DNA from: Cellvibrio sp. UBA7671 | GTDB taxonomy: Bacteria > Pseudomonadota > Gammaproteobacteria > Pseudomonadales > Cellvibrionaceae | Direction of reading: 5' to 3' | Length of the DNA stretch: 64,000 bases | Assembly (NCBI GenBank): GCA_002483145.1 | Contig: DLHJ01000002.1 | Location: forward strand, 186,001-250,000 | Program-made: the position numbers and the translations under genes | The notes under the pieces: generated by a model | Databases searched by the model: none | What the model was told of the DNA's origin: nothing | The model's input: only the letters and a program-made list of their open reading frames with translations | In this document: positions 1 to 64,000 of the stretch, piece by piece | Layout of the letters: each line of letters starts with the position of its first letter | Numbering within the stretch: position 1 is the first letter of the stretch

Positions 1-401
1 CATAAATTGTTTAGCGTGAAATTTCAGAATATCTTACCCTCTAAAATGTCCCATGTAGCTCTTCTAGTCGATCTTCCTTGTCCTTAATGTGTTTTGCCGT
101 TACTGATAATCAATTTGAGCGGTTAAGGTTTATCCGGTGAGTGTACCCAGTCCACCACTTATGATACTCAATGGTGTTTTGAGCTCCCATACGGTTGGAG
201 TATCAATTGTTAGGTTGAAATTTAACCGTCTTTCCGTGGTAATAATAGCGGTTTTGCTGGTTGCTTACACAAATCAGTACAAGTAGCATGAGGCCTTTAG
301 TTTCTTATGCGCTGGTTAGCTATGATTCTGTCAGGCTATTGCCGTCAATCGTCAGATTGCACCTTATTGTTAATTATTGAATTATACAAAGAGAAAATCA
401 C
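1..401. other. Non-coding stretch upstream of purU
   Basis: No convincing reading frame was seen on either strand. The stretch holds one perfect 7-bp inverted repeat, GATACTC (163-169) and GAGTATC (198-204), with a 28-base loop, and a short A-rich leader before purU. No tRNA-like or riboswitch-like fold was recognised. Confidence 0.5.
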
Positions 402-1262
402 ATGTCTGCTGTTAAGGAAATCGTTTTAACCTTTAGTTGTCAGGATTCCAAAGGCTTAGTGGCCGCTGTTGCTACCTTATTTGCTACCTTGGGTTTTAAT
501 ATTAAAGAGTCTTCTCAATTTGAAGATGTGCAAAGTAACCGCTTTTTTATGCGCACCGTATTTGAGTGCCCGGTGGGTTACAACCTTGGGCAGATTCGCT
601 CGCTGTTTAAGCCGCTCGGTGAACAGTATCAAATGGATTGGAATATTTTCGATAGCCACACCAAGCCGCGTGTGTTGATTGCAGTTTCCCAGTGGGGACA
701 TTGTTTGAATGCGCTACTTAATAGTTGGAAAAATGGCTCGCTGCCGATTGATATTGTGGGTGTTGTTTCTAACCACAATGTAATGCGCGATTTAACTGAA
801 TGGTATGAATTGCCGTTTCATTATTTACCGATTACTCCAGATACCAAAGCTGAACAAGAAGGGCAGTTGTGGCAATTGATGCAGGATTTGCAGGCGGAAT
901 TTTTGGTGCTCGCACGCTATATGCAAATTCTCTCCGACGATTTGTGCCGTAAATTAAATGGCCGTGCGATCAATATCCATCACTCGTTTTTACCGGGTTT
1001 TAAAGGTGCAAAACCTTATCACCAAGCTTTTGAGCGCGGTGTAAAACTGATCGGTGCGACCGCGCATTTTGTTACGGCCGATTTGGATGAAGGCCCGATT
1101 ATCGAGCAATCTGTTGAACGTGTATCCCATGTGAATTCGCCGGATGAAATGGCGGAAATTGGGCGCGATATTGAGGCGGTGGTGTTGAACCGCGCGGTGC
1201 GCTGGCATGCTGAGCATCGGGTGTTGTTAAATGGCACCAAAACGGTGGTGTTTTCGCGATAA
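402..1262 (+). CDS. purU: Formyltetrahydrofolate deformylase
   Basis: PurU hydrolyses 10-formyl-THF to formate and THF in the cytoplasm. It balances the one-carbon pool and supplies formate for the PurT step of purine synthesis. The 286-residue protein has the family layout and length. An N-terminal ACT-like regulatory domain (about 1-85, opening with VLTFSCQDSKGLVAAVA) precedes a formyltransferase-fold catalytic domain (about 90-280). The catalytic signature INIHHSFLPGFKGAKPY is present, as is the downstream GATAHFVTADLDEGPII block with the conserved Asp. The ATG start has a modest purine-rich site (AAAGAGAAAA) upstream. The gene stands alone and converges on an MFS gene across a shared hairpin terminator. 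The assignment is firm. Confidence 0.96.
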   Translation: MSAVKEIVLTFSCQDSKGLVAAVATLFATLGFNIKESSQFEDVQSNRFFMRTVFECPVGYNLGQIRSLFKPLGEQYQMDWNIFDSHTKPRVLIAVSQWGHCLNALLNSWKNGSLPIDIVGVVSNHNVMRDLTEWYELPFHYLPITPDTKAEQEGQLWQLMQDLQAEFLVLARYMQILSDDLCRKLNGRAINIHHSFLPGFKGAKPYHQAFERGVKLIGATAHFVTADLDEGPIIEQSVERVSHVNSPDEMAEIGRDIEAVVLNRAVRWHAEHRVLLNGTKTVVFSR

Positions 1263-1300
1263 GACTTTTCATAAGTCTGTTGGTGAAGAAGTGTATTATA

Positions 1301-1336
1301 AAAAACGCGGCGATATGGTTATCGCCGCGTTTTTTA
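1301..1336. terminator. Bidirectional intrinsic terminator between purU and the MFS gene
   Basis: A 10-bp stem (ACGCGGCGAT / ATCGCCGCGT, loop ATGGTT) is flanked by A-runs on the left and T-runs on the right. It can therefore stop transcription from both convergent genes. Confidence 0.85.
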
Positions 1337-1359
1337 TTGGAACCAATAATGTGGCTACA

Positions 1360-2565
1360 CTATTTGCTAGTCGCTTTTTTAGCCGATGCTGCCAGCGCCA
1401 ACAGCCCCAGCGCAACAATCCCAAACGACACATTCAAACTGCTCAACTCCGCGATAAAACCAATCACCGCTGGACCTGCCAATAATCCCGCATAACCCAT
1501 ACTGACCACTGCTGAAATTGCCAAGCCCATCGGCATGGAATCTTGATTGCCGGCGGCGGTAAATAGCACCGGCACTATGTTGGACGCGCCCACGCCGATT
1601 AGTGTAAAACCGATAAATGCGACGGCAGTAAAGGGGACAAATACGACGAATAAAAATCCTGTGGCGGCGCAGAGCCCGCCCCAAAGCACAACCCGGGTGC
1701 CGCCGAGGGCGTTAACAATTTTATCGCCAGTGAAACGGCCAATGGTCATAGCGACAGAGAAACAGGCATAGCCCAAACCGGCGTGGACAGGATCGATCTC
1801 GCGTACGCTGTTGAGGAATACAGCGCTCCAATCCAGCACCGCACCTTCCGATAAAAAGGCGATAAAACAGAGGCTGCCGAGCAGTAATACTTTGCCGCGC
1901 GGCAATACAAAAAAGGGTTCGCGTTCGCCGCTGATGTTGTCGGGGTTGTTGTCGTTATTGCTCTTGGGTAAAAGATCTTTTGCGCAATAGGCCAGCATCA
2001 GCAGCAATACGGAGGTGAGGCTCAAGAGCGCGTGAAAGGGCGATAAACCCAGCCACAACAATGCGCTCATTACCACTGCCCCGAATATCCCGCCCAAACT
2101 GTAAAAACCGTGGAAGCCCGACATCATCGCCCGGCCGCTGGCTTTTTCCACGACTACGGCTTGCATGTTCATGGCCACGTCGGTCGCGCCGAGCATCATC
2201 CCGAATATCAGCAAGTTAACAGCCATGCCCGGCACGCCGGGAGCGATCGCGAGGCACACCAAACTCAAACACATCAACAATAGGCTGCTGGTGATAACAC
2301 GGCGGCACCCGTAGCGATTCACTAATAATCCCGTGACTGGCATGGCGAGTAGTGATCCAACACCAAAACACAGGATTAAGAGGCCGAGTGTGGATTCGCC
2401 AATCGCGAGGCGCGCTTTGACAAACGGAATCAGCGGCGCCCAAGCGGACATGGCGAGGCCAGTGATGAGGAAGGCGAAGCGGGTTGACATTTGTTGAGCG
2501 AACCCCAAGGTTTGGGGGGCTCCGGTGCTGAATGTCGCTGGAGCGGGTAGATCCTTGTCAAGCAT
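1360..2565 (-). CDS. MFS transporter, YbjJ-like
   Basis: This is a major facilitator superfamily inner-membrane protein of 401 residues with about 12 hydrophobic segments. The N-terminal half carries MSTRFAFLITGLAMSAWAPL followed by a loop resembling the MFS motif between TM2 and TM3 (VTGLLVNRYGCRRVITSS). The overall pattern resembles E. coli YbjJ and related proteins of unknown or drug/sugar export function; the substrate cannot be read from sequence. The longest frame begins at a TTG (2577). I prefer the ATG at 2565, which has a weak GAGA site 7 bases upstream. Another possible start is the Met at 2490, close to TM1. The gene is alone and convergent with purU. Confidence 0.85.
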   Translation of the reverse strand: MLDKDLPAPATFSTGAPQTLGFAQQMSTRFAFLITGLAMSAWAPLIPFVKARLAIGESTLGLLILCFGVGSLLAMPVTGLLVNRYGCRRVITSSLLLMCLSLVCLAIAPGVPGMAVNLLIFGMMLGATDVAMNMQAVVVEKASGRAMMSGFHGFYSLGGIFGAVVMSALLWLGLSPFHALLSLTSVLLLMLAYCAKDLLPKSNNDNNPDNISGEREPFFVLPRGKVLLLGSLCFIAFLSEGAVLDWSAVFLNSVREIDPVHAGLGYACFSVAMTIGRFTGDKIVNALGGTRVVLWGGLCAATGFLFVVFVPFTAVAFIGFTLIGVGASNIVPVLFTAAGNQDSMPMGLAISAVVSMGYAGLLAGPAVIGFIAELSSLNVSFGIVALGLLALAASAKKATSK

Positions 2566-2743
2566 AGGTTTTCTCAAATAACGGTTGTGAACTGCGGATA
2601 GTAAGTACTAAGGTGGGGGATAAAAAGTGATTGGTACTATAACATCGGGTCTGCATCGCCCGAGTGAGGATTTGTTAATTGCAAGCCGACTAAGGGCTTC
2701 GCCCGAGGCAAAAAAAGCCAATTACGCGCGGAGGGTAAAGTTT

Positions 2744-3184
2744 ATGAGATCGGTTTTTATTTTTATCCTGAGTTTCTTCTCCATGTCTGTTGCTGTGAGC
2801 CAGGACAATCCTTTTGGTGTGTATCAGTGGCAATACAGGATTCTCGTAATTTATACAGCAGATAATTCCACTGACGAATTTCTTGGGCAGGTACAAGAAT
2901 TTACTCAAAACAAGGATGCCTTTGAGGAGCGGGATTTGGTTGTTTTCCAGATTCACAATGATGTGCTTGTCGCCATGACCAAACAGCCTGAGATGGCAAC
3001 TATAAACGCGTTGTCCGTCAAAACTGCCTTGGGTATTGCCAAGGATGATAAGTTTCAGGTGGTACTGATCGGTAAGGATGGTGGCATAAAGCTGCGAGAG
3101 AGTCAGATGGTTTCCAGCCAGAAGTTATTTACGTTAATTGACGGCATGCCCATGCGGCGCAGCGAAAAGAAAACCCCGAATTAA
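2744..3184 (+). CDS. Small exported DUF4174-type protein
   Basis: A 146-residue protein with a clear signal peptide (MRSVFIFILSFFSMSVAVSQ) followed by a compact domain. The domain contains YQWQYRILVIYTADNS near its start and FQVVLIGKDGGIKLRES near its end, and resembles DUF4174, a thioredoxin-fold-like family of unknown function. No CxxC motif is visible, so redox activity is not suggested. The frame stays open upstream to 2627, but the ATG at 2744 has a good ribosome site (GGAGGG about 8 bases upstream) and begins the signal peptide exactly, so I use it. It lies between two minus-strand genes and is probably monocistronic. The function is unknown. Confidence 0.75.
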   Translation: MRSVFIFILSFFSMSVAVSQDNPFGVYQWQYRILVIYTADNSTDEFLGQVQEFTQNKDAFEERDLVVFQIHNDVLVAMTKQPEMATINALSVKTALGIAKDDKFQVVLIGKDGGIKLRESQMVSSQKLFTLIDGMPMRRSEKKTPN

Positions 3185-3221
3185 ATCCTGAGGCCTACCT
3201 CTCCAGGTCATGTATTGATGA

Positions 3222-5768
3222 TTACGTCTGCCAACAAATCAGAGTGGTCTCGATTGGCACTTGCACCTGTGGGTGAGCGGGAATCACCCGCAGGCTAAAA
3301 TCGCCAGCGGGGCGGGCCTTCGGCAGCAAGCCGCTGTAGTGATAGGTGTTGGCGATACCGGCGCGGGTAAGTGTCAGGCTGATGCGTTCTGCGGGCTGTT
3401 TGCCCTCGTTATCGGCGATTGCCTCCACGGTAATATTGTCCGGTGTAATCGCCCCGAGGTAGATATTCACCTCCAACCGCCAGCCTGTCTCGGCGTCAGT
3501 GAAACTGCGCTCTCCGATATGAATTTCATGCCAATGCCTGTGTAAATGTCGCGTCCAGTCATTGAGGGTTTTGGCGAGCTGACCGTGGTTTTCAACCCGC
3601 GCCTGAAACGCCGTGGCGGCGGGTAGGTAATGCTTCTCGATGTATTCCTGCAGCATGCGATTACTGCTAAAACGCGGTGTGAGTTGCGCCATGCTGCTGC
3701 GCATCTGCTCAATCCATTCACGGGGTATGTCTTCGGCATCGCGCGCGTAAAAGCGCGGGATAATGTCGTTTTCCAACAGTCGATAAAGTTGCTCCGCGTC
3801 AGCGCTGTCTTGCGCAGGATCATGCTCCTCGCCGTCACCAAGCGCCCAGCCAAATTCCGCTTTGTAAGCCTCGGCCCACCAGCCATCCAATGTGGATAAA
3901 TTCAATCCGCCATTAACCAGGATTTTCATCCCGCTGGTACCACTGGCTTCCCAGGGGCGGCGCGGGTTGTTAATCCACACATCCACACCTTGAACCAAAT
4001 GTTGCGCGAGGCTGATGTCGTAATCTTCGATAAAGAGCAAATGCTCCGCTACCTCTGGCCGTAGCAAAAACCTCTGCCAACCCTGCAGTTTGGTTTTGCC
4101 GATAGTGTCGGCTGGATGCGCCTTGCCCGCGACAATCAACTGCACCGGGTATTTGGGATTACACAGGATACGTGCCAGTCGCTCAGGGTCATGCAGCAGT
4201 AAATCAGGGCGCTTGTACTCGGCGAAACGCCGCGCAAAACCCAGGGTGAGAATATTGGGGTCGAGCGGCAGTTCAATCGGAATCTCGCAGTTGGGGGAGC
4301 CCGGGGGCAGGTTGGTTTCAACGAGTACTTCATGGCGCCATTGGCGCGCGAAACGCTGGCGGGCGTAGTCCACCAAACGCGCCCGTCCGCTGGCGGCCAT
4401 ATGCCAGAGCTGTTGGTCAGTGACTTGTTGCAGGGCGTTGGGATTCATTTTTTGCAGGTCATCCCTCCACCGCTCTTTGCCATAGGCTTGGGTCCAGATG
4501 GCATCGGCTTCGGGGGAATCCCAGGTCGGCATATGTACGCCGTTAGTGACATGGCTTACGGGCACCTCGCGCTCGGGCCAGCGCGGAAATAAGGGTTGGA
4601 AGATCCGCTGGCTCACACGCCCGTGCAGTTCGCTTACGCCGTTGCTGTGCGCGCAAGTGCGCATAGCGAGATAGGCCATGTTAAAGGGTTCATTGGTATT
4701 TTTGGGATCGGCGCGCCCGAGGACCAGAATATCGTCCAGCGTCACCCCCATTGCCAGCGCCGATTCTCCCGCATAACGGCGCAATAATTCGGTGGGGTAG
4801 CGATCAAACCCGGCGGCAACGGGCGTATGAGTGGTAAACAAGTTGCCCGCGCGCGTTGCCCAGAGTGACTCCCAAAAGCTGGTGTTATTTTCCACGCTGA
4901 AGCTGCGGATGCGCTCAAGCGTGGCAAAGGCCGCGTGGCCTTCGTTCAGGTGGCAGATGTCGATATCCAACCCGAGCGTTTCAATCAGCCGCCAGCCGCC
5001 AATGCCCAGCGCGATTTCCTGCACCAGCCGCAGCTCGGTACCGCCACCGTAGAGTTTGCTGGTGATACCGCGGTCGTGTGGCTGATTGCAGGGATGATTG
5101 CTGTCGAGCAGATAAAGTTTTACTTTGCCGACCTGTGCTACCCAGATACGAAACCGCACCCGGCGGCATAAAAATCCGGTTTCGATATCCAGCCAGCGGC
5201 CATCGCTGTCGCGCAGGGGGCGGATGGGCAAACTGCCAGGGTCGTTATAGAGATAAGTTTCTTCCTGCCAGCCATCGCGGTTCATGCTTTGGCGAAAATA
5301 ACCCTCTTGATACAAGAGCCCAATCCCCACCAGCGGCAGCCCCAAATCGCTCGCGGTTTTGAGATAGTCGCCAGCGAGAATACCCAACCCGCCAGCATAG
5401 AGCGGCAGGGCATCGCAAATGCCAAACTCCATACTGAAGTAGGCGATACCGCGCACCCCGGTGTTGGGTTTATCGGGTTGGTTGAGATAGGTGCGCGAGT
5501 ACCAACCCGGGTCGAGCAGATAATATCGCCGTGCATCGACAACTTGCTGAAGTTGCGTAAGAAATACGGGGTCACCGGCGAGCCGTTCGAGTGTGGCACC
5601 GCTGGTGAGTTGCAGCACACTTACCGGGTTGCGGGTCTGCTCCCAAACCTCGGTATTCAGGCTGCACCAGAGTTGGTCGCTGGCGTGGTTCCAGTTCCAA
5701 TGCAAGTCAGCGGCAAGCTCCTCCAGTATCAGCAGCGGCTCGGGTAGCAGGCGTTCAAAACCGGGCAT
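3222..5768 (-). CDS. glgP: Alpha-glucan (glycogen) phosphorylase
   Basis: A GT35 phosphorylase that releases glucose-1-phosphate from glycogen or maltodextrin using pyridoxal phosphate. The 848 residues begin with a DUF3417-type N-terminal domain (LLILEELAADLHWNWNHASD), which marks the short, archaeal/Thermotoga-like subfamily rather than E. coli GlgP/MalP. Family landmarks include GVRGIAYFSMEFGICDALPLYAGGLG, THTPVAAGFDRY, VTNGVHMPTW and the PLP-lysine block EASGTSGMKILVNGG near residue 613. The ATG at 5768 lies 14 bases inside the end of the upstream ATPase gene, so the two are probably translationally coupled. A longer frame to 5861 would overlap the ATPase by over 100 bases and is unlikely. 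Confidence 0.93.
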   Translation of the reverse strand: MPGFERLLPEPLLILEELAADLHWNWNHASDQLWCSLNTEVWEQTRNPVSVLQLTSGATLERLAGDPVFLTQLQQVVDARRYYLLDPGWYSRTYLNQPDKPNTGVRGIAYFSMEFGICDALPLYAGGLGILAGDYLKTASDLGLPLVGIGLLYQEGYFRQSMNRDGWQEETYLYNDPGSLPIRPLRDSDGRWLDIETGFLCRRVRFRIWVAQVGKVKLYLLDSNHPCNQPHDRGITSKLYGGGTELRLVQEIALGIGGWRLIETLGLDIDICHLNEGHAAFATLERIRSFSVENNTSFWESLWATRAGNLFTTHTPVAAGFDRYPTELLRRYAGESALAMGVTLDDILVLGRADPKNTNEPFNMAYLAMRTCAHSNGVSELHGRVSQRIFQPLFPRWPEREVPVSHVTNGVHMPTWDSPEADAIWTQAYGKERWRDDLQKMNPNALQQVTDQQLWHMAASGRARLVDYARQRFARQWRHEVLVETNLPPGSPNCEIPIELPLDPNILTLGFARRFAEYKRPDLLLHDPERLARILCNPKYPVQLIVAGKAHPADTIGKTKLQGWQRFLLRPEVAEHLLFIEDYDISLAQHLVQGVDVWINNPRRPWEASGTSGMKILVNGGLNLSTLDGWWAEAYKAEFGWALGDGEEHDPAQDSADAEQLYRLLENDIIPRFYARDAEDIPREWIEQMRSSMAQLTPRFSSNRMLQEYIEKHYLPAATAFQARVENHGQLAKTLNDWTRHLHRHWHEIHIGERSFTDAETGWRLEVNIYLGAITPDNITVEAIADNEGKQPAERISLTLTRAGIANTYHYSGLLPKARPAGDFSLRVIPAHPQVQVPIETTLICWQT

Positions 5769-8541
5769 GGGCTGATACTCCCTTGGTGATTTTGTTGTAA
5801 CGTCGGGCGATAACTTTCTCCAGCTCGACCACCAGCAAGATCGGGCTGGTGGCAAGTGCAATGATCAGCCAATCCGCAAGGCTTAGAGCGGCGACGGCAA
5901 AAATGGTGTGGCTCAGAGGAAGATAGGTGAACAGCAACTGGAAGATAACTACCACAATAATCGCCAGGAGGCTGGGGCGTATGCCTTGCCAATACCGAGT
6001 GTGCCAGATCGAATCGTAAAACGTGCGCGCTGTCAGCAGATAAAAACATTCAAACAGCACTAGCGCATTCACCGCCATAGCGCGTGCCTGTTCGATACTC
6101 GCTCCCTGTTCCAGCTTCCAGCGAAACAGCGCAAATACGGTGGCGGCTCCCAGCCCACCGACCAGCAAAATCCGGTATAGCAACGCAGTGGTGAGTAAGC
6201 CCTGGCGGCGGTTACGCGGCGGGCGCGCCATGATGTTAGCCTCGCTCCGTTCAAATACCAGCGCCAACGCGAGGGTGACAGCGGTGATGGTGTTGACCCA
6301 GAGAATTTGCGCCGGGGTGATGGGTAGCATCCAGCCAAACACTATGGCGAGGATAATAATGCTCGCCTCGGCCAAGTCGGTCGGCAGGATAAAAGCGATG
6401 GATTTGACGATATTGTCGTAGATGGTGCGCCCTTCAGCGACGGCCTGCTCAATAGTGGCGAAGTTGTCATCGGTCAGCACAAAGGCGCTTGCCTCGCGCG
6501 CGGCGTCTGTCCCTTTCATGCCCATCGCGATGCCGATGTCAGCAGTGCGCAGGGCGGGGGCATCGTTAACCCCGTCACCGGTCATGGCAACCGTGTGGTG
6601 GCGTGTTTGTAAGGCTTCAACTAATTGCAATTTATTGGCGGGGCTGGTGCGCGCAAAAATGTCCACCGTTTCGGCGATCTGGCTGAAATCAGCGGAGCCC
6701 AGTAAGTCCAGTTCGGCACCGGTCATCACCCGTTTGGCATTGAGCCCTAGCTCCTTACCGATGGCAGCTGCAGTGACCGGATTGTCGCCGGTAATCATCA
6801 TCACCCGGATGCCGGCACTGTGGCAGGTATCAATCGCGGCAATTGCCTCGGGGCGGGGCGGATCGCTCAAACCGGCGAGTGCCACCATCACCAGGCCTTC
6901 GTCCATATCCTGGTGTGTTAGCGATTGCTGGTCGTCGGGAAGATGTTTGTAGGCCAGCGCCATTACCCGCATGCCTTGCGCGGCCAGATTATTGAGTTGC
7001 TGTAGCCAGTAAGTTTTATCTAGCGGCTCATTTCCGGTGATACCTAACTGCCATTGGCAAAGTTCCAGCAGCCGGTCGGGCGCCCCTTTTACGGCCATGG
7101 TTTGGGCACCATTTTCAGCGCTGTTTGATACCGCCATGTAACGCTTTTCCGACTCAAACGGAAGTGCATCCAGCCTCGGCCTCAGTTGTGCCCGCTCAGC
7201 GGACAGGCCAAATTTGAGCGCCAACACGTAGAGTGCCCCTTCGGTTGGGTCGCCATGCAGCTGCCAACGATTGTTGTCATGTGTGAGGTTGGCGTCGTTG
7301 CATAACAGCGCGATGCGGCAGGCGCTGGCCAACTGCTGATCATCAGTGTGAATTGAGCTGGCGTGGTGTTCACCCTTGCGGCGGAAATCCCCGCGCGGTT
7401 CATAGCCTTCGCCACTGATCAGATAATGGTTATTGGCGGTAATCAACTGGCGCGCAGTCATGGCATTGGCGGTAAGGGTGCCGGTTTTATCGGTGCAGAT
7501 CACATCCACCGAACCCAGCACTTCCACTGCGGGCAGGCGGCGCACCAGCGCATGTTCCGTTGCCATGCGCCCCACACCCAATGCCAAGGCAATAGTCACT
7601 ATTGCGGGTAGTCCTTCAGGAATGGCGGCGACGGCGATACCAATGGCCGCCTGGAACATCTGCGCGATAGTGTAGTCGCGCATCAAAATACCAAAGGCCA
7701 TAGTTGCTGCCGTCACCACCAAAATCACGAATGTCAGCTGCTGTGCGAGTTTGCCTAGCTGGCGCTGTAAGGGTGTTTCAGTGACTTCGACTTTCTGCAC
7801 GAGTTTATTGATAGCGCCGATTTGAGTACGGCTGCCAGTGTTAACTACCAGCCCGCGCGCAGTGCCTTGCGTCACTAGCGTGCCCATGTAGGCCATGTTG
7901 TGGCGCTCTGCCAGTAAGGTGTCGGCTGGGAGCGTAGTTGTTTTTTTGGAGGTGGATTGGGATTCACCGGTCAGCAGGGCTTCATCGCAGCGCAGCTCCC
8001 TGACTTCAATCAAGCGTAAATCAGCGGGTACGCGATCACCCGCTTGCAACATCACCAAGTCACCCGGCACCAGATGGCTGCTGTCAATAGTGATGCCGGC
8101 GCTCACCATGCCCGCATTGCTGCGCACCACCATGCATAGGCTTTTGCTCAACGACATAATTGCGCGCAGTGCCGCTTCGGCTTTTCCTTCTTGCACATAA
8201 CCTATGCCAGCATTGATCAACATGACGGTAAAAATCACGCCTGCGTCGATCCAATGCTGGAGCAGCAGGCTAATCGCCGAGCTAATTAACAACACGTAAA
8301 TAAACAGGTTGTGGAATTGCCGCAACCAGCGGCGCCAAGCGGGAGTTGGTGGCGTAACCGGCAATTGGTTGTCGCCCCAGCGCCTACGCCTTGCAGTGGC
8401 CTCAGCCTCGGTGAGGCCAACGGCGCTGCAATTAAGCACGCTAAATAATTGTTCTGGTGTTTGGGCGTGGGCGTCATCCACTAATGGGGGATCTTTTAGT
8501 GAGGGCGAATCGTCGGCGGTTGAATCAGTGATGCTATCCAT
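5755..8541 (-). CDS. P-type cation-transporting ATPase (P2 type)
   Basis: A membrane cation pump of 928 residues. An N-terminal cation-ATPase domain is followed by an actuator domain with LTGES, phosphorylation motif DKTGTLT (Asp near 351), nucleotide-binding MAVKGAPDRLLELC and hinge MTGDGVNDAPALRTADIGIAM. TM4 carries PEGLP, as in Ca2+ and Na+/K+ pumps of the P2 class. The TM5-TM6 ligand positions are altered relative to SERCA: the TM6 motif reads WVNTITAVTLALAL, with Ala where SERCA has the Ca2+-binding Asp, so the ion is uncertain. The start at 8541 is chosen because AAAGGA lies 8 bases upstream (8550-8555). The ATG at 8562 and GTG at 8589 lack ribosome sites. It sits between ldhA and glgP on the same strand. 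Confidence 0.9.
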   Translation of the reverse strand: MDSITDSTADDSPSLKDPPLVDDAHAQTPEQLFSVLNCSAVGLTEAEATARRRRWGDNQLPVTPPTPAWRRWLRQFHNLFIYVLLISSAISLLLQHWIDAGVIFTVMLINAGIGYVQEGKAEAALRAIMSLSKSLCMVVRSNAGMVSAGITIDSSHLVPGDLVMLQAGDRVPADLRLIEVRELRCDEALLTGESQSTSKKTTTLPADTLLAERHNMAYMGTLVTQGTARGLVVNTGSRTQIGAINKLVQKVEVTETPLQRQLGKLAQQLTFVILVVTAATMAFGILMRDYTIAQMFQAAIGIAVAAIPEGLPAIVTIALALGVGRMATEHALVRRLPAVEVLGSVDVICTDKTGTLTANAMTARQLITANNHYLISGEGYEPRGDFRRKGEHHASSIHTDDQQLASACRIALLCNDANLTHDNNRWQLHGDPTEGALYVLALKFGLSAERAQLRPRLDALPFESEKRYMAVSNSAENGAQTMAVKGAPDRLLELCQWQLGITGNEPLDKTYWLQQLNNLAAQGMRVMALAYKHLPDDQQSLTHQDMDEGLVMVALAGLSDPPRPEAIAAIDTCHSAGIRVMMITGDNPVTAAAIGKELGLNAKRVMTGAELDLLGSADFSQIAETVDIFARTSPANKLQLVEALQTRHHTVAMTGDGVNDAPALRTADIGIAMGMKGTDAAREASAFVLTDDNFATIEQAVAEGRTIYDNIVKSIAFILPTDLAEASIIILAIVFGWMLPITPAQILWVNTITAVTLALALVFERSEANIMARPPRNRRQGLLTTALLYRILLVGGLGAATVFALFRWKLEQGASIEQARAMAVNALVLFECFYLLTARTFYDSIWHTRYWQGIRPSLLAIIVVVIFQLLFTYLPLSHTIFAVAALSLADWLIIALATSPILLVVELEKVIARRYNKITKGVSAHARF

Positions 8542-8573
8542 CGAACTATTCCTTTGTGCCATTGACCAGTCAA

Positions 8574-9572
8574 TTAATTCACGATGCACATCTGTGATAA
8601 TTCTTCACTCTCAAAGTGCGTGATATTTGCAAGCGTAATAGCAGCGATGGCAGTTAATGCCTCGCGCGTAAAAAATGCCTGGTGGCCGGTGATCACCACA
8701 TTGGGGAAGGTCAGCAAGCGTGCAAATACATCGTCTTGCAGCAGGAGGTTGGAATTGTCTTCAAAAAATAAATCACCTTCCTCTTCGTAAACATCCAAAC
8801 CAAGGTAACCAATTTTTTTGCTTTTTAAACCGTCAATCACTGCCGGCGTATCAATTAATCCACCGCGCCCGGTATTAATCAGCATCACCCCCGCTTTCAT
8901 TAGGCTAATTGCGTCGGCATTGATTAAATGATGAGTGTTTTTATCGAGTGGGCAGTGCAGGGAAATAATATCGGCCGTAGGCCATATATCGCTGAGCGCC
9001 ACGTAATTCACTCCATTCGCGGCGAGGATCGGTGCGGGTTGGGGGTCATAGGCTATTACTCTGCACCCAAGACCCTGCACAATTTTTGCAAATACCTGGC
9101 CGATTTTTCCGGTGCCAATTACCGCCACAGTTTTATTCACCATATCAAAACCGAGCAACCCATTTAATGAATAATCATTTTCACGCACGCGGTGATAGGC
9201 ACGATGCAAATTCCTGTTGAGCATAAGGATCAAGCCCAACGCGTGTTCCGCAACGGCATGGGGAGAATATTCGGCGACGCGCGCAACAACTATGCCGAGG
9301 TTTTTTGCGGCCACCAAATCTACCTGATTAAAACCGGCGCAACGCAGGGCAATTAATTTCACTCCCAGATTGGTCAATTGTTGCAAGGCGGTTGCATCCA
9401 GGTGGTCGTTCACAAAGCAACACACGGCAGTGCAGCCTTGCGCAAGCAGCGCGGATTGTGGATTGAGCTGGGTTTCATGAAACACTAGTTCATGGGGTTG
9501 GGTAAGTGCGCTGTTGGCGTTCGTTAAAAATTCGCGATCGTAGGGTTTGGTACTGAATATGGCGACTTTCAT
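8574..9572 (-). CDS. ldhA: D-lactate dehydrogenase (fermentative)
   Basis: An NAD-dependent cytoplasmic enzyme reducing pyruvate to D-lactate. The 332 residues align closely with E. coli LdhA along the whole length: MKVAIFSTKPYDREFL start, ALRCAGFNQVDL, Rossmann motif VIGTGKIGQVF, catalytic Arg in INTGRGGLIDT, Glu in YEEEGDLFFED and His in VITGHQAFFT. An AAAGGA ribosome site lies upstream of the ATG. It is the first gene of a minus-strand series with the P-type ATPase (about 32 bases downstream) and glgP. This grouping hints at low-oxygen or fermentative glycogen use. I saw no clear FNR/ANR box in the 176 bases upstream. Confidence 0.95.
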   Translation of the reverse strand: MKVAIFSTKPYDREFLTNANSALTQPHELVFHETQLNPQSALLAQGCTAVCCFVNDHLDATALQQLTNLGVKLIALRCAGFNQVDLVAAKNLGIVVARVAEYSPHAVAEHALGLILMLNRNLHRAYHRVRENDYSLNGLLGFDMVNKTVAVIGTGKIGQVFAKIVQGLGCRVIAYDPQPAPILAANGVNYVALSDIWPTADIISLHCPLDKNTHHLINADAISLMKAGVMLINTGRGGLIDTPAVIDGLKSKKIGYLGLDVYEEEGDLFFEDNSNLLLQDDVFARLLTFPNVVITGHQAFFTREALTAIAAITLANITHFESEELSQMCIVN

Positions 9573-9748
9573 GGTGGGTTTCCTTTCAGTAGCGATTCAC
9601 AATCACATCATAGCCCCAGTTAAGGCGCCTTGTCTGCAAAGGTTGGCGGGTGGCGCGAGAAGGCCAATTTTAGGGTAAGTGCGGCCGCGCACAGAGTTCT
9701 GAATACATTTGCAGCGATGATTAAACTGAACCCTTCTTTGGATTTTTT

Positions 9749-11713
9749 ATGCCTCTGTTTTACCTGCCTAAGCGTCCCTTTGTATCGACATTAGTTGGAG
9801 TCATCGCTGCCGCTGTGTTACTGATTTCAGTGAGCCTGCTGAGCGTCATACTATTTTCCGAATCTTTGTTGCGCGCGTTGATCGAAGTCAAAGGAAGCCA
9901 ATTTTTGGAACGTGAAGTAGCAGTAGAGGGCAAAATCAAGGTCGAATGGCATTGGGCATACACCCACATTCATGTTGAAAAACTGCGTTTACGAAATGCC
10001 ACCGATTTTAGCGAGCCGGATATGGCGCGGGTCGAACTTGTTAATCTCCGGTTTAAACCGCTCAATTTGTTGCGCGGTTATATTAATATCAGCGAAGTCA
10101 GTATTATCGCACCTGAAATTTTTTTGGAGCGAAAATCAGTTGATGTCACCAATTGGAATTTTTCCTCGCTCACTAAAACGCAAGCCGATGAAATGGTTCC
10201 GGATGGTCGCTATGATTTCCCGGTTATTGATCAACTGAAAATCAGTCGCGGGCGCATCTTTTTTAAAGATGGCTTTAAGGGCTTGGATCTTGATTTGAAA
10301 TTGGATTCTGTTACGGCAAATGACAAAACTACCTTTTCCACTGGTCCGGGTTTTGAAAAAGGTTATGCGGTGAGAGGAACAGGGAAATTACAGGAGCAAG
10401 ATTTCAGTATTGTTGCGTTTGGTGGCGCGTTGAGCGAGTTACGCGATGCTTCAGTGTCTTTTCCATTGCGCATACAACTTGAAATGGGTGACACCAAGGT
10501 ATCGATTGATGGGCGATTTCAGGACCCGATAAAAATGGAGGGTGTCGATGCGGTATTAAAAATAGAAGGGGCTAATCTCGCCGATATTTTTTACCTCACC
10601 GCCATCCCTTTGCCACCTACACCGAATTACACCTTGGAAGGTCAGCTCACCAAATCCGGCACTGTATGGGCCTATCGCGATTTTAAAGGGCAGGTGGGAA
10701 GCAGTGATTTGGCGGGTACTCTGGCATACGCTATTGGTGGCGAGCGTGGTTTTTTAACTGCAGATTTAACATCCAGTGTGTTGGATGCTGCAGATCTCGG
10801 TGGATTTATTGGCCTCTCGCCCAATAGTGATTCGCGCAAGTCCACAAAATTAATTCCTGATGTTCCTTTGAGTCGCGAGCGTTTACTGGCTACCGATCTA
10901 AACATACATTTAAAAGCTGAAAAAGTGGAGGCACCGAACTTACCCTTTAAAGGAATGGATGTGCACTTCGATTTGCGCGCCGGGGTTTTAAAACTTGATC
11001 CGCTCAATCTTGTGCTTGCCGACGGCAGGGTGGAGGGCACAATTGAAATTGATGCGAACCCTGCATTGCCACCCATGAAAATGAATTTAAAATTGCGTCA
11101 GCTAAATCTCACTCAATTTTTTAAAGGCACACGTTTTGAATCCAACACTAACGGCTTGTTCGGAGGGAAGTTGTCTCTCGCTGGAGAGGGTAAATCGCTC
11201 GCCGACGTGCTCGCAACCAGCAACGGCGATTTAGCGTTAATCATGTCTGGCGGAGAAATCAGTTTACTGTTGATCGAAGCGGCTGATCTCGACATTGGGC
11301 AGGCGCTGCCACTGTTTCTGGGGAAAGATAAATCCACGCGTATTAATTGTGGCGTAATGAATTTTAATGTTAAAGATGGATTGCTCAGTTCTAATGTGGT
11401 GGCTCTGGATACGAAGGATTCACTGTTGGTTGGCAATGTGGATATCGATTTAAAAGATGAAATGATTGATGCACGTTTGGATGCAAAACCTAAAGATAAC
11501 AGTCTGCTTTCGTTGCGCATTCCGATTACGATCACCGGAGATCTTAAATCCCCATCAATTGGAATCGACAAGGAAAAAACAGCCAATCGTGGTGTCACTG
11601 CTATTGTATTGGGGGCGCTACTAACCCCTTTCGCAGCACTGCTTGCATTTGTGGAAGATGGTGACGCGCCTGATGCAAACTGTCGTGCTTTGATAAGGGA
11701 TGCTCGTAAATAA
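9749..11713 (+). CDS. AsmA family protein
   Basis: A 654-residue envelope protein with one N-terminal membrane anchor (FVSTLVGVIAAAVLLISVSL, about 11-35). A large periplasmic region follows with the AsmA-type start (LEREVAVEGKIKVEWHW...VEKLRLRN) and the characteristic C-terminal AsmA domain (about 480-620: LAGEGKSLADVLATSNGDL... and VGNVDIDLKDEMIDARLDAKPK). AsmA-like proteins are long beta-groove proteins implicated in phospholipid movement between membranes. It converges on a minus-strand MCE-type lipid transport operon, which may be a functional association or coincidence. The exact role and cargo are unknown. Confidence 0.85.
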   Translation: MPLFYLPKRPFVSTLVGVIAAAVLLISVSLLSVILFSESLLRALIEVKGSQFLEREVAVEGKIKVEWHWAYTHIHVEKLRLRNATDFSEPDMARVELVNLRFKPLNLLRGYINISEVSIIAPEIFLERKSVDVTNWNFSSLTKTQADEMVPDGRYDFPVIDQLKISRGRIFFKDGFKGLDLDLKLDSVTANDKTTFSTGPGFEKGYAVRGTGKLQEQDFSIVAFGGALSELRDASVSFPLRIQLEMGDTKVSIDGRFQDPIKMEGVDAVLKIEGANLADIFYLTAIPLPPTPNYTLEGQLTKSGTVWAYRDFKGQVGSSDLAGTLAYAIGGERGFLTADLTSSVLDAADLGGFIGLSPNSDSRKSTKLIPDVPLSRERLLATDLNIHLKAEKVEAPNLPFKGMDVHFDLRAGVLKLDPLNLVLADGRVEGTIEIDANPALPPMKMNLKLRQLNLTQFFKGTRFESNTNGLFGGKLSLAGEGKSLADVLATSNGDLALIMSGGEISLLLIEAADLDIGQALPLFLGKDKSTRINCGVMNFNVKDGLLSSNVVALDTKDSLLVGNVDIDLKDEMIDARLDAKPKDNSLLSLRIPITITGDLKSPSIGIDKEKTANRGVTAIVLGALLTPFAALLAFVEDGDAPDANCRALIRDARK

Positions 11714-11745
11714 TGGCCACCCCAATAAACAAAAATTCATCGTGG

Positions 11746-12327
11746 TTAGTTTTGTAGCGCAATGGCTTTATTCATTTCTCCCGCCAATTCGACCAGCAAT
11801 TTACTGTAAATTCCAGCAATTTGTGCAGGGCTATCTCCGCTGGGTTTGTTGCGCACAAAATGTTGCTGTGTCAGCACGGCTTTGGTTTCGTTATTGATTA
11901 ATTTCCAGCTGGCGTTGATAAGTGCTTCACCATTGATTATTTGTAAATCGTAAATGCTGAGGCGCAAGCTGAATTTAGGCGCGGAATCACTACGCCAGGG
12001 AAATGCTTCGATGATGGTGTCTGGTTGATGATTCATTAAATTTACCGTCAACACCCGCATAATTCCCTTTTGTAACGGTTCGCCCCAGTAGGCGTTGTCA
12101 GTGGTCAGTAAATGATTGGCATTGCGATTAATCGTTATTTGGGAATTACGTAAATAATCGGCAACGTCGATTGGTCCCAATCCCAGCGTTCGGGTTATTG
12201 CTATCCCGTGATTCGCTGTGGGGGTCGCACTGAGCAAATAATATTGTTTGCGTGGCGACTGCTGACAGCCAGTTATTAAACTGCCGACTAAACATAAAAT
12301 AATAAAAACGCGCATAGTCTTATTCAT
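11746..12327 (-). CDS. PqiC-like ABC transport auxiliary lipoprotein
   Basis: A 193-residue outer-membrane lipoprotein candidate: signal peptide MRVFIILCLVGSLITGC with the lipobox LITGC (mature Cys at about 21), then a PqiC/DUF330-type domain beginning KQYYLLSATP and including LGLGPIDVADYLRNSQI. Family members partner MCE proteins in intermembrane lipid transport. It is last in the four-gene operon and overlaps the MCE gene by 8 bases. The ATG at 12327 is preceded by a weak GGATAAGG; the internal ATG at 12315 would give a tighter signal peptide. The function is assigned by family and by position beside MCE, ATPase and permease genes. Confidence 0.85.
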   Translation of the reverse strand: MNKTMRVFIILCLVGSLITGCQQSPRKQYYLLSATPTANHGIAITRTLGLGPIDVADYLRNSQITINRNANHLLTTDNAYWGEPLQKGIMRVLTVNLMNHQPDTIIEAFPWRSDSAPKFSLRLSIYDLQIINGEALINASWKLINNETKAVLTQQHFVRNKPSGDSPAQIAGIYSKLLVELAGEMNKAIALQN

Positions 12328-13324
12328 CCTTATCCGTTAACTTTTTACCGCGTAAAAATGCTTCAGGTTGTTGGTCGATGGTTTCACTAAGTGTGCGGAA
12401 CGCCTGTGCAGAACGGCTTACCTCGTCGAGTGTTTCGTTGAGCTGGTTTATCAGTGGTGCATCTTCAGAAAAACTTTGGTGTACGCTATTAGTGGCTTTA
12501 TCCAATTCCACTAAACTTTTTTGTAGCTGCACCATGCTCGCTCTCAGTTCATGGGCAACTATCGGTGTTTGCTGGTTAAGGGATGCCAATAATTGATCCA
12601 GTTGGCTGCTGGTGTGGCTAAGATTCTTGCTGAGCAGACTCACGTCCTGCCGCATTGTGTTGGCCGTGAGTGTGAAACTGTCGGCTGCTGATTTGACGCT
12701 ACCCAGTGTTTGTTCAATCATGCCGCTTGCTACAATTTTGTTAAGGTGCAAAGTCAGCTTGTCCAAATTATTAACCAAACCTTTCAAGTTAATCTCTTGC
12801 AGGTTTTTGGTGAGTTCTTCAAAACCCGTCGCAACAGTAGGTAGCTCCAGGTGATTTTTTTTGAAGCCATAAAGTGTAGCGGGTGTGTCCGGGAAAAAAT
12901 CCAATTCTACGTAGAGTAGCCCTGTTAAAAAGCTTTGGAAGTTCAGTTGTGCACGCAGCCCATTTTTTATGGCTTCTTCAAAGAATTCAATCGACACTTC
13001 AGTTCCCTTGCGGCTGATACGTTTTAGCGCTAAATCACCGGTCACTGCAGTCACAATGTTTTTTGCGGAATTATTTTTGTTGCCATTATCTTGCGCATTG
13101 CTGTCAAAGTTAATTTGAATGTCGGTTATTTCGCCCAGGATCACGCCTTTTAGTTTAATTGGTGCGCCTACTTGCAGGCCTTGCACCGAGCCCTCGAAAT
13201 ACATGACTACGCGTTCCTTTTGCGAAAACAAGTCTCCGCCGGAAAAGAATAGGAGTGCCAGAAAAACCAGCAATATTGCACCGACGATAAAAGCACCTAT
13301 GCTGAGCGATTTATTCTTCTTCAT
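12320..13324 (-). CDS. MCE/MlaD-type lipid transport protein
   Basis: A 334-residue periplasmic substrate-binding component. It has one N-terminal transmembrane anchor (SIGAFIVGAILLVFLALLFF) and a single MCE domain (about 40-120; VVMYFEGSVQGLQVGAPIKL then KGVILGEITDIQI). A long helical region follows (about 165-320), rich in heptad-like Leu/Thr/Ser, expected to form a needle or barrel. The related proteins are the MCE members of Pseudomonas operons with permease, ATPase and PqiC-type lipoprotein. A GGAG site precedes the ATG, which overlaps the ATPase stop by 4 bases (ATGA). The cargo is probably phospholipid; direction is not inferable. Confidence 0.9.
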   Translation of the reverse strand: MKKNKSLSIGAFIVGAILLVFLALLFFSGGDLFSQKERVVMYFEGSVQGLQVGAPIKLKGVILGEITDIQINFDSNAQDNGNKNNSAKNIVTAVTGDLALKRISRKGTEVSIEFFEEAIKNGLRAQLNFQSFLTGLLYVELDFFPDTPATLYGFKKNHLELPTVATGFEELTKNLQEINLKGLVNNLDKLTLHLNKIVASGMIEQTLGSVKSAADSFTLTANTMRQDVSLLSKNLSHTSSQLDQLLASLNQQTPIVAHELRASMVQLQKSLVELDKATNSVHQSFSEDAPLINQLNETLDEVSRSAQAFRTLSETIDQQPEAFLRGKKLTDKDE

Positions 13325-14091
13325 TGATTCTCCGCTGCCGCTGTTCCTGCACGGCTTAAAAATTGGCGCACTTTTTCGTGCTGACTGTGATGGAGTAATT
13401 CTTTCGGGTCACCTGAGTCCAGCATGGTTTTGGCCTGTGCATCCAGAATCACGCAGTGGGTTCCTATGGATAAAATACTGGGTAGCTCGTGTGAAACGAT
13501 AATCACTGTTGACCCCAATGCTTTACATATCTGTACGATTAACTGGTCAAGGCGCAAGGAGCTGATAGGGTCTAACCCTGCTGATGGCTCGTCAAAAAAT
13601 AATAATTGCGGGTCGAGTGCAATTGCGCGTGCAAGCCCCGCGCGTTTGTGCATGCCGCCGCTAATTTCGGATGGATAAAAAGTTTCGTAACCTGCCAGCC
13701 CCACCAACGACAATTTGTATGAGACTGTTTCGGCGATCTGTTTTTCCGACAAGTCTGTATAAAGCTGCAGGGGCAGGGCGACATTTTCGGCAAGCGTCAT
13801 GCTGGAAAATAAAGCGCCGGATTGATAAGTAATGCCCCAACTCTGCAACAGTTTTAGTCGGGTATCTTCACTCGCTTGATAGTAATTAACGCCTTCATAC
13901 AATACCTGACCTTTACTGGGCGCAATTAAACCAATCATGTGTTTGAGTAATGTGGTTTTACCACAACCGCTGCCGCCAATAATAAAAAATATGTCGTTTT
14001 TACCAATATCAAAATTTAAGTTTTGCTGCACCACCCGGCTGCCATAACCGATGCTGAGATCGCGCACGCTGATAAATGGAGTGGTATTCAT
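13321..14091 (-). CDS. MlaF-like ABC transporter ATPase
   Basis: The cytoplasmic ATPase (256 residues) of the MCE lipid transporter. Visible motifs are Walker A GGSGCGKTT (about 37-45), Q-loop region TYQSGALFSSMTLAENV typical of MlaF-type ATPases, signature SEISGGMHKRAGLARAIALD (SGGM instead of SGGQ, usual in this family), Walker B LLFFDEPSAGLDP and the H-loop VSHE. It lies 2 bases downstream of the permease gene and overlaps the MCE gene by 4 bases, so the three are probably co-translated. Confidence 0.92.
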   Translation of the reverse strand: MNTTPFISVRDLSIGYGSRVVQQNLNFDIGKNDIFFIIGGSGCGKTTLLKHMIGLIAPSKGQVLYEGVNYYQASEDTRLKLLQSWGITYQSGALFSSMTLAENVALPLQLYTDLSEKQIAETVSYKLSLVGLAGYETFYPSEISGGMHKRAGLARAIALDPQLLFFDEPSAGLDPISSLRLDQLIVQICKALGSTVIIVSHELPSILSIGTHCVILDAQAKTMLDSGDPKELLHHSQHEKVRQFLSRAGTAAAENQ

Positions 14092-14093
14092 CG

Positions 14094-15266
14094 TTAAATA
14101 CCCAGCTTGTCGTAAAGAATATTAAACGCAGCATCAGCGACGACCAGATAAACAATGGCACGCACCACGGCATTAGTTGCTGCCATGCCCACCGCATCGG
14201 AATTACGACCGCATTCAATGCCTGCCTGGCAACCGGCGATAGCGATTAACACTCCAAAAAATACACTTTTTATCAGGCCTGCCAGGATATCCATCAAGTC
14301 AACCGCACCCTGGGTTTGCAAGATGTACTGGCTAAAATTGACATCCATACTGGTGGCAACCAAGGCACCGCCCAACATGCCGACCACATCGGCATAAATA
14401 CACAGCAACGGCATAATAAAAACCAATGCCAACAAACGCGGCAGCACTAAAAATTCCATGGCGGAAATTCCCATGGTTTTCAGTGCATCAATTTCTTCAT
14501 TCACCTGCATAGTTCCCAGCTGCGCGGCGTAAGCGGCGCCAGTGCGCCCAGCCATTATGACGGCGGTCATCAGCGCACCCATTTCCCGCACCATTCCAAT
14601 AGCAACCAAATCGGCTACATATACTTGTGCGCCTAATTGGCGTAGCTGTACTGAACCCAGGTAGGCGAGAATCATACCCACGAGCAGTGCAATCAAGGTT
14701 ACGATTGCCAGCGCCCGCGGACCCACCTGCTCGATAAAAAAGAAAATATCCTGTGTGCGGGTTTTTGCGTTGCCTCGCAACCAGTGGGTAAATGCAAGGC
14801 TGATGTCCCCAATAAAAATGAGCGTATTTGTTAAACCCTCGCCTTGGACTGTAATCGTTTTTTGCAAGCGCGCGAGCAGGCTAATTTTATTGGTGTTGGT
14901 GCCAGGCTGGTATGGAGGAATGGCAGTCGCCAGGTTAAGTAGTTGTTGTAATGTTTCGGGTGTGGCGCTGGTATCCAAGGCAATCTGTTTTTGTTCACAC
15001 CAGCGCGCAAGTTGTAGCAATGTGACTGCAAGGCTTGAATCCCAGTGTCGTAGTTCATTGGTGGTAAGGGCGATGCCGTTGCAGTCAGCTGGAATAGCGG
15101 CAATCAGGGTTTCACTGTCCGGTGTATGGCCAAGTTGCCAATCACCACACAGATGCAGCTGCAGTTTTGAGGTGGCTGTAGCTGCGGAAGAGGTGCCCTC
15201 TATGGGATCGGCTGTAGGTTGATTCCCGATATCAGACTGTTCAATACGAAAGAGCAACGCGTTCAT
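14094..15266 (-). CDS. STAS domain-MlaE permease fusion
   Basis: The 390-residue membrane component of the MCE transporter. Residues about 30-125 look like a STAS/MlaB-type domain (LQLHLCGDWQLGHTPD ... GIALTTNELRHWDSSLAVTLLQL). Residues about 135-388 form the MlaE permease, with EQVGPRALAIVTLIALLVG, LVAIGMVREMGALMTAVIMAG and NEEIDALKTMGISAMEFLV. In E. coli the STAS protein MlaB is separate; here it is fused to the permease N-terminus, a known layout in pseudomonad paralogues. It is the first gene of the operon. The ATG at 15266 has only a weak upstream AAGATAAGG site. Confidence 0.9.
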   Translation of the reverse strand: MNALLFRIEQSDIGNQPTADPIEGTSSAATATSKLQLHLCGDWQLGHTPDSETLIAAIPADCNGIALTTNELRHWDSSLAVTLLQLARWCEQKQIALDTSATPETLQQLLNLATAIPPYQPGTNTNKISLLARLQKTITVQGEGLTNTLIFIGDISLAFTHWLRGNAKTRTQDIFFFIEQVGPRALAIVTLIALLVGMILAYLGSVQLRQLGAQVYVADLVAIGMVREMGALMTAVIMAGRTGAAYAAQLGTMQVNEEIDALKTMGISAMEFLVLPRLLALVFIMPLLCIYADVVGMLGGALVATSMDVNFSQYILQTQGAVDLMDILAGLIKSVFFGVLIAIAGCQAGIECGRNSDAVGMAATNAVVRAIVYLVVADAAFNILYDKLGI

Positions 15267-15416
15267 CCTTATCTTTCAAATTGGGTGTTGAAGTCGATCA
15301 TAGTCGCTCTGGCGCGGAAAATGAAACGCCTGAGCTGTCAAGTTAATACAAATCACTGAGGGAGAACTGTTATCCTGCGCACTTAGCGCCCTCAATAACA
15401 AGATTAACCGGACATT

Positions 15417-15788
15417 ATGGCCAGATTATTATTCAAACTTGCGCAAGTGCCTGACGATGAAGCTCAGGAAATTCGCACTATCTTGGACGAACACCAGATT
15501 CATTATTACGAAACCGATGCGGGTTTTTTCCGCGTGGGTTTGGATGCGATTTGGTTAGCCGATGGCACGCAAGAAGAGCGCGCGCGGGAGTTGATTCGAG
15601 AGTATCAAGCGGAGCGCGCTGTTCGCCAGCAGCAAAATTATGCGCAGTTGGTGGAAGCAGGGCAGGTACCCAGTGTGTGGCAACATTTTTGCGCGCAGCC
15701 CATTCGTTTTATTGCAGTCGCGCTGGGAATTATGTTTGTGGCGGGGTTGACGCTAATACCTTTTGTGATGCTGCTGCGCAATGCCTGA
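15417..15788 (+). CDS. Small membrane protein, DUF6164-like
   Basis: A 123-residue protein: a soluble N-terminal part (about 1-90; MARLLFKLAQVPDDEAQEIR then HQIHYYETDAGFFRVGLDAI) and a single C-terminal transmembrane helix (about 97-120). The N-terminal part resembles small alpha-beta domains of DUF2007/DUF6164-like proteins that sense or bind unknown ligands. It is monocistronic, divergent from the MCE operon and convergent with the QueD-like gene. The function is unknown. Confidence 0.75.
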   Translation: MARLLFKLAQVPDDEAQEIRTILDEHQIHYYETDAGFFRVGLDAIWLADGTQEERARELIREYQAERAVRQQQNYAQLVEAGQVPSVWQHFCAQPIRFIAVALGIMFVAGLTLIPFVMLLRNA

Positions 15789-15835
15789 TTGGCATTGCAC
15801 AGTGATTGGCTCGCGGCTTGCGAGCCGGTAAATCG

Positions 15836-16690
15836 TTAGGCTTCGGCAATCGCGCCTTTATTAATCCCTTCATAGGCCTTCACTCGAATAAAGGCTTCGG
15901 GATTTTCCTGCCGGGTTTTTTGCGCGATATGGTGTGCAATAAATTCCACGGTGCTGTCGGTGTCGATTAGATAACAGCAACGCGCAGGTAGGATAATTTC
16001 AAACGGGCCTTGCTGCGCCTCGTAATTAAACTGGTAATAACTTATACCGGCGTGTTGTAGTTTATCGGTCAAATCGTCGCGTGTGCCTATATAAATATCC
16101 TTCCACTCATCGGCCCAGCGCTGTTCCAGCTTGGGTGATTTTTTGCCATTGGCCCAGATATCGATGCGCGAGCGATGGCCGTGGGCGATACGCTGACAGT
16201 TGCCCAGATGTTTTTTCAAGCCGTGGCTGTAATGGTAGTAGGCAGCTCCGTCCATTGCTTCCAGAGTGAAATCCAATTCCAGACGCGCCACCGTCATGGG
16301 AAATTGCTGTTTGAGTTGGGTGATGCACCAGGCGGCGACAGTCTCTTGGGTGAGGATTTCCGCATCCACCAAGGCGATTGCATCGCGCGGTGAGCGGGTG
16401 CTGAGAAATTCGCCATCGTTGCCGAATTGCCAGTGGATCTGCAAAAAATCACCGTCTTCTTCAATCCGGATATTGGGTGAGTGCACAGGCACCGCGAGGC
16501 GGTGGTCCAGCTCGGTATCCAGCCAATGGCGCAGGACTTTTTTCACTGTGCCGAAATCGCACACCATGCCCTGTTCATCCAATTCGCCGAAAAGGCGCAC
16601 ATTGGCCAGCCAGGTTTCGCCCAATAATCCGCGCTCTGGGTCAAGGAAACTGAAATCGACATTGGTGAGGTTATCGACAAACAACAACAT
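15836..16690 (-). CDS. Two-domain 6-carboxytetrahydropterin synthase (QueD)-like protein
   Basis: A 284-residue T-fold protein related to 6-pyruvoyl/6-carboxy-tetrahydropterin synthases, about twice the length of QueD. The two halves hold the family motifs in swapped order. The N-terminal half has the normally C-terminal block GMVCDFGTVKKVLRHWLDTE followed by LDHRLAVP. The C-terminal half has the zinc-site region YSHGLKKHLGNCQRIAHGHR (His, catalytic-type Cys, HGH). It could act in pterin or queuosine-precursor chemistry, but the standard reaction is not proven. The start at 16690 (MLLFVDNLTNVDFSFLD) fits the family; a longer frame runs to 16735 from a GTG. Confidence 0.8.
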   Translation of the reverse strand: MLLFVDNLTNVDFSFLDPERGLLGETWLANVRLFGELDEQGMVCDFGTVKKVLRHWLDTELDHRLAVPVHSPNIRIEEDGDFLQIHWQFGNDGEFLSTRSPRDAIALVDAEILTQETVAAWCITQLKQQFPMTVARLELDFTLEAMDGAAYYHYSHGLKKHLGNCQRIAHGHRSRIDIWANGKKSPKLEQRWADEWKDIYIGTRDDLTDKLQHAGISYYQFNYEAQQGPFEIILPARCCYLIDTDSTVEFIAHHIAQKTRQENPEAFIRVKAYEGINKGAIAEA

Positions 16691-16935
16691 AAAAACGCCA
16701 TTCGGGTAGGTTCGGAAGGGTGGGCATAATACCACTTACCTTCACAGAAGTTCTTTCCCGCGTGATTTTCTGCACATTTTCGCCAAGCGCTGAACTCTGG
16801 GCTATTCTCAAGTCACTGATTTCTTCTCAGGGTTATTCCTTTTATAAAAATTATTGTCTTGCTAGCCATGGCCGCAAGGGTTTGGTTTGGCTGATAACAC
16901 GCTTTGTGCGTGCGTCAGAGGAGGTACTTTTGGTT

Positions 16936-17490
16936 GTGGTGCAAGTGACATGGGCTAGCAAATTAATGTTGCGCTGGGGGTTAGGCTTAATCCTCAGTGT
17001 GCATTGTTTGGTGGCATCTGCTCAGGCATCAGAGGCGGGTCTGCGTGTCGCGTTCGTCTACAACTTCCTTAAGTTTATCGAGTGGCCCGCATTACAAGGC
17101 TCACAATTCTCCCTGTGTGCGCTGGGCGCGCAGGATGTAACGCGCCAGTCATTGGCGCAGTTGGACAACAAACCCTATCAGCAGCGCCGTATCAAGGTTG
17201 TTTATATCGACTCGCTTGATGTGGTCGCTCAACAACTCACTACTTGCCAATTACTCTACGTCCCCAACACCGGGGCCGATCTCCAATTGCCTCAGTCTTT
17301 TCCTTCCGGCGTGTTGTTAGTTGTCGACGAAGCAGACCCCAATGATGCCCGCGTCGGTATTTCGCTGCAGCGCACGGCCGATAACCGTATTGAGTTTGTA
17401 ATGAACGAACAAGCGATCCAACACGCAGGCGTTAAAGTCAGTAGCCAACTGCTCAAACTGGCGAAGAAGCGTAAAGAGGGAGGCAGCTAA
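16936..17490 (+). CDS. YfiR-like periplasmic protein (DUF4154)
   Basis: An exported 184-residue protein. The signal peptide includes [16 protein letters not shown], and the mature part opens with the family motif [14 protein letters not shown]. Further DUF4154/YfiR features are [18 protein letters not shown] and the C-terminal [23 protein letters not shown]. In Pseudomonas YfiR is a periplasmic repressor of the diguanylate cyclase YfiN. Here the next gene is a hybrid kinase with a similar periplasmic sensor region, so YfiR-like control of that kinase is the likely role. The start is uncertain: a strong AGAGGAGGT site (16917-16925) favours GTG at 16936 or TTG at 16930; the first ATG (16966) lacks a site but also gives a signal peptide. 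It ends 1 base before the kinase ATG. Confidence 0.82.
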
Positions 17491-17491
17491 G

Positions 17492-20209
17492 ATGCGCAAC
17501 GTCTCTCTTGCACGCAAAATCAGCTTATTGGCGATGCTGCTGACCAGCATTGCGGTATTGGGAGCGGCGTTGGCGAGTACCTGGCAGCAGTACAACTACA
17601 TCTGCAATCAGGTGAACAACCAATTGCAGATCCTGGCGGAAGCGACAGCGCTCAATCTGGCCGCACCGAGTATGTTTATCGATACCGATGCTGCCCAGCA
17701 AACCCTTGCTGCCCTGCGCGTCGAGCCCAAAGTATTGGCGGCGCGCCTGCATCTCAAAGATCATCAATTGCTGGCGCAATACCAGGTGCCGCAGGATATA
17801 CACCTCTCCAAAGACGAACAGATTACCGCCAAGGTGTTTTGGGAGGGCGAGCATCTCGGGCAATTGGAGTTGGATGTAACCCTTGAACCACTGCGCACCC
17901 AATTTTATGGCCAGATCATATGGGTGTTGGCGATTGCGGTAGTCGCCTTGTTAGTTTGTGGATTGCTTACCTGGGCGTTGATCTCGTCAGTCCTTCGCCC
18001 CTTGGGCAACCTCAGCGAACTGGCGCAAAAAATTGGCCGCGAAGGCCAATATCAGGAGCGTGCACCCGAACCTGCGGTGGAGGACGAAGTCGGCCGGCTT
18101 ACCCGCCGCTTTAATGCCATGCTCGACCGTATCGAGGCACAAGACAGCGAGCTGCGCCTTAATCAGGAGTTATTGGAACAGCGTGTACTGGCGCGCACTA
18201 TTGAGCTGCAAACGGCGCGGGAACAAGCCGAGGCAGCGAGCAAAGCCAAAAGTGAATTCCTGGCGGTCATGAGCCATGAAATTCGCACACCGCTCAATGG
18301 CATCATGGGTATGACCGGCCTGTTGATGGATACAGAGCTGGATGCCAAACAAAAACGTTTCGCCCGTGTTGCACGCCGCTCCAGTGAAGATCTGCTGCTG
18401 ATCATTAACGATATTCTCGACTTCTCCAAAATTGAGGCGGGCAAGCTCGAGCTTGAATATCGCCCCTTCCAGCTAAATTTGTTAGTAGAAGATATTGCCG
18501 AGCGCTACGCCCCTATAGCCCAAGGCAAAAAGCTGGAATTGCTGTGCAAAACACCTTTGCCACCGCTCTCGGTCGTAGGTGACTCGGCGCGTTTGGGGCA
18601 AATCCTCACTAACTTGTTGAGCAACGCGATCAAATTTACCGAAGCCGGTGAAGTGGAAATCGATATCCAACTGATTGCCGAGCGCGATGGCATGGTGCAA
18701 CTGGAGTTTGGTGTGCGCGACACCGGTATTGGCATCAACCCTGAACAACAGGCACGCTTGTTCCAATCCTTTACCCAAGCCGACTCTTCCATGGCGCGCA
18801 GATACGGTGGCACCGGCTTGGGGCTGACGATTTCCCAGCGTCTTACCCAAATGATGGGTGGCGAAATAGGTTTGCAGAGTGATGCAGGCAAGGGAAGTTA
18901 CTTCCATTTTCAACTCAACCTGCAAAAAGTAAACGACCCCCGCGATTACCAATTGGTCGCTGGTTTTGGCAAGTTGCATACCTTGATCGTGGACGACAAC
19001 CCCACCAACCGAGAAATCCTTGAATACTGGCTCAAATCCTGGGGGATGGCGCCGCTGCTAGCAGCTTCAGCACCCGAAGCCTTGACGCTCCTACGGCAGC
19101 AGGCGCAGGCGGGTACCCCGTTTGAATTGATGCTGACTGACTGGTGTATGCCGGATATGGATGGCGGGCAATTGCTGGATGCGCTCGCTGCCGATGCCCG
19201 TTTTAACAACATGGCAATTATCGTATTGAGTTCGGCGGGCATGGCAGCGCGCCCTGAAGTGGCAGAGCGCGCGCCACTGCTGTTGAAACCGGTGCGCCAA
19301 TCGGAGTTGCACAACCTGATTGCGCAAGTCATTGCCGGTGATTTAACCCGAAAATTCCACAGCTTTGAGCCGGTTGTCAGCACCGCAGCACTGGCGAAAC
19401 TAACAGGGCGGGTATTGTTGGCGGAAGACAATCCAGTCAATCAAGAGGTGGCCACTGCCATGCTGCAGCGTGTGGGCGTGAGCATGAAAATTGCCAACAA
19501 CGGCCAGGAGGCGATCGATTTATTGCAACTGGAAAGTTTTGATCTGGTATTGATGGACTGTCAAATGCCGATCATGGATGGCTTTGAGGCAACCGCCAGT
19601 ATCCGCCAGCGCGAAGCTGAATTGGGTTTGGCGGCCATACCGATTATTGCGCTTACTGCCAACGCCATTAGTGGTGACCGCGAACACTGCCTCGCGCTCG
19701 GTATGGATGATTACCTCAGCAAACCCTTCGCACAGGAGCAGTTGCACGAGTTATTGGCGCGCTGGCTACCAACGCGCAGAGCCCAGCCTGAAACGGTTGC
19801 TGCACTTGCTGCAGTTACTCCAATAAAAACGCAATTTGCCGCTCCGGCACAGGCTCCATCAATTGAAATTGATCAGCAAGTCATTCGCCAACTGCGTGAA
19901 CTGCGCGAAGGGTTGTTGCCACGCATTATTGGTTTATTCCGCAGCAGCAGCCCTCCATTGCTCGCCCAACTTGAAATGGCGGTGGCTCAGCGCGATGCAG
20001 ACCTGCTTTATAAAACGGCGCACAATTTTAAAAACAGTGCTGCCAACCTCGGTTTGGTGGAGTTGGCAGCAGCTTGCCGCGACTGCGAGTCCAAGGCGCG
20101 TCAGGGTGATCTGGATCAGGCTGAGCAACAGCTGCATAGCATCCAAACACTTTATGGTTTATCGCTACAGGGGCTAGTTGAACTGGAGCGAAGGGAGCAA
20201 GGCGAGTGA
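17492..20209 (+). CDS. Hybrid sensor histidine kinase with CHASE8-like sensor, two REC domains and Hpt
   Basis: A 905-residue inner-membrane phosphorelay kinase. Order: TM1 (about 10-30), a periplasmic region (30-140) resembling the CHASE8 sensor of YfiN-type proteins, TM2 (about 141-165), HAMP (165-220), HisKA with His262 in [11 protein letters not shown], HATPase with [18 protein letters not shown] and [12 protein letters not shown]1 (about 490-615, DDNPTN and [11 protein letters not shown]), REC2 (about 640-765, [18 protein letters not shown] and Lys in LSKPF), and an Hpt domain (about 800-895, [12 protein letters not shown]). Its partner is likely the YfiR-like protein encoded just upstream. 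Output probably passes to the REC-GGDEF-EAL protein, whose GTG start overlaps this stop by 4 bases. GGGAGG precedes the ATG. Confidence 0.92.
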
Positions 20210-22665
20210 AAGAATTAACATCGACAGGCATCGCATCGCCTGATTCAGGAGCCGGAGCGTTGGTGTTGGTCGTCGAGGACGATGAAGCCGCGCGCCTGAC
20301 CACCAGCATCACCTTGGAGCGGGCGGGTTATCAGGTGTTGGAAGCGGCCGACTGCGCCAGTGCTCGCGAGCGATTTGCCGAGCGTATCCCCGATATTGTC
20401 TTGCTCGATGTGCTCTTGCCCGACGGAGATGGCTACAGCCTGTGCCGTGAATTTCTCGCCCATCCGCGCGGGCGCGATTTGCCAATCGCGATGGTAACCG
20501 GGTTGGATGACATCAATTCCATCCATCAAGCCTATGAATCCGGTGCAACCGACTTTATTACCAAACCGGTTAGTTGGGGCACCTTGCCCTACCGCATCCA
20601 ATTTATTTTGCGCGCCAAACAAGCACTTAACGAGGCCAGTATCAGTGAAGGCAAGATGCGCGCACTGCTCGCGGGCATCCCCGACATTATTCTGCGCATA
20701 GACCGTGATGGCCATGTGATTGATATGCAAGTCGGCACTTACGTGAACGAGATGGAAGAGTGGGTCGTTTATGACCCTACAACAGGTGAAGGTCATTTAC
20801 CTGGCCCGGTATACCGGATCCTGGCTCCGCAAATCCGCCGGGTGTTTGCGGGTAAAGGTGAACAGTTGGTCGAGTTTGAATGGTCGCAAGCGCAGAAAAA
20901 ACAGCGCACCTGGGAGGCACGGGTGATTCTGCGTGAGCGGGATGAGGTGGTGATGGTGATCCGCGATATCACCCAGCGCAAACAACAGGAGGCTGAGCTG
21001 CGGTTATGGGCCAAGGTATTTGAGGGCAGCAATGAGGCGATCCTGATTACCGATGCGCATCTGAATATTATTTTGGTCAACAAGACCTATGAAAAAATCA
21101 TGGGCTACACAGAAGAGGAAGTGCTGGGGGTGGATACCGCAACGGTCGGCACCCGGCTGCACTCACACAGTTTTTTCCGCAACCTTGTACATATTCTTAA
21201 GGAACGTGGTTACTGGCAGGGCGAGCTGATTAACAAACGCAAGAATGGCGAAAAGTTTCCGACCTGGTATTCGATCAGCCAGGTGCTGAATGCCGACGGC
21301 CAGCCGGAAAATTACATCGCCATTTTCAGCGATATTTCCGAGCGGAAAAAATCCCGCGAGCGGATCGACTTCCTCGCCCATCACGACAGCCTGACTGAAT
21401 TGCCCAACCGCGCGCTGCTCAATGACCGGTTGGAAATGGCGATCAATACCGCCAAACGGCGTGGCGAAAAAGTCGGAATTTTATTTATCGATCTCGACCG
21501 CTTTAAAAATATTAATGATTCGCTAGGCCACGCAGCGGGCGACCAGATTTTGCGCCAGACTGCCGCGCGTTTAAGTGCTGCGGTGCGCACCGACGATACT
21601 GTTGCGCGTTTGGGTGGCGACGAATTTGTGGTGCTGCTCCCGCGTGTGCGCGATGAACGCAGCCTCGCTGAAGTAGCGATCAAATTGCGCGAAGAATTGC
21701 TGTTACCTTACATTCTGGAAGATATGCCGCTGCACTTGAGCCCGAGTATCGGGATTGCGGTTTACCCGGATGATGGCGAAACTCCCAGTACGCTGATCAA
21801 AAATGCCGACGCCGCTATGTATCTCGCCAAAGAGAAGGGGCGCAACAACTATCAGTTCTACACCCCGGTGTTGAATGCACGCACGCTGGATCGCTTGAAG
21901 TTGGAATATGACCTGCGCTCGGCGCTGGAGCAGGGGCAGTTTGAATTGCACTACCAACCGCAAATTGTGGCGGGCAGTAAAACACTTTACGGCGCCGAGG
22001 CGCTGTTGCGTTGGCGTCACCCCGAGCGCGGGTTGGTGCCGCCCAACCACTTCATCCCCTTGGCGGAAGAGATAGGTTTGATCATCCCCTTGGGGGCATG
22101 GGTTATTGCCGAAGCGGCGCGGCAAGTCAACGCCTGGCATCAGGCAGGCTTTTCCGATTTGATAGTGAGCGTGAATATCTCTGCGCTGCAATTCCATCAG
22201 GCGGGTTTTTTAGCAGAAGTGCAGGGGCTGTTGGCGCAAGCGGGTACCCAACCCAGTGCGCTTGAATTGGAGTTGACCGAATCCATGTTGATGAGTGACA
22301 TGGAGGTGTCGATCCAGGTGTTGCAAGCCTTCCGTGATCTGGGCTACCGCATTGCCATCGACGACTTCGGCACCGGTTTTTCCTGCCTTAATTACCTGCG
22401 TCGCCTGCCGGTGAATATCCTCAAGATCGACCAATCCTTTGTACGTGATATGCAGACAGATGGCGCTTCGCTCGCGATCGTAACGTCCATTATCCGCCTC
22501 GCTGAATCGCTGGGAATGGAGACGATTGCCGAGGGGGTGGAAACAGCGGAAGAGGTAGCTCTGCTCGCCAGCCAGGGTTGCAGGTTGATGCAGGGCTACC
22601 ACTTTTCCAAACCTTTGCCACCTGCACAGTTTGAGGCTTGGTTGACGCAGTGGTTGGCATCTTGA
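20206..22665 (+). CDS. Response regulator REC-PAS-PAS-GGDEF-EAL
   Basis: A cytoplasmic c-di-GMP enzyme of 819 residues. REC (about 18-135) carries the acceptor Asp68 in [14 protein letters not shown]. Two PAS-like regions follow (about 140-250 and 260-375). The GGDEF domain keeps the active motif [12 protein letters not shown], and the EAL domain keeps [20 protein letters not shown] and the [11 protein letters not shown] loop. Both cyclase and phosphodiesterase activity are therefore possible. The GTG start overlaps the kinase stop in a GTGA, arguing for co-translation and a cognate kinase-regulator pair. Three TonB-dependent receptor genes follow immediately. Confidence 0.92.
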
Positions 22666-22666
22666 T

Positions 22667-24670
22667 ATGAGCGCGCATCGTCTATCGATATGGCTTTTGG
22701 CGGCCACTGGTGTCATGTCGATGATGGCACGTGGGGCGGATTATTTGGAGATGGATCTGGAGCAGTTGCTGGAGGTCAAGGTAACGGGCGTAACCCTGCG
22801 TGATGAATCCCTCAAAACCGTGCCCTCGGTTGTCACTGTGTTTACCCGTGAGCAGTTGGATACTCTCGGGCTGGATTATTTGTTTGAGCTGGTGCGCCTG
22901 GTGCCAGGTTTTCAGGTTAACCGGGTCGCTGATAATCCGCTGAATTACACGTTTAGCACGAGCGGTCGGCGCACCGGTAGCCGCGCGCGCGAAATCGCGC
23001 TGGTAGTGGATGGCAGGTTATTCGTTGACCCCCGCTCTAGCGGAGCCGACAGTGCTTTTGCATTGTTCCCGCTGGCGAATATTGAGCGGGTGGAAGTCAT
23101 TCAGGGCCCCGGATCAGCCATTTATGGTTCCGGTGCATTCACTGGCGTAATTAATATCGTGAGTCGCCGTGGCGGTAAATCGCTCAGTGTTGCCACCGGC
23201 AGCGACCAAAGACGCAAGGCCGATTTGCAGGTAAACCATTCGCAGGATGATTGGCAATTGAATCTCTTTGCCCATGCCTATGAAGATCAAGGGCAGGATT
23301 ATCGCTTGGCGAACGGTGCACATACCAGCGACCCGCGTCAGGAACTGGGGTTGGATTTAGGCTTGGCCTATCGCCATACCCGTGTTCAAGTTGCGTGGTT
23401 TCGCCTGACTGCAGATGATTTCTATGTGCTTGAAAAAGTGTACAACGAGTTCAATCATTTCCAGCCGCAGTATCGCCACTTTAGCCTTGAACAGGAATTT
23501 CACCTGCGTCCCAACTTGCAGACCAAATTGAGTTATCACTACCAGAGCGACGATCAGGATCTACATGCGCTTTTGTCACCTGCAGGTGCACTAACATCGG
23601 TCAGCCAACCGGCCAGCGGAGATCCAGTGCTCACCAAAGTTAATTTCTTTGCTGAGGCGCATAAACTCGCCCTGGCAAATGATCTTTCACTGAGCGACGA
23701 CGGCAGTATCCAATTTGGCCTTGAGGGGCTGCGCGCGAAAGAGATTGATGCCAAGGCCTACACCAATTTCAATCTGGAGCAGATAGTTAAACGGCAGTTT
23801 CCAGTGGATTATTACGGTAATTTTGACAACTTCACGGTAGTCGAGAGCGCCGCCCGCCGCGATACAGCCAGTGCCTATGCCCAGTGGTTGCAAGAACTCG
23901 GGTTTGATACCCGCTTGACATTGGGCATCCGGTACGACCACTACGAGGAGATTGGTGATCACCCCAGTCCGCGTTTGGGCCTGGTACACCAGCTCAACGA
24001 ATATCACAGCCTGAAGCTACTGTACGGCGAGGCGTTTCGTGCCCCCTCATTTGCCGAGACGCGGTTGACTAATAATCCGTTCATTCGTGGTAACCCGGAG
24101 CTTAACCACGAATTGGTCAAAACCTGGAATCTGGTTTGGGTGGGAATGTGGCAAAACACCAGCACCAATCTGGCCGGCTTTTTTAATCGCTATGAAGATC
24201 CGATTATCTCGGGATTGGATGATATAGGCGCACGCTCATACATCAACAGTAGCGATCAGCGGAGTGCAGGTGCTTCACTGGATATCAAACACCAAATTGG
24301 CGAAAGCTGGTTAATGCGCCTGAGCCTAACCCGTTTTACCGATCTGCCCGATTCCGCCTTCGCGGAGGCAGATCGGCTGGCAGCATATATACTTAACTAC
24401 CACAAGGGTGTGTGGAACTGGAACCTTTCGTTCAATTATCAAGGCGAGCGGGACTACCTGCGCACCGCCAGCCAACGAGAGCGTTTGGCAGGCTACTGGT
24501 TAGCCAATAGTCAGCTAAGTTACCAATTGGTTAAAGACACACGAATCAAACTAACAATCAAAAACCTTATGGATGAGGACTACGCAAGCCCGCCGCAGGG
24601 GGCGGGGATTATGGGGGGTGTTCCCAATCGAGGCCGTGAGTGGGGAATAGGGCTGGACTGGCGCTGGTAG
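22667..24670 (+). CDS. TonB-dependent outer-membrane receptor (tandem copy 1)
   Basis: A 667-residue receptor with a signal peptide (about 1-24, ending MMARGA), a plug domain (about 45-165; LKTVPSVVTVFTREQLDTLG, VIQGPGSAIYGSGAFTGVIN) and a beta-barrel ending in GIGLDWRW, the terminal aromatic expected of outer-membrane barrels. A barrel segment LLYGEAFRAPSFAETRL is typical of vitamin B12/siderophore-like receptors. It starts 1 base after the GGDEF-EAL gene, so it belongs to the same transcription unit. It is clearly paralogous to the next two genes: same length, plug and barrel landmarks. The ligand is unknown. Confidence 0.9.
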   Translation: MSAHRLSIWLLAATGVMSMMARGADYLEMDLEQLLEVKVTGVTLRDESLKTVPSVVTVFTREQLDTLGLDYLFELVRLVPGFQVNRVADNPLNYTFSTSGRRTGSRAREIALVVDGRLFVDPRSSGADSAFALFPLANIERVEVIQGPGSAIYGSGAFTGVINIVSRRGGKSLSVATGSDQRRKADLQVNHSQDDWQLNLFAHAYEDQGQDYRLANGAHTSDPRQELGLDLGLAYRHTRVQVAWFRLTADDFYVLEKVYNEFNHFQPQYRHFSLEQEFHLRPNLQTKLSYHYQSDDQDLHALLSPAGALTSVSQPASGDPVLTKVNFFAEAHKLALANDLSLSDDGSIQFGLEGLRAKEIDAKAYTNFNLEQIVKRQFPVDYYGNFDNFTVVESAARRDTASAYAQWLQELGFDTRLTLGIRYDHYEEIGDHPSPRLGLVHQLNEYHSLKLLYGEAFRAPSFAETRLTNNPFIRGNPELNHELVKTWNLVWVGMWQNTSTNLAGFFNRYEDPIISGLDDIGARSYINSSDQRSAGASLDIKHQIGESWLMRLSLTRFTDLPDSAFAEADRLAAYILNYHKGVWNWNLSFNYQGERDYLRTASQRERLAGYWLANSQLSYQLVKDTRIKLTIKNLMDEDYASPPQGAGIMGGVPNRGREWGIGLDWRW

Positions 24671-24715
24671 CCATCAACTCACCACCGCTGCCAGGCGAGG
24701 GGGGGAGGAGGTGTT

Positions 24716-26749
24716 ATGCCGATCAGGAATTCGAAAGACTTGCCACCGATCATAGTGTTGGTCTTGTTATGCCTGCTCACTAATGGCAGTCATGCCGATG
24801 AAGATCTCGCCTATCTCGACCTCAGCCTTGAACAGCTGCTTCATGTACCCGTCACCGGCTCCACTCTGACTGAAGAAACTCTCAAAACCGTACCGGCAGC
24901 CGTATCGATATTTACCCGTGAGCAGATTGACCGCTTGGGGATGGATTACCTTTATGAACTACTTAACCTGGTACCCGGTTTCCAATTCAACCGCAATGCC
25001 AGTAACGGATTAGCATATACCTACAGCGCGCGCGGCAGGCGGACTACCCAGCAGTCGCTGGAAGTGATGCTATTGATCGACGGCAAAGTGGTGAATGACC
25101 CACGCGCCGGCAGTCCGGATATCACCTTGCCACTTTACCCGCTGGCGCGTATCGAGCGCTTGGAAGTGATTCGCGGGCCAGGTTCAGCTTTGTACGGCAG
25201 TTCTGCGTTTACCGGCGTTATTAATGTCATCACGCGCAAGCAGCAAAAATCTCTCGCGTTGGCGTACGGCTCGCAGCAGCGGCGTCAACTGGAAGGATTT
25301 TGGTCACAATCAGTTGGTGGCTGGGAGTCTGACTTCTTCATTCATGCCTATAAGGACAATGGCGAGCAATTTACCCTGCGCGACAGCTTCAGTGGCCAGC
25401 CCATCACCACTAGCGATCCGCGCCAGCAACTCGCCGTAGATTTGGCGCTCAAGCAGGGCAACACCGGTATCAGCCTGTCATACAACCGTGCGGAAACTGA
25501 GGATTTTTACCAATCTGAGAATACCGCCAATGGCTTCAATGCCAATGAGCGGGAGCTATGGCATATCGCGTTTGATCAGAGTTTTAAATGGCTTCCTGAT
25601 ACCCAATCGCAGGTGGTATTGAGCTACCAGCAATTTTCCTATGACTTTAAATTGTATGTTACTGCCCCGGGGTTTTTAGCTAACTACAGCAATCCACCTA
25701 GCGCTGAGCCTTTCCGGGGGGATGCTGGTTTGGCGGGCGAAAGTTGGCGCTTCACGTTCAGTAATGATTGGGCGATTGATGATCAATCCAGCGCGCAATG
25801 GGGTGTGCAGTGGGCGCAGCATGAAGAAATCAGAGCCAGCGCGCGCGGCAATTTTGATTTGATCCAGCTTAGTCACGGGCAATTCCCCGTCGCGTTTTAT
25901 GGTGATGAGGGCAAGGTTTTTCCTATAGGTACTGAGGCGTCGCAGAGCAACGTCGGTTTTTTTGTCCAATACCTGCGCGACCTGCGTGAGTCCACCCGCC
26001 TCACTCTGGGGGGGCGCTATGATGACTTTACAGAGTTGGCTGGGCGTTTTAGCCCGCGCTTGGGTTTAGTGGAGCAACTAAATCAGACGTACAGCCTCAA
26101 ACTGCTTTATGGCGAAGCGTTTCGTGCGCCTACGTTGGCGGAAATCGGGTTGATCAATAATCCGCTGCTATTCGGTAACCCGGATCTAAACCACGAAATT
26201 GTAAAAACCTGGGACATGATCCTGATGGGCAATTGGAAGGCGACTAATCTCAGTGTGGGGGTGTTTGAAAATCGTTATGAGCATCCCATTGAAACTGTAT
26301 TTGTGGGCGCTGCGCGTACTTACCGGAACGGTCCTGAGGAAAAGAGCCAAGGGGTGGAGGTTGAGTGGGCGCAGGAGTTATCCACCCATTGGTCATTGCG
26401 CTCGACTTATACCTACATGGATTTACCTGCGAGCGCATTTCGCGAAGCTGCGCGCACCGGTTCATTTGAAATAAATTACGCTGCTGAAAAATGGAACTGG
26501 AATTTGTTAGGCTTTTATCAGGACGAACGCCAAACACCTATTACCCCAACGAGCGAGCAAACGCTGGATGATTTTTGGATGCTCAACACCCAGTGGCGCT
26601 ATCAATTCTCTGCCGGTTACGAGCTGAAGCTGCAAGTAAAAAATATCACCAACGAAGAAGCCGCAACACCCGCCCAGAGTTTGGGGAAAGTCGATGGAAT
26701 TCCCAATCGCGGCCGTGAACTTAGTGCTGAAGTTGAGTGGCGGTTTTAA
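24716..26749 (+). CDS. TonB-dependent outer-membrane receptor (tandem copy 2)
   Basis: A 677-residue paralogue of its neighbours. It has a signal peptide (IIVLVLLCLLTNGSHA), the N-terminal DLSLEQLLHVPVTGSTL, plug blocks LKTVPAAVSIFTREQIDRLG and VIRGPGSALYGSSAFTGVIN, barrel segment LLYGEAFRAPTLAEIGL and the terminal VEWRF. A very strong GGAGGAGGTG ribosome site precedes the ATG, which suggests it is translated well. A 45-base gap separates it from copy 1. Substrate and regulation are unknown; the linked sensory genes suggest ligand-dependent signalling. Confidence 0.9.
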   Translation: MPIRNSKDLPPIIVLVLLCLLTNGSHADEDLAYLDLSLEQLLHVPVTGSTLTEETLKTVPAAVSIFTREQIDRLGMDYLYELLNLVPGFQFNRNASNGLAYTYSARGRRTTQQSLEVMLLIDGKVVNDPRAGSPDITLPLYPLARIERLEVIRGPGSALYGSSAFTGVINVITRKQQKSLALAYGSQQRRQLEGFWSQSVGGWESDFFIHAYKDNGEQFTLRDSFSGQPITTSDPRQQLAVDLALKQGNTGISLSYNRAETEDFYQSENTANGFNANERELWHIAFDQSFKWLPDTQSQVVLSYQQFSYDFKLYVTAPGFLANYSNPPSAEPFRGDAGLAGESWRFTFSNDWAIDDQSSAQWGVQWAQHEEIRASARGNFDLIQLSHGQFPVAFYGDEGKVFPIGTEASQSNVGFFVQYLRDLRESTRLTLGGRYDDFTELAGRFSPRLGLVEQLNQTYSLKLLYGEAFRAPTLAEIGLINNPLLFGNPDLNHEIVKTWDMILMGNWKATNLSVGVFENRYEHPIETVFVGAARTYRNGPEEKSQGVEVEWAQELSTHWSLRSTYTYMDLPASAFREAARTGSFEINYAAEKWNWNLLGFYQDERQTPITPTSEQTLDDFWMLNTQWRYQFSAGYELKLQVKNITNEEAATPAQSLGKVDGIPNRGRELSAEVEWRF

Positions 26750-26751
26750 TC

Positions 26752-28770
26752 ATGTTTAAACGAGCCCCCGCAATGCTCCGTCTCCTTCGTCTGATGTTGC
26801 CGGGTGTTGTGCTAGTGACTCAATCTGTTTGGGCCAATCCGGGCAACTTGCTGGATATGAACCTGGAGCAGTTGCTACAAGTCGATATCACCTCATCAAC
26901 GTTACGCGCAGAGTCAATTAAAACAGTACCGTCAGCAACGACGGTTTTTACGCGTTCCCAATTGGATGCATTGGGTCTGGATTATTTGCATGAGCTTCTC
27001 AGTCTGGTGCCTGGTTTCCAAACCAGCCGCGCCGCCGATGGCCCTTTTAGCTATTCATTCAGTATTCGTGGCCGTCGCCAAAGTGGCCAGTCGCGCGAGG
27101 TTATGCTTCTGGTGGACGGTCGTGCGTTTACCGATCCCCGTTCGGGCAGCATCGAGGGTGCTATACATCTTTACCCCATCGCTAATATCGAACAGGTGGA
27201 AATTATTCGTGGTCCCGCATCGGCGATTTATGGTTCCGGGGCGTTCACCGGCGTGATCAGCATCACCAGCCGCAAACAAGTTAATCAGGTGACGTTGGGG
27301 GTGGGGGAAAATCAAAAGCGTAATGCCGATATTAATCTCTCCTACCAGCTAGGTCATTGGCAAACCCACTTTTATGGGCGCTTGGCACAGGACAGTGGAC
27401 AGCAGTATCAAATTGGGTCCCAGACGACGCGTGATCCCCACCGGGAAATGTTGTTAGACTGGAATGTCCAGTACCGCAATAGCCGCATACAAGCGTTTTA
27501 TTCCGAGCAAGAAGCCAGTGATTTTTATGTGCTGGAAAAAATAAACAATGGATTTAATAATTATTGGCAAACTTTCAAGCATTTGCGTTTTGATCACCAG
27601 TTAAGTCCGAGCGAAAACTGGAAAATAAATCTGGCGCTCAGCCATGAAAAAGCTCAGCAAGAATTGATGGGAACTCTTTTGCCGGCCGGAGCATTAAGTG
27701 TAATCAGTACCCCTTCCAGCGACGCACCTCTGCTAACCAAGGGTGTTTTGGCCAGCGAAGCTTACCGGTTTAATGTCGCTAACGATTTGGATATCAACGC
27801 ATTGCTTAGCATGCAGTTTGGGATGGAGTGGCAACATCAACGCGAAATTAAGGCGCGCTCCTACAACAATTACGATTTGCTGCAATGGGTCCAGCGCGAA
27901 TATCCGGTGAACTACTACGGCGAATTGACCAGTGAAACTGTTGTGGGACGGGAGCGGTCGCGCGATTTGACCGGGATTTACACGCAATGGTTGTATCAGT
28001 TACGCGATGATACGCGTTTAACGGCCGGGCTTCGTTATGATCATTACGAATTTCTGGAAGCCCATGTTAGTCCGCGCCTTGGAGTGGTTCATCAACTGGA
28101 TGAGCATCACACGCTCAAATTGCTCTACAGTGAAGCTTTTCGTGCGCCAACGTTTGGCGAAACCGATTTACAGAATAACCAGTTTTTAATAGGCAATCCC
28201 GATTTGGAAAGTGAAACGGTTAAATCCAGCGAATTGCTGTGGGTTGGTACTTGGAAACAGCTCACTTTGGGAATGACGTTGAACCACAATCAATATGAAA
28301 AACCGATTAGCACAGGTTTTGTTGGTGCGACACGAACATATGTCAATGGCGCCGGCCAAAAAATATATGGCAGTGGGGCACGATTTGAGTGGCAGCTCAA
28401 TTCTCAATGGATGCTACGTGGTCATGTAAGCAAATTTCATGAATTGCCCGACGCTTTTTTTCGTGAAGCCGACAGCTTGGGTTCATTAGGTGTGAATTAT
28501 CAGCGTGATCGCTGGAATTGGAATCTATCGGCAATTTATCAAGGCGAACGCCAATACCAACTGACCAGTAGCCAGCGCGCAACATTGGATTCTTATTGGT
28601 ACTTCAACACTCAGGTGCGTTATGCGGTAGATGCAAAAACTACCTTGGCATTCGCGATAAAAAACTTATCGGATAAAAATTATTTCACGCCATCGCAGGG
28701 TACTGGATTAGTCGGTGGTGTGCCCAATCGCGGGCGTGAGGCGAGTATAGGTCTGCATTGGCAATGGTGA
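26752..28770 (+). CDS. TonB-dependent outer-membrane receptor (tandem copy 3)
   Basis: A 672-residue third paralogue: signal peptide (LMLPGVVLVTQSVWA), plug (IKTVPSATTVFTRSQLDALG; IIRGPASAIYGSGAFTGVIS), barrel motif LLYSEAFRAPTFGETDL and C-terminal LHWQW. The ATG at 26752 follows the copy 2 stop by 2 bases. A longer frame from a GTG at 26737 would overlap copy 2 by 13 bases. No good ribosome site is visible, so translation may be coupled to copy 2. It converges on metE. Confidence 0.9.
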   Translation: MFKRAPAMLRLLRLMLPGVVLVTQSVWANPGNLLDMNLEQLLQVDITSSTLRAESIKTVPSATTVFTRSQLDALGLDYLHELLSLVPGFQTSRAADGPFSYSFSIRGRRQSGQSREVMLLVDGRAFTDPRSGSIEGAIHLYPIANIEQVEIIRGPASAIYGSGAFTGVISITSRKQVNQVTLGVGENQKRNADINLSYQLGHWQTHFYGRLAQDSGQQYQIGSQTTRDPHREMLLDWNVQYRNSRIQAFYSEQEASDFYVLEKINNGFNNYWQTFKHLRFDHQLSPSENWKINLALSHEKAQQELMGTLLPAGALSVISTPSSDAPLLTKGVLASEAYRFNVANDLDINALLSMQFGMEWQHQREIKARSYNNYDLLQWVQREYPVNYYGELTSETVVGRERSRDLTGIYTQWLYQLRDDTRLTAGLRYDHYEFLEAHVSPRLGVVHQLDEHHTLKLLYSEAFRAPTFGETDLQNNQFLIGNPDLESETVKSSELLWVGTWKQLTLGMTLNHNQYEKPISTGFVGATRTYVNGAGQKIYGSGARFEWQLNSQWMLRGHVSKFHELPDAFFREADSLGSLGVNYQRDRWNWNLSAIYQGERQYQLTSSQRATLDSYWYFNTQVRYAVDAKTTLAFAIKNLSDKNYFTPSQGTGLVGGVPNRGREASIGLHWQW

Positions 28771-28785
28771 GCCAGTTTTAAGTTA

Positions 28786-28816
28786 GCAAAAAAAATAAAA
28801 AGGCTCATCCTTGAGC
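28786..28816 (-). terminator. Intrinsic terminator of metE
   Basis: Read on the minus strand, a short hairpin (GCTCA-AGGA-TGAGC) is followed by CTTTTTATTTTTTTT. It lies directly after the metE stop. The stem is only 5 bp but the T-tract is long. Confidence 0.65.
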
Positions 28817-28828
28817 AGGGGTTAAGTG

Positions 28829-31255
28829 TTAAGCAAGTTCTGCTGTTTTGTTGGTTTTGGCAGATGCACCAGTGTTGTATTCCACACGCAAAATTTTTGC
28901 CGCTTCTACCATGCGCGCCAGCGCTGCTTCAGTTTCCGGCCAGCGGCGCGTTTTTAAACCGCAATCCGGATTCACCCATAAACGCTCTACCGGGATTTCA
29001 CGTGCGGCGCGTTTCAGTAAATTCACCATCGCCTGAATGTCGGGAATATTCGGTGAGTGAATATCGTAAACTCCCGGCCCAATATCATTCGGGTAATTGA
29101 ATTGCTCAAACGCTTGCAGCAATTCGCCATCGGAACGCGAGGTTTCAATGGTGATGACATCCGCATCCATGTCTGCAATCGCTTTTATGATGTCATTGAA
29201 TTCCGAGTAGCACATATGAGTGTGGATTTGTGTTTCATCCTGCACGCCACTGGCGGAAATACGGAAGGCTTTAACTGCCCAATCCAGATATTCCTTGCGA
29301 TCTTTTTCGCGCAGCGGCAAACCTTCGCGAATTGCCGGTTCATCAATTTGGATGACTCGGATTCCTGCGCTTTCCAAATCGACAACTTCATCGCGTAGCG
29401 CTAATGCAAGTTGTAGCGCAGTAGTTGCGCGCGGTTGGTCGTCGCGCACAAATGACCAGAACAACATAGTGATAGGGCCGGTGAGCATGCCTTTTACCGG
29501 TTTTTTACTGAGCGATTGTGCATAGCGCGCCCAGCTCACAGTGATGGGGGCTGGGCGTGATACATCGCCAAAAATAATCGGCGGTTTTACGCAGCGCGAA
29601 CCATAACTTTGCACCCAGCCAAATTGGGTAAATACGTAGCCGTTTAATTGCTCGCCAAAATATTCCACCATGTCGTTGCGCTCGGCTTCACCGTGCACGA
29701 GCACATCAATATCCAACTGTTCCTGTTTCGCAATGCAATCTGCAATTTCCTGACGGATACGGTTTTCGTATTCCACAGAATTAATTTTTCCTTGCTTGAA
29801 CTCGCTACGCGTTTGGCGAATATGTTCTGTTTGCGGGAAGGAACCAATGGTGGTGGTAGGGAATGCAGGTAATTGCAGAATTGCTTGTTGTTTGGCGATG
29901 CGCTCTGCAAATACCGAACTGCGTTGTGTGTGTTCTGGCTTGATGGCTTTCAGGCGCGCTTGCACTTCAGGGTTGTGAATTTTTGGGGAGTTCAAGCGCG
30001 CGTGTGCCGCTGCTACACTGGCAGCCAAAAATTCCTGTGCGATTGCGTCAAACGGACGTGTCAGTAGTGTTTTTAAGGTGACCACTTCCTGCACTTTTTG
30101 TTTTGCAAATGCAAGCCAGCTTTTAATATCCTGCGGCAGTTTTTCTTCACGCTCCAAATTCACCGGTGAGTGCAGCAGCGAACATGAAGGTGCGACCCAC
30201 AAGCGATCACCCAAACGCTCTCGCGCTTGTTTTAATAGATTGAGCGATTTCGCTAAATCATTGCGCCATATATTGCGGCCATCGACGACGCCGACCGACA
30301 GAATTTTATGTGCAGGTAAACGATCAACTACTGCGAGTAGTTGTTCCGGTGCACGCACGACATCTATGTGCAATCCGGCAACAGGTAAGTTGACTGCAGT
30401 TGATAAATTTTCACCCAGTGCACCGAAATAGGTGGCTAGCAGCACTTTTAATTTGCGGTGTTGTAAACGGTTGTACACCGATTCAAACGCGCGTTGCCAT
30501 TTTTCGGGCAAATCTAATACTAAAATGGGCTCATCAACTTGTACCCAGGTCGCCCCAGATTGCGAGAGTGCAGTGAGCAATTGTTGATAAGCAGGTAAGA
30601 GATTATCCAGCAAATCAAAACGGTCAAACGCCGCGCCTTTTTCTTTTCCTAAGAATAAATAACTGAGCGGCCCAAGAATTACCGGTTTTACCTTGTAACC
30701 TAAAGCGATGGCTTCGGCAGTCTCATCAATAATCTGTGTCCAACTTAGTTGAAATTGCTGGCTCTGGTGAAATTCCGGTACCAGATAGTGATAATTGGTA
30801 TCAAACCATTTGGTCATATCCGAAGCAGTTGTCGCATTACCGGTGGGCGCACGGCCGCGAGCGACACGGAACAACGTGTCCAAATCGATATCACGGCAAG
30901 GTGCCGGGTTAAATTCATTCACATCATGGCTGAGATGTGCGCAGCAGTGTTGGTCGTCATCATGCGCATGTGTGTGGCCAGGTTTTGCGGTTTTACGATG
31001 GCGCGCCGGGATATTACCGATTGTGGCCGAGAGGGTCAGGACCTGATCGTACCAGGCGAAATCGCCAGTGGGGATAAGATCCAAACCGGCATCGGCCTGC
31101 AACTGCCAATGAATATTACGCAGCTCGCGACCGATGTGCTCCAGTTGCGCCTGGTCTATCTCGCCGCGCCAGTAGGCTTCTTGTGCCTTCTTAAGTTCAC
31201 GGTCGCCGCCGATGCGGGGAAAACCCAGATTATGGGTGGTGATGTTTTGAGTCAT
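28829..31255 (-). CDS. metE: Cobalamin-independent methionine synthase
   Basis: MetE transfers a methyl group from methyltetrahydropteroyl-triglutamate to homocysteine, the last step of methionine synthesis. Landmarks are the N-terminal [15 protein letters not shown] and GRGRAPTGN, and the C-terminal zinc site: HMC in [10 protein letters not shown], Glu in IETSRSDGE and Cys in [13 protein letters not shown]. At 808 residues it is longer than the usual approximately 755. Part of the excess is a His/Cys-rich insertion at about residues 88-120 ([14 protein letters not shown]), between NIPARH and DLDTLFR, which E. coli MetE lacks. An AAGGG site precedes the ATG. The gene is divergent from metR, the classical arrangement for MetR activation. 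Confidence 0.96.
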
Positions 31256-31355
31256 GTGAAATTACCCTTTTCGATTCGTATAACTTTATGCACTGGCAAG
31301 TGAACCTATTGTTTCTTAGTGGTTAATATGAATCAAACTGGTAATTTTCAGGTTT

Positions 31356-31376
31356 AACATGAATAATATTAATGTT
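31356..31376. promoter_or_regulatory. Candidate MetR operator in the metE-metR intergenic region
   Basis: A 21-base near-palindrome, AACATGAATAATATTAATGTT, with three mismatched pairs. It contains TGAA-N5-TTAA, one base off the MetR half-site pair TGAA-N5-TTCA. It lies about 100 bases upstream of metE and 134 bases upstream of metR. Confidence 0.4.
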
Positions 31377-31509
31377 TTTGTGTGGGTTGTGGCGGGTCGC
31401 GCAGACTGAGGAGCGAACCGCAACACGACCAATTAGCCGAACCACAGGAACCCCAATCGACAAACGTTGCAGTTCGCAAGCTCACCAGCAACCTACGGAG
31501 CACATCGCT

Positions 31510-32427
31510 ATGATTGAAATCCGCCATCTGAAAACCTTGATTGCACTGCGGGAAACGGGCAGTTTGGTGGAGGCGGCTGAGCGTTTGTTCCTCACTCAAT
31601 CTGCGCTTTCACACCAGCTCAAGGAATTGGAATCGCGTTTGGAATGCGAGCTGTTTATCCGCAAAAGCCGCCCATTGCGGTTTAGTGAGGCGGGTAAGCG
31701 TATTTTGATGTTGGCCGATGAAGTCATCGCCAAGGTCAGCGAAGCCGAACGCGATGTCAAAAAACTCGTGCACGGTGAAGCGGGACGTTTATATATGGCG
31801 ATTGAATGCCACAGTTGTTTTAACTGGTTGATGCCGACAATTGATATTTACCGCAATCAGTGGCCAGGTATTGAGCTGGATTTTTCCGGTGGATTTACCT
31901 TTGAACCACTGCCTGCGTTGGCGCAGGGAGATATTGATTTGGTGATCACCTCTGATCCGCAACCCATTAAAGGCGTCGAATATGTGCCGCTATTTGGTTA
32001 CGAAATGCAAATCGCGCTTGCGAATAATCACACACTAATTGAAAAAACTTTTTTGCAGCCGCAGGATTTAGCAGACCAAACGCTGATTAGTTATCCGGTT
32101 GCGCGCAATAGGCTGGATGTGTTCAAGCAATTTCTGGAACCTGCTGGTGTTGAACCCAAAGCGGTGCGCACGTCGGAATTGACCTTGATGATGGTGCAGT
32201 TGGTTGCCAGTGGCCGTGGTGTGTGTGCTTTACCTAATTGGGTATTGGCCGAGTATGTAGCGCAAGGATTAATCAGTGTACGTTCGGCAGGAAAAGCAGG
32301 TGTTTGGCCGACGCTCTATGCGGCGGTTCGTGAAGAACACTTGATGTCGCCATTTGTGCAGGAATTTTTGCAATTGGCAAAAGCGCATTGCCTTAATCAT
32401 TTACAAGGCGTGGTACAAATTAATTAG
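31510..32427 (+). CDS. metR: LysR-family regulator of methionine synthesis
   Basis: A 305-residue LysR-type transcription factor. The N-terminal helix-turn-helix (about 1-60: MIEIRHLKTLIALRETGSLV, LTQSALSHQLKELESRLECE) and the effector-binding domain (about 90-295) match MetR, which uses homocysteine as coinducer. Position confirms this: it is divergent from metE. The frame stays open to 31372, but the ATG at 31510 starts exactly at the conserved MIEIRHL. The stop overlaps that of the convergent GGDEF-EAL gene by 2 bases, so there is no room for a terminator between them. Confidence 0.93.
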   Translation: MIEIRHLKTLIALRETGSLVEAAERLFLTQSALSHQLKELESRLECELFIRKSRPLRFSEAGKRILMLADEVIAKVSEAERDVKKLVHGEAGRLYMAIECHSCFNWLMPTIDIYRNQWPGIELDFSGGFTFEPLPALAQGDIDLVITSDPQPIKGVEYVPLFGYEMQIALANNHTLIEKTFLQPQDLADQTLISYPVARNRLDVFKQFLEPAGVEPKAVRTSELTLMMVQLVASGRGVCALPNWVLAEYVAQGLISVRSAGKAGVWPTLYAAVREEHLMSPFVQEFLQLAKAHCLNHLQGVVQIN

Positions 32428-34895
32428 CGAGTGCGGTTGCGCAATAATTCTATGAATTTATCTTGTGGTAGTGGGCGCGAAAATAAATAACCCTGGCCCA
32501 GATCGCAGCCGCGGCTGGCTAAAAAATCGCGCTGGCTTTCTTCTTCTATACCTTCGCCCACAATTTTCATCGGAATAATTTTACTTAATCCGATAATTGC
32601 ATTCACCATTTCATCGTGCTCGTTAGCTTCACCTATCCTGCTTACAAATGAGCGGTCGATTTTTAAATACTGGGGCGCAAAGCGCACTATATAACCGAGT
32701 GATGAATAGCCAACACCAAAATCATCCAGCGATATATTGATACCAATACTTTTAAGTTCGCTGATTTGTTTCAAGTTGCTTTCGGTATTTTCCAAAAACA
32801 TTTGTTCGGTAATCTCGATAACCAATTTTTCTGCGGTCAGCTTGGTCTCCGTTAGTGCCTGGGAAAATAATTGCAATAAATTATGCTGCTCAAATTGTCG
32901 GACAGAAACATTTATCGATACTGATAGTGGAAAGCCATTGTTGTGCCATTCAGCTGCTTGTCTGCATGCTTGCTGAATCACCCATTCACCGATAGGTGAA
33001 ATCAGGCCGCTCTCTTGCGCATAGGGAATAAAGTCGTTGGGTGGAATCATTCCGCGTGTCGGGTGATGCCAGCGCAACAGCGCTTCCGCCGATACAATCT
33101 GCTGCGTTTGCAAATTGATAATAGGCTGATAATAAAGTTCAAACTCGTCGTTGTTAATTGCTTTGCGCAAATCAGTGTCCATCCGCAGACGATTATGGAC
33201 ATATTCAGTAAGCTCTTTGCGGTACAACTGACAGCAGCCGCGCCCTTTGCCTTTAGCGTCGTAGAGTGCGCTGTCAGCATTGCGCAACAGGGTTTTGGCA
33301 TCATCACCATCGGTGGGGTAGAGTGCAATACCAAAACTCATGCCCACGTGGACTTTGTTATTGCCGAGGCGAATGGGTTTATTAATTTTTTTTATCAGTT
33401 TTTCTGCCACAGTGACGACGGCTTCAAATTTGGTGACGTCATGCAAGAGAACGACAAATTCATCACCCCCCAATCGGCAAATACTGTCCTCATGGCGTAA
33501 TGCTTTTTGTAGGCGGCGCGCTACGGTTTTTAATAGTAGATCGCCAGCTTCATGCCCGAGGCCGTCGTTAATTTGTTTAAAGTGATCAAGGTCGCCAAAA
33601 AGAACACCAAAGGGAGCAGAGTTGCGGCGAGATTTTTGAATTAAAAATTCAATTTCCTCATGCAGTTTGGCTCGATTGCCCAACCCGGTTAGTGGATCAA
33701 AATGTGCTAATTTAATTAATTGCAATTCGTAGCGTTTGCGTTCGGAGAGGTCATAAATTTGTAGCAGGTAACAGGGTTCACCGGCGACTTTGTTAATGAA
33801 TGCCAAACTAATCAATACTGGAACGGAGTGTCCGTCTTCCGCGAGCAGGCGTGTTTCGTATTGAGCAAACGCCAGTTTTTCAATGCGTAATTTTTCTAAT
33901 TGGAACTGAGTGTTGCTCAAATCTTCCGGATGGACTAATGCCAACAGCCCCGGCATAGCCGATGAATTGGGCGAGCTCTCGTAACCCAGCAGTTGGCGCA
34001 GCGCCGGGTTAGCTTGAATAGTGGTGCCATCCAGATTGACCATCATCATGCCCAGTGGTGCGTAATCAAAAGCGGTGTGAAATAGTTGTTCGCTATTGGC
34101 AAGGGCTTGTCGTGTTAATTCAATGTCGGTGATGTCGGTGTTGCTACCCAGCCAACGAATAATTTCACCTTTATCATTTTTTTGCGGAACCGCGCGCGTG
34201 TCAAACCAACGGTACTCGCCATCGTAACGGCGAATGCGAAACATCGTATACATTTCACTGCCGCTAATAACGGCTTTGGTCCATGCTTGTTGCAAGGGGT
34301 CGCGATCATCCGGGTGAAGTTGATTGAGCCATCCATAACCCAATTGCTCTTGTTCACTTATACCTGTGTAGTCACACCAGCGGCGATTTAAGAAGTCGCA
34401 GCGCCCATCGGGTAAACAAGTCCATGCCAATTGCGGCAACCCCTCTGCGAGTTGATTGAACCTTAAACGATCTTCTTTCAGTAGACGTTCGGATTCTGCC
34501 CATTTCAGGCTTGCGCTCAAGGTGTCAGTTAATTGTCCTGCATCCAAATGACGTTTGGGTAAATAATCAAATACACCATCGCGCATCAGATCAGCAATAA
34601 CACGTTCATCGCTGTTCCCGCTGATCATAATGATAGGAGTTGGTGCGCTTTTATGATTTTGGATTTTCCTTATTAATTCTGAAGCCATCGCATCTTTTAG
34701 TTGGTAATCGAGAATGGCACAATCAAATTGTTGATTATTGATAAGCTCCATGGTTTCGGCAGCAGAAGAGGCTTCTACTATGGTTAATTTGAGTAAGGCC
34801 TTATGCAATAAACGAAGTATTTTTTCAAGGTCAACATCATCATCTTCTACCAGTAGAATATTGATAGGTTTATCTGAAATGTTATCGAGCATCAT
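32424..34895 (-). CDS. Response regulator REC-PAS-PAS-GGDEF-EAL
   Basis: A second c-di-GMP enzyme (823 residues) with the same layout as the one at 20.2 kb. REC has Asp63 in CAILDYQLKDA. Two PAS/PAC regions follow (about 150-270 and 275-390), the first with WFDTRAVPQKNDKGEIIRWL. The GGDEF motif [12 protein letters not shown] and EAL motif SAEALLRWHHPTRG are intact, with LDDFGVGYSSL, so both activities are possible. It is the last gene of a minus-strand trio with a PAS kinase and a single-domain regulator, and is probably the output enzyme of that pathway. AGAGG lies upstream of the ATG; a second ATG follows immediately. Confidence 0.92.
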   Translation of the reverse strand: MMLDNISDKPINILLVEDDDVDLEKILRLLHKALLKLTIVEASSAAETMELINNQQFDCAILDYQLKDAMASELIRKIQNHKSAPTPIIMISGNSDERVIADLMRDGVFDYLPKRHLDAGQLTDTLSASLKWAESERLLKEDRLRFNQLAEGLPQLAWTCLPDGRCDFLNRRWCDYTGISEQEQLGYGWLNQLHPDDRDPLQQAWTKAVISGSEMYTMFRIRRYDGEYRWFDTRAVPQKNDKGEIIRWLGSNTDITDIELTRQALANSEQLFHTAFDYAPLGMMMVNLDGTTIQANPALRQLLGYESSPNSSAMPGLLALVHPEDLSNTQFQLEKLRIEKLAFAQYETRLLAEDGHSVPVLISLAFINKVAGEPCYLLQIYDLSERKRYELQLIKLAHFDPLTGLGNRAKLHEEIEFLIQKSRRNSAPFGVLFGDLDHFKQINDGLGHEAGDLLLKTVARRLQKALRHEDSICRLGGDEFVVLLHDVTKFEAVVTVAEKLIKKINKPIRLGNNKVHVGMSFGIALYPTDGDDAKTLLRNADSALYDAKGKGRGCCQLYRKELTEYVHNRLRMDTDLRKAINNDEFELYYQPIINLQTQQIVSAEALLRWHHPTRGMIPPNDFIPYAQESGLISPIGEWVIQQACRQAAEWHNNGFPLSVSINVSVRQFEQHNLLQLFSQALTETKLTAEKLVIEITEQMFLENTESNLKQISELKSIGINISLDDFGVGYSSLGYIVRFAPQYLKIDRSFVSRIGEANEHDEMVNAIIGLSKIIPMKIVGEGIEEESQRDFLASRGCDLGQGYLFSRPLPQDKFIELLRNRTR

Positions 34896-34924
34896 TGCCT
34901 TTACCTCTTTCCATGCCGACGGTA

Positions 34925-35356
34925 TTAAGCGGGCAGCGAAACTGTGCTGCGGTAATTGTCCAGCAATGCAGCTAATTTGGCGAATTGTGGGCCGACGGCA
35001 GATTTAACCATGTAGCCAGCAATATTTTCATGGTAAGCGCGGGACTTGTCGGATTCGAAATCTGATGTAGTTAGTACAAAGATGATTGAATCGTGTAAAT
35101 TTTTATCGCTGCGCGCTTCTTGTAGGAACTCAAAACCATTCATGCGCGGCATATTGAGATCCAGCAATATTAAGTAGGGCTTCTCAATGCTTAAATCAGG
35201 GTGGGTGTGGCGCAATATTTCCAGCGCTTCAATGCCATCGCGTGCAAGTGTCACCGGAAAATCCATGGCGTGCTTTCGCAGGCTACGTACTACAGATTCA
35301 GCGGCGACATCATCGTCATCTACTAATAAAATATTCACTTTGGTCGGGCTATTCAT
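34925..35356 (-). CDS. Single-domain response regulator, Rcp1-like
   Basis: A 143-residue REC-only protein: acidic pocket LLVDDDDVAAE, acceptor Asp66 in LILLDLNMPRMNGFEFL, the LTTSDFESD switch region and Lys in GYMVKSA. The pattern resembles the Rcp1 group of phytochrome-kinase partners. It probably relays phosphate from the PAS kinase just upstream, whose gene it overlaps by 8 bases, towards the downstream REC-GGDEF-EAL protein. The ATG at 35356 has a GAGGA site 9 bases upstream; the longer frame to 35416 lies deep inside the kinase gene. Confidence 0.88.
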   Translation of the reverse strand: MNSPTKVNILLVDDDDVAAESVVRSLRKHAMDFPVTLARDGIEALEILRHTHPDLSIEKPYLILLDLNMPRMNGFEFLQEARSDKNLHDSIIFVLTTSDFESDKSRAYHENIAGYMVKSAVGPQFAKLAALLDNYRSTVSLPA

Positions 35357-36815
35357 CAATATCTTTCCTCGCAAATCGCGGCCACCACACATGAAAGCTG
35401 CAGCCTTTATTATCACTCGTGCTGATTAGTTCAATTTGTCCACCGTGGCTTTCAGTGAGACGCTTGGCTAGCGCCAAACCTATACCGCTACCACTGGTTT
35501 CATTGTTGCCAAGCGTTTGAAAAAGGCGAAATACACGCTCCTGTGCTGCTTTAGGGATGCCAGGCCCATTATCGATCACTTTGAATAAACAATAGCTACC
35601 ACTGGCTTCGGCGCTGATGGTAATGGTGGGGTTGATGCCGCTGTGATGTTTTAACGCATTGTTAAATAAATTGCGCAATACCGTTTCCAGCGGAATTTTT
35701 GCAGCATAAATTTCGCTGATACGGATGTCTTGCAAGATTTGAAAGTTAGCGGGAATGGGATGCATTTCAATAATGTCAGCAATCAATGAATATACATCAA
35801 CTGCTGCCGATTCCTTGGCGCGCTTGCCCGCGCGCGCGTACAACAATAGATCATCAATTAAACGTTCCATCCGGCCAATGCGCAGCTTAATGCGTTCGAT
35901 GTTTTTAGCGATGGGCTCGGGTGTGATTGCGCCCAAATCTTCACTAATCCATTCCACCAAATCGCTAATGCCGCGCAGTGGTGATTTCAAATCGTGCGAG
36001 GCAACGTAAGTAAATTCTTCAAGGTGCGCATTAGCTTGTTTGAGATTTAACTCCAGCCGTTTACGCTCGGAAATATCGGTGACAACCGCGAGCGTTAAAT
36101 TTCCTGCATCGCTTTCTACCGGGCTTAAACCAATTTCGATAGGAATTTCGGTTCCGCTTTTGTGGCGTCCGGTCAGATCCCGGCCGAGTCCCATTGGGCG
36201 TAAACTGGGCTTTTGTACATAGCCCAAGCGCAATTTTTCATGGCCAGCCCGATAGCGTTCGGGTAATAGGATATCCATGGATTTACCCAGCAATTCTTCT
36301 TTGTTGTAACCAAAAAGCTGTAGCAAGCTGGGATTGATTAATTGAATGATGCCCTTCTCATCAACCAATAACTGTCCATAGGGGGAGGCGTCAATGACTT
36401 TTGCCAGCCGCTCTTCCAATTGTTTTCGGCGGGTGATGTTGACGATGGTAGCAACAATAAGTTGTTCATTGTCGGCGGTTAGCGAACGCAGGCCTATTTC
36501 GAGAGGGAATTCACTGTTGTCCTTACGTTTGCCATATAGATCACGGCCCGCACCCATGTAACGTGTAGAAGGGTTGTTGATGTAGCTTTGACGCAATTGT
36601 GCATGGTTGTGATTGAAGCGGTCAGGGAGCAATAAATCAATGCTCTGATTGATTAACTCATTGCGGGCGTAACCAAATAATCGTTCGGCCTCTGCATTCA
36701 GGTAGCTGATGCGGCCGTCCTGATGGGTGACAATAATGCCTGCGGGCACTGCGTCCAACAGTTCCCTTATGTAACTCGGTTGATTGGCACTCCCGGGCTC
36801 TTCCTGAAAGGACAT
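35349..36815 (-). CDS. PAS-PAS sensor histidine kinase
   Basis: A soluble 488-residue kinase with no transmembrane segment. Two PAS/PAC repeats (about 14-130 and 135-255) look like an internal duplication: MGAGRDLYGKRKDNSEFPLE in the first and MGLGRDLTGRHKSGTEIPIE in the second, both followed by EIGL or IGL. HisKA has His274 in VASHDLKSPLRG, and the HATPase has NNALKHH, DNGPGI and SGSGIGLALAKR. This kinase type is typical of bacteriophytochrome-like relays but has no GAF/PHY domain here. It is first of three co-directional signalling genes; signal unknown. Confidence 0.9.
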   Translation of the reverse strand: MSFQEEPGSANQPSYIRELLDAVPAGIIVTHQDGRISYLNAEAERLFGYARNELINQSIDLLLPDRFNHNHAQLRQSYINNPSTRYMGAGRDLYGKRKDNSEFPLEIGLRSLTADNEQLIVATIVNITRRKQLEERLAKVIDASPYGQLLVDEKGIIQLINPSLLQLFGYNKEELLGKSMDILLPERYRAGHEKLRLGYVQKPSLRPMGLGRDLTGRHKSGTEIPIEIGLSPVESDAGNLTLAVVTDISERKRLELNLKQANAHLEEFTYVASHDLKSPLRGISDLVEWISEDLGAITPEPIAKNIERIKLRIGRMERLIDDLLLYARAGKRAKESAAVDVYSLIADIIEMHPIPANFQILQDIRISEIYAAKIPLETVLRNLFNNALKHHSGINPTITISAEASGSYCLFKVIDNGPGIPKAAQERVFRLFQTLGNNETSGSGIGLALAKRLTESHGGQIELISTSDNKGCSFHVWWPRFARKDIDE

Positions 36816-37005
36816 CCTGCATTTTCTCCCTTGTAAGATTGCTTCTCGCTCGTTTTAGCGTCTATGAGCTTGAGTATAGGCATCGTCTATGCACGGGCAT
36901 TGGCAGGCAAGAAAAAATGGCGGTATTTTTCAGAGTGTTTGGAAATAAAAAATAGTTATTGATAGCAGTTTTTGGCAGGGCTTTATGATTGGGCGATAGG
37001 GTGAG

Positions 37006-37035
37006 TAAAACAACGCCAGCATAGTTGCTGGCGTT
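37006..37035 (-). terminator. Intrinsic terminator of tpx
   Basis: A perfect 9-bp stem AACGCCAGC / GCTGGCGTT (37012-37020 and 37027-37035, loop ATAGTT). On the minus strand it is followed by GTTTTAC. It lies about 30 bases past the tpx stop. Confidence 0.7.
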
Positions 37036-37063
37036 ATTGATCAATAAAAATGCGTAACGACGA

Positions 37064-37561
37064 TCACGCCAGTGCTTTTAGTGCCGCATCGTAATTAGGT
37101 TCATGCGCTACTTCACTTACCAGCTCGGTGTGCAACACTTTGCCTTCGGTATCCAGCACGACAACCGCGCGTGCAGTTAAGCCAGTCAGCGGGCCGTCAA
37201 CCAGTTTTACGCCGTAATCAGCAGCGAAGTTGGAGCGGAACGCCGAGGCGGGGATGACTTTATCCAAGCCTTCAGCACCGCAGAAGCGTGCGAGCGCAAA
37301 GGGCAAGTCCTGCGATGCACAAACGACTACAGTGTTATCCAGTGCGCTGGCCTGGGCATTGAAAGTGCGTACAGATTGCGCACAAGTAGGAGTGTCAACG
37401 CTGGGGAAAATATTCAGTACCACACGTTTGCCAGCGAGATCCGCTGAGGAAACCTCTGATAAATCTGTCTTAACCAGTTTGAACGCTGGCGCTTTGCTGC
37501 CTGCAGCGGGCAAATTGCCATTGGTGTTGAATGGGTTTCCTTTGAGGGTGACTGTTGCCAT
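37064..37561 (-). CDS. tpx: Thiol peroxidase (2-Cys peroxiredoxin)
   Basis: Tpx reduces hydrogen and organic peroxides with electrons from thioredoxin. The 165 residues show the family start [11 protein letters not shown], the peroxidatic Cys in [17 protein letters not shown] and the resolving Cys in [20 protein letters not shown]. That is the standard atypical 2-Cys layout. The ATG at 37561 has an AGGAG site 8 bases upstream. The frame is open further upstream to 37678, but that part is not family-like. It is divergent from the SRP RNA and ends in its own terminator. Confidence 0.95.
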
Positions 37562-37741
37562 TGAAATACTCCTGAACGGTGGGGATGGATTTGTTGTGGT
37601 TTTTTTGTCATAGAAAAACACTGCATGAAGCCTAGTTGATCGTGGCGAAAAAGGGAATTGCAATGGGCGCCACAGCAATAAAATCTTTCATTAACAAGCG
37701 ATTGCTCTAGCCCTATTGCTCGAAAACTACAAAATTGCGCC

Positions 37742-37770
37742 TTGCATTGGCAATGCAAAGTGATGATAAT
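37742..37770 (+). promoter_or_regulatory. Candidate promoter of the SRP RNA gene
   Basis: TTGCAT (37742-37747), 17 bases, then GATAAT (37765-37770) form a good sigma-70-like pair about 55 bases before the mature 5' end of the RNA. The -35 element lies in a perfect inverted repeat, TTGCATT-GGC-AATGCAA (37742-37758). Confidence 0.4.
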
Positions 37771-37828
37771 GCGCGCCTCTTGTGCTGGCCGCCTCTGTCT
37801 TGGGGTGATGTTATTAGCAAGCTGCAAT

Positions 37829-37937
<109 letters not shown>

Positions 37938-38127
37938 TCCAATTTTCTTTCCTATTGTTTTCCTTCTGGTTCCCTTTGCATCTCTGGGTGCCTCAAACAC
38001 TGCTGGCTATAGCGATTCCATCCGATTTTCATCGATTTGAGTTGGTGTCTATTTCCGCCATTGGCCGCTATAATCGCGCCCTGTTTTTGGCAATCCGCCC
38101 CCTTTTGAATAGAGAGCAGCAATCGGC

Positions 38128-40086
38128 ATGAGCTATCAAGTTCTGGCGCGCAAGTGGCGCCCGCGTGTGTTCCGCGAAATGGTTGGGCAGGAGCATGTCC
38201 TGCAGGCGTTGATTAATGCACTGGATCACAATCGTCTGCATCATGCCTATCTATTTACTGGTACGCGCGGTGTGGGTAAAACCACCATCGCACGGATTTT
38301 GGCCAAGTGCCTGAACTGCGAAACTGGTGTTAGCTCTGAACCCTGCGGCCAATGTTCCAGTTGCCGCGAAATTGCCGAAGGCCGTTTTGTCGATTTGATC
38401 GAAGTGGATGCGGCCTCGCGCACCAAAGTAGAAGATACCCGCGAGCTGCTGGAAAATGTCCAGTACGCGCCGACTCGCGGTCGCTACAAGGTCTACCTGA
38501 TCGACGAAGTACATATGCTTTCCAACAGTAGTTTTAACGCGCTGCTGAAAACGTTGGAGGAGCCACCGCCGCATGTAAAATTTTTGCTGGCGACGACCGA
38601 CCCGCAAAAATTGCCCATGACGATTTTGTCGCGCTGCTTGCAATTTAATCTCAAAAATATGAACCCCGAGCGTATCGTTCAGCATCTGAAATTTGTGCTG
38701 AACGAGGAATTGGTGCCGTTTGAAGAATCAGCGCTTTGGCATCTCGGCCGCGCCGCCGATGGTAGTATGCGCGATGCCATGAGCTTGACTGATCAGGCTA
38801 TTGCTTACGGCTCAGGCAAAATTACCGAAGCTGAAGTCAGCACCATGCTCGGCACCATCGACCAAACGGCGGTCTACGATATTGTCAATGCACTGGCTTC
38901 GCTTGATGGCCGCGCGGTGTTGGCGGCGGTGGAGCGCATGTCCGAGCAAGCACCGGATTACGCCAGTGCACTGGCGGAAATGTTGGCGGTGTTGCATCGC
39001 ATTGCAATCGCACAGGCCTTGCCTGAAGCGGTGGATAACAGCCATGGTGATCGTGAGCGCATCATGCAACTCGCGCAGCAATTACCATCGGAAGATGTAC
39101 AACTCTTTTATCAAACCGCGTTATTAGGTCGTCGCGATTTACCCTTAGCTCCCGATCCCCGTGCCGGATTTGAAATGGTTCTGCTGCGCATGTTGGCATT
39201 TAAGCCTCAGGGTGTGATGGAGGTTCCGACGCAGGCTTTGCCGCAATCGACGACGCCGATTAAGCCCGCAGCCCTGGCGCCTGTTGCCGTGGCAAATGTT
39301 GTTGCCGCGAATGCTGCGCCCGCCGCTGTTCCAGTTGCTGCACCGGTTTCCGTAACGGCCCCCGTACCGGCGGTAATGACTTCCCCATCTGTAGCAGACA
39401 CTCCTGCGCCGGTCATACAGCCAGCACCGACAAGTCCAGAGCCGCCTGTATTCGAGGGCTCTTACGGGAATGGGCCTGATGATGATTATGTCCCCGCCGC
39501 AGAAGATGAATACGAGCCGGCGCCTGCATATTACGAAGCCCCGGCTACTGCCGTGCCCGAGGTAAACGAACCAAAAAAGCCTGAGGCGGCTCAGCCGCCG
39601 GTAGCAGCAGCGGCGGTTTCAGTAGCGGTGCCCGCCGCAATAGCCCCTGCGGAGCCGATTAAAGTTCCAGCCTCCAAAACCCTGCGCAAGGTACCCTACG
39701 AACAGGCGAGCCCTGCCGATTGGACAGAAATTTATTTAGGGTTGGGCGTAACCGGCATTTTGCAAAGCACTGTGGCGAATTGTCAGATGATCAATCGCCA
39801 GGGCAATGATTTTTATTTTGTATTGGATAAAGCCAATAGCACCCTTTACGACACCAGTCACGAAAAGCGCCTCGCGGATTTACTCAGCGATTATTTTGTC
39901 GAGCCGGTGCGTGCGCATATTCAATTGGGTGAGATCACTGCAGAAACGCCATCGATGATGGCAATCCGATTGCGCGAAGAGCGTTTGCAGGATGCGATTA
40001 GCGCGATAAAAAATGATCCTATTGTGCAGCAACTAATTGCGCAATTTGGCGCGACCCTGCGCGAAGAAACTATTCAACCTGTCTAA
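38128..40086 (+). CDS. dnaX: DNA polymerase III subunits tau and gamma
   Basis: The clamp-loader ATPase (652 residues as tau). Walker A GTRGVGKTT at about 45-53, a four-Cys zinc module (CLNC ... CGQCSSC), Walker B LIDEVHMLS, SRC motif LSRCLQF and lid domain follow the E. coli order. Then comes an Ala/Pro/Val-rich linker (about 370-530) and a tau-specific C-terminal domain. A frameshift signal at 39559-39599 should also yield a shorter gamma of 485 residues. The gene is followed by ybaB and recR, the widespread dnaX-ybaB-recR order. Confidence 0.96.
   Translation: MSYQVLARKWRPRVFREMVGQEHVLQALINALDHNRLHHAYLFTGTRGVGKTTIARILAKCLNCETGVSSEPCGQCSSCREIAEGRFVDLIEVDAASRTKVEDTRELLENVQYAPTRGRYKVYLIDEVHMLSNSSFNALLKTLEEPPPHVKFLLATTDPQKLPMTILSRCLQFNLKNMNPERIVQHLKFVLNEELVPFEESALWHLGRAADGSMRDAMSLTDQAIAYGSGKITEAEVSTMLGTIDQTAVYDIVNALASLDGRAVLAAVERMSEQAPDYASALAEMLAVLHRIAIAQALPEAVDNSHGDRERIMQLAQQLPSEDVQLFYQTALLGRRDLPLAPDPRAGFEMVLLRMLAFKPQGVMEVPTQALPQSTTPIKPAALAPVAVANVVAANAAPAAVPVAAPVSVTAPVPAVMTSPSVADTPAPVIQPAPTSPEPPVFEGSYGNGPDDDYVPAAEDEYEPAPAYYEAPATAVPEVNEPKKPEAAQPPVAAAAVSVAVPAAIAPAEPIKVPASKTLRKVPYEQASPADWTEIYLGLGVTGILQSTVANCQMINRQGNDFYFVLDKANSTLYDTSHEKRLADLLSDYFVEPVRAHIQLGEITAETPSMMAIRLREERLQDAISAIKNDPIVQQLIAQFGATLREETIQPV
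39559..39599 (+). promoter_or_regulatory. Programmed -1 ribosomal frameshift signal in dnaX
   Basis: Three elements stand in order: an SD-like GAGGT (39559-39563), the slippery heptamer A-AAA-AAG in the correct phase (39573-39579), and a GC stem GGCGGC-TCA-GCCGCC (39585-39599) starting 5 bases later. After a -1 slip the next codons are GCC and TGA (39582-39584), ending gamma at residue 485. This is the same design as E. coli dnaX. Confidence 0.85.
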
Positions 40087-40117
40087 TCTATTTAGTTAAT
40101 TTACGAAAGAGGATGCT

Positions 40118-40438
40118 ATGAAAGGTCTTGGCGATTTGATGAAGCAGGCCCAGGAAATGCAGGCCAATATGCAAAAAATGCAGGAAGATTTGGCGAAAGC
40201 TGAAGTCACAGGCTCTGCTGGCGCTGGTTTGGTGAGTGTAGTGATGACTGGTCGTCACGATGTAAAGCGCGTGCAGATTGATGCAAGCCTGATGACTGAA
40301 GACAAAGAAATGTTGGAAGATTTATTGGCGGCTGCCGTGAATGATGCAGTGCGTAAAATCGAAACACAAAATCGCGATCAGATGGCAAAAATGACTGCTG
40401 GTATGGGAATTCCGCCGGATTTCAAAATGCCGTTTTGA
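40118..40438 (+). CDS. ybaB: YbaB/EbfC nucleoid-associated protein
   Basis: A 106-residue dimeric DNA-binding protein. Family landmarks are the N-terminal helix with [20 protein letters not shown], the central [34 protein letters not shown] and the C-terminal [15 protein letters not shown]. Its position between dnaX and recR is conserved in most proteobacteria. AAGAGGATGCT precedes the ATG. It contributes to nucleoid organisation; the precise role is not settled. Confidence 0.94.
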
Positions 40439-40466
40439 TTCTTGTGATGTTGCTCGTTTTTACATC

Positions 40467-40534
40467 GTAGGGGCGCTGCTTGCTGCGCCCGAAAAACCGC
40501 AAAAACATCTGGGCGCAGCCAGCGGCGCCCCTAC
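40467..40534. repeat. REP/MITE-like inverted repeat between ybaB and recR
   Basis: Two 24-base arms, GTAGGGGCGCTGCTTGCTGC... (40467-40490) and its complement (40511-40534), differ at only 2 positions and enclose a 20-base A-rich loop. The GTAGGGGCG...CGCCCCTAC ends are typical of bacterial extragenic palindromes. No second copy was noticed in this window. Confidence 0.6.
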
Positions 40535-40550
40535 AAAATTTGGAAATTGA

Positions 40551-41144
40551 ATGTTCAGCCCGCTAATCGACGATCTTATGGCTTCTCTGCGCTGCTTGCC
40601 TGGTGTTGGCCCCAAATCCGCACAGCGGATGGCGCTGCATTTATTAGAGCGCGACCGCGCGGGTGCTGAGCGTCTCGCGCAGAGCTTGCACAAGGCTATT
40701 GAAGGTGTTGGCCGCTGCCAGCGTTGCCGCACGCTCACAGAGCAAACACATTGCGGGATTTGCGCGAATAATCGCCGCGACAACAGTTTGCTTTGTGTCG
40801 TTGAAACGCCGGGTGATGTATTGGCGATTGAACAGGCTGGAACTTATCAAGGAAAATATTTTGTATTGCTCGGGCATTTATCGCCGATTGATGGCATAGG
40901 GCCAGAAGATATTGGTGTTGATCAATTAATTAATTTGTTGCAACAAGAACCGATTACCGAGGTAATTCTTGCAACTAATCCCACCGTAGAAGGTGAGGCG
41001 ACAGCTTATTATATTAGTGAGCGCGCTAAAAATCTTAATGTGACTGTTTCGCGTATTGCTCATGGTGTTCCGCTCGGTGGCGAGTTGGAATTTATTGACG
41101 GCGGAACACTCGCTCACGCTTTTTCCTCTCGCAGAAGTTTGTAA
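40551..41144 (+). CDS. recR: Recombination mediator RecR
   Basis: RecR works with RecF and RecO to load RecA at single-strand gaps. The 197-residue protein has the helix-hairpin-helix ([20 protein letters not shown]), the four-Cys zinc finger ([16 protein letters not shown]), the Toprim domain ([15 protein letters not shown] ... [14 protein letters not shown]) and the C-terminal [20 protein letters not shown] with Walker-B-like motif. Length and order match the family. It follows ybaB across a palindromic repeat, and rnd follows 5 bases after its stop. Confidence 0.96.
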
Positions 41145-41149
41145 TTTTA

Positions 41150-42301
41150 ATGTTGATTCCGAGTGAACCTATCTGGATTGATCAAGACGATCAATTGGCC
41201 GAGTTGTGCGCTGTATGGCGTAAACAAGCGGCGATTGCTGTAGATACCGAGTTTATGCGCAGCGATACGTTTTATCCTATCGCTGGCTTGCTGCAAATTG
41301 GCGACGGTAAAGGCTGCTATTTAATTGATCCGCTGACGATCAGCAACCTTGCGCCGCTGCGCGAGTTAATGCTCGATACATCGGTAACTAAAGTATTGCA
41401 CTCCTGCTCGGAAGATCTGGAAGTGTTTCAGCGTTGGTTGGGTGTTGTGCCCGCTCCTTTGTTTGATACCCAAATTGCCGCTGCATTTGCCGGGTTGGGG
41501 TTTAGTTTGGGGTACTCGGGATTAGTTAAAAATTTATTGACCATTGAAATCCCCAAAGATGAAACCCGCTCCGATTGGTTGCAGCGCCCACTCAGCGTCG
41601 CACAATTAAAATACGCAGCTCTGGATGTTGCGCATATGCTGATTGTGTACGGAAAATTACTGCAATTGCTTAAAACCAGCGAGCGATTGGAGTGGGTAAA
41701 AAGCGATTGTGCCGATTTGGTGGCTAATGCACGCAAAGTTGAAGATTATAGCGATGCCTACCAAAAAGTCGGTTTCGCTTGGAAATTGCGCCCGCAAGAA
41801 TTGGCGATATTAAAACAGCTGTGTATTTGGCGTGAACGTGAAGCGCGCGCGCGTGACTTGCCGCGCAATCGTTTAATCAAAGAGCCGTCGCTGTGGGAAA
41901 TTGCGCGCAAAAAAATTCAGGACATACCGCACCTGTCCAAGGTGCCGGATATTCCCTCGCGCACATTGAAAAACGATGCTGAAACGATTTTACAGATTGT
42001 GCGTGATGCGCTTGAGCTGGATGAATCGAGTTGGCCTGCGCGCCTCGAACCGCCACTGGCGCAGAGCGAAGGGCCGCTGATGAAAGCGCTAAAAAATTAT
42101 GTGCGTGAATACGCAGAGCAGGCGCAATTGCCACCGGAAGTGTTGATCCGTAAAAAAGATTACGAATATCTAGTGCGCTCCGGCATGCAGGGTGGTGCGT
42201 ACCAATTGCCTGCGCGTTTAATGGGCTGGCGCTTTACCTTGATTGGTGAAGGTTTGCTTAAGGTTGCCCAAACACAATCCCAGCAGTCTGAAACACTCTA
42301 A
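41150..42301 (+). CDS. rnd: Ribonuclease D
   Basis: A 3'-5' exoribonuclease for tRNA and stable RNA 3'-end trimming (383 residues). The DEDD exonuclease motifs are visible: VDTEFMRSDTFYP (Asp/Glu), LHSCSEDLEVFQ (Asp) and the Y-x3-D motif in KYAALDVAHM. The HRDC domain lies at about 210-290 (ELAILKQLCIWREREARARD). The C-terminal part is family-like. It begins 5 bases after recR and is followed by ycgL after 17 bases, consistent with one transcript. This rnd-ycgL-ycgN order also occurs in Pseudomonas. Confidence 0.95.
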   Translation: MLIPSEPIWIDQDDQLAELCAVWRKQAAIAVDTEFMRSDTFYPIAGLLQIGDGKGCYLIDPLTISNLAPLRELMLDTSVTKVLHSCSEDLEVFQRWLGVVPAPLFDTQIAAAFAGLGFSLGYSGLVKNLLTIEIPKDETRSDWLQRPLSVAQLKYAALDVAHMLIVYGKLLQLLKTSERLEWVKSDCADLVANARKVEDYSDAYQKVGFAWKLRPQELAILKQLCIWREREARARDLPRNRLIKEPSLWEIARKKIQDIPHLSKVPDIPSRTLKNDAETILQIVRDALELDESSWPARLEPPLAQSEGPLMKALKNYVREYAEQAQLPPEVLIRKKDYEYLVRSGMQGGAYQLPARLMGWRFTLIGEGLLKVAQTQSQQSETL

Positions 42302-42318
42302 AGCGACGTCTATTATTT

Positions 42319-42615
42319 ATGAAAATTATTTGCGAAATTTACCGCAGTCCTAAAGAAGAGGGTATGTACCTCTACGTAAAAAAGGAAGAAGGCCTTAGTA
42401 AGGTGCCGGAAGAGCTGCTAAAAGTGTTTGGTAAACCACAACAAGCGATGGTGTTGCTGTTAACTCCCGGCAAAAAACTGGCACATGCAAGTGTAGAGAA
42501 GGTGGCAGAAAGTCTTGAGGAAAAGGGCTTCTATTTGCAGTTGCCACCGCGCAATGAGCGCGACCCGGAAGCAGAGCGTTTACGCGCGCTTAATTCCAAA
42601 TTGTCGGGGCATTAA
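42319..42615 (+). CDS. ycgL: YcgL domain protein
   Basis: A 98-residue small cytoplasmic protein of the YcgL family (DUF709), with MKIICEIYRSPKEEGMYLYV at the start and GFYLQLPPR near the end. The function is not established. It is embedded in the rnd-ycgL-ycgN gene string, a common gammaproteobacterial arrangement. Confidence 0.92.
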   Translation: MKIICEIYRSPKEEGMYLYVKKEEGLSKVPEELLKVFGKPQQAMVLLLTPGKKLAHASVEKVAESLEEKGFYLQLPPRNERDPEAERLRALNSKLSGH

Positions 42616-42651
42616 TTCGGGCATTCTTGTTATTTATTTGGATAGGCAACA

Positions 42652-43095
42652 ATGGCACAACAGGTTTTTTGGCTGGCTAAGACGCTTGCGCAGATGTCTT
42701 CAGAGGAGTTTGAATCCCTCTGCGACGGCTGCGGCAAGTGCTGCCTGCATAAACTGGAAGATGAAGACACTGGCGATGTGTATTACACCAAAGTCGCCTG
42801 TCGCTATCTGGATCATGACACTTGCCGCTGTCAGGAATACACTGAGCGTCAGCGTCTGGTGGAAGCTTGCGCAGTGCTGACTCCTGCAAGCGTGCAAGAT
42901 ACTTACTGGTTGCCGGAAACCTGTGCCTACCGCCTGGTGGCTGAGGGAATTCCCCTGTTTGATTGGCATCCACTGATTTCGGGTGACCCTGAATCAGTGC
43001 ACACTGCCGGTATATCCGTGCGTGGCCGTGTTGTGCATGAAAACACCGTCGATCCGGATGATTTGGAAGACCATGTTGTACGTTGGGTTAATTAA
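42652..43095 (+). CDS. ycgN: YcgN family cysteine-cluster protein
   Basis: A 147-residue protein of the UPF0260/YkgJ-type zinc or iron-cluster family. A Cys motif C-D-G-C-G-K-C-C lies near residue 24, further Cys are in [16 protein letters not shown], and another pair is in [12 protein letters not shown]...ETCAYRL. This is the usual pattern. The C-terminal half has the conserved [21 protein letters not shown]. The role is unknown. It follows ycgL by 36 bases. Confidence 0.93.
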
Positions 43096-43137
43096 TCGAC
43101 CGCGGTCACAGATGATGGGCCGAAAGGAGACTTGATT

Positions 43138-43653
43138 GTGGAAAATATAACTGACTATCAATATGCCTGGATGATGTACCTGATCGGCGCAGTTGGCTGC
43201 AGCCTAGCGACCTGGTTACTATTTCGCCGTGCAGGGCGCGCCTGGGTGCATTTTTTTGTTATTACGGTAATGGTGATTTTATTCACCCCTTATGCCATTG
43301 ATGCAGAAACCATGACCATGGCACCTGCGATTTATACGCTCGTGTTTGGGTATTTGGATGGCGGCTTTATCATTATCAAACCCGTGCTGAAACTCATGCT
43401 GGGTTTTTGGATTGGTGCCTTGATTCTCTCATTGATCTATCAATTACTAACGCGTAGTAAAACTCATGCATCAAGCGAACAAGGTTATCGCAACGGTCAA
43501 TCTACAAAAGGTTATGTGCATCCAGAAATGCAGGACGATTACGATTATTCCCCCAATACCCGCCGTACCGCCAGTACCCGCAACTTAAGCCGCGAGGAGC
43601 GTATTGCGCGCGATGAGTTGCTGCATGAAGAGCCGATCCGCGCCGTCCGTTAA
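43138..43653 (+). CDS. Conserved small membrane protein
   Basis: A 171-residue inner-membrane protein with about three transmembrane helices (about 11-30, 36-58 and 80-105 with LKLMLGFWIGALILSLIY). A charged cytoplasmic tail is rich in Arg, Tyr and Asp. I do not recognise a family. The start is the GTG at 43138, seven bases after AAAGGAGA; a TTG at 43132 lies too close to it. It is the last gene before a strong terminator, so probably the tail of the dnaX-ycgN gene string. Confidence 0.7.
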   Translation: MENITDYQYAWMMYLIGAVGCSLATWLLFRRAGRAWVHFFVITVMVILFTPYAIDAETMTMAPAIYTLVFGYLDGGFIIIKPVLKLMLGFWIGALILSLIYQLLTRSKTHASSEQGYRNGQSTKGYVHPEMQDDYDYSPNTRRTASTRNLSREERIARDELLHEEPIRAVR

Positions 43654-43680
43654 GCCTTATTCAATTTGTTTAGTGCAATC

Positions 43681-43711
43681 AAAAGCCAGCCATAGCGCTG
43701 GCTTTTTGGTT
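43681..43711 (+). terminator. Intrinsic terminator after the membrane protein gene
   Basis: A 10-bp stem AAAAGCCAGC / GCTGGCTTTT with a 6-base loop (CATAGC) is followed by a T-run, 27 bases past the stop codon. Confidence 0.85.
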
Positions 43712-43842
43712 TTTGGTGAACCACTTTTTACAAAAGTCCCGATTGCCCAAAATGGCGAATTGGCGATGAGCTGCTATAACTAATGGCGATATGAGCGCAA
43801 AAAAGTTGCAGGTTCAGCGGCTTGCGCGCAGAGCGATTATTT

Positions 43843-45834
43843 ATGGGAACTCTCATGCAACTTCTTGTTCGTATATTAATGTCCTGCCTGCTATTGGTTG
43901 CCGCTACGGCATCCGCGGATGAACTGACCAAACCCCTCCCAGCTGATGTTCGGGTCATTATTGATATATCCGGCAGTATGAAAAAAACCGATCCGGAGAA
44001 TTTGCGCAAACCGGCGGTAGATTTAATTGTGCGGCTATTGCCCGACGCGAGCAAAGCAGGCCTGTGGACTTTTGGCCAGTCGGTCAATATGTTGATGCCG
44101 CACCGCGTCGTAGATCCACAGTGGCGCAGCGAAGGTGCTCAAAAAGCGGCAACGATTAATTCGGTTGCCATGTTTACCAATATCGGTGCAGCACTTGAAA
44201 AAGCGACTGAAGATTTCGCAACGCCTGCGCAAGATTATCGCCGCAATATTATTTTATTGACTGATGGTGTAGTGGATATCAGCAAAGAAGCTGTCGTCAA
44301 TTTAAATGAACGCAAACGTGTACTGACTGAATTGTTACCGCGCTTAAAAGCCTCTGACTACCGCATACACACTATCGCGCTGTCAGGAGATGCGGATCAG
44401 GAGTTGATGAAGAAATTGTCCATCGCCACCGACGGTATTTTTGAAGTTGCCGATACTGCCGATGAGTTGATGAGTACTTTTTTGCGAATATTTGATCAAG
44501 CTGTTCCTGCTGAACGTGTCCCGCTCGATGAAAATGGTTTTCTGGTAGATGCCAGCATTCAGGAATTTACCGCGCTGATTTTTCGTCGCGCCGAGGTACC
44601 TGCAACAATTATTGTTGCACCTGATGGCAAAGAGTACAGCGGCACCGACCCGCAGAATAATGTCAATTGGTATCGCACCAGTAAATATGACTTGATCACT
44701 GTGCAGCAGCCTGTTCCCGGTCAGTGGAAAGTCAAAACTGATATGGCGCCCAATAGCCGCGTTACGGTAGTGAGTAATTTACAGCTAGTTGTTGCACCTC
44801 TGAAAAGCAACATTAAATCCAATCAGGCATTGGATCTTGCCTATTCGTTTCAAGAGAATGGTCAAACGATTACCAATAAAGATTTTCTGGATTTGTTGAC
44901 CGGTAAGGCATTGGTTTCCAATCAAGCCTCCCATGAAGTAACGGAAATTGATTTGGCAACCGCTGCGTCTGCCGATGGTATCTTCCAGCATTCCCTAAAC
45001 GGTTTTGGCAATGAAGGGGAGTACGATGTCACTGTCGTGATCGATGGAAAAACCTTCAAGCGCGAATTTGTCCATCACGTCAATATTACTGATTCAGCAT
45101 TTAAGCTGGAAAAGCGCGTAGATGAGGCTGATGGTAAAAAGACCTACATGTACACACTAACCGCTGATCTGGAAACGGTTGATGTAGACAAGACCAAAGT
45201 GACTGCCGTAATTAAAAACTCCAAAGACAATAACCTGGAGCGGCAGCTAAACACGATTGGTAAAGATCACTGGGAGTTCTCATTTACGCCGGTGCAGGTA
45301 GCGCGTTATGACATTGTGCTGCAAGTTGAAGGTATGCAAATTGATGGCAGCCCACTGACCGAAACCATCAAAGCAGATCAATTCTATTTTCCGGATGAGG
45401 CAAGCGTTCTTGCTGCTGAACAACCAGTAAGTGAGGCGTCTTCATCGGTAGCTAGCGAACCCGCTGCTGCAGCGGATCCTGCAACTGAAAAAGAGCCTGA
45501 AGCTGAAGAGGAGTCGGATAATTTATTGCTGTATATCAGTATCGGTATTGGCAATTTGTTGGTGTTGGTGCTGGGGTACGTTGCCTATCGCCTGATCGCA
45601 GGCAAGGGCAATAAAGATGAATTGGCAGAAATTGAAAAAACGCTTGCAACGGATTCCGGTAGTTTGAAAAAAGACGCGGCCAAAAAAACGGCTATTGATG
45701 TCTCGGATGACCAGACGGCACATATACCTATGGGAGATATGTCGGGTTCGGAGATGAGTATGTCTGACGATTTGATGGCGGATAATTTATTTCCATTGGA
45801 TAATTTGGATGATTCCGATAGCAACAAAAAATAA
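43843..45834 (+). CDS. VWA-domain exported membrane protein (TIGR03503-like)
   Basis: A 663-residue protein: signal peptide (LVRILMSCLLLVAATASA), then a von Willebrand factor A domain (about 35-220). The MIDAS motif DISGSM and the following LLTDGVVD are intact, so metal binding is likely. A long beta-rich periplasmic region follows, then one C-terminal transmembrane helix (LLLYISIGIGNLLVLVLGYVAY) and an acidic cytoplasmic tail rich in Met, Asp and Ser. The layout matches the TIGR03503 family of unknown function. Starts at ATG 43843 or ATG 43855 both give a signal peptide; the latter has a weak GGGA site. The next gene follows 8 bases after the stop. Confidence 0.82.
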   Translation: MGTLMQLLVRILMSCLLLVAATASADELTKPLPADVRVIIDISGSMKKTDPENLRKPAVDLIVRLLPDASKAGLWTFGQSVNMLMPHRVVDPQWRSEGAQKAATINSVAMFTNIGAALEKATEDFATPAQDYRRNIILLTDGVVDISKEAVVNLNERKRVLTELLPRLKASDYRIHTIALSGDADQELMKKLSIATDGIFEVADTADELMSTFLRIFDQAVPAERVPLDENGFLVDASIQEFTALIFRRAEVPATIIVAPDGKEYSGTDPQNNVNWYRTSKYDLITVQQPVPGQWKVKTDMAPNSRVTVVSNLQLVVAPLKSNIKSNQALDLAYSFQENGQTITNKDFLDLLTGKALVSNQASHEVTEIDLATAASADGIFQHSLNGFGNEGEYDVTVVIDGKTFKREFVHHVNITDSAFKLEKRVDEADGKKTYMYTLTADLETVDVDKTKVTAVIKNSKDNNLERQLNTIGKDHWEFSFTPVQVARYDIVLQVEGMQIDGSPLTETIKADQFYFPDEASVLAAEQPVSEASSSVASEPAAAADPATEKEPEAEEESDNLLLYISIGIGNLLVLVLGYVAYRLIAGKGNKDELAEIEKTLATDSGSLKKDAAKKTAIDVSDDQTAHIPMGDMSGSEMSMSDDLMADNLFPLDNLDDSDSNKK

Positions 45835-45842
45835 ACTCCCTT

Positions 45843-46310
45843 ATGTCTGTAATTGATTCCGTTTTTCTATCTACTGGTGATAAATCCTGTGTTTTTCAAC
45901 CGGTTGAGTCAGAGCGTTTCGCACTGGTTGACCGTTTCTATCGCGCCCAGGGTTACAAAGTAAAATGCGGTGTGAATGAGCGTGTTTATGCTATGGCTGA
46001 TAAAGATGGAGCCTTTATCGCTGCGGCTCGCTTGGTACCGCAAAGTTCAGGGCATTACTGGATGCGCAATTTGTTGGTCGCGAGCGATTGGCGCGGGCAG
46101 GGCATAGCAACCTGGTTAATGCTGAAACTCTTGCCTGATTTGACTCCGCGCCGCTGCTATTGTTTTGCTCTTCCACACCTGGGTGATTTTTACGCTGCAT
46201 TGGGTTTTGTGCAAAACCCATCACACTGCCCTGAAGATATTCTCCGTACTTACAATACTTATCGCACCCGTGGCCGCGATTGGGTGCTTATGGGGTATAT
46301 TCAAAGGTGA
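45843..46310 (+). CDS. GNAT-family N-acetyltransferase
   Basis: A 155-residue acetyltransferase-fold protein. The acetyl-CoA pyrophosphate loop is visible as VASDWRGQGIATWLM (Q/R-x-x-G-x-G/A), preceded by beta strand YWMRNLLV and followed by FYAALGFVQNP. The substrate cannot be read from sequence. The tight spacing to the upstream VWA gene suggests one transcript. Confidence 0.82.
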   Translation: MSVIDSVFLSTGDKSCVFQPVESERFALVDRFYRAQGYKVKCGVNERVYAMADKDGAFIAAARLVPQSSGHYWMRNLLVASDWRGQGIATWLMLKLLPDLTPRRCYCFALPHLGDFYAALGFVQNPSHCPEDILRTYNTYRTRGRDWVLMGYIQR

Positions 46311-46432
46311 ACCATTTTTTGCAATCCCCGCCATAGGCAAAAGCAAATGGCTGAGGGTTTGATCCGTATCTATAGTCATTTCAAATCATGTTGTTACTAT
46401 TAATAAACAAGTAGGTTAATAAGGAGCCGCTT

Positions 46433-46900
46433 ATGAATATTGATATCGGTATTTCCCAGCAACATCGCGAGGAGATTGCCCAAGGGTTGTCACGTTTATT
46501 GGCTGATACTTACACCCTCTATTTAAAAACCCACAACTTCCATTGGAATGTTACCGGCCCTATGTTCCAAACACTGCACCTGATGTTTGAAACCCAATAC
46601 AACGAATTGGCACTGGCGGTAGATTTGGTGGCTGAGCGCATCCGCTCTTTAGGATTTCCTGCGCCTGGAACCTATAAACAATACGCCGCACTCAGCAGCA
46701 TCAAAGAGGAAGATGGGGTCCCTGCTGCTAAAGACATGATCCGTCTGCTAGTAGAGGGTCAAGAAGCAGTGGTGCGCACAGCGCGCTCGCTATATCCCTC
46801 AGTTGAAGCTGCTAGTGATGAAGCCACCGCTGATCTGCTAACCCAGCGAATCCAGCTTCACGAAAAAACAGCTTGGATGCTGCGCAGTTTGCTAGAGTAA
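46433..46900 (+). CDS. dps: Dps-family DNA-binding ferritin-like protein
   Basis: A 155-residue protein of the Dps/miniferritin family. It oxidises and stores iron using peroxide and protects DNA. The ferroxidase motif is visible as [20 protein letters not shown] (His residues) followed by [19 protein letters not shown] (Glu/Asp). The N-terminus is short and has few Lys residues, so DNA binding is uncertain. AAGGAG lies upstream of the ATG. The gene has its own terminator and is likely stress-regulated; no operator was identified. Confidence 0.93.
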
Positions 46901-46943
46901 ATCGCACTCTCGTGTTGAAGTAGATTATCTTTTATATCTGATA

Positions 46944-46966
46944 AACCCGGCTTGCCGGGTTTTTTA
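46944..46966 (+). terminator. Intrinsic terminator of dps
   Basis: A stem ACCCGG-CTTG-CCGGGT followed by TTTTTT, about 45 bases after the dps stop. Confidence 0.85.
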
Positions 46967-47358
46967 TTGTTTAAAAATTAGGCGTACAACTAGGGATTTT
47001 TTGTTAGAACTCTGTCGTAAAACTGGGATGTGAGTAAATTCGCTACAAATTTTTACTAGTGAAATTGGCGTTGAATTTTATTTTAACTACTTGATTTTTA
47101 TGACTGTTTTAGGGTGATTTAAATAAATTTAATTAACTGAACTTCCCATGTTGAACATTAGTGCCTTACTAGGACGCTGGTTTGACGCGAACTTGTGACT
47201 ATGTAATGGGCTGAGAAGCTTTAAGCGACCAGCCTACTACAAAGGCAAGACCAGTATGGTAACTGGCTAAGGGATACGGCAATCCCAGGACATCTACTCC
47301 AGGAGAGTGATCCCGCACAGCAGGTTACGATAACAATAAACGGTTTGAGGATAAGTTC
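46967..47358 (+). promoter_or_regulatory. Long AT-rich leader of the TonB-receptor/halogenase locus
   Basis: This 392-base stretch has no plausible gene. It ends with a possible structured 5' untranslated region. Two consecutive small hairpins, CCAGT-ATGGTA-ACTGG (47251-47266) and GGGAT-ACGGCA-ATCCC (47271-47286), lie about 70-110 bases before the receptor ATG. A GAGGA ribosome site lies 7 bases upstream of the ATG. No known riboswitch was recognised. The promoter could not be pinned down. Confidence 0.4.
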
Positions 47359-50283
47359 ATGCAAAGACCAATCAACTTTAAGAAGAAGATCATCGCGAGC
47401 GCTATCGCAACCTACGCTTTGGCCGGGTTCAGTGGCGTAGTACTTGCACAAGACGGTAGCGTAGAAGAAGTTGTTGTTACCGGTATTAAAGGCTCATTAC
47501 AGCGTGCAATGGATGTGAAGCGCGAGGCAGTCGGCGTAGTAGATGCTATCTCTGCCGAAGACATCGGTAAGATGCCTGATGCCAACCTCGCGGAATCCCT
47601 GCAACGTATTCCCGGTGTGTCTATTGACCGCGTAAACGGTGAGGGTAGTAAAGTAACTGTTCGTGGTTTGGCAGGTGACTACAATCTGGTAACCCTGAAC
47701 AGCCGTCAAATGCCGGCTTCATCTTTCGGTACCAGCCGTTCATTTGATTTTGCAAACTTGGCTTCTGAGGGTATTTCAGGTGTACAAGTTTACAAAAGCG
47801 GCCGTGCTGATGTGCAATCCGGTGGTATGGGTGCATTAATTAACATCACGACTCCTCGCCCGCTTAGTAGCCCGGGCTTGAAGGCTGTTGTGGGTGCTAA
47901 AGCAGTAAAGGATGAGTCTTCTGTAATGGAAGACGACTTGACTCCGGAAGTATCTGGTTTGTTCAGCAATACGTTTGCCGACGACACTATCGGTATTGCC
48001 CTGACTGGTAGTTATCAGGAGCGTAACAGTGGTGACCGTAACGCCAACGTTGGTGGATGGTTCTCTCACACCAAAGACGGTGGTGACTGGGCTGGCGTAC
48101 CGGATAGTGAAAAACCCAGCGGTGATCGTGCTTACGCGATTCCGGTAAACATTGGTTATTCAGTGACCGAAGTTAATCGTAAACGCTTAAATGGCCAGTT
48201 TACGCTGCAATATCAACCTGTTGAGCAATTGACGGTTACGGCGGATTACTTGTACGTGCAGCAAGAAACCGAAACCAATCGTTTTTCAAGTGGGATGTGG
48301 TTCACTCGTGCAAGCGGTGTAGATGTTGAGTGGAGTGATACCAACCCGGCTTACCCAGTTTCTTACACTGAAAATACTGGTTGGCACGAACTCGATAACT
48401 CCTTGAACTACAATTTGGCCGAGTCAAACCTCAAGTCAGCTGGTTTGAATGCTAAATGGGATGCCACTGACAATTTGACTGTTGAATTTGACGGTCATAA
48501 TTCGACCTCATTCTCAGGTCCAAATGGCAAGTGGGGCAACGGCAACACCTTTAACATGGGTGTGTTTGATAACTACCGTGCCAACGTCGACTTCACTGGT
48601 GACTTCCCAATCCTCAATGTGGGTTATCAGGATGGTCGCACTGGGGCTATTCCGGATGTTTCCCGTGCGCAATTGACTAACAACGTATTCCGTGTGCAGC
48701 TGCAGGACTCCTCTGTAGACGAGTACCAGTTGAAAGGCACTTATACATTTGATGATAGTTTCATCGATAACATCAAAGCGGGTGTCGGTACGAATGAAAT
48801 CACTAACCACTACTTTAACTTGGGTGTTCAAGCGCAAAACCAAGGTAGTTGGAATGGTGTACAGGGAGCCAACGGTATAGGTGATATTCCCACCTCTTAT
48901 TGGAAGATTGACCAGTTCTCCAAATATTTTGACAACGGTGCGACTGGAAACTCTGGATTCCAAAACAATTTCATTCACGGCAACTGGAATGATTTGTTGG
49001 CGATTGGTGCCGAGTTGTATGGAACAGATGGCGGTGATTGCCCAAGAGCATATTGCACATCTTATGATCCGACCAAAGCAAACGATGGTTTTGCGGATCA
49101 ATCAACTATCGAAACATCTGATTTTGCTTATTTACAAGCGAGCTTCAAGCAAGATATTGCTGGTATGCCAGCAAACTTGGCCGTAGGTGTACGTTATGAA
49201 ACGACTGATGTTGAGTCGTCTTCATACCTGTCTACCTATACTCCGTACATTCGTTGGAATGGTGGTAACGAGTATGCGCTATTACCATCAGGCAGCAACG
49301 ATGAGACAACTTACGGCGATTACTCCAAAACATTGCCCAATGTTGATTTCGACATTGCACTGACAGATGACGTTAAAGCTCGTGCGTCTTTCAGCAAAAC
49401 GATTGCGCGTCCAAACTACAATGACATCAAAGGTGGGTTTGTTTGGAATACTGCACCACGTATTGCAATGGGAGAAGCTTCAGCCGGTAACCCGGATTTG
49501 GATCCGTTAGAGTCAACCAACTACGATATCTCTGCTGAATGGTACTACGCAGATGCGAGCTATGTGTCTCTTGGGGTATTCAAGAAAGACGTAGTTGATT
49601 TTATTGGCACTGACAAATTGCCACTGCCCAACAGCGGTTTCCATACGCCAGTGAATGGTCCAAGATGGAAAGCGGCAGTTGCAGCGGTTGGTACTGATCT
49701 GCTTGCAATTCAGAATTACATTCTGCAGAACTACCCTGCGAGTGTGAATCCGGCGACGGGTCACATATTCGCATTAGCAGAAGATCCAATTTTGCCATTT
49801 GAAGTTAACAGCCCCGTTAACAACAAAGACGCATCGTTAGACGGTGTTGAACTTGCTCTCCAGCACACCTTCGGTGAGTCTGGTTTTGGCTTCCAGGCTA
49901 ACGCCACTAAAGTGGATTCCGATACCGAGTACGATAACCTGTCAAAAGCGACTCAGTTTGCGATTTTTGGTTTAAGCGACTCGGCTAACTTTATCGGTTT
50001 CTATGATAAAGATGGTTTGCAAGTGCGTATCGCATACAACTGGCGTGACAGCTTCCTGGCTAGCATTGGCGACAGCGCGGGTTCAAACCCTGTTTACACT
50101 GAAGAGTACGGTCAAGTGGATGCGAGCGTGAGCTATGACTTCACTGATAATTTGACGGTCTCTTTAGAGGCGTTGAATTTGACTGACGAAACCATGCGTC
50201 AATACAGTCGTCATGAGAATCTGGTGCGCAATTACTGGGAAACCGGTGCTCGTTACAACCTGGGTGTTCGTTACAGCTTCTAA
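47359..50283 (+). CDS. TonB-dependent receptor, Xanthomonas/Caulobacter type
   Basis: A 974-residue outer-membrane receptor: signal peptide (about 1-30, ending GVVLA), a TonB box-like EEVVVTG, plug with DIGKMPDANLAESLQRIPGV, and a long barrel. Its C-terminus ends YNLGVRYSF, as expected for BamA recognition. The plug motif is characteristic of the TIGR01782 TonB-Xanth-Caul family, many members of which import oligosaccharides. It heads a set of genes for two flavin halogenase-like proteins, SapC and a cupin-like protein, a grouping seen in Caulobacter, Xanthomonas and marine carbohydrate degraders. No glycoside hydrolase lies nearby, so the ligand is uncertain. Confidence 0.92.
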   Translation: MQRPINFKKKIIASAIATYALAGFSGVVLAQDGSVEEVVVTGIKGSLQRAMDVKREAVGVVDAISAEDIGKMPDANLAESLQRIPGVSIDRVNGEGSKVTVRGLAGDYNLVTLNSRQMPASSFGTSRSFDFANLASEGISGVQVYKSGRADVQSGGMGALINITTPRPLSSPGLKAVVGAKAVKDESSVMEDDLTPEVSGLFSNTFADDTIGIALTGSYQERNSGDRNANVGGWFSHTKDGGDWAGVPDSEKPSGDRAYAIPVNIGYSVTEVNRKRLNGQFTLQYQPVEQLTVTADYLYVQQETETNRFSSGMWFTRASGVDVEWSDTNPAYPVSYTENTGWHELDNSLNYNLAESNLKSAGLNAKWDATDNLTVEFDGHNSTSFSGPNGKWGNGNTFNMGVFDNYRANVDFTGDFPILNVGYQDGRTGAIPDVSRAQLTNNVFRVQLQDSSVDEYQLKGTYTFDDSFIDNIKAGVGTNEITNHYFNLGVQAQNQGSWNGVQGANGIGDIPTSYWKIDQFSKYFDNGATGNSGFQNNFIHGNWNDLLAIGAELYGTDGGDCPRAYCTSYDPTKANDGFADQSTIETSDFAYLQASFKQDIAGMPANLAVGVRYETTDVESSSYLSTYTPYIRWNGGNEYALLPSGSNDETTYGDYSKTLPNVDFDIALTDDVKARASFSKTIARPNYNDIKGGFVWNTAPRIAMGEASAGNPDLDPLESTNYDISAEWYYADASYVSLGVFKKDVVDFIGTDKLPLPNSGFHTPVNGPRWKAAVAAVGTDLLAIQNYILQNYPASVNPATGHIFALAEDPILPFEVNSPVNNKDASLDGVELALQHTFGESGFGFQANATKVDSDTEYDNLSKATQFAIFGLSDSANFIGFYDKDGLQVRIAYNWRDSFLASIGDSAGSNPVYTEEYGQVDASVSYDFTDNLTVSLEALNLTDETMRQYSRHENLVRNYWETGARYNLGVRYSF

Positions 50284-50310
50284 TATGTGGAGTTGGAGTT
50301 AAAACCGGAA

Positions 50311-50336
50311 AAGCCGCTGGGAACAGCGGCTTTTTT
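50311..50336 (+). terminator. Intrinsic terminator after the TonB receptor
   Basis: A perfect 7-bp GC-rich stem, GCCGCTG-GGAA-CAGCGGC, followed by six T residues. It lies between the receptor and the first halogenase gene, so the downstream genes may be transcribed less or from their own promoter. Confidence 0.85.
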
Positions 50337-50409
50337 AACCGTTTGCGTTAGTCTTATTTCTGTATATGCTGCTTACCAATAAAAAAGATTAGCAATTTAT
50401 AGGGCGTTT

Positions 50410-51984
50410 ATGACTGATCATATAACCCGGGTTGTAATAGTGGGCGGGGGCTCCGCAGGTTGGTTAGCGGCGGGCATTATTGCAGCGTCAAGCCCGGTTC
50501 ATGTTCATGTAAGCCTCATAGAATCCCCTGATGTCGCTCCTATTGGCGTTGGTGAAGGCACTTGGCCTACCATGCGCGCAACTTTGCAATCAATGGGCAT
50601 ATCGGAAACGGATTTTTTCCGCGAGTGCGATGCCAGTTTTAAACAAGGCTCAAAATTTTCGCGCTGGACGAGTTTGTCAAAAGACGATGATTATTATCAT
50701 CCTTTCACGCTGCCGGCCAAATACCATGAAATTAATCTGGCACCTTTTTGGTTGCCCTTTAAAGATAAAATTGCTTTTGCAAATGCAGTTTGCCCACAGG
50801 CAGTCATGTGCGATTTGGGTTGTGCACCCAAACAAATCACCACAGCAGAGTTTGCTGCTGTATTAAATTACGGATATCACTTGGACGCAGGAAAATTTGC
50901 GCCATTTTTGCATAAGCACTGCGTTGAAAAATTAGGTGTTACTTACATTAGTGCAAATGTCACCGCAATTAATTCTCATGAAAATGGTGATATTCAATCG
51001 GTAAATACGGATACCCAAGGTAAGGTTGTTGGTGATCTGTTTATTGACTGCACAGGGTTGTCCTCATTGCTGCTCGGAAAACATTACAACATTCCATTTT
51101 TATCACAAAAAAATGTCCTTTTTAATGACTCCGCCCTTGCTGTTCAGATCCCTTACGCAGAGGGAGCCGATGCTATAGCATCGCATACGCTATCAACGGC
51201 GCAAACCCATGGATGGATTTGGGATATAGGTTTGCAGTCACGTCGTGGCATAGGCCATGTTTTTTCAAGTAACTATACTACTGATGAGCTTGCTGAGCGC
51301 GAGTTACGTAAATACATCGCCCCTACGGTGGGTGAAAAAATGGCGGAAGAGTTATCCGTTAGGAAAATTTCATTTAATCCGGGGCACCGCAATATTTTCT
51401 GGCATAAGAACTGCGTTGCAATTGGTCTGTCTGCCGGTTTTATAGAGCCATTGGAAGCGACCGCACTGGTATTAATCGAACTCTCGGCAAAAATGATTGC
51501 TGAGCAGTTTCCTGCTAATCGCAGTGCGATGGATATTGTGGCTAAACGATTCAATAATACGCTACATCATCACTGGAAACAGATAGTCGATTTTCTAAAG
51601 TTGCATTACGTGCTAACAAAACGCACCGATACTGAATACTGGCGCGACAACTGTCTTGCGGGCACTATTCCCGATAGCTTGCATGAATTGTTAGCGTTGT
51701 GGAAAGTGCAGTCTCCCTGGGTGCACGATGAAATACGGCGCGAGGAAATGTTTCCATCGGCCAGCTATCAATATATCTATTATGGTATGCAAAGCACTAC
51801 AGATGTCGTGGCTGCAGATAGCAGCGCGCATGGCAATAGCAAGCGCCTATATGATAAAAATTTGAGGAAGGCGGAAGCGTTGTTTATAGAAAATGCCCAG
51901 TACATCCAGCAATTAAAAAAAGTATTACAGCCTAATCGCGATCTGATCAACAAAATAAAACAACATGGGCTGCAAACCATTTAA
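50410..51984 (+). CDS. Tryptophan-halogenase-family flavoprotein (copy 1)
   Basis: A 524-residue FAD-binding protein of the PrnA-type halogenase family. Seen: dinucleotide fold GGGSAGWLAAG (about 12-22), GVGEGTWPTM, a Lys78 in ASFKQGSKF corresponding to the catalytic Lys79 of PrnA, and GFIEPLEATAL with the Glu that aligns with PrnA Glu346. The W-x-W-x-I-P motif that suppresses monooxygenase activity reads WIWDIG, with Gly in place of Pro. Locus members of this type have no proven substrate. It may modify a peptide, protein or surface compound rather than free tryptophan. It follows the receptor by 126 bases. Confidence 0.88.
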   Translation: MTDHITRVVIVGGGSAGWLAAGIIAASSPVHVHVSLIESPDVAPIGVGEGTWPTMRATLQSMGISETDFFRECDASFKQGSKFSRWTSLSKDDDYYHPFTLPAKYHEINLAPFWLPFKDKIAFANAVCPQAVMCDLGCAPKQITTAEFAAVLNYGYHLDAGKFAPFLHKHCVEKLGVTYISANVTAINSHENGDIQSVNTDTQGKVVGDLFIDCTGLSSLLLGKHYNIPFLSQKNVLFNDSALAVQIPYAEGADAIASHTLSTAQTHGWIWDIGLQSRRGIGHVFSSNYTTDELAERELRKYIAPTVGEKMAEELSVRKISFNPGHRNIFWHKNCVAIGLSAGFIEPLEATALVLIELSAKMIAEQFPANRSAMDIVAKRFNNTLHHHWKQIVDFLKLHYVLTKRTDTEYWRDNCLAGTIPDSLHELLALWKVQSPWVHDEIRREEMFPSASYQYIYYGMQSTTDVVAADSSAHGNSKRLYDKNLRKAEALFIENAQYIQQLKKVLQPNRDLINKIKQHGLQTI

Positions 51985-52028
51985 GCCCAATTATAACGAT
52001 AGCGGAAACGCTTTATCCGGGAGATATC

Positions 52029-52760
52029 ATGCCTAATTTTGCTTTATTAAATAACGTTGCCCATAAAAATCTGCGTGTGATTCGCGATAACACCGTGCAG
52101 TTTGGCGATAATGAAAGATCTGTTGTGACATTTCCGCAAGAGTTCCGTGCAATCCAAAATGAATACCCCATATTTTTTCAGAAAAATGCAGAAACTGGAA
52201 AGTTTATCCCTATTGCATTAATGGGACTTCGCCAAAATGAAAATCTTTTTTTATCTGAAAAGGGGTGGGATGCGCAATATGTTCCAGCCTCAGTAAGAAG
52301 ACGGCCTTTTTTAATTGGAGTGCAGCCACCTAAACCGGGCGAAGGTAATCAGCCAAACCGTATGGTGTATGTCGATATGGATAGCCCGCGTGTCAATGAA
52401 GCGGTAGGAGAGCCAGTATTTTTACCGCATGGTGGCTACTCTCCTTATTTGGAATCTATAGTGGATTTGTTGGAGTACATCCAATATGGAACAGAATTAA
52501 ATGACCAATTTATTGATGTGCTATTGGCATATGAACTGTTGGAAGTGGTCACACTTGAGATCACACTGAAAAACGGCGAGCGCAATAATCTTGCAGGGCT
52601 TTACACCATTAACGAAGACAAGCTTAGTGGCTTGGCAGGTGGTGCAGTAGCAGATTTGCACACCAAAGGTTTTATGGAGTGCATCTATATGGTGTTGGCT
52701 TCTCATTCCAATGTCATCAAATTAATTGCCCGTGTTGAGGCGAGGTTGTCAAGCCAATAA
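52029..52760 (+). CDS. SapC family protein
   Basis: A 243-residue protein resembling SapC, named for a Campylobacter S-layer secretion locus. Typical stretches are FPQEFRAIQNEYPIFFQKN, IALMGLRQNENLFL, and near the end GLYTINEDKLSGL and DLHTKGFMECIYMVLASHSN. No signal peptide or transmembrane helix is evident. The function is unknown. In this type of locus it occurs between halogenases and cupin-like proteins. It lies 44 bases after halogenase 1 and 22 bases before the cupin-like gene. Confidence 0.88.
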   Translation: MPNFALLNNVAHKNLRVIRDNTVQFGDNERSVVTFPQEFRAIQNEYPIFFQKNAETGKFIPIALMGLRQNENLFLSEKGWDAQYVPASVRRRPFLIGVQPPKPGEGNQPNRMVYVDMDSPRVNEAVGEPVFLPHGGYSPYLESIVDLLEYIQYGTELNDQFIDVLLAYELLEVVTLEITLKNGERNNLAGLYTINEDKLSGLAGGAVADLHTKGFMECIYMVLASHSNVIKLIARVEARLSSQ

Positions 52761-52782
52761 CCAACATCGCCAAGTTGTTTTT

Positions 52783-53796
52783 ATGATTAACATTGATAAA
52801 AAAGTGAAGGTTATTGAAGGCTGCACGCCTGATAAAATCCCCGATGAAGTATTGGCTTCATCGGAACCGTTGATTTTGAAAGGTTTGGCATCCTCTTGGC
52901 CAATTGCACAAGCTGGTTTAGCTTCTCTTGAGGAAGTTGAAAAGTACTTGTTGAAATTTTACGAAGGCCAAGAGGTGGTAGCCTTTTTAGGTAAACCTGA
53001 AAATAACGGTCGCATTTTTTACGATGAAACCCTCACAGGGTTTAATTATGATTCTGTCTCGACAAAATTGGATTTTGCATTAAAACAATTGCGTCAACAC
53101 GCCGAAAATTCCGCCCCCCCCACGATTTACATAGGTTCTACATCGGTCGATCAATACTTACCGGGGTTTCGTGCAGAGAATGATATCGCTTTGGGCGAGC
53201 ACAATCCGTTGGTCAGTATTTGGATTTCCAACAAATGCCGCATCGCTGCCCATTGGGATAGTCCGTTGAATATTGCTTGCTCGGTTGTCGGGCATCGCCG
53301 TTTTACCCTGTTTCCATTTGAACAGATGGAAAATTTGTATGTTGGCCCTTTGGATAAAACACCTGCCGGGCAAGCCATTAGTCTGGTGGATTTTTATAAT
53401 CCCGATTTCGAAAAATTTCCGAAATTTAAAGATGCATTACCCTATGCACAGATTGCAGATTTGGAGCCCGGTGATGGGTTATTTATTCCCAGTATGTGGT
53501 GGCACCATGTTGAAAGTTTGGATTCTGTAAATGTACTGGTTAACTATTGGTTTAAAGGTGCCCCCGGATTTTTTGGGAAGCCGGTAAACGCACTTTTTAA
53601 TGCAGTGCTATCAATTCGCGATCTTCCACCTGAGCAACGTTCTGCCTGGAAAATGATCTTTGATCATTATATTTTTGATTACAACAAAGAAGACTTTGCT
53701 CATATACCTGAACAAGCCCAAGGTGCGATTGGCGATTTGACAGATGATAATGCCCGAAAAATTCGAGCACGACTGCTGAATCAATTAAACAGATGA
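52783..53796 (+). CDS. Cupin-like/JmjC-type protein
   Basis: A 337-residue Cupin_8 (JmjC-like) protein. The iron-site pattern H-x-D...H appears as AAHWDSPLNIACSVVGHRR and, about 100 residues later, PSMWWHHVESLDSVNVLVNY. The preceding PLILKGLASSWP and LEPGDGLFIP are family landmarks. It is therefore a candidate 2-oxoglutarate/Fe(II) hydroxylase acting on a protein or small molecule. The start at 52783 (MINIDKKVKV) is preferred. The longer frame from 52726 would overlap SapC. Confidence 0.86.
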   Translation: MINIDKKVKVIEGCTPDKIPDEVLASSEPLILKGLASSWPIAQAGLASLEEVEKYLLKFYEGQEVVAFLGKPENNGRIFYDETLTGFNYDSVSTKLDFALKQLRQHAENSAPPTIYIGSTSVDQYLPGFRAENDIALGEHNPLVSIWISNKCRIAAHWDSPLNIACSVVGHRRFTLFPFEQMENLYVGPLDKTPAGQAISLVDFYNPDFEKFPKFKDALPYAQIADLEPGDGLFIPSMWWHHVESLDSVNVLVNYWFKGAPGFFGKPVNALFNAVLSIRDLPPEQRSAWKMIFDHYIFDYNKEDFAHIPEQAQGAIGDLTDDNARKIRARLLNQLNR

Positions 53797-53841
53797 GTCA
53801 TTCATCCAGATAATAAATGTTTAACTATTTTTGGTAATACT

Positions 53842-55335
53842 ATGATCGGTGGTCAAGCAGTAAAAAACGTGGTGATTGTTGGCGGTGGCACCGCGGGTTG
53901 GATGGCAGCAGCTTCTTTCGCTAAATTATTAGGGAAAAGTATTTCTGTTACCTTGATTGAGTCAGATGAAATTTCAACCGTTGGTGTTGGTGAAGCTACT
54001 GTACCTCCTTTAATATTGTTAAATCGCTATCTTGAAATAAATGAACAGGAATTTCTTGCGTTTGTTAAGGGCAGTATCAAACTAGGGATTTCTTTTGAAA
54101 ACTGGAAAAACGTTAACGAAAACTACTTCCATATGTTTGGTACACCAGGTAAAGACACTTGGGCAGCAAGTTTTCAGCATTTTTGGCTGCGTGGAAAGGA
54201 GTTGGGCGTTAACCATCCTTTGGGTGATTATTCGCTGGAGCACAAAGCAGCAGAGCATAATAAATTTGCGCACATGCCCAATGCGTCGCTCAATTACGCT
54301 TACCATCTTGATGCCGGATTCTATGCGAAATTTTTGCGCAACATAGCAGAGCAGGCAGGTGCGACTCGCATTGAGGGTAAGGTTACCAATGTTTCTCTGG
54401 ATAAAGATGACTATATTAAATCCATTGAATTGGCATCTGGCCACATAGTTGAAGGCGATCTTTTTATTGATTGTTCTGGTTTCAGGGGGTTACTTATCGA
54501 ACAAGCGTTGCATACGGGCTATGAAGATTGGTCACATTGGTTGCCGTGCGATAGTGCTGTGGCTGTGCAGACTGAATCAGTGCGTGACCCTGTACCTTAC
54601 ACTCGTTCTATCGCTCATGCTTCAGGGTGGCAATGGCAAATTCCGTTGCAGCACCGGGTAGGTAATGGTTTGGTGTACTGCAGCCGTTATATATCTGACG
54701 ATGACGCGAAAAAATTATTGTTGGATAATATACAAGGGCGTTTGATTTCTGAACCAAAAATCATCAAATATCGCACTGGGCAACGCCTTAAACATTGGAA
54801 TAAAAACTGTGTTGCATTGGGGTTAGCGAGTGGATTTATCGAACCCCTGGAATCTACTAGCATCCATCTGATTCAGCGAGGAATCACTCGCTTGATTCAG
54901 ATGTTTCCATTTGCAGGTATTCGAGCTTGTGATGTGGACGAATATAATGAGCAGATGAAAGTGGAAATTCTGAACGTGCGGGATTTTATCATTCTGCACT
55001 ATCATTTAACTGACAGAAACGATAGTCCATTCTGGCAATACTGCAGAAATATGGATATTCCCGAATCACTTGAACACCGCATGAGAATGTTCCGCGAGAC
55101 AGGCAAGGTGTTTATTAAATCTTATGAATTATTTTCGGAAGCTTCCTGGTTGCAGGTCATGGTGGGGCAGGGTTTAATTCCTGAAAATTATCATCCTGTG
55201 GCGAATGAAATTCCGGCAGACGACTTGGTAAAATTTCTTGCGGAAATCCGCACGCAAGTAAATCAAAACCTGCCAAAAATGCCTACGCATAAAGATTATT
55301 TGGACTTTTATTGCAAAGCGAGCGATTGGAATTAA
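53842..55335 (+). CDS. Tryptophan-halogenase-family flavoprotein (copy 2)
   Basis: A 497-residue paralogue of the gene at 50.4 kb. Seen: GGGTAGWMAAASF (about 14-26), GVGEATVPPL, Lys80 in VKGSIKLGISF, the complete W-x-W-x-I-P motif in GWQWQIPLQHRVGNG, and GFIEPLESTSIHLIQ with the Glu aligned to PrnA Glu346. With the canonical motif intact, halogenase chemistry is more credible here than in copy 1. It is 45 bases downstream of the cupin-like gene. The physiological substrate is unknown. Confidence 0.9.
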   Translation: MIGGQAVKNVVIVGGGTAGWMAAASFAKLLGKSISVTLIESDEISTVGVGEATVPPLILLNRYLEINEQEFLAFVKGSIKLGISFENWKNVNENYFHMFGTPGKDTWAASFQHFWLRGKELGVNHPLGDYSLEHKAAEHNKFAHMPNASLNYAYHLDAGFYAKFLRNIAEQAGATRIEGKVTNVSLDKDDYIKSIELASGHIVEGDLFIDCSGFRGLLIEQALHTGYEDWSHWLPCDSAVAVQTESVRDPVPYTRSIAHASGWQWQIPLQHRVGNGLVYCSRYISDDDAKKLLLDNIQGRLISEPKIIKYRTGQRLKHWNKNCVALGLASGFIEPLESTSIHLIQRGITRLIQMFPFAGIRACDVDEYNEQMKVEILNVRDFIILHYHLTDRNDSPFWQYCRNMDIPESLEHRMRMFRETGKVFIKSYELFSEASWLQVMVGQGLIPENYHPVANEIPADDLVKFLAEIRTQVNQNLPKMPTHKDYLDFYCKASDWN

Positions 55336-55344
55336 TCGTTTTTA

Positions 55345-56055
55345 TTATTTTAAATAAACGAAACTGTTTAACGTTAGCCGCCCAACAATCGGGTTGGGGC
55401 GGAACTGGAAGTTCTCTGGAATAGATGCGGAGTGAAGTACATCACTAGGGTACATAATCAAACGATTAAAATTGGACTCATAACGGGCAATTTCCTCGTA
55501 GTATTGGTTGGAGCCATTAATATATTTTTTATGCCAACTCGTATCCTGCGCCTCTTTTGCAAGATGTTCCCCGTATATATCCATTCGCTCAGGTGAAAGC
55601 AGTTCAAATCCAGTTGCTCTATGCCGATAAAGAGATGTACCACCTTTTTCTGGTGTGCAAAGGTAATGTACACACGCCAGCTTTTCTTTGTGAATCGTAT
55701 CGACATGCGGGCGCGATTGCGGCAACGCTAAACGGGCCGGTGGAGTGAGTATCAATGAATAGGTAGATTGGGAATAATTGATATTTTCTCGCGTAAGGCT
55801 AAACGCTTCACAAATTATATCGGGTAAATAAGTTTGCAATGCCTGGCTATAAAACTCAGGTACATGAGATTGTATTCCGGGGTAATAATCCGTCCCATCG
55901 CTAAACTCGCCAAATTTCACCGCGTAGCCCAATAAAGCTTCCGCTTCGTGTAAAAAATTATCGATTACCAATACAGGTACTTTTTCATTGCCAACAATCT
56001 CAATGCGATAACGGAACTGTGGGTGCAGCGGCGGCAAGAAATTGTTATTGGACAT
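55345..56055 (-). CDS. DUF6445-like protein, possible Fe(II)/2OG oxygenase fold
   Basis: A 236-residue protein resembling DUF6445. A possible H-x-D...H iron site is visible: RPHVDTIHKEKLACVHYL and later MYPSDVLHSASIPENF. Such proteins often sit in halogenase/SapC loci. It is convergent with halogenase 2, with only 9 bases between the stops. The start at 56055 (MSNNNFLPPLHPQFRYRIEI) is chosen on family-like sequence and a weak GAG site; upstream in-frame Met codons exist at 56115, 56166 and 56205 and lack ribosome sites. The function is unknown. Confidence 0.72.
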   Translation of the reverse strand: MSNNNFLPPLHPQFRYRIEIVGNEKVPVLVIDNFLHEAEALLGYAVKFGEFSDGTDYYPGIQSHVPEFYSQALQTYLPDIICEAFSLTRENINYSQSTYSLILTPPARLALPQSRPHVDTIHKEKLACVHYLCTPEKGGTSLYRHRATGFELLSPERMDIYGEHLAKEAQDTSWHKKYINGSNQYYEEIARYESNFNRLIMYPSDVLHSASIPENFQFRPNPIVGRLTLNSFVYLK

Positions 56056-56261
56056 GTTGTTGAACTCATGGTTTTTATACCGCTCATTATCACTTATTCC
56101 GAAACCGCCTTCCATGTTAATACTGGTTTTAGTGATGGGGGTTAAGCTTATGCTTTTGGTAAGCATTATTTGAATCACCAATCTTCCTCGCTGTATCATC
56201 CCCACCCAGAGTCACCGGCACCCTTAATCCTTATGGTGCCAATGCAGCAATCTGGGTCGAT

Positions 56262-59200
56262 ATGTCAAATATGTGGTTAAGTTATAAACAATCCATCGTC
56301 AACGTGATGGGGCAGGATCGGCACAATCTCACGCGCCGGCTGGGCGAAATAGAAAAGCTTGCACGTGCGGAAAAGCCCTATGATCAGGCTTTGGAGAAAT
56401 GGCATAGCCAATTGGCTCGCTCACAAGCCGCCGTGGCGCGTCGTCAGCAACTGGTTCCTCTCGACATTGAATTCCCCAATTTACCCGTCTGCGAAAAACG
56501 TGAAGAGATCGCACAGATTATTGCCAACAATCAGGTAGTAGTATTGGCGGGTGAAACTGGTTCGGGCAAGACTACCCAAATCCCCAAAATTTGTTTAACC
56601 ATCGGTCGTGGTGTGAGCGGGTTGATTGGCCACACCCAACCGCGCCGTATTGCCGCTAATACCGTTGCCAATCGCATCGCTGAAGAATTAAAAACCACGC
56701 TCGGTGAAAAGGTGGGCTATCAAGTTCGCTTTAGTGATCAGTCCAATGAAAATACCCTTATCAAAGTAATGACCGACGGTATTCTGCTGGCCGAAATCCA
56801 GCACGATCCTTATTTGAATAAATACGATACGCTCATTATCGACGAAGCCCATGAGCGCAGTTTGAATATCGATTTTTTGCTGGGTTATTTAAAACAACTT
56901 CTCCCCAAACGCCCTGATTTAAAATTAATTATTACCTCCGCGACTATCGATCTCGAACGTTTCTCACAACATTTTAATAACGCACCGATTATTGAAGTTT
57001 CCGGTCGCACCTATCCGGTTGAAGTCTGGTACCGTCCACTCTATGAGTTTGAGGGCAGCGACGAGAGTGAAAATGAACCCGACCAATACGCGGCGATCGT
57101 CGATGCGGTACACGAAATTGAATTGCACGAAAAGACCGGTTCGGGTGCTCGCGGTGGCGACATACTCATTTTTTTAAGTGGTGAGCGCGAAATTCGCGAG
57201 GCCGCCGAAGCGCTGCGCAAAGCACAGTTTGCGCATATGGAAGTAATTCCTTTTTATGCGCGCTTGAGTTTGGCGGAGCAGCAAAAAGTATTTGCACCTC
57301 ACACCGGGCGGCGCATTGTATTGGCCACTAACGTGGCAGAAACCTCGATTACTGTGCCTGGAATTCGCTATGTAATTGATCCGGGTTTTGCGCGTATCAG
57401 CCGCTATTCCTATCGCACCAAAGTGCAGCGCTTACCGATTGAACCTGTTTCACAGGCTAGCGCCAATCAGCGCAAAGGTCGTTGCGGTCGTGTCGCTGAA
57501 GGTATTTGTATCCGCTTGTATAGCGAAGACGATTTTAATTCGCGCCCGGCATTTACCGATGCAGAAATTTTGCGCACCAACCTCGCTGCCGTTATTTTGC
57601 AAATGTTGCAATTGCGCATGGGCGATATCCATAAATTTCCATTTATCGATGCACCTGATCATCGTTTGATTAGCGATGGTTTTAAATTGCTGGAAGAATT
57701 ACATGCGGTCAATGCCAAAAACCAGCTGACACCAGTGGGGCAGCAACTCAGTAAATTGCCATTGGATCCGCGCCTTGCCCGTATGTTGCTATCAGCACAG
57801 GAGCAATCCTGTGTGCGTGAACTATTAATTATTTCCAGTGCGCTCTCAGTACAAGACCCGCGCGAGCGCCCCGCCGAAAAACAACAGGCAGCCGATCAAA
57901 GTCATCGCCGTTTTTGGGCAGAGCACACGGATTTTGCCGGTTTTGTAAACCTGTGGGATTATTTTGAAACCCAGAGACAGGAACTCACGCAAAACCAATT
58001 GCGCAAACTCTGCAAAAAAGAATTCCTGTCTTATTTGCGCTTGCGCGAGTGGCGCGATGTGCATCATCAGTTGTGCGTTGCAGTGAAAGATCTCGGTATT
58101 CGCGTTAATTCTGAACCGGCTAATTATGAATCGGTGCACAAGGCATTGTTGACCGGCTTGCTCGGCAATTTGGGTTTTAATCATGAAGAGCGCGAATATC
58201 TGGGCGCACGCAACCGCAAGTTTGCAATATTTCCGGGTTCATCGCTCGCCAAAAAAACACCTAAATGGATTATGGCGGCAGAGCTGATTGAAACCTCTAA
58301 ATTGTTTGCCCATACGGTTGCCAAAATCGAACCAGAATGGGTCATTGCCGCTGCTGAACATTTGGTGAAACGCCAGCATTTTGAGCCGCACTATGATAGC
58401 CGCAGCGGCCAGGTGATGGTGTTTGAAAAAATTACACTCTATGGTTTGACCATCGTTGAGAAAAAATCGGTCAGCTATAGCCATATAGATCCAGTGCAGT
58501 GTCGCGAAGTATTTATTCGCGCGGCTTTGGTAGAAGGGCAGTATGACCAACACCCCAAACGGAAAAGTTTGCAGAATAAAAATCCTGACACAGACTTTTT
58601 TATACATCAGCAACAGTTGTTAAAAGAACTGGAAGATCTCGAATCCAAAGCGCGTCGCCGCGATATCGTGGTGGATGAGCAGGTGATTTTTGATTTTTAC
58701 AACGAGCGCATCCCTGAGTCTGTGGTAAATCTTGCCGGGTTTGATGCATGGCGAAAAAAAGCGGAACAGCAAAATCCGAAACTATTATTCCTGACGCGAG
58801 AGATTTTGATGCGTCACGGCGCGGGTGATATCACCCAGGCGCAATTTCCCAATGAATTGGAATGGCGCGGTATGGTATTTCCACTGAGTTACCATTTTGA
58901 ACCAAACCATGCTTTTGACGGTGTGAGCATTCACGTGCCCATGAGTGTTTTACATCAAGTTCCGGAGCAGCGTCTGGAATGGTTGGTGCCGGGTATGTTG
59001 CGTGAAAAATGTATCGGCCTGATTAAATCCCTACCTAAAACTGTGCGCAAACATTTTGTTCCTGTGCCTGATGTGGTGGATAAAATTCTTGCCACTTTGT
59101 CACCTGACAATAAGCCCTTGACCGAAGCGCTGGGCCTGCAATTAAAACGCTTGACCGGTGTAGAGGTGTCCAAAGAGGCTTGGCTTGAAACCAGCGTGGA

Positions 59201-60224
59201 TGATTACTACCGCTTTAATATCCATGTGGTGGATGACAAAGGCAAGGTCATCGCTAGTGGCCGCGAACTGGCGCCACTGCGCGATAAGTATCGCGAACGT
59301 GTACAACAAAATATTCAATCTGCCGCTACCAATATTGAACGTGATGGCATAGTAGCGTGGGATTTTGCTGAGTTGCCGCAAGCGATTCAATTGCCTCGTG
59401 GTGGAATCAGTATTCGCGCTTATCCGGCATTGGTTGACAAGCAATCCTCAGTTGCACTGCAAGTGTTAGATAATCCATTGCAAGCATTGGATATAACCCA
59501 GCGTGGACTCGCGCGTTTGGTGTATTTGTCACTAGCGCAAACAGTTAAATATTTGCAGAAAGAGTTATTGAAAGGGCAAGAGGTTGCATTGACTTTAGCG
59601 GGTATTGGTAACCGCGAGCAAGTGGCCGACGATTTAATTATGGCGGCGATCAAACAACTTGCTTTACCTGATCAGAAAAATTTACCTCGCACCCAAATTG
59701 CTTTTGATGAGCGGGTTAATCTTATTAAAGAAAAATTAATTGCTTATGCACAAGATTTGGCGAGCTATCTGGTTAGCAGTTTGAAATTATTGGTTGATGT
59801 TAAAAAACAAGTCAAGCAACAAAAAAATATGTTGGTGTTAGCGTTTACGATTAGTGATATCAATCAACAATTAGCGCAGTTGTTTTATCCCGGATTGGTG
59901 TATAAAACGCCTGCGCTGTGGTTGCAGCAATACCCGAAATACATGCGCGGCATCCAACAGCGTTTGGAGAAAGCGGCGTTGAACCCGCAAAAAGATAAAC
60001 TTCAACTAACGGAAATAGTGCCGCATTGGCAGCGGCTAGTGGATTATCTGGCGAAAGAGGGCGATTACCGGTTGGCGCAGAATACGGCACTGATGGATTA
60101 CCGTTGGTGGATTGAGGAGTTGCGGATTTCGCTTTTTGCGCAGACCCTCAAAACCCAGGTTCCGGTATCCGATAAGCGGATGGATAAACAGTGGGAGCAG
60201 GCCATGTTGGAGGCCCAAGGTTAA
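56262..60224 (+). CDS. hrpA: ATP-dependent RNA helicase HrpA
   Basis: A DEAH-box RNA helicase of 1320 residues, matching the HrpA length. Walker A is GETGSGKTTQ near 97, DEAHERS near 194, motif III ITSATIDLERF, motifs V-VI VATNVAETSITVPG-like and QRKGRCGRVAEG. Then come the ratchet/HA2 region, an OB-fold domain and the long HrpA-type C-terminal part (DUF3418). HrpA rescues colliding ribosomes and processes mRNAs in E. coli. It is divergent from the DUF6445 gene and monocistronic. Confidence 0.96.
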   Translation: MSNMWLSYKQSIVNVMGQDRHNLTRRLGEIEKLARAEKPYDQALEKWHSQLARSQAAVARRQQLVPLDIEFPNLPVCEKREEIAQIIANNQVVVLAGETGSGKTTQIPKICLTIGRGVSGLIGHTQPRRIAANTVANRIAEELKTTLGEKVGYQVRFSDQSNENTLIKVMTDGILLAEIQHDPYLNKYDTLIIDEAHERSLNIDFLLGYLKQLLPKRPDLKLIITSATIDLERFSQHFNNAPIIEVSGRTYPVEVWYRPLYEFEGSDESENEPDQYAAIVDAVHEIELHEKTGSGARGGDILIFLSGEREIREAAEALRKAQFAHMEVIPFYARLSLAEQQKVFAPHTGRRIVLATNVAETSITVPGIRYVIDPGFARISRYSYRTKVQRLPIEPVSQASANQRKGRCGRVAEGICIRLYSEDDFNSRPAFTDAEILRTNLAAVILQMLQLRMGDIHKFPFIDAPDHRLISDGFKLLEELHAVNAKNQLTPVGQQLSKLPLDPRLARMLLSAQEQSCVRELLIISSALSVQDPRERPAEKQQAADQSHRRFWAEHTDFAGFVNLWDYFETQRQELTQNQLRKLCKKEFLSYLRLREWRDVHHQLCVAVKDLGIRVNSEPANYESVHKALLTGLLGNLGFNHEEREYLGARNRKFAIFPGSSLAKKTPKWIMAAELIETSKLFAHTVAKIEPEWVIAAAEHLVKRQHFEPHYDSRSGQVMVFEKITLYGLTIVEKKSVSYSHIDPVQCREVFIRAALVEGQYDQHPKRKSLQNKNPDTDFFIHQQQLLKELEDLESKARRRDIVVDEQVIFDFYNERIPESVVNLAGFDAWRKKAEQQNPKLLFLTREILMRHGAGDITQAQFPNELEWRGMVFPLSYHFEPNHAFDGVSIHVPMSVLHQVPEQRLEWLVPGMLREKCIGLIKSLPKTVRKHFVPVPDVVDKILATLSPDNKPLTEALGLQLKRLTGVEVSKEAWLETSVDDYYRFNIHVVDDKGKVIASGRELAPLRDKYRERVQQNIQSAATNIERDGIVAWDFAELPQAIQLPRGGISIRAYPALVDKQSSVALQVLDNPLQALDITQRGLARLVYLSLAQTVKYLQKELLKGQEVALTLAGIGNREQVADDLIMAAIKQLALPDQKNLPRTQIAFDERVNLIKEKLIAYAQDLASYLVSSLKLLVDVKKQVKQQKNMLVLAFTISDINQQLAQLFYPGLVYKTPALWLQQYPKYMRGIQQRLEKAALNPQKDKLQLTEIVPHWQRLVDYLAKEGDYRLAQNTALMDYRWWIEELRISLFAQTLKTQVPVSDKRMDKQWEQAMLEAQG

Positions 60225-60271
60225 GAAATGTTGATCCCTTGTAACAAATCCGGGTGTGTTGAGTCTATCCT

Positions 60272-60348
60272 GTAACCATATGGTGGTTAGCTGTTGGAGT
60301 GTCCATAAAATCGGATGCATCCGCTAGCTCTACTGCCTTGGCTATGAT
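60272..60348 (+). promoter_or_regulatory. Candidate control region of hvfA
   Basis: An inverted repeat TAACCA-TATGG-TGGTTA (60273-60289) lies about 115-130 bases before hvfA, and a strong -10-like TATGAT (60343-60348) lies about 55 bases before it. No good -35 is spaced correctly, so activation by a regulator or a different sigma factor is possible. Confidence 0.35.
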
Positions 60349-60403
60349 AGTTTTCTTACGGCTTGAACAGCCCCTAACGACACATAACACGCTGGAGTTC
60401 ATT

Positions 60404-60766
60404 ATGAATAACAAAATTGCTTCTCTGTCTGCTTTGGTTGGCGCTGCTTTTGTAGCATCGGCGGCGTTGGCCCCAATGGCAACAGCGGCAGATGCCACCT
60501 TTGCTGCCACCTCGTTAAACGCAGGTTATACCCTAGCGGATAACGCCGATAAAACTGATGCCGAGCACAAGTGCGGTGAAGCCAAATGCGGCGCGGATAA
60601 AAAAGCCGAAGGCGAGCACAAATGTGGCGAAGGTAAATGCGCTGCTGAGCATAAAAAAGCGGATGGCGAAGGAAAATGTGGTGAAGGCAAATGCGGTGAA
60701 GGTAAGTGTGGTGCCGATAAAGCCGAGAAAAAAGACGAAGCTAAAGAAGAGAAAAAAGCTGAATAA
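60404..60766 (+). CDS. hvfA: HvfA/bufferin-type RiPP precursor with seven E-x-K-C motifs
   Basis: A 120-residue exported precursor. The signal peptide (about 1-29: MNNKIASLSALVGAAFVASA then ALAPMATAA) is followed by a short linker. The core (about 54-103) has seven Cys at 57, 62, 74, 79, 92, 97 and 102, each within E-x-K-C-G or E-x-K-C-A. Three are exact EGKCG (the run around 89-103); the others read EHKCG, EAKCG or EGKCA. The tail is Lys/Glu-rich. In Haemophilus HvfA, EGKCG cysteines are converted to oxazolone-thioamides that bind copper(I). The MNIO and DUF2063 genes follow immediately. TGGAG lies 7 bases before the ATG. The stop overlaps the next start by 1 base (TAATG). Confidence 0.88.
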   Translation: MNNKIASLSALVGAAFVASAALAPMATAADATFAATSLNAGYTLADNADKTDAEHKCGEAKCGADKKAEGEHKCGEGKCAAEHKKADGEGKCGEGKCGEGKCGADKAEKKDEAKEEKKAE

Positions 60767-61632
60767 TGCCAGCGCATTCTTTGGTGGATTATTCTGCTGC
60801 AATCGTCGGTGCAGGTTTAGGCCTGCGCCGGACGCTGCTAAATACCCTTGAAGAATCCACGCCAGACGATATCCATTTTATGGAAGTGGCACCGGAAAAT
60901 TGGATTAATGTCGGTGGTCGTCTTGGTAAAAAATTTCGCGCTTACACTGAGCGTTTTCCGTTTGTCTGCCATGGTTTATCCCTCTCAATTGGTTCGCCCG
61001 CACCACTGAATACAGATTTGCTACACTCAATAAAAAAGCTGATGCAAGAGCACGGTATCCGTTATTACAGCGAGCATTTAAGTTATTGCAGCGATGACGG
61101 GCAGCTCTACGATTTATTGCCCATTCCTTTTACCGAAGAAGCCGTTGACTATGTCGCCGCGCGTATCCAGCAAGCGCAGGATATTCTTGGCCAGCGCATT
61201 GCCATCGAAAATTCTTCTTACTATTGCGCACCACAGCAGGAAATGACGGAAAGTGAATTTATCAATGCCGTCATCAAAAAAGCAGACTGCGCGCTCTTGC
61301 TTGACGTAAATAATATTTACGTTAACAGCATTAATCATAATTACGATCCCTACGAGTTCCTATCCAGCTTGCCTGGCGAGCGCACCGCTTACATTCATAT
61401 TGCAGGCCATTACAAAGAAGCCGAGGATTTGCGGGTAGATACCCATGGCGCACCGGTAATTGCATCGGTGTGGGATCTGCTCGACAAAACCTATGAACTG
61501 TTTGGTGTAAAACCGACGTTGTTGGAGCGCGATTTTAATATTCCACCGCTGCCAGAATTAATGGCGGAGTTAGATGAAATCAAAACACGCCAGCGCTTGT
61601 CTTCGTCAATCAATGTTCGTGCTGGTCTATAG
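60766..61632 (+). CDS. hvfB: MNIO (DUF692) enzyme, HvfB/BufB-like
   Basis: A 288-residue TIM-barrel multinuclear non-heme iron oxygenase. Family residues able to bind two or three irons are visible: His69 in FPFVCHGLSLS, Glu103-His104 in YYSEHLSYC, Glu149-Asn150 in IAIENSSYY, Asp180-Asn183 in LLLDVNNIYVN, His211 and His215 in YIHIAGHYKE, Asp225 and His227, and Glu254 in LLERDFNIP. It should oxidise the precursor's Cys residues using oxygen. A DUF2063 partner follows 4 bases downstream. Its coupled start (TAATG) with hvfA implies matched expression of substrate and enzyme. Confidence 0.93.
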   Translation: MPAHSLVDYSAAIVGAGLGLRRTLLNTLEESTPDDIHFMEVAPENWINVGGRLGKKFRAYTERFPFVCHGLSLSIGSPAPLNTDLLHSIKKLMQEHGIRYYSEHLSYCSDDGQLYDLLPIPFTEEAVDYVAARIQQAQDILGQRIAIENSSYYCAPQQEMTESEFINAVIKKADCALLLDVNNIYVNSINHNYDPYEFLSSLPGERTAYIHIAGHYKEAEDLRVDTHGAPVIASVWDLLDKTYELFGVKPTLLERDFNIPPLPELMAELDEIKTRQRLSSSINVRAGL

Positions 61633-61636
61633 CATC

Positions 61637-62380
61637 ATGAAATCGTTTCAAGAAACCCAACTGGCATTTACCCAACATTTGCGCGCCCCCGATCGCTACC
61701 CTGCACCAGCAGAAATGAACGATACGCGGATGGGTATTTATCGCGACTTGATTTACAACAATATTGAAAGTTTTATCGCCAATGTATTTCCTGTTCTGCG
61801 TTCACTGCTCAGCGACGGGCATTGGCATTCGATGGTGCGCGATTTTATTCATCGCCACCGCTGTCAAACGCCGTATTTTTTGGAAATCAGTGAGGAGTTT
61901 TTGCAGTATCTGTCGCAAGAGCGTGGCATGTGCGATGGCGACCCGGCATATTTGCTTGAACTCGCACACTATGAGTGGATTGAGTTGGCGCTGGATGTGA
62001 ATGAGGCGAGTATTCCAGCGGTTTCTGCCTATCCAGAAACGCCGCTTCTATCTAAACCACGTGTTTCGCCTTTGGCTGTGTGTTTAAGCTATCAATATCC
62101 CGTACATAAAATCTCTCCCCGCCATCGACCTCTGGCACCAGAGCTGACACGGTTAGTGGTATACCGCAACCGCGAGGATAAGGTGCGTTTTATGACGGCT
62201 AATACTATGACGTTGCGCCTCTTACATTTGCTGCAAACCAACCCCCAGGCTACCTTGGGGGACCAACTGCAACTTATTGCCACCGAACTGCAGCACAACC
62301 AACCTGACGTTTTGTTTGGTGAAGCTCAGGTGCTCATTAATGAGCTGTTTGCATTGGATGTCATCAGCCATTTTGAGTAA
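61637..62380 (+). CDS. hvfC: DUF2063 RiPP recognition partner, HvfC/BufC-like
   Basis: A 247-residue protein with an N-terminal DUF2063 domain (about 1-100: FTQHLRAPDRYPAP, MGIYRDLIYNNIESFIANVF, LRSLL) and a C-terminal domain (about 130-245) with RLVVYRNREDKVRFM. Partners of this type help the DUF692 enzyme bind its precursor. The ATG at 61637 is 4 bases after the hvfB stop and has no clear ribosome site, so translation is probably coupled. A longer frame from 61574 lies inside hvfB and is not supported. No DoxX/HvfD gene follows. Confidence 0.9.
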   Translation: MKSFQETQLAFTQHLRAPDRYPAPAEMNDTRMGIYRDLIYNNIESFIANVFPVLRSLLSDGHWHSMVRDFIHRHRCQTPYFLEISEEFLQYLSQERGMCDGDPAYLLELAHYEWIELALDVNEASIPAVSAYPETPLLSKPRVSPLAVCLSYQYPVHKISPRHRPLAPELTRLVVYRNREDKVRFMTANTMTLRLLHLLQTNPQATLGDQLQLIATELQHNQPDVLFGEAQVLINELFALDVISHFE

Positions 62381-62514
62381 GGGATATCCGTGACTACATT
62401 TTCACTGGTGATTTTTGCAGCCATTTGGTTATCAAAAGCGCAAAAATAGTGCAAAAAGTTTGGTCTTTTACCCTAAAACCACGTTTAATCACAAAATTAG
62501 GGCAAATTTCTTTA

Positions 62515-62520
62515 TATAAT
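62515..62520 (+). promoter_or_regulatory. Candidate porin promoter -10 element
   Basis: A perfect TATAAT lies about 160 bases upstream of the porin ATG in an AT-rich stretch; the -35 region (around 62491-62497) does not match TTGACA. The 298-base gap between hvfC and the porin gene otherwise shows no gene. Confidence 0.4.
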
Positions 62521-62678
62521 CCGCCCGCGACATTCAGAGTGCGTTTTGTCATCTTTCTGTAACTTTATGGTCACACAATGGCAACACCCCTGAAACACAA
62601 ATGTCATTTTATTAATAACACCTGACTCCCGGTGTTCAGGGTCTGAACACCAAACACACACATCCAGGAGACGACTCC

Positions 62679-63662
62679 ATGAAAAAAACATTATTGGCTC
62701 TGGTCATTGCATCTGTACTTCCCGCCGCTGCGTTCGCCGACGTTATCGTTTATGGTAAAGCAAATGTGTCTGTGCAAAGCACCGATGAAGCTGCTCTTTC
62801 CAGCGCTAACGGCAACCAAGCTGACGGTAGCAAAGTTGAATTGCTGAGCAACGCATCGCGCATTGGTGTTAAAGGTGGTGAAGAAGTTAATTCACAGCTG
62901 AAAGTAATTTATCAATTTGAATACCAAACTGAAGTGGATGATGGTACCAACGGTAGCCAGACTTTTGGTCAGCGTAATATCTATTTGGGTTTGCAAGGCT
63001 CTGCCGGTACTATTATGGGCGGTCACTTTGATACCCCGACAAAAGTCGCGCAAGAAAAAATTGATTTGTTCAACGATCTGGAAGGTGATATCACACATAT
63101 ATTCAAAGGTGAGATTCGTGCGAGCAACATCGTTCAATACGTAACTCCAACCTTTGGCGGTGGATTCTCTGGTTCGGTTGCTTATGTGACTGAAGAAAAT
63201 GATGGTGTGACCAAAAAAACCGGTGAAACAGGTAACGGTATTTCTGCATCATTCGGCTACAACAGCCCAACGTTTTATGTTGGTGTAGCTATGGATCAGG
63301 ACGTTGAAGCTGAAGGCGTTGATTTGATTCGTGTGGTTGGTCGTTTGACTCTCGGCGCTTTCCAGTTAGGTGTGTTAGGTGAGAATTACGATAACGGTGT
63401 TGCCGATGAAGAAGATGGTGCACTGGTTTCTGCATTGTGGAATGTAACTGACAAGTGGGCGGTAAAAGCACAACACGGCAGCTCAGAAGTTAGATGGATT
63501 GATGGCGAAAGCAGCAGCATTGGTGTGGATTACAAAATGACCAAGAGCGCTACTTTGTTTGGTTATTACACCGTGGTAGAAAATGGCCAGCCAGATTTGG
63601 TTGCTGTAGACAACTACCGCGATGATAACTACGCTGGTATTGGTTTGGATTACAAATTCTAA
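62679..63662 (+). CDS. Gram-negative trimeric porin
   Basis: A 327-residue outer-membrane porin of the Porin_4 (OmpC/PhoE-like, beta- and gammaproteobacterial) type. Signal peptide MKKTLLALVIASVLPAAAFA precedes DVIVYGKANVSVQSTD, the classical start. Alternating barrel strands (GSAGTIMGGHFDTPTKVAQ, GIGLDYKF end) and the terminal Phe are visible. CAGGAGACGACTCC precedes the ATG. It follows the hvf operon but probably has its own promoter (TATAAT upstream). The substrate is unspecific diffusion; a link to the copper peptide is only positional. Confidence 0.92.
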   Translation: MKKTLLALVIASVLPAAAFADVIVYGKANVSVQSTDEAALSSANGNQADGSKVELLSNASRIGVKGGEEVNSQLKVIYQFEYQTEVDDGTNGSQTFGQRNIYLGLQGSAGTIMGGHFDTPTKVAQEKIDLFNDLEGDITHIFKGEIRASNIVQYVTPTFGGGFSGSVAYVTEENDGVTKKTGETGNGISASFGYNSPTFYVGVAMDQDVEAEGVDLIRVVGRLTLGAFQLGVLGENYDNGVADEEDGALVSALWNVTDKWAVKAQHGSSEVRWIDGESSSIGVDYKMTKSATLFGYYTVVENGQPDLVAVDNYRDDNYAGIGLDYKF

Positions 63663-63690
63663 TTGTTGTAGTTCTTACTATGCGAAAATA

Positions 63691-63712
63691 AAGGGTGCCT
63701 CGGCACCCTTTC
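63691..63712 (+). terminator. Intrinsic terminator of the porin gene
   Basis: A perfect 9-bp stem, AAGGGTGCC-TC-GGCACCCTT, followed by TCTTGTTT, about 30 bases after the porin stop. Confidence 0.85.
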
Positions 63713-63757
63713 TTGTTTGTACGTAATTTTGATAAGTAGCTAAAAAGAGGTGATGCG

Positions 63758-64000
63758 ATGAAATGGTTACTGACAGTTATTATCAGTGCGTGTTGCGCTA
63801 CTCAGTCCTATGCCGATGACACCTGTGAAAATGCTGTTGACGCGGCCGATTCAATGAATGTAAACCAGCAGAATTGCGATTACACCGATGAAGGGCTTAA
63901 TGGGGTTTTACACAAAGCCTTTAAAAAAGGTAGTGAAGGGGCAGTGCTGGAAACGGCTATAGAAAATTCTGCTGATGAGAAAATCCCAGCAACAGGAGGA
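63758..64000 (+). CDS. Small exported protein, partial at window end
   Basis: The first 81 codons of an open frame with no stop before position 64000. A signal peptide (MKWLLTVIISACCATQSYA, cleavage after about 19) is followed by DDTCENAVDAADSMNVNQQN and two Cys that could pair. AAGAGG lies 7 bases before the ATG. I do not recognise a family. It continues past the window end. Confidence 0.65.
   Translation, partial: MKWLLTVIISACCATQSYADDTCENAVDAADSMNVNQQNCDYTDEGLNGVLHKAFKKGSEGAVLETAIENSADEKIPATGG

Follow-up and report, generated by a model that had tools for sequence, protein, structure and literature searches.

The closest described systems to the locus reported here are small operons that combine a precursor carrying Lys-Cys repeats with an MNIO maturase and a DUF2063 partner protein. 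Fontiphorin, made by the minimal A-B-C cluster fonABC of Fontimonas thermophila, bears seven 5-thiooxazoles, the heterocycle also assigned to the peptides of H. influenzae and N. gonorrhoeae; for all three systems (fon, hvf and ngo), alkylation-assisted HMBC rules out the oxazolone-thioamide structure (PMC13097082). The original oxazolin laboratory now also describes the H. influenzae product as a 5-thiooxazole, and reports a mixed-valent di-iron cofactor that depends on HvfC (PMC13419390). In Microbulbifer, the mmr/bulbicupramide operon, with an EGKCG precursor, an MNIO and a DUF2063 protein, yields a peptide that bound Cu(I) in vitro; the operon was silent in its host, the authors are hesitant about a role in copper protection, and DoxX goes unmentioned in the available passages of that report (PMC12538549).

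The control of such operons by ECF sigma factors is also precedented, since in H. influenzae the hvf cluster is, like msrAB and mtsZ, under the control of RpoE2 and its small anti-sigma HrsE (PMC7907618), in S. meliloti RpoE7 acts at TGTAAC...CGAA promoters to transcribe a DUF692-DUF2063 operon (PMC6180224), and the C. crescentus sigma-F promoter is GTAACC-N16-CGAA (PMC3511200).

The hvfABC operon

The window, by which we mean the whole 64-kb stretch of Cellvibrio DNA that was analysed, contains three consecutive forward-strand genes, hvfA (60404..60766), hvfB (60766..61632) and hvfC (61637..62380), which we confirmed to be an intact EGKCG-type captophorin operon. The tight coupling of the three genes claimed in the preliminary description was borne out: the hvfA stop and the hvfB start have one base in common (TAATG), and only 4 bases (CATC) separate hvfB from hvfC. 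As an operon it is an ordinary new copy of a published family, and its novelty lies in its surroundings.

HvfA has 120 residues and seven cysteines, and was identified by its score against the KCGExKCG domain model NF050137 (65.6 bits, cut-off 19.5) and by reading its motifs; against the full-length HvfA equivalog NF050188 it remained below the cut-off (48.9 bits, cut-off 95). Judged by eye, residues 1-28 (60404..60487, forward) form a probable signal peptide that ends near A28, with cleavage likely after ATA, and the starts of the precursors in congeners are similar. The core repeats (residues 54-103; 60563..60712, forward) hold all of the cysteines, in the order EHKCG, EAKCG, EHKCG, EGKCA, EGKCG, EGKCG and EGKCG. 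The E-x-K-C pattern described earlier thus accounts for 7/7 cysteines, and exact EGKCG for only 3/7. The label "bufferin-type" did not survive in its strict sense: neither the DUF2282 (BufA1) model nor the BufA2 model was listed for HvfA up to E = 1, and by its sequence the precursor is a member of the separate EGKCG/oxazolin branch of the proposed captophorins, not a bufferin proper. Two reverse-strand open reading frames over hvfA (83 and 89 a.a.) were dismissed as genes because they are mirror images of the Cys-repeat codons.

The two partner proteins scored above the cut-offs of the families proposed for them. HvfB (288 a.a.) is an MNIO (DUF692) maturase, with 349.7 bits against PF05114 (cut-off 25) and 439.4 bits against the HvfB equivalog NF003818 (cut-off 360), and it stayed below the cut-off of the BufB model (268.8 bits, cut-off 310). 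Its candidate metal ligands, assigned by motif and spacing without structural superposition, are H69, H104, E148, D180, N183, H211, D225, H227 and E254, with none missing, in agreement with the earlier claim of a complete set. These positions are the counterparts of the published VcMbnB ligands (PMC8888699), and also correspond to the published HvfB residues N175/D242/H244. HvfC (247 a.a.) consists of DUF2063 (PF09836, 93.6 bits, cut-off 27.2) and the RRE-type NGO1945_C domain (PF22106, 87.2 bits, cut-off 27); it passes the HvfC equivalog model NF050145 (282 bits, cut-off 142) and matches 3dee.

A survey of related operons, also proposed in the preliminary description, found 65 HvfB relatives in named genomes, the nearest being from Cellvibrio (83-94% identity). 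A crude search located a secretory precursor with K-C repeats within about 900 bases upstream of the hvfB relative in 53 of the 65 loci, so the operon is not a chance find.

The promoter-like site and the unlinked hvfX operon

The operon is flanked by an hrpA-type helicase gene (DUF3418; 56262..60224, forward), which anchors the captophorin position, and, on the hvfC side, by a porin gene (Porin_4; 62679..63662, forward). No DoxX gene lies between hvfC and the porin gene, and no sigma-70 promoter for hvfA was found within 60100-62900. Instead, a predicted ECF sigma promoter, TGTAAC-N18-TCTA (TGTAACAAATCCGGGTGTGTTGAGTCTA), lies at 60240..60267 on the forward strand, 136 bases before the hvfA ATG, as the only copy on either strand of the window. 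The combination of TGTAAC and TCTA at a fixed spacing emerged from the alignment of 15 Cellvibrio hvf upstream regions, in which the spacers vary among genomes and the two ends are constant. A narrower pattern, TGTAAC-N16/18-GTCTA, was dropped as too strict, since the base preceding TCTA differs in most ECF operons; one of its matches, at C11:286464, was discarded, as it is apparently inside a response-regulator coding region.

In the 5.04-Mb genome of the window, TGTAACAA-N15/16-TCTA occurs at two sites, one before hvfABC and the other before an operon encoding HvfX, an ECF sigma factor and an anti-sigma factor. A reversed control pattern also gave two sites, so the placing of the sites and their conservation, rather than their number, carry the argument. 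Among 18 sigma70_r4_2 matches in this genome (response regulators included), the site, with up to one mismatch, was upstream of only one (L110). The matches at L109 and L114 are on the opposite strand, downstream of the sigma-type gene.

Behind the site at L110 follow a DoxX gene, the ECF sigma gene and a gene for 79 a.a. The DoxX protein (contig C11, 378938-379573; unlinked to hvfABC, which is on contig C9) scored 239.1 bits against the HvfX equivalog NF050144 (cut-off 80). The small protein scored 52 bits against the anti-sigma model NF052368 (cut-off 50) and, adjacent to the ECF, contains C-X23-H-X3-C-X2-C, in line with the published ZAS pattern C/H-X23-26-H-X3-C-X2-C. This spacing fits 17 of the 18 Cellvibrio ECF loci; the first gap is longer in G005. 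These assignments suggest that the seemingly missing fourth hvf gene resides in the unlinked ECF/anti-sigma operon. HvfX, the fourth gene of the published hvf operon, had been missed in the preliminary description.

The H. influenzae hvf cluster has the same HvfB and HvfC equivalogs (PMC13419390, PMC7907618) and published control by an ECF with a small ZAS anti-sigma (PMC7907618); here, however, hvfX lies outside the hvf operon and heads the ECF operon. Compared with the minimal fontiphorin cluster, Cellvibrio has hvfX in trans with the ECF/anti-sigma pair. The -10 element of the Cellvibrio site is TCTA, unlike the CGAA of the RpoE7 and sigma-F promoters. An identity with ECF16/SigF promoters was rejected on this difference, TGTAAC or GTAACC being common (PMC6180224, PMC3511200, PMC8315932), as was a match to the copper-linked ECF SigAb of Acinetobacter, whose promoter is different (PMC12153292). 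For N. meningitidis sigma-E, the passage available gave no promoter sequence for comparison (PMC3240639).

The position beside hrpA within and beyond Cellvibrio

A search of 21 Cellvibrio genomes for the ECF (E <= 1e-20) found it in 18, all but G001, G002 and G003. All 18 ECF operons are preceded by the site, exactly in 17 and with one mismatch in G008; the reverse strands of the same upstream regions gave a single control match, with one mismatch. The hvfABC operon with K-C repeats is found in 15 of the 21 genomes, and the site precedes hvfA in 12/12 of those with the ECF (the window's genome included) and in 0/3 of those without. Fisher's exact test gives 0.0022 for this co-occurrence, a value valid for independent genomes; these genomes are related. 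In the hrpA tree, however, G002 is nested among ECF-bearing genomes (clade support 100/99), so the joint absence of ECF and site there runs against the tree. The close HvfX (72-100% identity) is present in exactly the 12 genomes with both the ECF and EGKCG-type hvfABC. Neither the ECF nor a close HvfX is indispensable, since G001-G003 keep hvfABC without either. No match arose in 200 shuffles of each of the 21 captophorin upstream regions, and none was seen on their reverse strands. The co-occurrence suggests that hvfABC is switched on by an ECF stress circuit.

The other six ECF-bearing genomes (G011, G012, G013, G015, G018 and G020) have a BufA2-type operon beside hrpA, which encodes a BufA2-type precursor, BufB, DoxX and a DUF2063 protein. 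The BufA2 identity was scored by model in G013 only (NF050166, 83 bits, cut-off 60), and in the other five is read from NACKG motifs. The exact site precedes this operon in 6/6 genomes. In 15/15 genomes hvfABC lies behind hrpA and is read the same way, the HvfB match being 400-667 bases away from hrpA, whereas the BufA2 operon faces hrpA in 6/6, directly beside it in five (18-569 bases) and separated from it by two other genes (3.4 kb) in G011. A porin gene comes next after hvfABC in 13/15 (not found in G003 and G008), and a divergent porin gene stands beside the BufA2 operon in 5/6 (not found in G011). As these latter porins are only 38-53% identical to that of the window, the position is firmly anchored by hrpA and only weakly by the porin. 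Described Buf2 bufferins (BufA2/BufB) have the class of maturase and partner in common with HvfB and HvfC, and in the six congeners the same predicted promoter, and differ from the locus in the window in their NACKG-type Cys-Lys motifs, the doxX within the operon and the opposite orientation (PMC12452194).

In the hrpA tree, a single branch (81/80 support; recovered in 80% of the bootstrap trees) sets the six BufA2 genomes apart from the others, which fits a single replacement between hvfABC and BufA2. Rooted at the midpoint, the tree would make hvfABC the older of the two states, but its two deepest rows, G003 and G008, are long branches. On this comparison we lean towards the view that the hrpA side is a captophorin socket on a fixed ECF/anti-sigma circuit, in which HvfABC and BufA2 may have been swapped, in opposite orientation and with the promoter retained, and HvfX/DoxX may have moved between the captophorin and the sigma operon, a reading weakened by the genes intervening in G011 and by the weak porin anchor. 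If it is true, the EGKCG and BufA2 families would be functionally interchangeable, and HvfX/DoxX would be a required partner wherever the ECF circuit is present. No earlier account of a Cellvibrio regulon or of an hvf/BufA2 replacement was found in searches of open-licence PMC papers. Two further loci are devoid of the site: an extra hvfBC pair elsewhere in G020, with a non-repeat precursor, and an additional BufB-type locus in G007.

Outside the genus, the site-ECF link is looser. The ECF (E <= 1e-25) occurs in 34 of 144 family genomes and 7 of 32 genera; genus g22, taken as Microbulbifer, had no match to the Cellvibrio ECF at this threshold. A hand-chosen sample of 20 non-Cellvibrio captophorin upstream regions covered 14 of the 16 ECF-bearing genomes (G050 and G140 omitted) and six without ECF. 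The site was exact in 9/14 of the former, present with up to one mismatch in 11/14, and found in 0/6 of the latter. In G111, the ECF gene directly precedes a BufA2-like operon bearing the site. Of the 65 named-genome loci, an upstream scan took 53, the 12 without a picked K-C precursor (some at contig ends) being omitted. The motif, with up to one mismatch, was found in 13 of the 53: four exact, all from Cellvibrio, and nine with one mismatch, to which related Piscirickettsiaceae/Cycloclasticus records contributed five. Among the named Cellvibrio contigs, that of Cellvibrio sp. OA-2007 (L029) has the site and that of C. mixtus J3-8 (L030) lacks it. Mononucleotide shuffles led to an expectation of 0.9, and the reverse strands gave 0/53.

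Proposed function and alternative readings

We propose, with considerable confidence, that hvfABC is an ECF-controlled envelope-stress operon whose peptide would hold periplasmic Cu(I) in thiooxazoles, the Hvf system being split over two loci. HvfC (DUF2063 and RRE) would hand the HvfA precursor to HvfB, whose di-iron cluster would use O2 to convert up to seven Lys-Cys sites to 5-thiooxazoles, and the modified, Sec-exported peptide would sequester Cu(I) in the periplasm. Judging from the described relatives, the periplasmic copper(I) binding expected in the preliminary description is upheld as the best inference. Transcription of hvfABC would depend on the ECF sigma held by the zinc (ZAS) anti-sigma, presumably activated, as in relatives, by envelope oxidative or metal stress; that the ECF recognizes the hvf site is a prediction from co-occurrence and motif. 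Because the same sigma would also transcribe its own HvfX-carrying operon, the complete Hvf system would comprise two loci joined by one promoter.

The chemistry named in the preliminary description, oxazolone-thioamides as in methanobactin, has been superseded by the 5-thiooxazole for the HvfA product (PMC13097082, PMC13419390). It was the original oxazolin assignment, and the NCBIfam HvfA models are still labelled "oxazolone/thioamide-modified", but with the HMBC evidence from the three systems against it (PMC13097082), its abandonment in PMC13419390, and an HvfB that scores 47.7 bits on the MbnB model TIGR04159 (cut-off 325; not MbnB-type) versus 439 on HvfB, we give it hardly any credence. 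The mass shift expected for 5-thiooxazoles is -4 Da per cysteine and -28.22 Da for seven. The Cellvibrio precursor resembles that of fontiphorin in its seven Lys-Cys repeats and differs from it in having EHKCG and EGKCA variants. FonBC tolerates alanine at the fifth position of the repeat, which EGKCA also has, and of the non-Pro replacements tried at the first two positions, arginine at position 1 was the sole one to block it, while EHKCG, at two sites in HvfA, does not appear among the tested FonBC variants in the available parts of that report (PMC13097082). The peptide might also be a copper-acquisition chalkophore, since methanotroph chalkophores are MNIO-made copper ligands and Cellvibrio reportedly uses copper enzymes (lytic polysaccharide monooxygenases). 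This is very improbable for an operon that is directly flanked by hrpA and a porin gene, with no TonB-type importer seen within 56000-64000, and whose 5-thiooxazole family is reported to be often induced by excess metal or oxidant, not by copper starvation (PMC13097082).

The peptide might instead act mainly as a thiol shield that intercepts oxidants such as HOCl and peroxide in the periplasm, its copper binding being secondary. This role would suit the predicted regulon partners in congeners (msrAB, msrPQ and ovoA, which are methionine-sulfoxide and thiol genes) and H. influenzae RpoE2, which is HOCl-responsive and has the hvf cluster under its control (PMC7907618). We consider it unlikely, as close relatives bind Cu(I) (PMC13097082, PMC12538549) and BufA2 operons, a family reported in copper stress (PMC12452194), occupy the same position behind the same predicted promoter. 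Quite improbable, too, is that TGTAAC-N18-TCTA is inherited sequence or the site of another factor rather than the promoter of the linked ECF: the spacers vary between fixed ends, site and ECF are jointly absent from three genomes, including G002 inside its ECF-bearing clade, a different operon (BufA2) bears the same site in 6/6, and shuffled and reverse-strand controls of the 21 captophorin upstream regions were empty. On the other side stand the relatedness of the congeners, by which 12/12 is not 12 independent events, and the equally frequent reversed control in the window's genome.

The surroundings of the operon make testable what turns EGKCG captophorins on, the Microbulbifer version being silent and its role unassigned (PMC12538549), whether EGKCG and bufferin peptides share one job, and what HvfX does. 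Across the Cellvibrio genus, the exact pattern TGTAACAA-N16-TCTA gave 38 sites and its reversed control 14. Eleven of the 38 precede hvfABC, six BufA2 operons and 15 ECF operons, and six lie elsewhere, four of these before fitting genes: msrAB (G016), msrPQ (G013 and G020) and ovoA (G018), which recalls the RpoE2 regulon of H. influenzae (PMC7907618). The remaining two (L238 in G015 and L242 on contig C2 of G020) are not followed by a suitable gene and seem to be chance matches. The predicted co-regulation with methionine-sulfoxide repair in some congeners suggests that copper sequestration is part of a response to oxidative damage in the envelope. Among described clusters, sigma genes occur in Buf1 but not Buf2 clusters, and a few EGKCG clusters carry Oxidored_molyb/ferric-reductase genes (PMC12452194); the latter are the domains of the MsrP and MsrQ found in the Cellvibrio congeners.

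The precursor leader and its variants

Between the signal peptide and the core, many HvfA-type precursors share the motif F-x4-L-x2-GY-x-LA, frequently in the form NPF...L..GY.LA, as judged by eye in the window (60488-60562) and in loci L026-L089. This motif is a candidate recognition element for HvfC, the DUF2063/RRE partner. The precursors of L047, L065 and L070 have EF-hand-like stretches adjoining their K-C repeats, and in this they resemble the second EGKCG type described in PMC12452194. In G003, a Cellvibrio genome without the ECF, a divergent precursor with HCAEGRCAEGKCA-type repeats is encoded on the reverse strand (L152 1423-1797). The public names of NCBIfam NF050137 and NF050188 read 'oxazolone/thioamide-modified', a term superseded by 5-thiooxazole for HvfA products in two 2026 papers (PMC13097082, PMC13419390).

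Related maturase loci

An hvfBC pair lies on the reverse strand of the Cellvibrio genome G020 (L149 1952-3797). The gene upstream of it has no K-C repeats; its frame of 82 aa includes an LSSC resembling a lipobox and, at the C terminus, PSGGCGH. This pair perhaps acts on a substrate of a different kind. The genome of the window carries, outside it, a second MNIO locus (G000:C15; L091 7761-9769), which comprises the MNIO, an upstream protein and a partner. In the profile search, the MNIO scored 190 bits against PF05114 and fell below every NCBIfam MNIO equivalog cut-off listed. The upstream protein (136 aa) has a signal of Tat-like type, RRDF, as well as the motif GCLNCG. The 203-aa partner had no Pfam match; PMC12452194 shows a PME-type 2 partner from Cellvibrio that is similar in size. 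A divergent gene on the reverse strand (L091 5003-7294), encoding a 763-aa protein with an ELNPQPEPPG motif, adjoins the MNIO.

Neighbours of the ECF and the BufA2 operon

In G139, from another genus, an ArsM-like methyltransferase gene (L156 2372-3451) adjoins the ECF/anti-sigma pair; its product scored 180 bits against NF008823, below the cut-off of 263. Two additional genes separate the helicase gene hrpA from the BufA2 operon in the Cellvibrio genome G011 (L179 3081-6205), one of them bearing a cytochrome-c-like CAACHG motif.
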